Assembly: GCA_018263395.1 (NCBI GenBank)
Contig: JAANXF010000003.1
Span: 1 to 34,025 of the forward strand
DNA length: 34,025 nt
Direction: 5' to 3'
Origin: Methanonatronarchaeales archaeon
GTDB lineage: Archaea; Halobacteriota; Methanonatronarchaeia; JAANXF01
Under the pieces are notes generated by a model that had not been told where the DNA came from, ran no database searches, and was given only the letters and a program-made list of their open reading frames with translations. A program made the position numbers and the translations under genes. Within the stretch, counting starts at the first letter, position 1, and each line of letters opens with the position of its first letter. Below are positions 1 to 34,025 of the stretch, in pieces.

Positions 1-52
1 TTAACCGGAACCGGGCGAATCCTAACCTGATCCTGATTCCAACTAACGCGCA

Positions 53-127
53 GGGCCCATAGCTCAGCCAGGTCAGAGCGCTCGGCTCATAACCGGGTCG
101 TCAAGGGTTCGAATCCCTTTGGGCCCA
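53..127 (+). tRNA. tRNA with CAT anticodon (elongator Met or Ile2)
   Basis: A full cloverleaf can be folded. The acceptor stem is GGGCCCA (53-59) with TGGGCCC (120-126) and discriminator A127. The D stem is GCTC/GAGC, the anticodon stem 81-85/93-97 encloses CTCATAA with anticodon CAT (88-90), the variable loop is 5 nt, and the T arm is AAGGG-TTCGAAT-CCCTT. No CCA is encoded. The anticodon stem lacks the three G:C pairs of archaeal initiator tRNA, so this is elongator tRNA-Met or the tRNA-Ile2 whose C34 is modified to agmatidine. The GGGCCC acceptor stem leans slightly to Ile2, but sequence alone does not settle it. No intron is seen. Confidence 0.93.
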
Positions 128-192
128 CTCCGTTCCACTCTGTGGCCCCTGCAGTGATTCTCACACTCGAAGACGCTTCGCGTTTTCTGCGA

Positions 193-213
193 AAAGATTT
201 GTGCGAAATCTTT
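193..213. terminator. stem-loop between the tRNA and a small membrane ORF
   Basis: AAAGATTT (193-200) and AAATCTTT (206-213) are perfect 8-bp inverted arms around a 5-nt loop. A second, shorter hairpin with TTCGC (177-181) and GCGAA (189-193) and a T-rich loop lies just before it. The position downstream of the tRNA (plus strand) and of the minus-strand ORF ending at 248 fits a terminator or 3'-end element; this is inferred. Nothing else is recognised in 128-247. Confidence 0.35.
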
Positions 214-247
214 GGCTCGAACTACGGAACCCACTTTTAACCATGAG

Positions 248-406
248 TCAAATGGCAGGCGGCACGAAGAGGGATGGAAACCAGGTCCAGATCCCGCCGG
301 CCCAGAGCATCCTCGGCCTGTCGAGCAGGAGCAGGAGTCCGGTTACGACCAGCAGTAAGCCGAGGGTGGCGCCGGCGGATAGCGTGCCCCTCTTCTACCG
401 GTACAC
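248..406 (-). pseudogene. small membrane protein ORF with in-frame TAG at codon 4
   Basis: On the minus strand a GTG at 406 is followed by TAC CGG and an in-frame TAG (395-397). The same frame then runs 48 sense codons to TGA (248-250). The peptide after the TAG has host-like GC-rich codons and two hydrophobic stretches, including GATLGLLLVVTGLLLLL and a Trp-rich second segment, so it looks like a genuine small two-pass membrane protein. There is no ATG, GTG or TTG between the TAG and the first membrane segment. The minus strand has the T-rich TTTTTA about 35 nt upstream of the GTG, a possible TATA element. Options are a pseudogene, a sequence error, or read-through/recoding of the amber codon. 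The family is not recognised. It lies downstream of fxsA on the same strand. Confidence 0.4.
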
Positions 407-470
407 TGGTTAGCTCTAGGTAACTGGTCCTCTTGCCCGGTAAAAAGCGTTGGCGACTGACCTGCGTACG

Positions 471-866
471 TTAGGGGAATCTCTCTATACGTATCCGGCC
501 GCTTTTTACCCCGCTACCGAGTCGCTCCAGGGCATAGTTGCGCACGACGGGTCGGGTGAGGGGCAGCAGTAGCAGGAACCCGGTGGCGTCCGTGAGCACC
601 CCCGGTGTGAGCAGGAAAGCCGCCCCGACGAGAACGAGTGCTCCATCCACCATCTCGCTCGGGGGAGGCTCCCCGCGTGACGCTTTCTCCCTGATGCGGC
701 GGATGGTGCGGAGGCCCTGGTGCCTCGCCAGAACACCGCCGATAGCGCCGGTGAGCAGGACCAGCGCTACGGTCTGGGGTATACCCATAATCTTCGAGAG
801 CTCGAGGAGCACGTACAGCTCGACGAGGGGCACGGCCACGAACAGCAGGACGAGAGTTCCAATCAC
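471..866 (-). CDS. fxsA: FxsA family membrane protein
   Basis: This 131-residue integral membrane protein matches the FxsA family: an N-terminal hydrophobic helix with LVELYVLLELS, a second helix with a GxxGxxLAR turn (about residues 40-48), an amphipathic segment, and a C-terminal hydrophobic pair around LLTPGVLTDATGFLLLLP. That TPGxxTDxxGxLLLxP stretch is the family hallmark. In E. coli, FxsA affects exclusion of phage T7 by F plasmid PifA; its archaeal role is unknown. The start is GTG at 866, with GAGGAG about 9 nt upstream. The FTR-like gene ends 43 nt upstream on the same strand, so the two are probably co-transcribed. Confidence 0.9.
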   Translation of the reverse strand: MIGTLVLLFVAVPLVELYVLLELSKIMGIPQTVALVLLTGAIGGVLARHQGLRTIRRIREKASRGEPPPSEMVDGALVLVGAAFLLTPGVLTDATGFLLLLPLTRPVVRNYALERLGSGVKSGRIRIERFP

Positions 867-909
867 CTGGAACTGCTCCTCGGGTGTCGTGAAAGCTCTT
901 TCGCGACAC

Positions 910-1401
910 TCAACCTTTCACGAAAAGCTTGCACCAGCACTCCCCCTTCTCGTCCCAGCTCGGCTGGATGAAGAAGTTGCATGGACACACGAGTCCGAGG
1001 TCCGCTACGAAGTCCCCGCTCTTCATCTGGCACGGGCAGTACTTCATTCCGTGCTCCTCCTCGCCCCGGTGGACCCCCCTCGCGGCCAGCTCTACGTCCT
1101 CCGTGTCGGGGTTCAGCCTGAACTCGTCGTTCCTGCCTGCGAGTTCTTTCCAGCACTCGACGAGGCCCTCCTCGTCTGTCTCGACGTCCCCGTCGAGGCC
1201 GAGCATCACCTGCCGAGCCTCCTGCGGGTCGCTCTTCACGTAGACGTCAGTCGACATGCAGGTGGGGCATGTCCCGGGTGGCTCGGATCCGTAGTGCACG
1301 TCGTTGCAGACAATGCAGCGCCAGAGCGTCTTCTCCTGCCCGTTCCACTCGAGCCTGCCCGAATCCGCCTCGGCGTACTGCTCGGTGTTCCTGAGGCCCA
1401 T
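910..1401 (-). CDS. ferredoxin-thioredoxin reductase catalytic-type protein with rubredoxin-like N-domain
   Basis: This 163-residue protein has two cysteine modules. Residues 27-48 form a rubredoxin-like metal knuckle (C29-x2-C32 and C45-x2-C48). The C-terminus carries the ferredoxin:thioredoxin reductase catalytic-chain pattern: CPC (122-124), 14 residues, CPC (139-141), 13 residues, CWC (155-157). In the known family these cysteines bind a [4Fe-4S] cluster next to a redox disulfide and pass electrons from ferredoxin to thioredoxin-like partners. The last motif is CWC where plant and cyanobacterial FTR has CHC, and spacings differ from the classical 16 and 8, so partner and mechanism may differ. 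The start is ATG 1401, with a TATA box 24-31 nt upstream, suggesting a leaderless mRNA. FxsA follows downstream. Confidence 0.85.
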   Translation of the reverse strand: MGLRNTEQYAEADSGRLEWNGQEKTLWRCIVCNDVHYGSEPPGTCPTCMSTDVYVKSDPQEARQVMLGLDGDVETDEEGLVECWKELAGRNDEFRLNPDTEDVELAARGVHRGEEEHGMKYCPCQMKSGDFVADLGLVCPCNFFIQPSWDEKGECWCKLFVKG

Positions 1402-1424
1402 GCCTCTACATCTCCCGGTCCCCC

Positions 1425-1432
1425 TTTAATAA
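1425..1432 (-). promoter_or_regulatory. TATA box for the FTR-like gene
   Basis: The minus strand reads TTATTAAA with its near edge 24 nt upstream of the ATG at 1401, the spacing expected for an archaeal leaderless transcript. Confidence 0.6.
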
Positions 1433-1451
1433 GTCCCGGAGCCGGTAACCG

Positions 1452-1460
1452 TTATTTAAT
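1452..1460 (+). promoter_or_regulatory. TATA box for the secreted protein/ABC operon
   Basis: TTATTTAAT is centred about 25 nt upstream of ATG 1481. This supports ATG 1481 (not GTG 1472) as the start and suggests a leaderless transcript. It forms a divergent pair with the FTR-gene promoter. Confidence 0.6.
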
Positions 1461-1480
1461 CCGCGGCAGATGTGTGGACG

Positions 1481-1684
1481 ATGCGGTGGACACTCCCGGT
1501 CGCCCTGTTCCTCGCCGCACTTCTGGTCCCTACAGCTTCGGCTCAGGGAATCGATGCCGCGGTGTCGGGGCCCAGCGGGCTGCTGGTAAAAGCAGGGGTT
1601 GGGGGACCGTCGAAGTGGCGGTGGAGCGGTGGGACGAGGAGTCGAGGGCGTACCAGGCGGTGGCGTCGCTGTCCAGAGAGGTAG
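1481..1684 (+). CDS. secreted PGF-CTERM-like protein, 5' part (signal peptide) before a frameshift
   Basis: ATG 1481 opens a classical signal peptide: MRW, then a hydrophobic core with LFLAALLV, ending ASA-QG (cleavage near residue 20). The frame stays plausible to about position 1600 (residues around LLVKAGVGG) and then degenerates into Arg/Trp-rich shadow sequence until a stop at 1684. The mature protein continues in the -1 frame from about 1603. Adding one G to the G5 run at 1601-1605 would join the two frames smoothly into a single protein of about 429 residues spanning 1481-2769. Either the gene is broken, the assembly has an indel, or the site is recoded. Confidence 0.6.
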   Translation: MRWTLPVALFLAALLVPTASAQGIDAAVSGPSGLLVKAGVGGPSKWRWSGGTRSRGRTRRWRRCPER

Positions 1685-2769
1685 ATGCAGGCGAGGAGTA
1701 TTTTCTTCGCTACGCATTGGATAAGGAGGGTTACTACCGGGCCACGGCGACGCTCGGCGAGGATAGAAAGGTCCTGAGGTTCAGGCACAGGGTCCAGACC
1801 CTTCCCGAGGTGGGGGACACCTTCTACTCGGCGGACGCAGGTGGAGGAGCGCTGTTCATCGCGCCGTCGACGGGAGAGTCGACGATGGTGGACGTCAGGT
1901 TCCTTCTCTTGGAAGACGGAAGGGTCGTGGACTCCGGCAGCGTGGAGGACTGGGTCCTCGCCACCTCTACGAAGGTCGAGGCTGACTGGTCCACCGTGCT
2001 GGAGAGGGGTGGAAAGTACGGCTCAGTCGCGGTGGTTATGAACGAAGGCAAAATCCGTTTGCTCCCCACGTCGTTTGAGGCAGGGCTCGACGCCGCGATT
2101 TCCGGGCTCTCGGCCGACGAGAACCGTGTGGAGGTCGAGGTCACCGGTGGTTCGCAGGTCCCGCTGGACGCATCGCTGCACCTGGCGCTCACGAGGAATA
2201 GCTCCACAGCGCGGAGGTTCGAGGAGGACGTGGCCCCGCTGCTGGGAGGCGACGAAGAATCCTTCGATCTCTTCTGGGACCGTGTGCTGGAGCCGGGAGA
2301 GTACACGGTCGAGGCCGTGCTGGAGTCGGGGGACGGAGCGCTGGACCGCAGGTCGGTGGTCGTGGACGCGGGGCAGGACGCCGAAATCACAGACGTCTAC
2401 GGGGACAGCAACGGCGCAACGGTCACTGTGGAAGGGGCCTCGGAGATACCTCTCCGGGGCAGAGTCCACATTACCGTAGAGAGGGACGGCGAGGTGGTGC
2501 AGGATAGGGAGGTGGACGCCCCGGTTGTCTTGGAGGGTAACGAGGAGACGGTGGAGGTAGAATGGGGCCGGGACCTGGAGCCGGGTGACTACGTGGTCAG
2601 GGCCGAGCTCAGAATCGAGAGGGGAACCATCGACAGGGCCGGAAATGTGTTCACGGTCGAGCGGCCGCTTCCGGGCCCCACCCCGACCCCTGCGCAAAAT
2701 TCTCCAGGGCCAGGAGTGGCTGCTGCGGCCCTGTGCCTGGCTGCAGCCGCCTGCGTTTCGAGAAAATGA
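1615..2769 (+). CDS. secreted PGF-CTERM-like surface protein, main body
   Basis: This frame encodes the mature part of an extracellular protein. It starts at about 1603, in frame with a signal peptide only through a -1 shift; GTG 1615 is the first start codon near the junction. Two tandem beta-rich repeats of about 95 residues are visible: both have a V-P-L or I-P-L strand, then a run ending LEPGEYTVEA in repeat 1 and LEPGDYVVRA in repeat 2. The C-terminus has a Pro/Thr linker (PGPTPTPAQNSPGPG) followed by a short hydrophobic helix and a terminal SRK. This resembles the PGF-CTERM signal processed by archaeosortase A in other euryarchaea. The stop overlaps the permease ATG (ATGA), so it is probably a surface partner of that ABC transporter; this is inferred. 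Confidence 0.75.
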   Translation: MAVERWDEESRAYQAVASLSREVDAGEEYFLRYALDKEGYYRATATLGEDRKVLRFRHRVQTLPEVGDTFYSADAGGGALFIAPSTGESTMVDVRFLLLEDGRVVDSGSVEDWVLATSTKVEADWSTVLERGGKYGSVAVVMNEGKIRLLPTSFEAGLDAAISGLSADENRVEVEVTGGSQVPLDASLHLALTRNSSTARRFEEDVAPLLGGDEESFDLFWDRVLEPGEYTVEAVLESGDGALDRRSVVVDAGQDAEITDVYGDSNGATVTVEGASEIPLRGRVHITVERDGEVVQDREVDAPVVLEGNEETVEVEWGRDLEPGDYVVRAELRIERGTIDRAGNVFTVERPLPGPTPTPAQNSPGPGVAAAALCLAAAACVSRK

Positions 2770-3923
2770 TCTGGAGGTTCATAGGCACCAGGCACCTCGT
2801 CGCCCGCAGGAAGCAGACGCTGATAGCCGTGCTTGCCGTCGGGCTAGGTATAGGTATAGTCCTTACCTCCGTTGCCCTGACCAACGGATTCAGAGGGCAG
2901 CTGACGGACACGACTAAGGAAACCTCCCCGGACATCAGTGTAACTGCCGATGGCGAACGTATACGGACCTACCAGATATACGTCTCAACGATAAGGGAAG
3001 TTCCGGGCGTCACCGCCGTCACGCCGTTCATAACGGGAAACGGCGTCATCAGGAGGAAGGACGCCGACACGGCGGCCCTCGTCAAGGGCGTCGAGGCGGA
3101 CGCGGAGAGCGAAATATTCGGGTTCCGGGACGAGATGGCCGAGGGAAGCTTCACCTCCATCGACGGCTCGACGACAAAAATCGTTCTCGGCAGCGGAGTG
3201 GCCGAGAACATAGATGCCCACGTCGGGGACCGCGTGACCCTGACGACACCCGGGGGCGGCAGGGAGCTGACTGTAACCGGGATTCTCCACACAGGCTCCT
3301 TCTTGGACGACCGGTACATGTACCTCCACCTCGACACCGTACAGGACATGCTGGACGTGGGCCACGCCGCCTCGGGAATCGACGTGGGCACCTCGGTGGA
3401 ACCGGAGCCCGTCGCAGTGCAGATACGGGGCCGGACCGGCTTGGAGACCGAGACCTGGAGGGAGGCGGCGCAGTCCTTCGCCCAGGTGATCGAAACCTTC
3501 CAGCTCTTCGACTACGTATTCTACTCACTCATCCTCGCCATCGCCTCCGCCGGAATCGCCAACGTCATGCTCATGACAGTCATGTCCAAGACGCGGGAAA
3601 TCGGTATGCTGAAGTCCATGGGCGCCACGGACGGAGACGTCATGTCGATTTTCCTGTTCGAGGGCGCGATGCTCGCCGCATTCGGCTCCGTCTTCGGAAA
3701 CGTCCTGGCGATCCTCCTAACGGAGGCCATCCAGATGATTGAGATAACGCCCCCGGAGGAGGGCCCGGCCTTCGTCGACGTGATACGCCTCAACGCGGAG
3801 CTCACAGTTGGGGACGCCCTCTTCGTATCCGGCTTCACGGTACTCCTCACCCTGGCTTTCTCTGTGTACCCTGCGTGGAAGGCCGCGAAACTGCCGCCGG
3901 TGGAGGCGCTTAGACGTGAGTGA
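2766..3923 (+). CDS. ABC transporter permease, FtsX/MacB (LolC/E) type
   Basis: The 385-residue permease has one N-terminal membrane helix (about 18-38), a large extracytoplasmic MacB-like periplasmic core domain (about 40-240), and three C-terminal helices. The second half holds the FtsX-domain hallmark: SLILAIASAGIANVMLMTV followed by the cytoplasmic coupling segment KTREIGMLKSMGAT, and a final YPAWKAAKLPPVEALRRE. This architecture belongs to mechanotransmission ABC systems that act on envelope substrates rather than importing solutes. The start ATG 2766 overlaps the stop of the secreted protein (ATGA). The ATPase gene starts inside its last codons. Substrate is unknown; the co-transcribed surface protein is the obvious candidate partner. 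Confidence 0.88.
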   Translation: MIWRFIGTRHLVARRKQTLIAVLAVGLGIGIVLTSVALTNGFRGQLTDTTKETSPDISVTADGERIRTYQIYVSTIREVPGVTAVTPFITGNGVIRRKDADTAALVKGVEADAESEIFGFRDEMAEGSFTSIDGSTTKIVLGSGVAENIDAHVGDRVTLTTPGGGRELTVTGILHTGSFLDDRYMYLHLDTVQDMLDVGHAASGIDVGTSVEPEPVAVQIRGRTGLETETWREAAQSFAQVIETFQLFDYVFYSLILAIASAGIANVMLMTVMSKTREIGMLKSMGATDGDVMSIFLFEGAMLAAFGSVFGNVLAILLTEAIQMIEITPPEEGPAFVDVIRLNAELTVGDALFVSGFTVLLTLAFSVYPAWKAAKLPPVEALRRE

Positions 3924-4596
3924 GGGGTACGCGGTGAGGACGGTGGCCCTCCGAAAGGTGTTCACCAACGGCGTCGAGGTGGAGGCCCTGAGGGGCGTCG
4001 AAATGGCGATAGAGTACGGGGAGTTCGTCTCGATAACGGGGCCCAGCGGCTCCGGCAAATCCACCCTGCTCAACATGCTGGGAGGCCTCGACCGACCGAC
4101 GGGCGGAAACGTGTTTGTCGACGGCATAGACGTATCCACGCTCGACGACAGAGACCTCGCCAGCCTCCGTAACCGCAGCATAGGGTTCGTGTTCCAGTTT
4201 CACAACCTGCTTCCCGAGTTCACGGCGAGGGAGAACGTCATGATTCCACAGCTGGTATCCGGGTCGAAGAAAGGGAGGGCCGCAGAGAGGGCCACCGACC
4301 TCCTGACCCAGGTGGGTCTCTCGGATAGGCTGGAGCACAGGCCCTACGAGCTAAGCGGGGGACAGAACCAGCGGGTCGCCATCGCGAGAGCCCTCGCCAA
4401 CGAGCCCAGCATCGTGATAGGGGACGAACCCACGGGAAGCAACGATACCGAGACCAGCGACAGGATTTACGACCTGTTTCGTGACCTCAACCGGAACACC
4501 GGACAGACATCTATCGTAGTTACCCACGAAATCGAACTCGCCGAACGGGCGGACCGCCGCATCCACCTGGTAGACGGCCAGGTCGTGGACACCTAG
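3916..4596 (+). CDS. ABC transporter ATP-binding protein, LolD/MacB type
   Basis: This 226-residue ATPase contains Walker A GPSGSGKST, a Q-loop in GFVFQFHNLLPEFTARENV, the ABC signature LSGGQNQRVAIARAL, Walker B IVIGDEPTG and the switch His in VVTHE. It powers the upstream FtsX-type permease. The D-loop region reads GSND where most LolD-like proteins have GNLD, a small deviation. GTG 3916 lies within the permease 3' end (8-nt overlap); a second GTG at 3933 is an alternative start. The stop codon overlaps that of the convergent gene at 4593 inside the palindrome CCTAGG. Confidence 0.92.
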   Translation: MSEGYAVRTVALRKVFTNGVEVEALRGVEMAIEYGEFVSITGPSGSGKSTLLNMLGGLDRPTGGNVFVDGIDVSTLDDRDLASLRNRSIGFVFQFHNLLPEFTARENVMIPQLVSGSKKGRAAERATDLLTQVGLSDRLEHRPYELSGGQNQRVAIARALANEPSIVIGDEPTGSNDTETSDRIYDLFRDLNRNTGQTSIVVTHEIELAERADRRIHLVDGQVVDT

Positions 4597-5891
4597 GTAC
4601 CCGGGAGGGTATCCGGGGCGGGCAGGAGGCCTCTGCGTGCAGCCAGCCCCGCCGCAACGAGCACGAGTCCCAGTAACAGCAGCGCCAGCGACTGGTTACC
4701 CAGCTCTACCAGGACACGCTCGGTTACGCCGATAACCGGCTCGACGGCCTCCGGAGGCACATCGGGTGCACCGGACAGTGCGTCCTCCAACCGCTTCCCT
4801 GCGACGACGGACGACCCGTAGCCGATTAAGCCCGCGAGCGAGGCAGCCGCCCCCAACTCCAGGGCCGTGGCGGTCAGGGAGCCGGAGACCAGGAATACTG
4901 TGCCCACCAGCAGGGCCGCGAGGACGGGTAGCGACAACGCGAGCGTGTCGAGGGTGGTGACTGCCTCCCTGGCCGTCTCCGCGTTCTCGAGCGCCTCGGG
5001 CGGAATCTCCTCGGTCAGGTCCAGGGTGTCCGGAAGCTCCTCTTCGACCTGCTGCTCGACCAGGGACGCAGCCGCCGACGCCAGCTCGCTTTTCGCCGAC
5101 TCCATCCTCGACACGTACCCCCGGTAGGTCGTGTCGGTTAGCAACCCATCCAGACCGGTGTAGGCGATCTCCCTGACCGGCTCCCGGAGCTCCTCAGGGA
5201 TATCGCTTCTGGAGATGCTCTCATTAACCGTGGCTCCCATATCGCTCCGGACCTCGTCCATCCGAGCCTCCAGCAGTGCGTCGATTTCGGAGTCGGTCGG
5301 CTCCGCACCGGCTTCGGACCTCACCTCCTCCCGCAGACCGTTCCGGAACTCCGCGCGCACCTCCTCGTACCGCGCCCCGCTCTCCGCCATCTCGGCGAAG
5401 GTGGAGAAACCGATCGAGGTGTCCCCGAGGCTCATGAAATCCCCCTCCTCAGAGAACGCCGACAGGAACTGCTCGAGACTCGTGCTCCGAATCTCCTCCT
5501 CGACGGCGGCTCCCACCCCCTCCTCGACCGGCTCGAGGTCCACGGATAAACGGAGCTCGCTCCGGTCGCCGTGGAGGTAGCCATAACCACGGTCCACGTT
5601 GGTCTCGACCTGGTCCTTCAGGTAGTCTTGAGTGACGGCCCCCCTCACCACCCCCTCCGAGGAGACGGAGAGCGGAAGCCCGTTCTCCCCGTCCAGAGCC
5701 GTGCCCTGCTCGAACACGTCCACGATCTCTCCCTGCAGGGCCGGGTAGGCCCCCTCCTCCTCAAGCGCCTCTTTAACGAACTCGCTGTCAAGTGCGGTTC
5801 GGTCCGCCACGGTGACGAAGTTCGCGGCGACCAGCGACGTGGTTATCAGGAGTGCCAGCAGGCCCAGGGCTATCGAGCGCCAGGTTTCCAT
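4593..5891 (-). CDS. membrane protein with large extracytoplasmic helical domain, unknown function
   Basis: This 432-residue protein has one N-terminal membrane segment (about 8-26, possibly a signal anchor). Then comes about 280 residues of Glu-rich, helix-prone sequence likely outside the membrane, and three C-terminal hydrophobic segments (about 308-330, 335-362, 398-420) ending in a short basic tail. The extracytoplasmic part contains repeated patterns of the type LExxxxxxxEVRS, possibly coiled coil. No catalytic motif is recognised and the family is not named here. The start is ATG 5891, with a TATA box (TTTTAAGG on the minus strand, about 5917-5925) at leaderless spacing. It is divergent from the COG2403 gene and convergent with the ABC ATPase, sharing a 4-nt overlap at their stops. 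Confidence 0.75.
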   Translation of the reverse strand: METWRSIALGLLALLITTSLVAANFVTVADRTALDSEFVKEALEEEGAYPALQGEIVDVFEQGTALDGENGLPLSVSSEGVVRGAVTQDYLKDQVETNVDRGYGYLHGDRSELRLSVDLEPVEEGVGAAVEEEIRSTSLEQFLSAFSEEGDFMSLGDTSIGFSTFAEMAESGARYEEVRAEFRNGLREEVRSEAGAEPTDSEIDALLEARMDEVRSDMGATVNESISRSDIPEELREPVREIAYTGLDGLLTDTTYRGYVSRMESAKSELASAAASLVEQQVEEELPDTLDLTEEIPPEALENAETAREAVTTLDTLALSLPVLAALLVGTVFLVSGSLTATALELGAAASLAGLIGYGSSVVAGKRLEDALSGAPDVPPEAVEPVIGVTERVLVELGNQSLALLLLGLVLVAAGLAARRGLLPAPDTLPGT

Positions 5892-5916
5892 GGCCGGCTT
5901 CCCCTCGCGGCAAATC

Positions 5917-5926
5917 CTTAAAACTC
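5917..5926 (-). promoter_or_regulatory. TATA box for the 4593-5891 gene
   Basis: The minus strand reads AGTTTTAAGG, 26-35 nt upstream of ATG 5891, a standard archaeal position. Confidence 0.55.
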
Positions 5927-5946
5927 CCCCGGTCGAGCGTCGCCAT

Positions 5947-5954
5947 CTTTAAGG
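5947..5954 (+). promoter_or_regulatory. TATA box for the COG2403 gene
   Basis: CTTTAAGG lies 27-34 nt upstream of ATG 5981. This supports ATG 5981 as start and rules out the in-frame upstream extension to 5852. Confidence 0.6.
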
Positions 5955-5980
5955 AACGGTCCCCGAGATTTACCTCCGAG

Positions 5981-7306
5981 ATGCACCGGCAGAGGGTCGT
6001 TATAATGGGCGCGGCGGGCCGCGACTTCCACGACTTCAACACGCACTTCCGGGGACGGGAGGACCGGGGGGTCGTGGCGTTCACGGCGGAGCAGATACCG
6101 GGGATAGAGGGCCGCGAGTACCCGCTGGAGCTGTGTGAACCGGGTTACGACGAAGCCATCCCGATAAGGCCCGCCGACGAGCTGGAGGAGATAATCGAGG
6201 CGGAGTCGGTGGACGAGGTCGTGCTCTCCTACTCGGACCTGAGCCACGAGTACGTGATGCACCAGGCCTCCAGGGCCCTCGCGGCGGGTGCCGACTTCAG
6301 GCTGCTCGGGCCGAAGCACGTCCAGCTGGAGGCGGAGGTGCCGGTTGCCTCCGTTTGCGCCGTGAGGACCGGGGCCGGGAAGTCCCAGACCACGCGCAGC
6401 GTGGTGCGGACGCTCTCGGACGAAGCCCTCGACGTGGTCGTGGTGAGGCACCCGATGCCGTACGGCGACCTCTCCGCCACGGTGGTTCAGCGCTTCGAGA
6501 CCCGCGAGGACCTCGGGCGTTACAGCCTAACGCTGGAGGAGCGGGAGGAGTACGAGCAGCACGTCGATGAGGGAAACGTCGTGTACGCCGGAGTGGACTA
6601 CGGAAAGATACTGGAGAGGGCCCAGGAGGAGGCCGACGTGATCGTTTGGGACGGGGGGAACAACGACCTGCCGTTCTACCGGTCCGACCTCCATATAGTG
6701 CTGGCCGACCCGCTGCGGCCCGGCCACGAGAAGAGGTACCACCCCGGCGAGACAAACGTCCGGATGGCCGACGTCGTGGTGATTAACAAGGTGGACACCG
6801 CATCCGAGGAGGACGCGGAAACGGTGGAGGCTAACGTCCGGGAGCTCAACCCGGGTGCCGCGATAGTCAGGGCGGCCTCACCGATAACCATTGAGGACCC
6901 TGAGTCCATCCGCGGGAAGAGGGTGCTCGTCGTGGAGGACGGACCAACCGTGACCCACGGCGAGATGAGCTACGGCGCCGGGCTCCTGGCGGCCAGGAGG
7001 CAGGGCGCCGAACCCGTGGACCCGAGGCCTTACGCGGCGGGCGCCCTCGCCTCCGTCTACGAGGAGTACCCTCACATGGGGAAGGTCTTGCCCGCCTTCG
7101 GGTACTCGGAGGAGATGCTGCGGGACCTGGGTGAGACGGTGGAGGACGCCGCGAGGGAGGCCGAGGCGGTGGTGCTCGGCACGCCGGTCGACCTCAGCCG
7201 CGTCGTACCGATGGACCTGCCGGTGCACAGGGTGAGGTACTCCCTGGAGTCCGTCGGGAAACCGCGGCTCGAGGACGTCGTCGGGAATTTCGCGGCCTCG
7301 ATTTGA
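5981..7306 (+). CDS. COG2403 NTPase (cyclic 2,3-diphosphoglycerate synthase-like)
   Basis: The 441-residue protein begins with the family's N-terminal block VVIMGAAGRDFHDFN, followed by a Rossmann-like region, a P-loop-like RTGAGKSQTTR (about residue 128), and VVINKVD, an NKxD-type guanine-recognition motif. These features identify the COG2403 'predicted GTPase' family, which databases commonly label cyclic 2,3-diphosphoglycerate synthetase. The characterised Methanothermus enzyme makes the thermoprotectant cDPG from 2,3-DPG and ATP, but many homologues occur in organisms without known cDPG, so the exact reaction is uncertain. The TATA box at 5947 indicates a leaderless monocistronic transcript starting near ATG 5981. 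Confidence 0.8.
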   Translation: MHRQRVVIMGAAGRDFHDFNTHFRGREDRGVVAFTAEQIPGIEGREYPLELCEPGYDEAIPIRPADELEEIIEAESVDEVVLSYSDLSHEYVMHQASRALAAGADFRLLGPKHVQLEAEVPVASVCAVRTGAGKSQTTRSVVRTLSDEALDVVVVRHPMPYGDLSATVVQRFETREDLGRYSLTLEEREEYEQHVDEGNVVYAGVDYGKILERAQEEADVIVWDGGNNDLPFYRSDLHIVLADPLRPGHEKRYHPGETNVRMADVVVINKVDTASEEDAETVEANVRELNPGAAIVRAASPITIEDPESIRGKRVLVVEDGPTVTHGEMSYGAGLLAARRQGAEPVDPRPYAAGALASVYEEYPHMGKVLPAFGYSEEMLRDLGETVEDAAREAEAVVLGTPVDLSRVVPMDLPVHRVRYSLESVGKPRLEDVVGNFAASI

Positions 7307-7502
7307 GGGGTGTAACTGTTATTAAGTTGTGTCCGGTGAGGGGTATCCACGCATGGAAGACAGGTACACCTCAGCCGCCCTCTTCGCGGTGGGCGTGCAC
7401 TCCTAGACGCACCCCTGGTCCGGGTCACACCGGGACGCATACCGTAGCTGAGGCACATCAGGAGGTGGCGCCTAGGTTTCCGAGGACGTCTCCGACTACA
7501 GC

Positions 7503-7518
7503 CGGGGAGTACTCCCCG
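7503..7518. repeat. 16-bp perfect palindrome upstream of trpB2
   Basis: CGGGGAGTACTCCCCG is fully self-complementary with no spacer. It sits 131 nt before the trpB2 start and could be a dimeric repressor site or a strong RNA hairpin. Confidence 0.5.
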
Positions 7519-7582
7519 ACCCGCGGCAGGGTTGGGGGAAACAGCCGGTGTCGGTTGCATTAACTAGGCTAGGGTGGGTGTA

Positions 7583-7596
7583 CGGTACCTGTACCG
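7583..7596. repeat. interrupted palindrome upstream of trpB2
   Basis: CGGTAC, a 2-nt spacer CT, then GTACCG, 53 nt before the trpB2 ATG. It is a candidate operator by symmetry and position only. Confidence 0.4.
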
Positions 7597-7648
7597 GGAC
7601 CTCAACAACTAAGGGAGCTCCAGAAAAACGGCTGGGGAGAGCACTCAC

Positions 7649-9001
7649 ATGACCGACACCAAGATCACTCTGAAGGAATCCGAGATACCGACCAGGTGGT
7701 ACAACGTCCAGGCCGACATGCCGGAGCCCCTGGAGCCCTACCTCAACCCGGGGACGAAGGAACCCGTCACGCCGGAGGACCTTCAGCCTATTTTTCCCGG
7801 TGCCCTCATAGAGCAGGAGGTGAGCCGCGACAGATGGGTCACGATACCTGAGGAGGTCCGCGACATCTACAAAACGTGGCGACCGAGCCCTCTCTACCGC
7901 GCTAAGAACCTTGAGGAGGAGCTCGAAACCCCGGCGAAGATTTTCTACAAGTGGGAGGGCGTCTCGCCGCCAGGGAGCCACAAGCCCAACACGTCCGTGG
8001 CTCAGGCGTACTACAACCGGGAGGCCGGAATCGAGCGCCTGGCCACCGAAACCGGAGCCGGGCAGTGGGGCTCCGCCCTCAGCTACGCCGGCACCCACTT
8101 CGACCTCGACATCTCCGTCTACATGGTGAAGGTGAGCTACGAGCAGAAGCCCTACCGCCGCATAATGATGGAGACCTGGGGCGCAGAGGTAACGCCCAGC
8201 CCCTCGGAGAAGACGCAGGCCGGAAGGAAGCTCCTGGAGAGGGACCCCGACACCACGGGCAGCCTCGGCATCGCCATCTCGGAGGCAGTGGAGGACGCCG
8301 CAACCCGCGACGACACGAACTACTCCCTCGGGTCCGTCCTGAACCACGTCGCCCTGCACCAGACCGTAATCGGGCTGGAGGCGAAGAAGCAGCTCGACAA
8401 GGTGGGCGAGTACCCCGACGTCGTGTACGGAAACGTCGGGGGAGGTTCCAACTTCGCCGGCATAGCGTTCCCGTTCGTGAATGACCGGTTCGACGGCGAG
8501 GACGTGGAAATCGTCTGCTGCGAACCCACCGCCTGCCCCACGCTAACGAAGGGACTGTTCCGGTACGACTTCGGGGACACCGCAATGATGACGCCCCTGA
8601 TGCCGATGTACACCCTGGGACACGACTTCGTGCCGCCCGCCATCCACGCCGGGGGACTCAGGTACCACGGCGACTCGCCGCTCGTATCGAAGCTGTACCA
8701 CGACGGCCACCTGTCCGCCGAGGCCTTCTACCAGAACCCGGTGTTCGAAGCCGCGGAGCTCTTCGCACACACCGAGGGCCACATCGTGGCACCCGAGGCG
8801 GCACACGCAGTCAAGGGAGGAATAGACCAGGCGAAGCGGTGCGCAAGGACCGGGGAGGAGAAGACCATCCTGATCGGAAACAGCGGCCACGGGCACTTCG
8901 ACCTCGCCGCCTACGACGAGTATCACCAGGGCAACCTCGTCGACTACGAGTACCCCGAAGAACTCGTCAAGGAGTCCATGGAGAAGCTGCCGGAGGTGTG
9001 A
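7649..9001 (+). CDS. trpB2: tryptophan synthase beta-like protein TrpB2
   Basis: The 450-residue PLP enzyme has the long N-terminal extension and insertions of the TrpB2 subgroup rather than TrpB1 (about 400 residues). The PLP-binding lysine is K112 in the motif [19 protein letters not shown] and the phosphate-binding GNVGGGSN are both present, and the C-terminus has GNSGHGHFD. TrpB2 condenses indole with serine to give tryptophan (or acts with phosphoserine in some archaea) and usually does not pair tightly with TrpA. No trpA or other trp gene is nearby, consistent with a stand-alone indole-salvage role. The ATG 7649 start is preceded by a long palindrome-bearing leader. Confidence 0.95.
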
Positions 9002-9430
9002 TCGTAGGTTGGTCAGAAAGGGGCCGTGAGACATAGTCTCTGGTCCCAGTGTACTCTGACCTATTGTATTTCATCAGAAAAGTTGGCCGCCTTGGATTGG
9101 TCAGTCGTGTATGTAGATTGGCCAGCCAGATGTGATCCTTCTTCAGATGGGAATCGAACTTTTGGCGCTATTTTTTGAGCATGTATTATTAGTGCTGTGT
9201 TGAATAACTCCCTGACCTTACTCTTCTCTAAACGTTTTAGTGAGTTGCTCAGGCTGCTTTCTCCAATTTGGAACCCTGTTCGATGTAGATCTCACTCCCC
9301 CGCACCACTCGTCGTTGCACCCTGACTAATCCCTCTACAACTTGCGTCCCCTCCAAGAGACAGGAGTTAGTAAGTAAATAATGGGGGTAGCCGTATATCT
9401 TATACGACCAACCCACTTATTTAACACAGC
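9002..9430. other. gene-free 429-nt stretch at the left edge of the AT-rich island
   Basis: No credible ORF on either strand. Base composition drops sharply from the GC-rich trpB2 side. GAGAC-ATA-GTCTC (9028-9040), a short hairpin 27 nt after the trpB2 stop, may mark its 3' end. TTGGTCAG occurs at 9009-9016 and 9097-9104, with a near copy (ATTGGCCAG) at about 9116. A stretch on the minus strand near 9147-9165 contains GTTCGATTCCCAT, which resembles a tRNA T-loop, but the arms do not pair. No attachment site can be proven. Confidence 0.5.
9393..9405 (+). promoter_or_regulatory. symmetrical TATA element before the PsbP-like gene
   Basis: GTATA-TCT-TATAC is a 13-bp interrupted palindrome centred 32 nt upstream of ATG 9431. 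It can serve as a TATA box and its symmetry would also suit a repressor dimer. Confidence 0.5.
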
Positions 9431-10348
9431 ATGAATAACAGTCAATTAGCAAAAGCGGCAAGGATCAGTAGTATTTTAGTTATATCTTTATTATTTGCAT
9501 TTCCACTAAATATCACTTACAGTCCAACAAATATAACCGGTACAATTCTGGGGGTGCTGGCTCGATTCACCATTACCTACCTGATTCTAACGCTGATTCT
9601 AAGATATCTCTCCTCTAAATACGGGAGATTTAACGAAGAAGAGAAACCAGAAGAACTTCCATTTAGAATGGTTCCTTTTAGTTGGGATAATTTGTTTAAG
9701 AAAGGTAGCAGAATAGAGAGTCTCTTTTTAGGCGGTTTGACAGCAATCAACATCCTAATACTAATTATATTTATGTTTTTCATATTGTTGGGAGTATCCG
9801 GTTCTATAGCTCAGTATAATGAGATTTCGAATCTACCACATAAAGAAGAAGGATTTCCTAAATACGAGAAAACATCCCGGTTCGTTGATAGTGATAACAA
9901 TATCTCTCTTCAATACCCGAACGGTTGGGCCAAAGATGAAGTGCCCTCAATTGATACACAAATTACAAATGCAAGAGCAGGAATAGATCAATCCGTTTTA
10001 TTTTATCGGGGTGAATTCACTGACCAAAAGTATCCCCCGATGATAGTAATTGTTGTTTATGAATCCAATAAATCATACACATATAATGAATTTTTATATA
10101 GTGCAAGGCCAGACTTAAAAAATGAAATTAACTCGCCAGACGAATACTTTACCAACACAAAGTATTTTGATAAAGTTTATGTGGTCCACGGCGTAGACAG
10201 TCAATCAGGCCTAGAGAAGAAACTCTATCTCTTTAAAGACAAAAATAGGTGGATTATGATTAACTATGCCTCACCTCCCAAACAATTCAGTGAGTTTTCC
10301 CATCAAGCGACATATATCGCCCATCACCTAAAAATAACTAATCAATAA
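9431..10348 (+). CDS. membrane protein with C-terminal PsbP-like domain, AT-rich
   Basis: This 305-residue protein has three or four hydrophobic segments in its first 125 residues (about 12-28, 38-60, 98-124), then a soluble domain from about residue 140. That domain begins with DNNISLQYPNGWA, the 'xIxxxYPxxW' opening of PsbP-like/lipoprotein folds found in many archaeal surface proteins, and continues with beta-rich Lys/Tyr/Asn-rich sequence. Codon choice (AAA, ATA, AAT, TTT) is far more AT-rich than the flanking genome, so it was probably acquired. The start is ATG 9431, just downstream of a symmetrical TATA element. No enzymatic motif is visible; function is unknown. Confidence 0.75.
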   Translation: MNNSQLAKAARISSILVISLLFAFPLNITYSPTNITGTILGVLARFTITYLILTLILRYLSSKYGRFNEEEKPEELPFRMVPFSWDNLFKKGSRIESLFLGGLTAINILILIIFMFFILLGVSGSIAQYNEISNLPHKEEGFPKYEKTSRFVDSDNNISLQYPNGWAKDEVPSIDTQITNARAGIDQSVLFYRGEFTDQKYPPMIVIVVYESNKSYTYNEFLYSARPDLKNEINSPDEYFTNTKYFDKVYVVHGVDSQSGLEKKLYLFKDKNRWIMINYASPPKQFSEFSHQATYIAHHLKITNQ

Positions 10349-10367
10349 GTTTTACAAAAGAATCTGA

Positions 10368-10544
10368 TTTTCCCCGGCACTACTACTCCTAACCCACTTA
10401 ACCAACTCCTACCTGTCGACCCAACCGAACTTCTGCCACTCCTTTCGTCTTTTCCGGTATTCCAAGAGGGAGGTCGCTATCTTCATCGTCGCGTTCCCCG
10501 TGGCCTTTATACTCTGGTTTGCTAAGATTGAAATGGGTCTTTAG
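10368..10544 (+). pseudogene. start-less remnant encoding a C-terminal membrane helix
   Basis: A frame open from 10368 to TAG 10542-10544 has no usable start codon. Its second half, from about 10450, is GC-rich like the host genome and encodes a basic stretch (FRYSKRE), then a hydrophobic helix (VAIFIVAFPVAFILWF) and KIEMGL. This looks like the tail of a host membrane-protein gene cut off when the AT-rich DNA arrived. The call rests on codon style only. Confidence 0.3.
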
Positions 10545-10552
10545 TAGGAATC

Positions 10553-10560
10553 GATATAAG
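10553..10560 (+). promoter_or_regulatory. TATA box for the first CAP gene
   Basis: GATATAAG lies 17-24 nt before GTG 10577, consistent with a leaderless or nearly leaderless transcript. Confidence 0.5.
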
Positions 10561-10576
10561 GTATGGGAGTGCAGAC

Positions 10577-11821
10577 GTGACCGAATGTTCTTTTTGCGGA
10601 AATCAAATTAGCAGCACCCTTCCTTATGTCTGTAACTTCTGTGACGAAAAACTCTGTGCGGATCATAGGTTGCCTGAGAATCACGATTGCATAAATCTCG
10701 ACGCCGTTAAAGGTCGATATTTCGACAAGAAAAAATTTCGATTCAAGCAGCCTGAAAATACTCCGGTAAAACACAAATCAAGCAAGAAGGTTCATAAAAA
10801 ATCAACCAGTAAAACAGGGGCTCGGAGCCAAAGGCCTGGAGGCAAGTCTTGGAAGATGCCTCTCCTAATTATAATAATATTAGTTGGAGCAATAGGTTAC
10901 GCGTACACCGGTGGTTACTTCGATTCTACGCTTGGATCACCTGCCATCTCTGACCCCGGTACATTGCCATCACCAACAAAAACTCCGATTCATTTTGATA
11001 CGGTGGATTTAGGAGTTGTAGCTGAAAATCCAGAGGAATTTCTTGATAACAGCATTGCCATTGAAGGAACCTTAGAAAAACGCCCTTTCGACCCGGATAC
11101 ACCTTACCAGCACATTTTGGTAGACGACACGGGAACAAGTGTAACGCTAAAACCGCATTCGTCATCTCTGCTAGAATTAGAGGGAGACTCCGTGACTGTG
11201 CGTGGAAGTATGTCAAAACAGCCCCTTCGCTCGGGAGGATACGAATACGTATTCGAAACGACGGAGCTCCTGAGACCAACTCCATCTCCATCTCCAACAC
11301 CTACGCCTACGCAAATTCCTGAGACAGAAACACCGCAATCAACAGATACCCCGGTGCCCACACATACACAGACAGAATCGGTGCAAGCACCTCGTTCGGT
11401 CGGGAATTTCGATGACAACAGGATTGAGGAAATGATTCACGAAGAAGTGAACCGTGCTCGGCAGGAACAAGGCCTCCACACCCTACAGTGGAGCCCCATG
11501 ATTCACTCCAACTCTGATAAGTGGAGCAAGGAGATGGCAAATAGTGACTACCTTTACCACGGTGGACTGGACACCCTTGAGTGTGGCACGATTAAAGGTG
11601 AGAACATAGCAAAGGCGTACGTGTACAAATCCCGCTACTCTTCTGGAGGGATAGCCGAATGGTACACAGAGGAAGAACTAGCCAAAACAATCGTAGATGG
11701 ATGGATGAACAGCGAAGGACATAGAAAAAACATCTTAAGGTCATCTTTCAGACGAGAAGGAATTGGGATATTTATAACGGAAGATGGAACTGTTTGGGCT
11801 ACGCAAGAGTTCTGCGGATAA
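10577..11821 (+). CDS. membrane-tethered CAP-domain protein with N-terminal AN1-type zinc finger and OB-like domain
   Basis: The 414-residue protein has four parts. Residues 4-38 form an AN1-like zinc finger (C4, C7, C19, C22, C27, H30, H36, C38). A Lys-rich linker leads to one membrane helix (about 94-112). An OB-fold-like beta domain follows at about 140-232 (EGTLEKR, HILVDDTG, VTVRGSM). After a Pro/Thr linker (235-270) comes a CAP/SCP-PR1 domain (about 280-414) with H328, GEN (341-343), GHRKNIL (381-387) and the final TQEFC. The expected topology is zinc finger inside, CAP domain outside. CAP domains bind lipids or sterols or act as secreted effectors; the archaeal role is unknown. The start is GTG 10577, since no ATG fits the zinc finger. 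GC content is lower than that of the flanks. Confidence 0.85.
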   Translation: MTECSFCGNQISSTLPYVCNFCDEKLCADHRLPENHDCINLDAVKGRYFDKKKFRFKQPENTPVKHKSSKKVHKKSTSKTGARSQRPGGKSWKMPLLIIIILVGAIGYAYTGGYFDSTLGSPAISDPGTLPSPTKTPIHFDTVDLGVVAENPEEFLDNSIAIEGTLEKRPFDPDTPYQHILVDDTGTSVTLKPHSSSLLELEGDSVTVRGSMSKQPLRSGGYEYVFETTELLRPTPSPSPTPTPTQIPETETPQSTDTPVPTHTQTESVQAPRSVGNFDDNRIEEMIHEEVNRARQEQGLHTLQWSPMIHSNSDKWSKEMANSDYLYHGGLDTLECGTIKGENIAKAYVYKSRYSSGGIAEWYTEEELAKTIVDGWMNSEGHRKNILRSSFRREGIGIFITEDGTVWATQEFCG

Positions 11822-11902
11822 ACCAATTTCAGATTATTAGGTTAGTTAGTGTGTCTCAAAATGGAGGGGCTAATGCACTTTCGAGTAGGGGACTCGGGTA
11901 CT

Positions 11903-12016
11903 CTAGAGCAACCCGGATCCACCGCTCTTCTCTGCTCGGTTGATGTAGTCTTTGAAGGCCTTAACAGCATCCTTGAAATTACCTGCCTCTATGGTCTTCA
12001 TCATAGGGTTGGACAT
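11903..12016 (-). CDS. possible 37-residue protein or gene fragment
   Basis: ATG 12016 opens a 37-codon frame ending at TAG 11903-11905. The product is a plausible amphipathic, helix-forming peptide (MMKTIEAGNFKDAVKAFKDY, then NRAEKSGG) reminiscent of a single TPR-like helix pair. Codon use is like coding DNA, but there is no clear ribosome site or TATA box. It may be a true small protein of the island or the 3' remnant of a longer gene. Function is not assignable. Confidence 0.35.
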   Translation of the reverse strand: MSNPMMKTIEAGNFKDAVKAFKDYINRAEKSGGSGLL

Positions 12017-12133
12017 TTCGAAGGGGGGTTGTTGGAACTAGTGTCAATTGTCAGTAATGATCTCGGCTATTTTTCTATCCCGTTCACAGGCCCTCCTTTC
12101 CTTTTTTTTAAGAGTCTATTTTCCTTCCTTTCT

Positions 12134-12138
12134 AAAAA
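12134..12138 (-). terminator. T-run terminator after the HNH gene
   Basis: The minus strand has TTTTT about 10 nt after the TAG at 12148-12150, the usual form of an archaeal oligo-T terminator. Confidence 0.4.
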
Positions 12139-12147
12139 CACCCAGCT

Positions 12148-12711
12148 CTAACTCCTCCTGGCTTGCTGGACCTTGTACTTCAATTCGTTTTTAGAGAGAG
12201 CTCCGCCGTGGGCCCTGTCGTGGCAGTTTGGGCATACGGCGATAAGGTTGGAATCGTTGTTGGTCCCGCCTTCTTCAAGGGGCGTGATGTGGTGAGCGTG
12301 GAGGCTTAGAGAGGTTCCTTTGGTGTCCGTCCCGCATGCCTCGCAGACCTCGTTAGCTCTCTCGTATTTTATCTCGTTCTTCTTCCTCTGGGTGAGCTCT
12401 TTCCGCCTCTGATTTGCCTGAGACTGGTTGGCGGGGTCTCTGTACGTTCTTCTATCTGTATTCAGGTCCGAGTCGGGCGGGGTGATGGGTGAGTCTTTTG
12501 AAAGGAAAGCAACACCCTCTTCCAATCCTCCTTGAGAGATTTTGTAACCGGTGACGAGGAAGATGAGTATACCGATGCCGGTAGATACAAGCCCAACATA
12601 AAGCAAAACCCCGTCGGGAGAGTTTTGGAGAATCACTGCTCCCACGATTAAGAGGAGTACACCTGCGCCCCAGATTGGAATAGGTTGATCTTCTCCGGCC
12701 AGCTGCTTCAC
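12148..12711 (-). CDS. membrane-anchored HNH endonuclease
   Basis: The 187-residue protein carries two N-terminal membrane helices (about 12-29 and 34-54), a charged Gln/Arg/Lys-rich linker (90-118) and a C-terminal HNH domain: C123-x2-C126, H138-A-H140-H141, N155, and C160-x2-C163-H164, all the residues expected for a zinc-stabilised ββα-metal nuclease. A short hairpin plus HNH would normally be soluble; fixing it to the membrane is unusual and suggests cleavage of DNA at the envelope or restraint until release. The start is GTG 12711 (there is no in-frame ATG nearby). It lies between two CAP-domain genes and is divergent from the second, with only 15 nt between them. Confidence 0.82.
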   Translation of the reverse strand: MKQLAGEDQPIPIWGAGVLLLIVGAVILQNSPDGVLLYVGLVSTGIGILIFLVTGYKISQGGLEEGVAFLSKDSPITPPDSDLNTDRRTYRDPANQSQANQRRKELTQRKKNEIKYERANEVCEACGTDTKGTSLSLHAHHITPLEEGGTNNDSNLIAVCPNCHDRAHGGALSKNELKYKVQQARRS

Positions 12712-12726
12712 CCATAAAAAGGTTGG

Positions 12727-13311
12727 ATGAAAGCAGTAAAAAGGGTTACTGTTAACTTAAGTATTGAACTGATGCATACTAGACAAGCCGTTGTGTCGTT
12801 CATCATCGGTGTAGTGACCGCCTGCGGCGTATATCTCCTTGAATGGCCCCTTGTGGCCGTATTCTCCACATCAGTTTTAGGCTATGTTGTGACGCGGATT
12901 TTGCTGGCAACCTATGGAAGGACCCAGTACTGGCTTCATCGAGGCACGCGTAGACTCTACTCCCGTTCGTGCCCAAAGTGCGGACAGTATATCTACCGTA
13001 TGCGAGGCGACTGGCTTCTCACTTGTCATCGTTGCGGCTGGCGTGCAGGTCTCCCCGTTGTCCGATGGTTGACTCAAAGCGTTCCTGCTCGACAATTTAG
13101 GCGGTCAGTCTCTCTGAAACGCTTGTTGATAGTCGGTATCGCGGGTATGCTGATATTTGGTAACGCAGCAGGTACCGCTTTAGTGAAAAAATCTCCGGTT
13201 GTGGAGGGGCTAGCAGATTCAGCAGAGTATATAGGGACGTTGTTCCTGAGCCGAAATCTCCCAAGGAGGAGGCTAAGGAAGCACTTGAAGAAATTAATCA
13301 AATTCGAATAG
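12727..13311 (+). CDS. second CAP protein, 5' part: membrane helices and zinc ribbon (frameshifted)
   Basis: This frame encodes two membrane helices (about 20-37, 41-60), a cytosolic zinc ribbon (C82-x2-C85 and C100-x2-C103) and a third helix (about 132-152). It then reads into a basic shadow sequence ending at 13311. At about 13222 the -1 frame takes over with a well-formed continuation (VYRDVVPEPKSPKEEAKEA) that leads into a CAP domain. One missing G (GAG-TAT read as GAG-GTA-TAT) would rejoin the two. The intact protein would have about 329 residues from ATG 12727, or 314 from ATG 12772. Domain order (zinc module, membrane helix, CAP) parallels the 10577 gene. Confidence 0.65.
   Translation: MKAVKRVTVNLSIELMHTRQAVVSFIIGVVTACGVYLLEWPLVAVFSTSVLGYVVTRILLATYGRTQYWLHRGTRRLYSRSCPKCGQYIYRMRGDWLLTCHRCGWRAGLPVVRWLTQSVPARQFRRSVSLKRLLIVGIAGMLIFGNAAGTALVKKSPVVEGLADSAEYIGTLFLSRNLPRRRLRKHLKKLIKFE
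12737..12743. promoter_or_regulatory. shared A/T box between HNH and second CAP gene
   Basis: TAAAAAG (plus) / CTTTTTA (minus) is 26-32 nt upstream of HNH GTG 12711. It is also 29-35 nt upstream of ATG 12772, an alternative start of the CAP gene. A single box may thus serve both directions, which favours the 12772 start. Confidence 0.35.
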
Positions 13312-13328
13312 AGGAGGGCCGGGAACCC

Positions 13329-13715
13329 TTGGAGTGGGACAACGACCTTTACGAGCTGGCTCTCTTCAGAGCCCAGGACATGTACGAAAGAGGGTACTTT
13401 GACCATATAGACCCTGATGGGAACTGCGTTAACCACTATAAGGGCAGATTTGGGTTTCAGGGATGGGATGTAGCGGAAAATATCTACATGAACACTGGGG
13501 TTTACGGATACGGTGATGCGTTCGATTCTTGGATGACAAGCAGAGGGCACAGATACAATCTGCTTTTTCCTCATAAGAAAGGTGCTATTGCTAAAAAAGG
13601 AGGCTACGTTGTCTTTCTTGGGGCGAATCACAAGGGATTCGGTAAGGAGTGTGCATCAGGAAAAGAGGGCAGAGAGTTCTGGAGGAACGCTCCTAGACAG
13701 CCATATGAAGAATAA
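13329..13715 (+). CDS. second CAP protein, 3' part: CAP/SCP domain
   Basis: This is the CAP domain of the frameshifted gene above; the frame is actually open from about 13222, and TTG 13329 is only the first start-like codon. It shows the CAP core: EALEEINQIRIEEGREPLEW (just upstream), ERGYFDHIDPDG with the cavity His, AENIYMN, WMTSRGHRYNLL with the second His, and a beta strand YVVFLGANHKG. Compared with the first CAP protein it is divergent and shorter. On its own the fragment would lack a membrane anchor. Convergent with the HicB-like gene, whose stop is 10 nt away. Confidence 0.65.
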   Translation: MEWDNDLYELALFRAQDMYERGYFDHIDPDGNCVNHYKGRFGFQGWDVAENIYMNTGVYGYGDAFDSWMTSRGHRYNLLFPHKKGAIAKKGGYVVFLGANHKGFGKECASGKEGREFWRNAPRQPYEE

Positions 13716-13724
13716 GGCAACGGT

Positions 13725-13940
13725 CTAAGGGACCTCGACCTCTGCCAGGTCCTCTCTGGGGAGTTCCTGGTTTTCGTCGTGGTAAAGCTCCAGGGCCTCA
13801 AGAGGGTTCTCCAGCGCCTCCTCCGGGGTGTCGCCCTGGCTCGCTACCGAGGTTTCGGGGTCCTTGGCGACCCACGCGACCGGGCCCTTCCATAACTGGT
13901 AAGGATGCTGCTCGTCCGGCTCCCTCAGTTCGACGGGCAT
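13725..13940 (-). CDS. HicB-like antitoxin, solitary
   Basis: The 71-residue protein contains the HicB signature: a beta sheet around GPVAWVAKDPETSVASQGDT followed by the helix PEEALENPLEALELYHDE. In type II toxin-antitoxin systems HicB neutralises the RNase HicA and represses the operon. No HicA-like dsRBD ORF lies on either side, so this copy is an orphan, as is common in archaea. ATG 13940 is chosen over the upstream TTG 13949 because the minus-strand TATA (TTAATATG, 13964-13971) is then at leaderless spacing. No separate DNA-binding domain is visible. Confidence 0.75.
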   Translation of the reverse strand: MPVELREPDEQHPYQLWKGPVAWVAKDPETSVASQGDTPEEALENPLEALELYHDENQELPREDLAEVEVP

Positions 13941-14020
13941 CAGGGACAAGGTACGTCCTTGGACATATTAAGCTGTCTGGGGACCTGAGCCACCCGGACT
14001 CCTGTGTCGTGGCGCTCTGC

Positions 14021-14089
14021 ATGGACGAGGATGCGGGACCGCTGGGGTTCGACGTAGCCATTTGGAAAGCGGTGGACGCCCGGAGGTAG
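14021..14089 (+). pseudogene. short 3' gene remnant
   Basis: ATG 14021 opens 22 codons (MDEDAGPLGFDVAIWKAVDA) to TAG 14087-14089. The same frame is open for some distance upstream (DSCVVALC before the ATG). The sequence has good GC-rich coding character but is too short for a domain; it is probably the tail of a deleted gene. The remainder of 13941-14181 holds only the HicB promoter and the operator at 14155. Confidence 0.25.
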
Positions 14090-14154
14090 GCATGGGTGTC
14101 TCCGCGGGAACCGGGCTACGGCAGCTTATATCTCCAACGGACTCCGGCAGCCTT

Positions 14155-14183
14155 ATGTATTAGAATTATGTAGTTTAATACAT
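14155..14183. promoter_or_regulatory. inverted-repeat operator overlapping the antitoxin start
   Basis: ATGTATTA (14155-14162) and TAATACAT (14176-14183) are perfect 8-bp inverted arms separated by 13 nt; the right arm contains the antitoxin start codon's first two bases. The position suits autorepression by the ribbon-helix-helix-like UPF0175 antitoxin. Confidence 0.6.
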
Positions 14184-14496
14184 GCCTGTTACGCTGTCCA
14201 CGCGGGTTGACGATGAACTCGCCGAGACCATTGACGAGGTTGCCCGCGCGGAGGGGATGGACCGGTCCACGGTGCTGCGTCGTTTCCTGTCGGAGGCGGC
14301 GAGGGACTGGTGCATAGAGAGTGCCCTGGCCGACTACGAGGATGGGAGGGTGACGCTCTGGGGAGCCGCCGAGAGGTGCGGACTGTCGCTGTGGGAGATG
14401 GCGGCGGAGGCCCGTGAGCGGGAGGTCCACGTGCCGTACACCCGGGACGAGTTCGAGAGAGATCTGGGGGCTCTGCGCTCCGGAGATATTGCTTAA
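14182..14496 (+). CDS. UPF0175 family antitoxin (ribbon-helix-helix)
   Basis: The 104-residue protein has an N-terminal ribbon-helix-helix (VTLSTRVDDELAETIDEVAR, then DRSTVLRRFL). It is followed by the UPF0175 C-terminal region in which DGRVTLWGAAERCGLSLWEM resembles a second helix-turn-helix. UPF0175 proteins are antitoxins of DUF3368 PIN-like toxins, and exactly such a gene follows 39 nt downstream. The toxin-binding part would be the C-terminal segment. The gene begins at ATG 14182 inside a perfect 8-bp inverted repeat, suggesting autoregulation. Confidence 0.85.
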   Translation: MPVTLSTRVDDELAETIDEVARAEGMDRSTVLRRFLSEAARDWCIESALADYEDGRVTLWGAAERCGLSLWEMAAEAREREVHVPYTRDEFERDLGALRSGDIA

Positions 14497-14535
14497 ACAT
14501 CTCTCCGCAGGAGAGGTGTGGAGCTGATAGGGCCG

Positions 14536-15045
14536 ATGGTCGTCGTCTCAAACGCAACGCCCCTGATTTACCTCTCTAAGGCCGGTAAGCTGCACCTGCT
14601 GAGAGAGGTCTTCGGCCGGGTCATCGTTCCGGAAGAGGTGAGGGTCGAGGTGGTGGACCGCGGGAAATCACTCGGGATGGCCGACGCCCTCGTCGTGGAG
14701 GAGGCCGTCGAGGAAGGTTGGCTAGTGGTCAGGGAGACCCCGGCTCCGGATAAGGAAACCGGCCTCGACCCGGGCGAATCCGCCGTCCTGTCGCTGGCCG
14801 ACGTGCTGGACGCGGAGGTCGTGGTCATTGACGAGGTCTCCGCCCGCGTGGCTGCGAGGATCCTGGGTCTGGAGCCGAGGGGTACGGTCTACGTGCTTCT
14901 TCGCGCCCTCGAATCAGGGGAACTTGACCTGGATGGGTTCCTCGAAGCGCTGAACGACATGGTACAACACGGCTTCAGGCTGAAGGAGGAGATCTATGTC
15001 GAGGCGGTGAGGGAGGCGAGGAGGATATCTGAACAGTCTCGGTGA
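14536..15045 (+). CDS. DUF3368 PIN-like toxin
   Basis: The 169-residue protein opens with VVVSNATPLIYLSKAG, the typical DUF3368 start in which Asn often replaces the first PIN Asp. It then has a conserved Glu region (PEEVRVEV), DPGESAVLSLAD, VVIDEVSARVAA with the central acidic residue, and GTVYVLLRALESG. Such PIN-like proteins are predicted RNases that act as the toxin of the UPF0175 pair. ATG 14536 is preferred to GTG 14518 because the family starts with M-(I/V)-V-V-S; a purine-rich GTGGAG lies 12 nt upstream. Confidence 0.85.
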   Translation: MVVVSNATPLIYLSKAGKLHLLREVFGRVIVPEEVRVEVVDRGKSLGMADALVVEEAVEEGWLVVRETPAPDKETGLDPGESAVLSLADVLDAEVVVIDEVSARVAARILGLEPRGTVYVLLRALESGELDLDGFLEALNDMVQHGFRLKEEIYVEAVREARRISEQSR

Positions 15046-15325
15046 AGGTCAGGTTTCTCGTACGAGTGAACGTGTTTGAACAACACTCTTTGGTGCAGGG
15101 CCCGCCGATTCACGCCACAGGAGACCCTCAGGCAGGGCTGCGACCTGATAGACTTCGCCCTCAGGGTCGAGAAGGAGCGAGATGGAGAGGGCTGAGAGTC
15201 GAAGTGGAAGTGTACGATCAGTAGACCGGCCAGCCGATTCCATTCTTATCCTGCCGCTTCGTCGCGGGTTCCAGGTCCTCTCCGTTGCACAGGAGAGAAG
15301 TTGTCTCTCAACGTTATAGGGATAG
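15046..15325. other. 280-nt stretch with a degraded coding fragment
   Basis: No well-supported gene. Positions 15076-15195 (TTG start, 39 residues) encode a plausible helical segment (FTPQETLRQGCDLIDFALR) in good codon context. This looks like the remnant of a small protein, perhaps another toxin-antitoxin or HEPN/MNT-type component, but no family can be fixed. The rest shows no promoter at standard spacing for the next gene. Confidence 0.3.
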
Positions 15326-16417
15326 ATGCAGAGAATCGGCTTCCTGGTAAACCCCGTGGCCGGAATGGGTGGCCGGGTCGGGCTGAAGGGGACCGACGGT
15401 CTGGTTGAGGAGGCGAGGTCCAGGGGGGCGGAGCCCCTGGCCGGGAAGAGGGCTCTCCGCGGCTTCAGGGAGCACGGCGGCACGTTCCGCGGCACGGTCT
15501 TCCTGACCTGCGGCGGCGAGATGGGGGTCGAAGTGCTTGAGGAGGCGGGCGTCGAGTACGAGGTCGTGTACGAGCCGGGTGAACCCACCACGGCCGGGGA
15601 CACCCTGGAGGCGTGCGGCGAGTTCCTGCGGAGAGGGGTCGACGTGGTGCTGTTCTGCGGGGGCGACGGCACCGCCCGGGACGTCCACTCCGTCGTGGAG
15701 GGAGAGGTGCCGATTCTCGGCATCCCGGCCGGAGTAAAGATGCAGTCCGGGGTATTCGCCACGTCGCCGGCCAGGTCCTGGGAGGTGGCGGACGACTTCT
15801 TCGCCCACGGCGCCGTGAGGGAGGCGGAGGTGGTGGACGTGGACGAGGAGGCGTACCGGGCGGGCCGCCTGGAGACCAGGATTTACGGCGTCGCACTGAC
15901 GCCGGACGAGCCCCATATACAGGGCTCCAAGTCCGTGTACGTGGGAGGGTCGGAGGAGGAGGACAAGGGGCGGATAGCGAGGTTCCTCGCCGAGGTGATG
16001 CAGGAGGGACGCTTCGTCCTCGGCCCCGGCTCCACCACGGCGGCCATCGCGGAGGAGCTGGGCCAGGAGGGGACGCTGCTGGGCGTCGACCTGTACGAGG
16101 ACGGGGAACTCGTCGCGTCGGACCTCCCGGAGGAGCGCCTCCTGGAACTGGTGGACTCCGAGACCCGCGTCGTCGTGAGCCCTATCGGGGCGCAGGGTTT
16201 CCTGTTCGGAAGGGGCAACCAGCAGATATCGGCGAAGGTCCTGAGAGCGGTCCGCCCCGAGAACGTAATCGTCGTGGCCACGCCGCAGAAGATGCGAGGC
16301 GTCGACGGGCTGCTGGTCGACACGGGGGACCCCGACGTGGACCGCGAGCTGGAGGGGGAACGCCGGGTCGTCGTGGGTTACAGGCTGGCGCAGAGGGTCG
16401 GCGTATGCAGAGCGTAG
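15326..16417 (+). CDS. COG3199 ATP-NAD kinase-like protein
   Basis: The 363-residue protein has NAD kinase superfamily motifs: N-terminal GFLVNPVAGMGGRV, the catalytic GGDGTARDV (about 112-120), and GIPAGVKMQSGVFA, matching the COG3199 branch (archaeal and bacterial 'ATP-NAD kinase family'). The expected reaction is phosphorylation of NAD to NADP, or a related diol/polyol kinase activity, since COG3199 members are less studied than PpnK. The C-terminal half holds the second beta domain with GPGSTTAAIAEEL and the GRGNQQIS block. The start is ATG 15326. It is followed by, but not overlapped with, the DUF4013 gene. Confidence 0.85.
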   Translation: MQRIGFLVNPVAGMGGRVGLKGTDGLVEEARSRGAEPLAGKRALRGFREHGGTFRGTVFLTCGGEMGVEVLEEAGVEYEVVYEPGEPTTAGDTLEACGEFLRRGVDVVLFCGGDGTARDVHSVVEGEVPILGIPAGVKMQSGVFATSPARSWEVADDFFAHGAVREAEVVDVDEEAYRAGRLETRIYGVALTPDEPHIQGSKSVYVGGSEEEDKGRIARFLAEVMQEGRFVLGPGSTTAAIAEELGQEGTLLGVDLYEDGELVASDLPEERLLELVDSETRVVVSPIGAQGFLFGRGNQQISAKVLRAVRPENVIVVATPQKMRGVDGLLVDTGDPDVDRELEGERRVVVGYRLAQRVGVCRA

Positions 16418-16473
16418 TGGCCGCTGCTATGCTGAGGTAACCTTATTGCGTCTGGGACCCCCACTCGCGGCAG

Positions 16474-17193
16474 GTGAACGAAATGCTGAACGTGCTTAAC
16501 GAGGCGCTCGGGTACCCGACAGAGGGGGAATCCTGGATGAAGAGGCTCCTCATCGGTGGAGTGCTGGTGTTCCTCGGCGTCCTGATAGTGCCGGCGCTGC
16601 TGGTGTACGGCTACCTCGTCAGGGAGCTGCGTTACGTCATAAGCGGAGAAGCGGAGCCCCCCGCTTTCAACGACTGGGGCGAGCTGCTCGTCGACGGTGT
16701 AAAGGGATTCGTGGTCGTGCTGGTCTACCTGATAGTGCCGCTCGCGATACTTGGACTGTCGGGCGGTTTCAGGCTCTTCGGCTCGACTATGGCCCCGGGA
16801 TCTCCGGGGATCACCGTGGGGCAGACCAGCCCGTTCGGGATGGCGCTCTTCGGAATCGCGTCCCTCGTGGCGTACTACCTCGTCCCCGCCGCGGTGGCAA
16901 ACCTCTTGGTGAACGGAAGCGTTAGCTCCGGCTTCAGGCTCGGCTACCTGTCTGAGCTGCTCACCAGCGGTACCTACGTGACGGCGTGGTTGCTGGCCCT
17001 CGCCGCGTCGCTGGTCCTCGGTGCGGTAACCGCCGTCCTGAACGCCACCGTGGTGGGGGCTGTGCTGGTGCCGTTCCTCAGCTTCTACGTCCTGGTGGCC
17101 GTGAGCCACGTGTTCGGAGAGGCCTACAGGGAGGTCCTGGGTCCTGGAGGCGGGTACCTCGCCGGGCCAGCACCGGAGTCCACCGGCGTATGA
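16474..17193 (+). CDS. DUF4013 family membrane protein
   Basis: This 239-residue protein has about five hydrophobic segments (about 25-50, 82-105, 125-150, 168-192, 196-222). The diagnostic region after the first helix is PPAFNDWGELLVDGVKGFVV, the DUF4013 hallmark. The family is common in archaea and has no established function. The start is GTG 16474, with CTTATTGC about 30 nt upstream as a weak TATA; ATG 16483 is an alternative. The last residues are Gly/Pro-rich. It is transcribed in the same direction as the COG3199 gene but with its own putative promoter. Confidence 0.8.
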   Translation: MNEMLNVLNEALGYPTEGESWMKRLLIGGVLVFLGVLIVPALLVYGYLVRELRYVISGEAEPPAFNDWGELLVDGVKGFVVVLVYLIVPLAILGLSGGFRLFGSTMAPGSPGITVGQTSPFGMALFGIASLVAYYLVPAAVANLLVNGSVSSGFRLGYLSELLTSGTYVTAWLLALAASLVLGAVTAVLNATVVGAVLVPFLSFYVLVAVSHVFGEAYREVLGPGGGYLAGPAPESTGV

Positions 17194-17315
17194 ACGCGCG
17201 GGCGACAAAAAACGAAACGTCCATCCTCCCCTGAACCCGGTGCACCGCTTAACGGCCTGAACGTCGAGTCGAGGGAGGCCACCCTTATGCGGGGCGGGGG
17301 AGACCATTCCGCCTC

Positions 17316-18530
17316 GTGACCGATGGAGTTCTCGATAGGTTCGGCATAGACCGTGACGTCTTCGTGCTCGGCCTGGCCCGCATGACGGACAGCCTGGGGA
17401 ACAGCCTGCTGATCGTAGTCCTTCCGCTGTACGTCGGGGATGTCGGGGAAGGCTTCGCGGGCCTCAGCGACCCGCTCCTGATCGGCGTCGTCCTCTCCAC
17501 CTTCGGCCTCGTCAACGCCCTGGCCCAGCCCTTCGCGGGCAGGATGACGGACGTGTACGGCAGGAGGAAGCCCTTCATCGTGCTGGGCCTTGGGACCCTG
17601 GCAGCCACCACCTTCGCCTACAGCCTCCTCTCGTACTACCCCGGCATGGTGGCGGTGAGGGCGCTGCAGGGCCTCGGCGTCGCCCTCACGATTCCCGCGA
17701 CGATGGCGCTGCTCTCGGAGGTCACGGACGCAGGCACGCGGGGAGGCGCCATGGGTTTCTTTAACACTATGCGGATGGTGGGCTTCGGGACCGGGCCGAT
17801 AGTCGCGGGGCTCGTGGAGGTCGCGTACGGCTTCGACGCCGCATTCTACGTCGGGACCGCCGGTGCCGTCGTCAGCCTCGTCCTGGTGCAGCTGCTCGTC
17901 AGGGAGGAGAGGAAGAGCCGGCAGGAGCGCCGCGAGGCCAGGGAGCGTGGGTTCGGTCACCTCCGGGTCTTACGCGACGGTGAGCTGGACGAGTTCTTCG
18001 TGCTTGGCCTGACCTCCTTCTTCATGGCGACCGGCATAGCGCTCATGGCGACCCTTGAACCGCAGTTCAACGCGAGGCTCGACCAGACCTCCCTCGGCTT
18101 TGGGGCCGCCTTCTCGGCCTTCATAGTCAGCCAGGTGCTCTTCCAGACGCCGATAGGCAGGTGGAGCGACCTGTACGGCAGGAAGCCCTTCATCCTCGTC
18201 GGGCTGCTGTTTCTCGCCCCGACCACCGTGGCTCAGGGCTTCGTGGCCACCACGGGCCAGCTGATCGGCGCGAGGTTCCTGCAGGGCGTCGCGGGAGCGA
18301 TGGTGTTCGCGCCGGCGTTCGCCCTGGCGGGCGACAAGGCACACAGGGCCTCGATGGGGGGACAGATGTCCCTCCTCACGATGGGGTTCGGGCTCGGGAC
18401 GGCGGCCGGTCCACTGCTCTCCGGCTTCCTGGTGAACTACGGGTTCCGGGTGCCCTTCCTCTTCGGCGGCGCGGTGGCCCTGTTCTCTGCGGCTCTGGTC
18501 TGGTTCGAGGTGGAGGAGTCGGCGCGCTGA
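17316..18530 (+). CDS. major facilitator superfamily transporter (drug:H+ antiporter type)
   Basis: The 404-residue protein has 12 hydrophobic segments in two homologous halves. Both halves carry MFS motif A in the loop between helices 2 and 3: GRMTDVYGRRKPF near residue 70 and GRWSDLYGRKPF near residue 282. A charged central loop (REERKSRQERREARE) separates the halves. This pattern fits secondary efflux transporters of the Bcr/TetA/EmrB-like groups; the substrate cannot be deduced. The start is GTG 17316, with a TATA-like CTTATGC about 30 nt upstream. Confidence 0.9.
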   Translation: MTDGVLDRFGIDRDVFVLGLARMTDSLGNSLLIVVLPLYVGDVGEGFAGLSDPLLIGVVLSTFGLVNALAQPFAGRMTDVYGRRKPFIVLGLGTLAATTFAYSLLSYYPGMVAVRALQGLGVALTIPATMALLSEVTDAGTRGGAMGFFNTMRMVGFGTGPIVAGLVEVAYGFDAAFYVGTAGAVVSLVLVQLLVREERKSRQERREARERGFGHLRVLRDGELDEFFVLGLTSFFMATGIALMATLEPQFNARLDQTSLGFGAAFSAFIVSQVLFQTPIGRWSDLYGRKPFILVGLLFLAPTTVAQGFVATTGQLIGARFLQGVAGAMVFAPAFALAGDKAHRASMGGQMSLLTMGFGLGTAAGPLLSGFLVNYGFRVPFLFGGAVALFSAALVWFEVEESAR

Positions 18531-18581
18531 GCGCCCGGTCGCAGCGGCGAGAGGCCTACGGACGGCGACCCGTACACCCTC

Positions 18582-18821
18582 TCACGCGTGCGCCCACCTC
18601 TGGACGAGCCACAGCAGAGCGGAGATGGCGAGGCTCAACAGGACCATCGTGGTTACTGGGAGGTAGAAACTGAACCCCTCCCTCTCGATCACGACGTCTC
18701 CGGGGAGCCTGCCGAGTCCGACGCCCGGGATGAGCGGCCACAGCAGGCCCGCGATTATCAGCAGGAGACCCGCCAGCACGAGGGCTCTGCCGGCTCCGAG
18801 TTCGACCAGTGTTTTCCTCAC
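18582..18821 (-). CDS. DUF2905 family small membrane protein
   Basis: This 79-residue protein has two hydrophobic helices (about 12-33 and 53-73). Between them is the family's diagnostic loop GVGLGRLPGDVVIEREGFSF (G-x-GRLPGD). DUF2905 proteins occur widely in archaea and bacteria, often near DNA repair genes in bacteria; function is unknown. The start is GTG 18821. It is divergent from the PIN-domain gene that heads the next operon. Confidence 0.88.
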   Translation of the reverse strand: MRKTLVELGAGRALVLAGLLLIIAGLLWPLIPGVGLGRLPGDVVIEREGFSFYLPVTTMVLLSLAISALLWLVQRWAHA

Positions 18822-18895
18822 CGCCGTCCCGGGTGTGCTTCCGCCGTATTCAGGGTTACTCCTAATCCCCTGGGGACCGACTCAGGAGAGGCGAG

Positions 18896-19291
18896 ATGCG
18901 GGGAGAAGACCAGAGGGACGCTGTCCTGCTGGACACGAACGCCCTTATGGCAGTCGGGGCTCTCGGCATAGACATGTTCGATGAGCTGGGAAGGGTCGCG
19001 CCGGGGCTCGAACCCGTGGTGCCCACAGGAGTCGTCGAGGAGCTGAGGAGGATAGAAATCGAGGGCACCGCAACCGAGGCCAGGAACGCGTCAGTCGCAC
19101 TGGCGCTCGTGGAGGGCACCGCGCGGGTCTCGACGGAGGGCCGGGTGGACGACGCCCTGGTGGAGCTGGCCGAGGAACGGGGATGGGAGGTGCTGACGAA
19201 CGACGCGGAACTGATTAACCGCCTGAAGGTGAGGGGTCTGCCCGTAATCTACATAAGGCAGAAGAGCTACTTGCAGAGGAGTCTGGATTAG
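18896..19291 (+). CDS. PIN-domain protein, COG1412 (Fcf1-like/VapC9-like)
   Basis: The 131-residue PIN domain shows the acidic metal site: D in VLLDTNALM, E in VVEELRRI, and D in DDALVELAEERGWEVLTNDAELI. It ends with VIYIRQKSYLQR, the typical tail of archaeal COG1412 proteins. These are related to the ribosome-biogenesis nuclease Fcf1 and in many archaea sit beside eIF2-gamma and RpoE1, so a housekeeping RNA role is more likely than a toxin role. AGGAGAGG lies 5 nt before ATG 18896. It heads a dense operon; the pyrophosphatase starts 1 nt after its stop. eIF2-gamma, often next to it, is not in this window. Confidence 0.85.
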   Translation: MRGEDQRDAVLLDTNALMAVGALGIDMFDELGRVAPGLEPVVPTGVVEELRRIEIEGTATEARNASVALALVEGTARVSTEGRVDDALVELAEERGWEVLTNDAELINRLKVRGLPVIYIRQKSYLQRSLD

Positions 19292-19292
19292 C

Positions 19293-19829
19293 ATGAACCT
19301 GTGGTCTGAAATTTCGACCGGAGAGGAGCCTCCCTCTCTCATCAACGCCGTCGTGGAGTGCACCAGGGGCTCCAGGAACAAGTACGAGTACGACAAGGAC
19401 ATCGAGGCCGTGGAGCTGGACAGGGTGCTGCACTCCGCCGTGCACTACCCCGCCGACTACGGCCTGATACCCCGGACGTGGTACGACGACGACGATCCCT
19501 TCGACGTCATCGTCCTGGTCGAGGACCCGACGTTTCCGGGCTGCGTGGTCCCGTCCCGGGTGGTCGGCATGATGGAGATGGTGGACGACGGCGAGAAGGA
19601 CGACAAGGTCCTGGCCGTGCCGGCCGGCGACCCGAGGTTCGACCACGTCGTGGACGTGAACGACGTCCCGCCCCAGGTGAAGAAGGAGATAACTCACTTT
19701 TTCGAAACCTACAAGGCTCTGGAGGAAGGTAAGAGCACGGAGACCCTCGGCTGGAGGGGCCGCAGGGAGGCCGAGGGTGCCGTGGAGCACGCGATGTCGC
19801 TCTACAGAGAAATATTTGGAAGTGATTAG
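19293..19829 (+). CDS. ppa: inorganic pyrophosphatase, family I
   Basis: The 178-residue cytosolic enzyme hydrolyses pyrophosphate to two phosphates and pulls biosynthetic reactions forward. Visible family I features are RNKYEYDKD, YPADYGLIPRTW, the metal-binding signature DDDPFDVIVLVE, and KDDKVLAVPAGDPR. Length is normal for archaeal enzymes. The gene sits between the PIN gene (1-nt gap) and rpoE1, whose GTG follows its TAG with no gap, so translation is probably coupled. Its insertion in this information-processing operon is not the most common archaeal order. Confidence 0.96.
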   Translation: MNLWSEISTGEEPPSLINAVVECTRGSRNKYEYDKDIEAVELDRVLHSAVHYPADYGLIPRTWYDDDDPFDVIVLVEDPTFPGCVVPSRVVGMMEMVDDGEKDDKVLAVPAGDPRFDHVVDVNDVPPQVKKEITHFFETYKALEEGKSTETLGWRGRREAEGAVEHAMSLYREIFGSD

Positions 19830-20603
19830 GTGTACAGGAAGCTCAGATTGGTGGATTCGGTGAGAGTCCCCCCCGGCAGGTTCGGGGAGGAACTGAAGCC
19901 GGTCATCGCGGACGCCCTTCAGGCAAAGCTGGAGGGGCGCGTCGACAGGGACCTGGGAGTCTACGTGGCAGTGACCGACGTTTACCGGATAGGTGAGGGC
20001 AAAATAGTTCCGGGAGACGGCGGCGTCTACTACGAGGTCGAGTTCGACGCCGTTTCGTTCCTGCCGGAGGTAAACGAGATGAGCGAGGGGGAGATAGTGG
20101 AGATCGTCGAGTTTGGCGCCTTCGTGGGCGTCGGTCCCCTGGACGCGCTGCTCCACGTATCGCAGATAGCGGACGAGTACATATCGTACGATGAGAAGCA
20201 GTCCCGTCTAGTGGGCAAGGAGGGCGGCATCGCGCTGAGTGAGGGAGACGCCGTCAGGACCCGGATAGTAACTGTCTCCCTGAACGAGCGCAACCCCCGG
20301 GAGTCCAAGATAGGGATGACCATGAGGCAGCCCGCACTCGGAAAGGTCGAGGAGGTGTACCGCTCCGAGAAGATGGCCGAGAGGAGGGCGGAGTACCTCA
20401 GGCTGATGGAGGAGGAGCGTGCAGCGGAGGAGGCCGCCAAGGCCGAAGCGGAGGAGGCGAGGGCGGCCGAGCGGGTGGAGTGCCTCGAGTGCGGGGAGCT
20501 TTACAAGCAGATAACGGGCTCCCATCTCTCGACCCACGACATGACCGTGGAGGAGTACAGGGAGAAGCACGGGGAGGACGTTGCGCTGAGGGCTGTGGCA
20601 TGA
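19830..20603 (+). CDS. rpoE1: RNA polymerase subunit E' (Rpo7) with C-terminal MucR/Ros-type zinc finger
   Basis: Residues 1-80 form the N-terminal RNP-like domain that docks on the polymerase core, and 81-175 form the S1/OB RNA-binding domain (GAFVGVGPLDALLHVSQIAD). Together with subunit F this makes the stalk that helps open DNA and bind nascent RNA. The usual protein ends near residue 190. Here a Glu/Ala-rich coiled coil (about 190-215) leads to C218-x2-C221-G, H232-x3-H236 and THDMTVEEYREKHG. The latter is the Ros/MucR C2H2-type zinc-finger pattern of DNA-binding regulators. Start GTG 19830 directly follows the ppa stop; the spt4 ATG overlaps its TGA. Confidence 0.93.
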   Translation: MYRKLRLVDSVRVPPGRFGEELKPVIADALQAKLEGRVDRDLGVYVAVTDVYRIGEGKIVPGDGGVYYEVEFDAVSFLPEVNEMSEGEIVEIVEFGAFVGVGPLDALLHVSQIADEYISYDEKQSRLVGKEGGIALSEGDAVRTRIVTVSLNERNPRESKIGMTMRQPALGKVEEVYRSEKMAERRAEYLRLMEEERAAEEAAKAEAEEARAAERVECLECGELYKQITGSHLSTHDMTVEEYREKHGEDVALRAVA

Positions 20604-20785
20604 AGAAGTCCGCGTGCAGGGAGTGCCACCGGGTGATAGACGGCGACGCCTGCCCGATACACGGAAAGGGTACCCTTACCGAGGACTGGAGGGGTTACGC
20701 CGTGATACTGGACCCCGGGGAGTCGGAGATAGCGAAAAAAATGAAAATCGACACGCCGGGAAAGTACGCTCTGAAGGTAAGGTAG
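20600..20785 (+). CDS. spt4: transcription elongation factor Spt4 (RpoE'')
   Basis: The 61-residue protein has a zinc site and the conserved tail of archaeal Spt4: LTEDWRGYAVILDPGESEIA, then a final PGKYALKVR. With Spt5 it forms the elongation clamp on RNA polymerase. The zinc ligands are C6, C9, C18 and probably H21 (motif CPIHG), where homologues normally have a fourth Cys. ATG 20600 overlaps the rpoE1 stop (ATGA), so expression is coupled. Confidence 0.93.
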   Translation: MKKSACRECHRVIDGDACPIHGKGTLTEDWRGYAVILDPGESEIAKKMKIDTPGKYALKVR

Positions 20786-20786
20786 C

Positions 20787-21314
20787 TTGACCCGGGTCCT
20801 GCCGGACGAACTGCGGGATGAACTCAGACGTCCGATCGGCAGATTGGTAAGTGGCGATTCACCGGAACGAGTGGCCGAGGAGGCGTGGCCGGAGAACGGC
20901 CACGTCATCGCGGTGGGGGACATCGTGACGTACCACCTGCTGGAGGCGGGGCACATCCCGGACGTCAGCATCATAGACGACCGCTCGATGCGGGAAAACA
21001 CCGGTGAGGCCGTCAGAAGAGAGGTGCGCCGCGGCTTCCGGAGGTCGGTTAAGGCCAAAAACCCGCCCGGCCACCTCACCGACGAACTAGTCGAGGCGGT
21101 CGAGGCCGCAGTCGAGGAGGGCGACGGCTTCCAGGTCGTGGTCGACGGTGAGGAGGACCTGGCCGTCATACCGGCGGTGCGATTCGCGGAGGTAGGCTCC
21201 ACGGTCCTGTACGGCCAGCCCTCCGAGGGCGTCGTGGTCGTGGAAGTCACCGGGAAGAGGAAAAGAGAGATAAAGCGCCTCGTCGATAGGATGGAGGTAC
21301 TCGATGGAAATTGA
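20787..21314 (+). CDS. GTP-dependent dephospho-CoA kinase (DUF359)
   Basis: The 175-residue protein belongs to the archaeal DUF359 family, shown in Thermococcus to phosphorylate dephospho-CoA with GTP, the last step of CoA synthesis. Family blocks seen are the N-terminal RRPIGRLVSG, VIAVGDIVTYHLLEAGHIPD, SIIDDRSMR, and VVVDGEEDLAVIPAV followed by GSTVLYGQPSEGVVVV, which holds the conserved YGQP. The start is TTG 20787, 1 nt after the spt4 stop; its 3' end overlaps rps24e by 11 nt. The position between spt4 and rps24e is the standard archaeal order. Confidence 0.93.
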   Translation: MTRVLPDELRDELRRPIGRLVSGDSPERVAEEAWPENGHVIAVGDIVTYHLLEAGHIPDVSIIDDRSMRENTGEAVRREVRRGFRRSVKAKNPPGHLTDELVEAVEAAVEEGDGFQVVVDGEEDLAVIPAVRFAEVGSTVLYGQPSEGVVVVEVTGKRKREIKRLVDRMEVLDGN

Positions 21315-21789
21315 GGTAACTGGAGAGTGGGACAACGCGCTCTTGGGAAGGAGGCAGCTGGACTTCAGCGTGGAGCACCCGGGCGACGCCACTCCGGGCA
21401 GGACGGACGTCAGGAAGAAGCTGGCGGCCATGAAGGACGCCGACGAGAACCTCGTCATAGTGAAGGGTATGGACACCGACTTCGGGAGGGCGGTCACCGA
21501 TGGAAGCGTCAGCGTGTACTCGTCAAGGGACAGGATGGTCGAGGTCGAGTCCCGCCACCTCCTGGACCGAAATCTCGGGGAGGACCAGGGGACAGCCTCG
21601 ACCGGCCGTGAGGAACGCGCCGGTGAGGCGGGAGAACCCGAGGAGGAGGCTCCAGAGCCGGAAGCAGGAGGGGAAGGGTCAGAGTCCGAGGAGGAACCCG
21701 TGGACGAAAACGAGGCTGAAGGTGAAGATGAATCAGATGCAGGGGCCGAGGAGGCCGACGAAGACCCCGGTGAGGGAGGCTCGGAGTGA
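21304..21789 (+). CDS. rps24e: ribosomal protein eS24 with long acidic tail
   Basis: Residues 1-95 are a normal eS24: [19 protein letters not shown], then [14 protein letters not shown], and the closing strand with VYSSRDRM. The protein then continues for about 65 residues of almost pure Glu/Asp/Gly/Ala/Pro with no order or motif. Typical archaeal eS24 is about 100 residues. Nothing suggests a fused domain. ATG 21304 lies inside the DPCK 3' end, and the eS27 GTG overlaps its stop. Confidence 0.93.
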
Positions 21790-21923
21790 ACAGGTACACT
21801 AAATACGGCGAAGAGGGGAAACCGGAAGGCAAGTTCTGCAAACGCTGCGGCGAAGGCATCTTCATGGCCGACCACGGTGACCGGCTGGCCTGCGGGCGCT
21901 GCGGATACACCGAGTTCAAGTAG
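21786..21923 (+). CDS. rps27ae: ribosomal protein eS27-like S27Ae
   Basis: This 45-residue zinc ribbon starts at GTG 21786, overlapping the eS24 stop (GTGA). It reads [20 protein letters not shown], then [20 protein letters not shown] and a final YTEFK. The two CxxC pairs bind zinc. Length and sequence match archaeal S27Ae (eS31). The kae1 gene begins 1 nt after its TAG. The gene is short enough to be missed by automatic ORF calling with a length cut-off. Confidence 0.95.
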
Positions 21924-21924
21924 C

Positions 21925-23502
21925 GTGCCGTACGCGCTGGGCATAGAGTCCACCGCCTGGAACTTCTCCGCCGCCGTGGCCACGGAGGAGGAAGTCCTCT
22001 CGATAGAGTCCGCGCCCTACAGGCCACAGGACGGTGGCATCCATCCGAGGGAGGCCAGCAGGAGCCACGCCGAAAACGCCGCCTCCACCGTAAGGGCTGC
22101 GCTGGAGCGGTCCGGGCTGGACCCCTCGGACCTCGACCTCGTCGCCTTCGCCAGGGGCCCCGGCATGGGTCCGTGTCTCAGGGTGGGGGCTACGGCCGCG
22201 CGCGCGATCGGGCACTCGCTGGACGTCCCGGTAGTAGGGGTGAACCACTGCCTGGCCCACGTGGAGGTGGGGTTGTTCGATACGGAGGCTTCGGCCCCCG
22301 CGGTCCTCAACGTCAGCGGGGCGAACACTCAGGTGCTGCTGGGAAGGGAAGGCCGCTACCGCGTCTTCGGCGAGACGCTTGACGTGGGTCTCGGAAACGC
22401 GCTGGACAAGCTCGGCAGGGAGGCCGGGCTCAGCCATCCGGGGGGGCCGAAGGTGGAGGCCGAGGCGGGGAAGAGCAGTGAACTGCTCGACCTCCCCTAC
22501 AGCGTTAAGGGAATGGACCTCGCCTTCAGCGGACTGGTCACCGCTGCCGCGTCGAAGCTCGACAGGGGTCTCCCGGCGGTCTGCAACTCCTTTCAGGAAA
22601 TAGGTTTCTCGATGGTAACGGAGGTCGCAGAGCGCTGCATGGCCCACGCCTCGGTGGAGGAGCTGCTTATGGTGGGCGGGGTGGCCAGGAACGAGAGGTT
22701 GCGGGAGATGCTGGACGAGATGTGCGGCGAAAGGGGCGCACGGTTACACAGGCCGTCGCGGGAGCTGCTGGGGGACAACGGCGCCATGATCGCGGTAACG
22801 GGTCTCAAGATGCACCGGTGGGGCCTGAATGGCGGAGAGACCGTGGACCAGGGGGAGAGGGTCGACGGCCCGGAGGCCCCCTGGATCGGGTACGGCGAGG
22901 ACGAAGCGAGTGCTGGGGCGGGCCTCCCGAGGGGGGCGGAACTGCGCGGCGCGGAGGCCGTGGTAAGGGTGAATAGCACCGTGCGGAAGGAGCGGCTGTC
23001 CAAGGGGTACAGGCATCCGGCCCTCGACTCGCGGCTGCGCAGGTCCAGGACCAGGAGGGAGGCGAGGGCACTCGGGGAGGCCAGGAGGCTGGGAGTGCCC
23101 ACCCCCATCGTTCTGTCCGTCGGAGAAACCTCCCTGGAGATGGAGCGGGTCGAGGGGGAAAAGCTCAGGGACGCGCCCTGCCGCGAGCTCCTCGAGGAGT
23201 ACGTGCAGCACCTCGCCGCGCTACACGACAGCGGCATGGTTCACGGTGACCCGACGACCAGCAACGCCGTAGTGGAGGGGGACGGTCTGACGCTAATCGA
23301 CTTCGGGATGGCGGAATACGTGGACGAGGTGGAGCCAAAGGCCGTGGACCTCCACCTCTTCCTGACGTGCCTCGCGTCGACGCACGGCCTGACCGGGGAG
23401 GACCTCCTGGCCCTCGATGAGAGCTACCTCGCTCAGGCGGAGGAGGGGGACGAGGTCCTGGAGAGGGTCGGTGAGATCCGTGGAAGGGGGCGCTACCTTT
23501 GA
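21925..23502 (+). CDS. KEOPS subunits Kae1-Bud32 fusion (tRNA t6A synthesis)
   Basis: The 525-residue protein fuses the two catalytic KEOPS subunits. Kae1 (about 1-325) starts LGIESTAWNFS, binds iron/zinc through H108-x3-H112 (NHCLAHVE), and has the ASKHA-fold segments VGGVARNERL and DNGAMIA. It transfers threonylcarbamoyl to A37 of ANN-decoding tRNAs. Bud32 (about 350-525) is a P53RK/PRPK-type ATPase with HGD (440-442), TTSN and DFG (459-461). The catalytic loop reads HGDPTTSN where HGDLTTSN is usual. The fusion occurs in several euryarchaeal lineages. Start GTG 21925 follows rps27ae. Pcc1 is encoded further on at 25571. Confidence 0.96.
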   Translation: MPYALGIESTAWNFSAAVATEEEVLSIESAPYRPQDGGIHPREASRSHAENAASTVRAALERSGLDPSDLDLVAFARGPGMGPCLRVGATAARAIGHSLDVPVVGVNHCLAHVEVGLFDTEASAPAVLNVSGANTQVLLGREGRYRVFGETLDVGLGNALDKLGREAGLSHPGGPKVEAEAGKSSELLDLPYSVKGMDLAFSGLVTAAASKLDRGLPAVCNSFQEIGFSMVTEVAERCMAHASVEELLMVGGVARNERLREMLDEMCGERGARLHRPSRELLGDNGAMIAVTGLKMHRWGLNGGETVDQGERVDGPEAPWIGYGEDEASAGAGLPRGAELRGAEAVVRVNSTVRKERLSKGYRHPALDSRLRRSRTRREARALGEARRLGVPTPIVLSVGETSLEMERVEGEKLRDAPCRELLEEYVQHLAALHDSGMVHGDPTTSNAVVEGDGLTLIDFGMAEYVDEVEPKAVDLHLFLTCLASTHGLTGEDLLALDESYLAQAEEGDEVLERVGEIRGRGRYL

Positions 23503-24053
23503 GGCTGCTGTTCGCGACTGGGAACGAGGACAAGGTAAGAGAGGCGAGGGAGATCCTCGAACCGAAGGGCGTGAAGGTGGAGCACTTGGAAATCGACTAC
23601 CCGGAGCCGCAGGTGGACGACCTGGAGACCGTGGCGCGGGAGGGAGTCAGGTACGTCTTCCGGAAGACGGGTGAACCGGTGTTCGTGGAGGACTCCGGAC
23701 TGTTCGTCGATGCGCTGAACGGCTTCCCGGGCCCCTACTCGGCCTACGTGCACGGAACACTCGGAAACGGGGGTTTGCTCAAACTCATGGAGGGGATCCG
23801 GGACAGGCGCGCGACGTTCAGGTCGGTGGTGGCGTTCTGCGACGGCCCCGGGGTCTCGGTCCATGTCGGCGAGGTGGAGGGAGAGATAGCGGGGGAGAGG
23901 CGCGGCACAGCCGGCTTCGGCTACGATCCTGTATTTATACCTGAGGGCACAGGCTCGACGTTCGCGGAGGACCCGGAGGGCAAGAGCGCGGTGTCGCACC
24001 GCAGAAGGGCGCTGGACAGCTTCGCGGAGTGGATGGGGCCGAGCAGGGCCTGA
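23499..24053 (+). CDS. XTP/dITP pyrophosphatase (RdgB/HAM1 family)
   Basis: The 184-residue enzyme hydrolyses non-canonical purine triphosphates (ITP, XTP) to monophosphates and protects DNA and RNA. It begins LLFATGNEDKVREA, the substrate-binding motif, and has VFVEDSGLFVDALNGFPGPY, a block with the catalytic Asp, then GTAGFGYDPVFIPEG and KSAVSHRRRAL. Start TTG 23499 overlaps the Kae1-Bud32 stop (TTGA); no ATG fits the family N-terminus. It is the last gene of the operon begun at 18896. Confidence 0.96.
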   Translation: MRLLFATGNEDKVREAREILEPKGVKVEHLEIDYPEPQVDDLETVAREGVRYVFRKTGEPVFVEDSGLFVDALNGFPGPYSAYVHGTLGNGGLLKLMEGIRDRRATFRSVVAFCDGPGVSVHVGEVEGEIAGERRGTAGFGYDPVFIPEGTGSTFAEDPEGKSAVSHRRRALDSFAEWMGPSRA

Positions 24054-24061
24054 ACTCGCAA

Positions 24062-24069
24062 GATATAAT
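24062..24069 (+). promoter_or_regulatory. TATA box of the uS15 operon
   Basis: GATATAAT, just after the pyrophosphatase stop, would set transcription start near 24092, leaving a short 5' UTR before GTG 24116. Confidence 0.55.
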
Positions 24070-24100
24070 AGACGTCGGGCCAACTAACCCTCCCGCCCGC

Positions 24101-24108
24101 AGGAGAGG
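24101..24108 (+). promoter_or_regulatory. strong ribosome binding site deciding the uS15 start
   Basis: AGGAGAGG ends 7 nt before GTG 24116. Along with the TATA at 24062 it argues against the longer reading from ATG 24029. Confidence 0.65.
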
Positions 24109-24115
24109 TCGAAAC

Positions 24116-24559
24116 GTGGAGGTGTCGGCGCTGGAAAGTGAAGAAATCGGAGAAATCGTGGTCGAGCTTAAGGAGGAGGGGGGCAGTTCCGCCGCCGAGA
24201 TAGGACTGATCCTGAGGGACCAGTACGGGGTACCGGACGCAAAGGGGGCACTCGGCCAGAAACTCTCGGCGTTCCTCGATGAGAGGGGACTCGGAAGCGA
24301 TCTGCCCGAGGACCTCCAGAACCTCATAGACAGGGCCGCGAACGTTCGGAGACACCTGTCCGAGAACGGGAAGGACCTTTCCGCCAGGGGGGGACTCTCC
24401 GAACTGGAGGCCAGGATAAGGGGGCTGGGCCGGTACTACTCGAGGGAGGGCGTCCTTCCCGCGGACTGGAGGTACAGGGCCGGGCGGAGAGGGGACGACG
24501 AAGGGGCCGCTCCCGGGTCGGCGGGGGAGAGAACCTCCGCCGTGGACGAGGAGCTTTAG
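24116..24559 (+). CDS. rps15: ribosomal protein uS15
   Basis: The 147-residue protein is archaeal uS15, a small-subunit protein that binds the three-way junction of 16S rRNA. Recognisable blocks are SSAAEIGLILRDQYGVPDAK, LIDRAANVRRHLSENGKD, and RIRGLGRYYSREGVLPADWR. Archaeal and eukaryotic uS15 usually start with a basic tail (MARMHSRRRGKSGS-like). With the RBS-supported start GTG 24116 that tail is missing, and the C-terminus instead carries an extra acidic segment of about 25 residues. RecJ-like, Pcc1, SerRS2 and S3Ae genes follow, a partly conserved archaeal order. Confidence 0.93.
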   Translation: MEVSALESEEIGEIVVELKEEGGSSAAEIGLILRDQYGVPDAKGALGQKLSAFLDERGLGSDLPEDLQNLIDRAANVRRHLSENGKDLSARGGLSELEARIRGLGRYYSREGVLPADWRYRAGRRGDDEGAAPGSAGERTSAVDEEL

Positions 24560-24573
24560 AAACCCCTGGTTTG

Positions 24574-25584
24574 ATGAGGCCCGAGTCGGCGAAGGGAGCC
24601 GTCGACGCCATCCGGGACTCCGACTACCTGAGAATTCACGCGTCCCCCTACCCGTCGGCAGTCCTGACCGCGGCGATGCTCGTCAGGGGCCTCCGCGAAC
24701 TCGGGAAACTGTTCCACGTATCGTTCAGGGACGCTTTCGACTCGCCCGACGGGGGGCTACGCCTGGAGACTGGCGACCACGAACCTATCTACCGCGCCCT
24801 CATGGAGCTGGGGGTCGAGCTCCCGGAGTTCGCCGTCGCGGCCTCGGCGTGCGGCACGAAGGTGCCTCGAACCGAAATACTGGAGGAGGCGGTAGCGAGG
24901 GGAACCCTGACCCTCGAGGAGGGGCTTTACTTCACCGGTGAGGTGGGGAACGTGCTGGAGTCGGGCGTCAATCCGCTGATATCCGGTATGGCCGGGGACT
25001 CCATTGAGACCAGTTCTGTCCTCAAGGGGCTGGGGATAGACCTCGGAATTACTTTCGGGGAGCTGGACGGATACGAGCGGACCAGGCTGGCCTCCTTTCT
25101 GGCCTGCCGCCTCGTCGAGCAGGGGGCCTCCGCGGCGTCGATCGACCTGATGCTGATGGGGAGGGGAACCGGCTCCGCCGGGTGTGTAACAGACCTCCTG
25201 ACCGTGGCGGAGGCGCAGTGCCACCTCCATGCCCCGTCCAGGGCGCTCTCCGGGCTGCTCGGGAACGTTTCCAGGGGGGAGGACGAGGAGGCGTTCGGAA
25301 GGGCGGTCGTCGACGCCATATCTGCGGGGACGGAGGGGGAAAGGGTTAGGATTCGGAGGGTAGAGAAGGGACCAGCATTGAAGGTTGCCAAGGTTATGGC
25401 CAGGGACCTGTACGCCGACTTCCCGGTGGTGGTGGACGGGGGGGATACGGTGTACTGCGCAAACGTGGAAGAGGCGATTCTGCGCGGTTTAGCCGGTGTA
25501 CGTCTGGAGAGGGGTGAGGGCTGGTTCGCGGCTGGGGGCGTGGAGGCCGAGGACGTCGTGGAGGCCGTCCGTGACGCGCGTTAG
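24574..25584 (+). CDS. RecJ-like (DHH superfamily) protein without catalytic motif
   Basis: The 336-residue protein lies between uS15 and Pcc1, where many euryarchaea have a RecJ-family gene. The central region is RecJ-like (EEGLYFTGEVGNVLESGVNP, DSIETSSVLKGLGIDLG, and the DHHA1-side YADFPVVVDGGDTVYC). However the N-terminal DHH motif I (…DADG… in active RecJ) reads IHASPYPSAVLTAAMLVRGL, with no Asp, and the C-terminal GGGH-type motif is only AAGG. It is therefore predicted to be a nuclease-dead homologue, comparable to Cdc45 or archaeal inactive RecJ partners of GINS/MCM. ATG 24574 is preferred to TTG 24571. Its last 14 nt overlap pcc1. Confidence 0.75.
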   Translation: MRPESAKGAVDAIRDSDYLRIHASPYPSAVLTAAMLVRGLRELGKLFHVSFRDAFDSPDGGLRLETGDHEPIYRALMELGVELPEFAVAASACGTKVPRTEILEEAVARGTLTLEEGLYFTGEVGNVLESGVNPLISGMAGDSIETSSVLKGLGIDLGITFGELDGYERTRLASFLACRLVEQGASAASIDLMLMGRGTGSAGCVTDLLTVAEAQCHLHAPSRALSGLLGNVSRGEDEEAFGRAVVDAISAGTEGERVRIRRVEKGPALKVAKVMARDLYADFPVVVDGGDTVYCANVEEAILRGLAGVRLERGEGWFAAGGVEAEDVVEAVRDAR

Positions 25585-25789
25585 GGGAGCCCTGACCGTG
25601 GACGAGGGCGACGCGTCGGCCCTGCAGAGTGCACTCTCCCCGGACGACACCGGACACATAGAGACCAGGGTGGAGGGAAACCTATTGGTCATCGAGTTCG
25701 ACTACGACGCCATCCCGACCGCACTGACCTCGCTGGACGACGTTCTCTCGTGCCTCGGTGCTGCCATGGAGGTTGACGAGTGGATCTGA
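25571..25789 (+). CDS. pcc1: KEOPS complex subunit Pcc1
   Basis: This 72-residue protein matches Pcc1: an N-terminal strand (TRVRGALTVDE), the helix DASALQSALSPDD, paired strands around TRVEGNLLVIEFDY, and the helix IPTALTSLDDVLSCLGAAME. Pcc1 dimerises and holds Kae1 in KEOPS for tRNA t6A formation. Start GTG 25571 lies within the RecJ-like gene and the SerRS2 start lies within its 3' end, so three genes overlap. Cgi121, the fourth core subunit, is not in the window. Confidence 0.9.
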   Translation: MTRVRGALTVDEGDASALQSALSPDDTGHIETRVEGNLLVIEFDYDAIPTALTSLDDVLSCLGAAMEVDEWI

Positions 25790-27306
25790 GGCTCGAGGGG
25801 AGGCTGAGGTTCAGCGGCGACGCCGCGGAGGCCCGGGAGGACCTGGAGGAGGTCCTTGAGGAGATAGAGGGCGACTGGTTCAAGCGGGGGGCCTCCGAAG
25901 GCGGAGGCGCATCGCTGATAGACTGGAGCCTGGAGGGCGACGTACTGCGCGTCGAGCTGGAGAGCGACCGGTACGTCAGGGCCCACGACGCCCTGGTGCG
26001 CATGGTCAGGCCCCTCGCTCAGAGGCTGGGCCCGGAGCACCACATAGGCGTCAGAGAGGTCGCGGCCGAATCTCTGGAGGCGGGGCTCGACGTGACGCTG
26101 GGAGCGGAGGCACTCGACGCCCTGGAGGGCCTCACGGAGGTCGAGGAGGCCTCGAGCGACGGAATGCTGCTGCTCAGGTTCGCGCCGCTGGAGGAGTCGC
26201 AGCTCCGCTCCGGACTCGTGGACCGGGTAATCAGCTTCGCCACGGAGCTCTCCGGGGAGAGGGAGGCCCTGGCCTTCACGATTTCGAAGGAGGAGCCCGG
26301 GACCGTTCTGGCCAAGAGCCCTGAGAGGACCCGGAGGCTCCAGGAGGACGTGACCACGGCGCTGGAGGACACGGGCTGGATAAAGAGGTTCCCGGCGAAG
26401 GGGCAGTGGACATACCTCCCCCCCTACGCCGCGCTCTACGAGGCGCTTCGCGACTTCGCCATCGAGAGAATCCCTGAGCAGAACGGATTCCTGCAGGCGA
26501 TGTTCCCGAAGCTCGTCCCGATAGAGGTGATGGACGACATGCGGTACCTCGAGGGGCTGCCCGAGGGGATGTACTACTCCTGCACGCCGGAGCGCTCCCC
26601 GGAGCTCTTCGAGAGGTTCAGGAACGAGCTGAGGGTCAGGCGCGATGTGCCGTTCGAGATACTGGAGGAGGCCCTGGAGCGGCCGGGATACGTCCTGGCT
26701 CCGGCGCAGTGCGAGCCGTTCTACCAGCTCTCCAGCCACGAGCAGCTGGGCGAGGACGACCTGCCTGTCAGGCTCTTCGATGCCTCTGGGTTTACGTACA
26801 GGTGGGAGGGCGGCGGCTCCAAGGGACTGGACCGGGTAAACGAGTTCCAGAGAATCGAGATGGTGTGGATGGACGGGAGGAGCGGGGTGGAGGAGGCCGC
26901 GGAATCGGTGCTGGATAGCTATACCGACGCCCTCGACGACCTCGGTATAGAGTGGTACGTGGAGGTGGGAGACGACCCGTTCTACCTGGAGGGCCGCGTG
27001 GCCGAGGAGCGCGACATCGAGTTCCCCGACGTACCCAAGAGGGAGATACGCGCGAAAGTTCCTTATATAGAGGGAGACATAAGTGTAGGGTCGGTGAACC
27101 TTCACGGAGACCACTTCGTCGAGGGATTCTCCATACAGTCCACGGTCGAGGAGCCGCTCTGGACGGCCTGCTGCGGAATCGGGCTGTCTCGATGGGTCGT
27201 GGCCTTCCTGGCACACCACGGCCTCGACCCGGACGACTGGCCCATAGACGTGGACCTCCCGGAGACGCCGACGACGCAGGAGTGGCCCCGAGGGGCCAGA
27301 GGATAA
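25780..27306 (+). CDS. serS2: seryl-tRNA synthetase type 2 (SerRS2, methanogen type)
   Basis: The 508-residue enzyme is the rare class II SerRS2, known from methanogens such as Methanosarcina, Methanocaldococcus and Methanopyrus. Diagnostic blocks are PAQCEPFYQ with the zinc ligand C311, FDASGFTYRWEGGGSKGLDR, the EFQRIE motif with the zinc-binding Glu, and TACCGIGLSRWV (C464/C465 region) as motif 3. The N-terminal about 170 residues are the type-specific tRNA-binding domain without the long coiled coil of ordinary SerRS. It charges tRNA-Ser, and in methanogens tRNA-Sec. Start GTG 25780 lies inside pcc1 (10-nt overlap). No ordinary SerRS gene is seen in the window. Confidence 0.94.
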   Translation: MDLRLEGRLRFSGDAAEAREDLEEVLEEIEGDWFKRGASEGGGASLIDWSLEGDVLRVELESDRYVRAHDALVRMVRPLAQRLGPEHHIGVREVAAESLEAGLDVTLGAEALDALEGLTEVEEASSDGMLLLRFAPLEESQLRSGLVDRVISFATELSGEREALAFTISKEEPGTVLAKSPERTRRLQEDVTTALEDTGWIKRFPAKGQWTYLPPYAALYEALRDFAIERIPEQNGFLQAMFPKLVPIEVMDDMRYLEGLPEGMYYSCTPERSPELFERFRNELRVRRDVPFEILEEALERPGYVLAPAQCEPFYQLSSHEQLGEDDLPVRLFDASGFTYRWEGGGSKGLDRVNEFQRIEMVWMDGRSGVEEAAESVLDSYTDALDDLGIEWYVEVGDDPFYLEGRVAEERDIEFPDVPKREIRAKVPYIEGDISVGSVNLHGDHFVEGFSIQSTVEEPLWTACCGIGLSRWVVAFLAHHGLDPDDWPIDVDLPETPTTQEWPRGARG

Positions 27307-27314
27307 AATAGACC

Positions 27315-27956
27315 ATGGCAAGGAGGACTACACGCAGAAGCGACTGGAGCACGAAGAACTGGTTTACCGTAGTCGCGCCGGAGGAGTTCGGGGAGAAGGC
27401 GGTGGGCGAAACCGTGGCCGAGGACGAAGAGAAGCTCGTCGGAAGAACCGTCGAAACGACCTACGGCGAGCTCTCGGGCGACACGTCGAAGCAGAACACG
27501 AAAATTAGATTCCAGGTGAAGAGCGTGGCGGGGGAGAACGCACACACGAAGTTCGTGGGACACGAACTCACGAGCGACTACGTGGGCAGCCTCGTGAAGA
27601 GGAGGACCAGCAGGGTTGACGGCGTTTTCGACGTCCTGACCCGTGACGGCTTCAAGGTGCGGGTGAAGCCCTTGCTGTTCACCACGAGGCAGTGCGACGC
27701 CGACCACAAGGGCGACCTGCGGACCGTCATGGAGGAGCAGGTCAAGGAGTTCGCGGTGTCCAACAGCTTCGACCAGTTCGTTACCGGGCTCGTGGACGGC
27801 ACGCTGGCGAGCGACCTGTACAGGGAGGGACGCAAGGTTTACCCTCTGAGGAGGGCCGAGATACGTAAGAGCGAGTTAATCGCCGAACCCTCCGAGGTCG
27901 AGGAAGTCCCGGAGGGCTTCGATGACGTGGCCGAGAGGGCGGGCGTAGAGGCGTAG
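27315..27956 (+). CDS. rps3ae: ribosomal protein eS1 (S3Ae)
   Basis: The 213-residue small-subunit protein matches archaeal S3Ae. Features are the basic start ARRTTRRSDWSTKNWFTVVA, GRTVETTYGELSGD, FVGHELTSDYVGSLVKRRTS, LLFTTRQCDADHKGDLRTVM, and the terminal PLRRAEIRKSEL followed by an acidic tail. It lies at the mRNA exit/platform side of the 30S subunit. ATG 27315 follows SerRS2 by 8 nt; DUF92 starts 1 nt after its stop. Confidence 0.96.
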   Translation: MARRTTRRSDWSTKNWFTVVAPEEFGEKAVGETVAEDEEKLVGRTVETTYGELSGDTSKQNTKIRFQVKSVAGENAHTKFVGHELTSDYVGSLVKRRTSRVDGVFDVLTRDGFKVRVKPLLFTTRQCDADHKGDLRTVMEEQVKEFAVSNSFDQFVTGLVDGTLASDLYREGRKVYPLRRAEIRKSELIAEPSEVEEVPEGFDDVAERAGVEA

Positions 27957-27957
27957 G

Positions 27958-28662
27958 ATGCTGGACCTCCTGGTGGGCGTGGCCGTATCGGTGGCACTTG
28001 CCGGAGCCTCCCTCAGGCTGGAAATGTTCGACACCAGGGGCTCGGCGCTGGCAGGAGGGGCGGGGGTTTTCGTAACCGTCGTGTCCGGAGTGGACTGGCT
28101 CCTGCTGCTGATACTGTTCGTAGCGCTGGGGACCTCCGCCACCAGGTTCGCACTGACCTGGAAGGTACGGAGGGGCCTGTCCGAGGGAGGCAGGGGGAGC
28201 AGGACCGGCCGAAACGTGCTCGCCAACGGGGGCGTTCCCCTGCTCGTGGTGGCTCTGGCGGGGGTCGCAGCGGGCACCAGACACCACCTGATAGCCGTTT
28301 ACGCCGGAGCGATAGCCACGGCCACTGCGGATACCCTCTCCAGCGAAATAGGCGTGCTCTCCCGCTCGACCCGGCTGATAACGTCCCCCTGGACGGAGGT
28401 GGAGCCGGGCATGGACGGCGGGGTCTCCGCGCTGGGCCAGGTGTGGGCAGCAGGGGGCGCTCTGGTCGTGGCCGCTGCCGCGGCGCTGCTCTTCGAGCCG
28501 TCCTACCTCGTCCCCGTGTCCCTAGGCGGGTTCCTGGGGTGCCAGGCGGACAGCGTCATGGGGGCGACTCTGGAGAGGAGGGGAATTCTGGGGAACGAGG
28601 GCGTCAACCTCCTGGCGACAGCCACTGGAGGAATCACGGCCCTCGGGATTTACGGCGCCTGA
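27958..28662 (+). CDS. DUF92/VTE6-like membrane protein
   Basis: The 234-residue protein has about six hydrophobic segments and family blocks FDTRGSALAGGAGVFVTVVSG, RNVLANGGVPLL, and TADTLSSEIGVLS and GGFLGCQADSVMGATLERR. The last contains the DSxxG… signature of the TIGR00297/DUF92 family. The plant member VTE6 is a phytyl-phosphate kinase; an isoprenoid-phosphate role in archaeal lipid metabolism is plausible but inferred. ATG 27958 follows S3Ae by 1 nt and closes the operon. Confidence 0.85.
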   Translation: MLDLLVGVAVSVALAGASLRLEMFDTRGSALAGGAGVFVTVVSGVDWLLLLILFVALGTSATRFALTWKVRRGLSEGGRGSRTGRNVLANGGVPLLVVALAGVAAGTRHHLIAVYAGAIATATADTLSSEIGVLSRSTRLITSPWTEVEPGMDGGVSALGQVWAAGGALVVAAAAALLFEPSYLVPVSLGGFLGCQADSVMGATLERRGILGNEGVNLLATATGGITALGIYGA

Positions 28663-28700
28663 TGCGTTTGGCATAAGGGCCGGGAAGCAGAGCTGTAGTC

Positions 28701-29024
28701 GTGGTAGACGCGGACGACGAGTTCAGGAGGGCGTACCCAAACCTCCACGATGAGCTGGAGGGGTCAGAGCAGTGCGTGGTAGACGGGGTCAGGACGTCTG
28801 AAGAGCAGGCTGAGAGGGCGGCCGCCCGCGTGCCCACCGTTACGGACCACGTGCGCAGGTGCGAAACCGTCGAGGAGGCCATCGAAATCGTCGACTACTT
28901 CGAGGAGAGGGGCGAGGTTTCCGAGGAACGGGCCTCCTCCCTCAGGAGTCAGCTGGTGAGCAGGGGCGTCAGGTCCTTCGGCGAGAGGCGGGAGCCCGGC
29001 GAGATAGAGCGGAACGGGCTCTAA
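28701..29024 (+). CDS. small archaeal protein resembling DUF2095
   Basis: This 107-residue soluble, highly charged protein starts DEFRRAYPNLHDELEGSEQC and continues with VDGVR and TVEEAIEIVDYFEERGEVSE. The layout (F-x3-YPNLxxEL … GVR … helix with xDYIxRC/EE) resembles archaeal DUF2095, of unknown function; this is memory of the family pattern, not a search. Start GTG 28701 has only a weak upstream AT box. Its TAA overlaps the stop of the convergent OB-fold gene by 4 nt. Confidence 0.7.
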   Translation: MVDADDEFRRAYPNLHDELEGSEQCVVDGVRTSEEQAERAAARVPTVTDHVRRCETVEEAIEIVDYFEERGEVSEERASSLRSQLVSRGVRSFGERREPGEIERNGL

Positions 29025-30082
29025 CCCACCAGTACACGTACCCTCTCCCCGCTGTGGAGCGTCCCATCCAGCACCCTCTGGGCGACTCCGTCTCCCTCCT
29101 CCAGACTCACGCCGGGTGATGCGACGAAACGTCTCCCCCCTACCTCGACGAACCTGCCGTCGACGTCATCCACGACGCCCTCGACCATCTGCGTCCCCTC
29201 TTCGCCGATTACCTCGACGCCCTCGACCTCGACCTGGGGGTTCCCCCGGTAGGAGTCCAGCCGCCCCTTCAGCCACACCCTCTCCAGCGGCTCCGGAACG
29301 TAGCCGACGTAGTCCCTCGGGAACCTGAGGGGAATCTCGTTCGACAGTACGTCGGCGATGTGTCTCTCATCCACGCCCCCGGTGGAGTCGTCGTAGAGGT
29401 ACGTCAGCCAGTCGAACCTGTAGCTTCCCACGACCCCGGTGAGCTCCACCCGGCCCCGCCTCCCGGCGTAAACAGCCCTCTTGACCTCTTCCACGCTTTC
29501 GAAGAGGTACTCCGGGTCCACGCCGGTGACCTCGGACTCCACGGCGGCGACCTTCGGCAGGCCAGGGTCCACCATCACGCCGTCGACTTCGAGAACGTCG
29601 CCCGGCCCCGCATCTACGCCGTCGAGGAGCAGCCCCTGTTCGGTAAGTACCCAGTCACCGCCCCTCCTCGAAACGGTGCCGTTCACGGAAACCCGGTCCC
29701 CCGGCGAGGCGGAGGAGGGTTCCCTCGGCACGAGGTCGTCGAACCTGTCGGTTACGCTCACGCTCTCCGAGACGACCTCGGCCTCTCCCCTGTACTCGTC
29801 CACGCGGCCCACCACAGAAACCGCGTCTCCGGGCTCCACGTTCACATCGCTCCACGAAACTACGCGGACGCTGCCGCGCCCCAGCAGCCTGAATGAGACT
29901 CCCCCCTCTATGTCCCGCACCTCCAACGCGGTGCCGGTGAACCTTGCCACGGAGCCCTCGTCGTCCAGCGATAGCGTCGACATGTCCGCGTCGTCCACCA
30001 CCGGAATCTGTACGTACAGGGCCCCCGTCCCGACAACGGATAGGGCGAGTAGTACGCCGACCGCACGCTCTCCCGAAATCAC
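29021..30082 (-). CDS. membrane-anchored protein with tandem OB-fold-like domains
   Basis: The 353-residue protein has an N-terminal anchor helix (about 7-26). It then has at least three beta-rich units with OB-fold style strands: RFTGTALEVRDIEGGVSFRL with VVGRVDEYRGE, VNGTVSRRGGDWVLTEQG, and VELTGVVGSYRFD…VWLKGRLDSYRGNPQVEVE. OB arrays of this kind bind nucleic acid or oligosaccharide; which applies here is not known. It would face the outside of the cell. The start is GTG 30082, with an AT-rich box (30100-30116) upstream. It follows npdG by 37 nt on the same strand and is convergent with 28701-29024. Confidence 0.72.
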   Translation of the reverse strand: MISGERAVGVLLALSVVGTGALYVQIPVVDDADMSTLSLDDEGSVARFTGTALEVRDIEGGVSFRLLGRGSVRVVSWSDVNVEPGDAVSVVGRVDEYRGEAEVVSESVSVTDRFDDLVPREPSSASPGDRVSVNGTVSRRGGDWVLTEQGLLLDGVDAGPGDVLEVDGVMVDPGLPKVAAVESEVTGVDPEYLFESVEEVKRAVYAGRRGRVELTGVVGSYRFDWLTYLYDDSTGGVDERHIADVLSNEIPLRFPRDYVGYVPEPLERVWLKGRLDSYRGNPQVEVEGVEVIGEEGTQMVEGVVDDVDGRFVEVGGRRFVASPGVSLEEGDGVAQRVLDGTLHSGERVRVLVG

Positions 30083-30099
30083 TCGGGAAGCTTCAGGCC

Positions 30100-30116
30100 T
30101 TAAACCCTAAAAATTT
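30100..30116 (-). promoter_or_regulatory. AT-rich promoter region of the OB-fold gene
   Basis: The minus strand reads AAATTTTTAGGGTTTAA within this region, 18-34 nt upstream of GTG 30082; either half could be the TATA box. Confidence 0.45.
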
Positions 30117-30119
30117 GTG

Positions 30120-30776
30120 CTACACGAACCTCACGCCGAGGTTGGGTCGCGAGTTCATGGACCCCAGGTTTAGCAGCAGCGGCGTCACGGACTCGGCCAG
30201 CGCGGACGCACGGAGGGAGCCACCGTCCCAGGGAGCGAGGTTGTCCATGTCCTCGACGAGGTCGAAAACGGTATTTTTGGCGTCCCCGTCGTCCCCACAG
30301 ATGACCACGTCCAGCGAGAGCTCCGCAGAGACGTCCTTCAGCCTGATCGCCGACAGCGTGTGGAAGGCGGAGATAACCGGGCACCCGTCCGGAACGGCCG
30401 ACTCCACCTCCTCGGCCGCGGACGTATCCACCTCGGCGTAGACGAACTCGTTGCCCCGCCTCTCCATAGGCACGACCGGAGAGACGACGACTTGGTCGCT
30501 CAGCGCTGGTATCACGTCGTCGAGGAGGTCGCCGAGGAACCTGTAGGGAACCGTCAGAACCACCAGTTCGCTCGAATCGACGGCCTGCCTGTTGACGGCG
30601 CCCGTCATCCCCCTCACCGGCACGCCCTCCCCGTCGAGGTGGTTCAGGTACTCCTCGGCCTTCTCCTCGGCCTTCTCCTCGAACCGGGAGCCGATGACGA
30701 TCTCGTGGCTATCGGCGAGCCTGAGCGCTATCCCCTCCCCGATGTTGCCGGTTCCCCCGGTGAGCGCTATCCGCAT
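30120..30776 (-). CDS. npdG: F420H2:NADP oxidoreductase (NADPH-dependent F420 reductase)
   Basis: The 218-residue enzyme transfers hydride between reduced F420 and NADP. It starts MRIALTGGTGNIGEGIALRL, the family's nucleotide-binding GGTGNxGxG, and has the NADP-phosphate site SRFEEKAEEKAEEY. It continues with VVLTVPYRF, VVSPVVPMERR and the C-terminal AESVTPLLLNLGSMN. This implies F420 in the organism, as in methanogens, Archaeoglobi and haloarchaea. ATG 30776 is divergent from thrS and shares an AT-rich promoter zone at about 30798. Confidence 0.94.
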   Translation of the reverse strand: MRIALTGGTGNIGEGIALRLADSHEIVIGSRFEEKAEEKAEEYLNHLDGEGVPVRGMTGAVNRQAVDSSELVVLTVPYRFLGDLLDDVIPALSDQVVVSPVVPMERRGNEFVYAEVDTSAAEEVESAVPDGCPVISAFHTLSAIRLKDVSAELSLDVVICGDDGDAKNTVFDLVEDMDNLAPWDGGSLRASALAESVTPLLLNLGSMNSRPNLGVRFV

Positions 30777-30797
30777 CTGGAGCCCTAAAGCGGCTCG

Positions 30798-30809
30798 AGT
30801 TTACTTTAG
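30798..30809. promoter_or_regulatory. shared promoter zone between npdG and thrS
   Basis: GTTTACTTTAGA contains CTAAAGTAAA on the minus strand about 22-32 nt from ATG 30776. On the plus strand it is TTTACTTTAG, about 70 nt from the thrS ATG, which would leave a UTR of about 40 nt containing the GGAGGGG ribosome site at about 30863. Confidence 0.4.
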
Positions 30810-30876
30810 AGTTCCGCACGGTGGAAATCTTCTTGTTGTCGGACCCCAATGGCAACCCGTCCCGGAGGGGTACGAA

Positions 30877-32694
30877 ATGAAGCTTCTACTGCTGCACGCC
30901 GACGAACTGGAGTACGAGGCGACGACGGAGACCCCCGTGGCCGAGGAGCTCGACGGGGTCGAGAGGACGGGAGGCATCGAGGAGGCCCTCGTCGCCTTCG
31001 TCGCCGTCGAGTCGGGCGACGAGGAGGACCCGGAGAACGTAGCGGAGGGCGGCGTGAGGGAGATCGAGAGCGTCGCCGGGGACCTGGGCGTCGATATCGT
31101 CGCGCTCTACCCGTACGCCCACCTCAGCAGCGACCTCTCCTCGCCCGAGGTCGCGATCGACGTACTCGACGAGATGGAGACGTCCCTCTCGTCCCGGTAC
31201 GGAGTCACCAGGGCGCCGTTCGGCTGGTACAAGGCGTTCCGGATAAGCGTCAAGGGGCATCCCCTGGCGGAGCTCTCGAGGGAGGTAACCCCCGTCGGGA
31301 GTGAGGAGTCCGAGGAGGCGGTCACCAGCGAGTTCTACGTCCTCGAAGGGGGCGAGAGCCTGTCGGCGGAGGAGTACGGGGCGGAGGGCGAGTTCCGCTT
31401 CCTGGTCGATCACGAGCTCGGCGTCTCGGGGGACACCGGGGAGGAGCCCCCCCACGTGGCCCTGATGAAGGAGAAGAGGATCGCGGACTACGAGCCTCTC
31501 AGCGACGCGGGCCACCTGAGGTGGTACCCCAGGGGCCGATTCATACGCGACCTGCTCAGCAGCTACGTCGACGAACTGGTCGTGGGCTACGGCGGGATGC
31601 CGGTCGAGACGCCACTCATGTACGACCTGGGAAACCGGGCTGTCCGTGAGCACGCCGCCAAGTTCGGGGAGAAACAGTACCGCTTCGAGTCGGGCAACCG
31701 GGAGATGATGCTCAGGTTCGCCCAGTGCTTCGGCATGTTCTCCATATGGCGAGACAGCCACCTCGACGCGTCACACTTCCCTGTTAAGACCTACGAGAGG
31801 GGGCAGTCCTTCCGCCGCGAGCAGCGCGGGGAGATAGTGGGCCTGAAGCGCTCCCGCTCCTTCTGGATGCCGGACCTCCACACCGCGACGCGCGACGCGG
31901 AGGAGGCGAGGCGGTGCTTCGAGGAGCAGCTCGACCTCTGCCTTTCGACCCGTGAGGCGCTCGAGACGGACTACGAGGCGGTGTTCAGGTGCACCCGGGA
32001 TTTTTACGACGAGAACGAGGGATGGGTAAAGAAGACGGCTTCAAAGGTGGGCAAACCCGTTCTGCTGGAGGTGTTGAGCGACAGGAAGCACTACTGGACC
32101 GTCAAGGCGGACCTCGCCGTAATAGACGCCCTCGGACGCCCCATCGAGAACCCGACCGTCCAGATCGACGTGGAGTCGTCCGAGCGCTTCGACATCGAGG
32201 CCTACGACGAGGGAGAACCGTTCCGGCCCGTTATCCTTCACTGTTCACCCACCGGCTCCCTCCTCCGGATGATGTGCAGCCTCCTGGAGAACGCCGCAAA
32301 GGCCGAGGAGCTCGGGGAGAAGCCGTCGTACCCGGTGTGGCTGTCCCCCACCCAGGTACGGGTCCTTCCTGTGGCGGACCGGAATCTGGAGTACGCCGAG
32401 AGGATAGTCGAGGAGGTGGAGGCGCCGGGCTTCAGGTGTGACCTCGACGACCGCTCGGGTAGCCTCGGCAGGAAGATAAGGACGGCGGAGTCCGACTGGG
32501 TCCCGTACATCTGCATAGTCGGGGACGACGAGGAGAGGGAGGGCAACCTGAGCCTCAGGATCAGGGCCACCGGGGAGGAGAGGGCCGTGAAACTCCAGGA
32601 GTTGCTCGACATTATCGAGGAGGAGACCGCCGGTCACCGAAGGCTTCCGCTCCCGCTGCCGAGAAGGCTGTCCAGGCGACCCGGCTTCGCCTAA
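30877..32694 (+). CDS. thrS: threonyl-tRNA synthetase, archaeal type with DTD-like editing domain
   Basis: The 605-residue enzyme charges tRNA-Thr. Residues 1-135 form the archaeal editing domain, related to D-aminoacyl-tRNA deacylase, which removes misacylated Ser: MKLLLLHADELEYEA, and APFGWYKAFRISVKGHPLAE. The class II catalytic domain (about 200-480) shows motif 2-like sequence FRREQRGEIVGLKRSRSFWM. It is followed by the tRNA-binding domain (about 490-590). ATG 30877 with GGAGGGG upstream is chosen; the reading frame extends further upstream only as a shadow of npdG. The TAA overlaps the stop of the convergent gene (CTAA). Confidence 0.95.
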   Translation: MKLLLLHADELEYEATTETPVAEELDGVERTGGIEEALVAFVAVESGDEEDPENVAEGGVREIESVAGDLGVDIVALYPYAHLSSDLSSPEVAIDVLDEMETSLSSRYGVTRAPFGWYKAFRISVKGHPLAELSREVTPVGSEESEEAVTSEFYVLEGGESLSAEEYGAEGEFRFLVDHELGVSGDTGEEPPHVALMKEKRIADYEPLSDAGHLRWYPRGRFIRDLLSSYVDELVVGYGGMPVETPLMYDLGNRAVREHAAKFGEKQYRFESGNREMMLRFAQCFGMFSIWRDSHLDASHFPVKTYERGQSFRREQRGEIVGLKRSRSFWMPDLHTATRDAEEARRCFEEQLDLCLSTREALETDYEAVFRCTRDFYDENEGWVKKTASKVGKPVLLEVLSDRKHYWTVKADLAVIDALGRPIENPTVQIDVESSERFDIEAYDEGEPFRPVILHCSPTGSLLRMMCSLLENAAKAEELGEKPSYPVWLSPTQVRVLPVADRNLEYAERIVEEVEAPGFRCDLDDRSGSLGRKIRTAESDWVPYICIVGDDEEREGNLSLRIRATGEERAVKLQELLDIIEEETAGHRRLPLPLPRRLSRRPGFA

Positions 32695-33647
32695 TCCTCG
32701 ACCTTATCCGGCAGCAGGAGGACGTTCTCCCGGCCCCATCGGCGCTTGACCAGTCTGCCCCCGTCCTTCAGCGAGTTGGTGACGTTGCTGACCTTGGCCT
32801 CGCTCCACCCGGTCCGCTCCACTACCTCGGCCTGACGCATGCGTCCCCCCGCCTCCCTGAGGAGCTCCATGACGCGCTCACCGTCGGGGACGGGGACCTC
32901 CTCCCTCCCGCCGCGTTCGCCGTCGAGTTCCAACGTGCTCCTCCACACGAAGAGCCACGCACCGATCCCGATGAGGACGACGGTCGCCAGGAGGGCTGCG
33001 GGAAGAAATCGGTCCCGCCAGTTCCCTGCCTCGCCGCCCGTTCCCGTGCCGGTGGAACCGGGACCGGTCGAACCGTCGAGGGCGGCCCTGACGCGGGGCT
33101 CGCCGTCTCCGAAGCTCTCCGGGCCCCTCCAGGTCACCGAGTCGCCGGAGACCTCGTCGGGCCCGGGCTCCGCCTCGACCACCTCCGCGGCCCCGGGAAG
33201 CCCTATCTCCAGCGAGTCGTCCTCCGCGAGGTAGTACCCCTCGATGGCGTCCCCCACGACCAGCTCGCCGTCCGTCTCCCCCGCGAAGCCGTGCCAGTCG
33301 AACGTGTACCTCACAACTCCCCAGCGGGTCGATAGCCCCTCGACGTCCGCCGAGGCCGTGAAGTTAGAGGCAACCATGTCTCTCCCGGTCCTGTTGCCGG
33401 CTGCAGAGACGGTGGAGAGGAGCCTCGACTCGAATCTCTGGGTGGATTCCATCTCCTCCACGTCCTCGGCGAACCTCCGGAAAGCGGCCTCCTCGTCGTC
33501 GCCGGACAGCCACTCCCGCACCTCCACGGTCCAGTGGGCGTCGCCGTCGACATCGACATCGATGCTGGTCGCAGTTGCCCCCTGAACGGTCGACGCCACG
33601 GTCGCCAGGATAAGCACGGATAAGGCGACGCTAAGGGCCCTGGGCAT
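32691..33647 (-). CDS. membrane-bound winged-helix regulator-like protein
   Basis: The 318-residue protein has a signal peptide (MPRALSVALSVLILATVAST… ending near 23). A beta-rich extracytoplasmic domain (about 25-205) starts with VDGDAHWTVEVREWL, then a Gly/Thr/Ser linker, one membrane helix (about 217-238) and a cytosolic winged helix (about 258-318). The last contains MRQAEVVERTGWSEAKVSNV and RLVKRRWGRENVLLLP. The layout matches membrane-tethered wHTH proteins common in haloarchaea, thought to pass outside signals to transcription. No protease or sensor partner is visible next to it. The start is ATG 33647 with a TATA box at 33671. Confidence 0.82.
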   Translation of the reverse strand: MPRALSVALSVLILATVASTVQGATATSIDVDVDGDAHWTVEVREWLSGDDEEAAFRRFAEDVEEMESTQRFESRLLSTVSAAGNRTGRDMVASNFTASADVEGLSTRWGVVRYTFDWHGFAGETDGELVVGDAIEGYYLAEDDSLEIGLPGAAEVVEAEPGPDEVSGDSVTWRGPESFGDGEPRVRAALDGSTGPGSTGTGTGGEAGNWRDRFLPAALLATVVLIGIGAWLFVWRSTLELDGERGGREEVPVPDGERVMELLREAGGRMRQAEVVERTGWSEAKVSNVTNSLKDGGRLVKRRWGRENVLLLPDKVED

Positions 33648-33670
33648 CCTTTAACCTTCTCTACGCCGGC

Positions 33671-33679
33671 GTTTAAATC
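33671..33679 (-). promoter_or_regulatory. TATA box for the winged-helix membrane protein
   Basis: The minus strand reads GATTTAAAC, 24-32 nt upstream of ATG 33647. Confidence 0.6.
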
Positions 33680-33687
33680 GGTTTGCA

Positions 33688-33703
33688 CCGGGCGGTCGCC
33701 CGG
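33688..33703. terminator. GC-rich stem-loop
   Basis: CCGGGCG and CGCCCGG flank a 2-nt GT, a perfect 7-bp hairpin. On the plus strand a T5 run follows at 33709-33713. It lies between the PepSY gene and the winged-helix gene and may separate their transcripts. Confidence 0.4.
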
Positions 33704-33722
33704 AACCGTTTTTCAGAATTGG

Positions 33723-33750
33723 GGGCCCCGGGGAGGAATCGACGGGGCCC
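33723..33750. terminator. stem-loop just downstream of the PepSY gene
   Basis: GGGCCCCG (33723-33730) and CGGGGCCC (33743-33750) are perfect 8-bp inverted arms with a 12-nt loop, about 15 nt after the PepSY stop on the minus strand. No oligo-T follows on that strand, so it may be an RNA 3'-end stabiliser rather than a classical terminator. Confidence 0.4.
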
Positions 33751-33764
33751 GCCATCCATCCCCC

Positions 33765-34025
33765 CTACTCGTCCCCTTCTCTATCCTCAGGCTGCCCCCC
33801 ACCGTTCTCGGGGCCCCTCGTCTCCTCCTCGAGCTCCGTCTCCTCCTCGAGCTCCACGACCTCGCCGGTGTAGGCGTCTATCCCGACCTCGGCCTTTCCT
33901 CTCCTGCTGACGAGCTTTACCTCGTACTCCCCGTCGTCCAGCTCCAGCTTTACGAGTTTCCAGTCGCCGTTCAGGGCGTCCTGAGCGATGTCGAGGACCT
34001 CCTGCGGGGTTAGCGCCGTGGCATT
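33765..34025 (-). CDS. PepSY-domain protein, partial (5' end outside window)
   Basis: The last 86 codons of a minus-strand gene are visible; the start lies beyond 34025. The sequence TALTPQEVLDIAQDALNGDW, then VKLELDDGEYEVKLVSRRGK and AEVGIDAYTGEVVE, is a PepSY domain. PepSY modules occur in secreted or membrane proteins and are thought to inhibit proteases or sense the envelope. The C-terminus is an acidic tail with an exact duplication of ELEEET-type sequence from an 18-bp tandem repeat. It ends at TAG 33765-33767. Confidence 0.82.
   Translation of the reverse strand, partial: NATALTPQEVLDIAQDALNGDWKLVKLELDDGEYEVKLVSRRGKAEVGIDAYTGEVVELEEETELEEETRGPENGGGQPEDREGDE
33819..33854. repeat. 18-bp exact tandem repeat in the PepSY gene
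   Basis: Two adjacent copies of CGTCTCCTCCTCGAGCTC (33819-33836 and 33837-33854) encode a duplicated six-residue acidic unit. It is in frame, so copy-number change would alter tail length without breaking the gene. Confidence 0.8.

Follow-up and report, generated by a model that had tools for sequence, protein, structure and literature searches.

The window analysed here, a 34,025-nucleotide stretch of DNA from a Methanonatronarchaeales archaeon (contig JAANXF010000003.1), harbours a complete rpo7 (rpoE1) gene at 19830-20603 (+), which begins with a GTG start codon and encodes 257 amino acids in an open frame. The full-length NCBIfam equivalog for RpoE1, NF006333, matches residues 1-185 (E 5e-73), the SHS2_Rpb7-N (PF03876) and S1 (PF00575) domains both score above the Pfam cut-offs, and 1go3 is recovered as a fold match (E 8e-18). 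By homology to 1go3 and others, the window Rpo7 would be expected to assemble with Rpo4 into the polymerase stalk. As a preliminary description of this DNA had claimed, the frame runs past the S1 domain into a helix and a zinc finger, an arrangement that is also found in two relatives (Table 1).

Table 1. Features of the rpo7 locus, with window coordinates and supporting evidence
Feature	Coordinates	Strand	Evidence
PIN-domain protein, conserved upstream neighbour	18896..19291	+	PIN_9 E 1.3e-26; near rpo7 in two class relatives too
Rpo7/RpoE1 body, residues 1-172, SHS2 + S1	19830..20345	+	NF006333, PF03876, PF00575, 1go3 fold match
Glu/Ala/Arg-rich linker, residues 173-215	20346..20474	+	AlphaFold2 model, linker composition
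Ros/MucR-type C2H2 zinc finger, residues 216-251	20475..20582	+	PF05443, invariant ligands, pLDDT, 2jsp profile match
spt4 (RpoE2)	20600..20785	+	Pfam Spt4 E 1.2e-11
DUF359 protein, conserved neighbour	20787..21314	+	PF04019 E 5e-39; in two class relatives too

The ROS_MUCR profile (PF05443) matches Rpo7 residues 195-248 with 39.4 bits against a cut-off of 25.4 (E 7.1e-10), and a search with the tail alone, a check that had been proposed at the outset, retrieves the same family (E 9.5e-11). Together with the pattern C218-x2-C221-G ... H232-x3-H236, which is followed by HDMTVEEYREKHG, this bears out the earlier assignment to the Ros/MucR C2H2 family; residues Cys218, Cys221, His232 and His236 are the likely zinc ligands. 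The finger also matches Ros (2jsp) in profile comparison (E 1.4e-10). In the AlphaFold2 model, residues 173-213 are predicted to form a single helix of 41 residues, while the finger itself (214-250) is confidently modelled as a compact domain of short strands and two helices, with a mean pLDDT above 90 and most residues above that value. A Foldseek search with the model of this very small domain returned no significant match.

On its 5’ side rpo7 adjoins ppa without a gap, and on its 3’ side its TGA codon (20601-20603) overlaps the ATG of spt4 at 20600. The latter had been put forward as an indication that the longer frame is the real one. Downstream of spt4 lie the genes for the DUF359 protein, eS24, eS31 and then a Kae1-Bud32 fusion. 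The eS24 protein (window 21304-21789) carries past its domain an acidic C-terminal tail of about 65 residues (95-161), which is finger-free. Elsewhere in the window (10577-11821), a 414-amino-acid protein combines an N-terminal AN1-type zinc finger with a C-terminal CAP domain.

Three genomes make up the class sample: that of the window, Candidatus Methanohalarchaeum thermophilum HMET1 and archaeon SCG-AAA382B04, the latter two being assigned by the genome tool to the class of the window genome, which it calls Methanonatronarchaeia, but to another family. In a tree of uS3 bodies, the three genomes group together (94/90) as sister to the haloarchaea (94/94); the window genome might also lie near the proposed Ordosarchaeia (PMC10873845). 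Both relatives encode the same full-length Rpo7 fusion, with 52-55% identity to the window protein, and share with the window the gene order PIN - rpo7 - spt4 - DUF359. The fusion is thus neither due to chance nor to misassembly, since two independently sequenced genomes of the class carry it in the same gene order. Their linkers are shorter than that of the window and differ in composition, and the linker helix may therefore not be conserved.

Outside the class, the archaeal Rpo7 proteins examined (best 80 of 471 loci) end at 185-232 residues and are finger-free, although they resemble the window protein in their SHS2 and S1 domains and in the adjoining spt4 (PDB 1go3, 8cro). Among these best 80 of 471 named loci, the finger is present in two, those of HMET1 and SCG-AAA382B04, and the pattern C-x2-C...H-x3-6-H is absent from the other 78. 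Likewise, among 60 relatives the Rpo7 match runs past S1 into the finger in the three class members only, with no such extension in the other 57 genomes. A tail common to archaeal Rpo7 is ruled out by the lack of a finger elsewhere among the best 80 of 471 loci, and the suggestion that the arrangement is unusual for RpoE1 is upheld. One contig titled Candidatus Nitrosotalea contains a Halobacteriota-type Rpo7, and its genome groups with Halobacteriota, so its title looks wrong; a finger search routed through this genome stayed inside the phylum and largely duplicates the one across 394 Halobacteriota genomes described below. The main text of the proteomics paper on M. thermophilum AMET1 does not mention the tails, and no description of Rpo7 or uS3 tails of this kind was found in the open-access literature.

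When the class genomes are searched with Rpo7, each of them presents a second matching place, namely the ribosomal protein uS3, encoded in the uL22-uS3-uL29 operon. In all three, uS3 ends in a C-terminal finger preceded by an acidic linker; the uS3 fingers score 30.0-39.7 bits against PF05443 (cut-off 25.4), and the ligands C-x2-C ... H-x3-H are invariant in all six Rpo7 and uS3 fingers. No third credible finger protein was found with PF05443 at E<=10 in the three genomes, whose completeness amounts to 78% for the window genome, 95% for HMET1 and 93% for SCG-AAA382B04. A profile built from the six fingers again retrieved Rpo7 and uS3 alone in each genome at E<=10, the next matches falling below 14 bits. 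These genome-wide searches at E<=10 rule out a general-purpose finger distributed across many proteins. The finger is absent from uS3 in 27 other relatives, whose tails are acidic or lysine-rich, and a tail common to uS3 is thereby ruled out. Across 394 Halobacteriota genomes, matches to PF05443 above the cut-off are confined to the three class genomes and six haloarchaeal GvpC-type proteins. The fusion, the pairing of Rpo7 and uS3 and its exclusivity in the three genomes are therefore near certain.

The presence of the finger on uS3 changes how its role is to be read. The preliminary description had suggested that it would be a built-in regulatory or recruitment device of the polymerase; its position on the stalk stands, but because the same finger is found on uS3, the likely function moves from a polymerase regulator to a role shared by polymerase and ribosome. 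A finger that binds DNA at the stalk and regulates or recruits transcription, as first envisaged, would be in keeping with its ROS_MUCR membership and its match to Ros 2jsp. It appears highly improbable, as the core of the finger is acidic and its sole other carrier is a ribosomal protein, where binding to DNA would make little sense.

The closest archaeal finger found is the C-terminus of haloarchaeal GvpC, the outer protein of the gas vesicle. One scanned haloarchaeal protein combines GvpC repeats (E 1.2e-42) with a ROS_MUCR match (1.3e-6), and the window finger is 54-58% identical to those of annotated GvpC proteins from Halobacterium and Haloplanus plasmids. As in Rpo7 and uS3, the GvpC finger is C-terminal and follows an acidic stretch, which in this case is extremely acidic; in contrast to them, GvpC has its own Halo_GVPC repeats (PF05465), which are absent from the Rpo7 and uS3 proteins of the class. 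To our knowledge, the gas-vesicle surface has no link to nucleic acids, and the finger on GvpC therefore places the module on the surface of a particle without such a known link. No GvpC was found in the three class genomes in a search run without a positive control. Fingers of this type also occur on viral contigs, in MucR-like and endonuclease-like proteins, while none was found in the annotated phage collection; a viral origin was not retained, as no viral finger is closer than that of GvpC or informative on origin.

Ros/MucR fingers with known function are DNA binders. The regulators of this family (PF05443, 2jsp) share with the present fingers the C-x2-C and H-x3-H ligands, the EYRE helix and an above-cut-off profile match, but they are free-standing and contain basic residues, whereas the fingers described here are tails of Rpo7 and uS3 with neutral to acidic cores. 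The net charge of the core is -6 in the window Rpo7 and -5 in the window uS3, and ranges from 0 to -6 in the six copies, as opposed to +2 to +3 in MucR fingers; moreover, the basic pair that precedes the HL motif in MucR is replaced by small residues. Halophile proteins are generally acidic, which confounds the comparison of charges, and the acidity therefore weighs against binding to nucleic acids without excluding it. With that caveat, the acidic cores and the kinship with GvpC seem to favour binding to protein over binding to nucleic acids. Of the earlier view of a DNA- or RNA-binding finger on a flexible arm, the family, the rarity and the attachment to the stalk by an arm hold, while the nucleic-acid-binding role is disfavoured by the acidic core, the missing basic pair and the GvpC relationship.

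The two fingers could nonetheless act as clamps with RNA as their shared ligand, one gripping the transcript where it exits the polymerase stalk and the other gripping that mRNA on its way into the ribosome. The S1 domain of Rpo7 and the KH domain of uS3 both face RNA (PMC8116511), and the family consists of nucleic-acid binders. The charge and the loss of the basic pair speak against such clamps, as do the likewise acidic linkers and the occurrence of the closest archaeal relative on GvpC, and we consider them unlikely.

Within each genome the two fingers resemble each other closely, with identities between the Rpo7 and uS3 cores (34 residues) of 88% in the window, 74% in HMET1 and 79% in SCG-AAA382B04, while orthologous cores are 50-71% identical across genomes. 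Sites can be split by genome, when both proteins share one residue in each genome that differs between genomes, or by gene; the three pairwise comparisons, which are not independent of each other, give ratios of 6:0, 7:0 and 3:0 in favour of the genome. The cross-identity of the fingers between HMET1 and SCG-AAA382B04 is also 79%, as high as within a genome, and the by-genome pattern is thus strong when the two families are compared but modest inside one of them. The finger is too short for a resolved tree.

Such a grouping of sites by genome is what gene conversion predicts, and the fingers could be the trace of a mobile module that was duplicated and converted, leaving tails with little or separate function. 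The modularity of these fingers, found in MucR regulators as well as in endonuclease-like viral proteins, would agree with this. Codon agreement in the window pair, by contrast, is close to random expectation (22 of 32 identical residues, where codon usage would predict 19.6; P 0.21, in a test of little power), so that recent conversion as the whole explanation is unsupported by this weak test. Furthermore, all three genomes retain the finger on Rpo7 as well as on uS3 while the bodies of these proteins have come to be 59-70% identical between the two families, and the zinc ligands of the finger are invariant. As far as a weak test can tell, the likeness of the window pair appears to agree more with maintenance of the protein sequence than with recent copying. 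Older gene conversion would still be able to produce matching sites, but we judge a mere conversion trace to be quite improbable.

A common ligand for the Rpo7 and uS3 fingers is probable. We propose that they constitute a paired docking module that couples transcription and translation, an explanation which, including its version with a shared partner, is plausible even if it falls a little short of an even chance. The archaeal stalk binds nascent RNA and has Rpo7 at its tip, while uS3 and uS4, where mRNA enters the ribosome, form its mRNA helicase (PMC8116511). The Rpo7 finger would accordingly be located on its linker at the stalk tip, beside the emerging transcript, and that of uS3 on its own linker at the ribosomal mRNA entrance. 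Both would be protein-interaction domains with a ligand in common, whether they bind each other or a single shared partner. Their docking would join the RNA-exit side of the polymerase to the side of the 30S subunit where mRNA enters, holding the polymerase and the leading ribosome close and thereby coupling transcription to translation.

The more specific forms of this proposal are less assured. It is possible but doubtful that the fingers, by contact with each other or through a bridging protein, tether the stalk to uS3 as a dedicated and genetically encoded device, and a direct connection of polymerase and ribosome is viewed with about the same reserve. If real, such a tether would represent an archaeal expressome linkage unlike the bacterial NusG-uS10 or NusA bridges. 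The Rpo7 S1 domain, together with archaeal NusA, has been suggested to correspond to bacterial NusA, and in Mycoplasma pneumoniae NusA an extra C-terminal extension contacts ribosomal proteins and reaches the ribosome (PMC8116511); the tether would be comparable to this extension. What this case shares with the bacterial expressomes (NusG-uS10 and the C-terminal extension of NusA in M. pneumoniae) is an extension specific to the lineage, carried by an S1-domain protein that is bound to polymerase, which could stretch as far as the 30S subunit. Unlike them, the present case involves a matching folded domain on both machines, with a putative contact between the two.

Several points count against the docking module. 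The functionally characterised fingers of the Ros/MucR family bind DNA, the class sample comprises three genomes, and two fingers binding the RNA of one transcript would explain the pairing too. Gene conversion, addressed here by a codon test of low power, could yield matching sites without a common ligand. Finally, GvpC shows the finger in a place where coupling plays no part. In this last regard, the fingers could instead recruit a shared factor for large particles, such as a chaperone, a protease adaptor or a positioning or quality-control protein, with no link between polymerase and ribosome and with GvpC recruiting a homologous factor to gas vesicles. Such a factor would account for an acidic linker and a C-terminal finger on three unrelated assemblies, RNA polymerase, ribosome and gas vesicle. 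No candidate partner emerged, though, and no genome with both GvpC and the Rpo7/uS3 pair was found in a search without a positive control; this alternative likewise seems unlikely.

Physical coupling of transcription and translation in archaea has so far been discussed by analogy with NusG and NusA (PMC8116511) and from pull-downs in Haloferax, where ribosomal proteins co-purify with polymerase subunits (PMC8576121). In the three genomes, one domain is found on exactly two proteins, situated where RNA leaves the polymerase and where mRNA enters the ribosome, and its two copies change together. With two short peptides and one culturable genus, the paired fingers allow the question of coupling to be put to the test, and they point to residues for mutation.

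With regard to gas vesicles, the C-terminus of haloarchaeal GvpC is a Ros/MucR-type C2H2 finger (VECLVCGEYYQAITEPHLQTHDMT), and this protein thus gains a previously unremarked C-terminal zinc finger; the paper that describes its acidic stretch makes no mention of zinc (PMC3878110). A similar finger also occurs outside GvpC, in a haloarchaeal frame of 113 amino acids (G028:C1:2801367-2801486), to which two short frames with weak finger scores are related.
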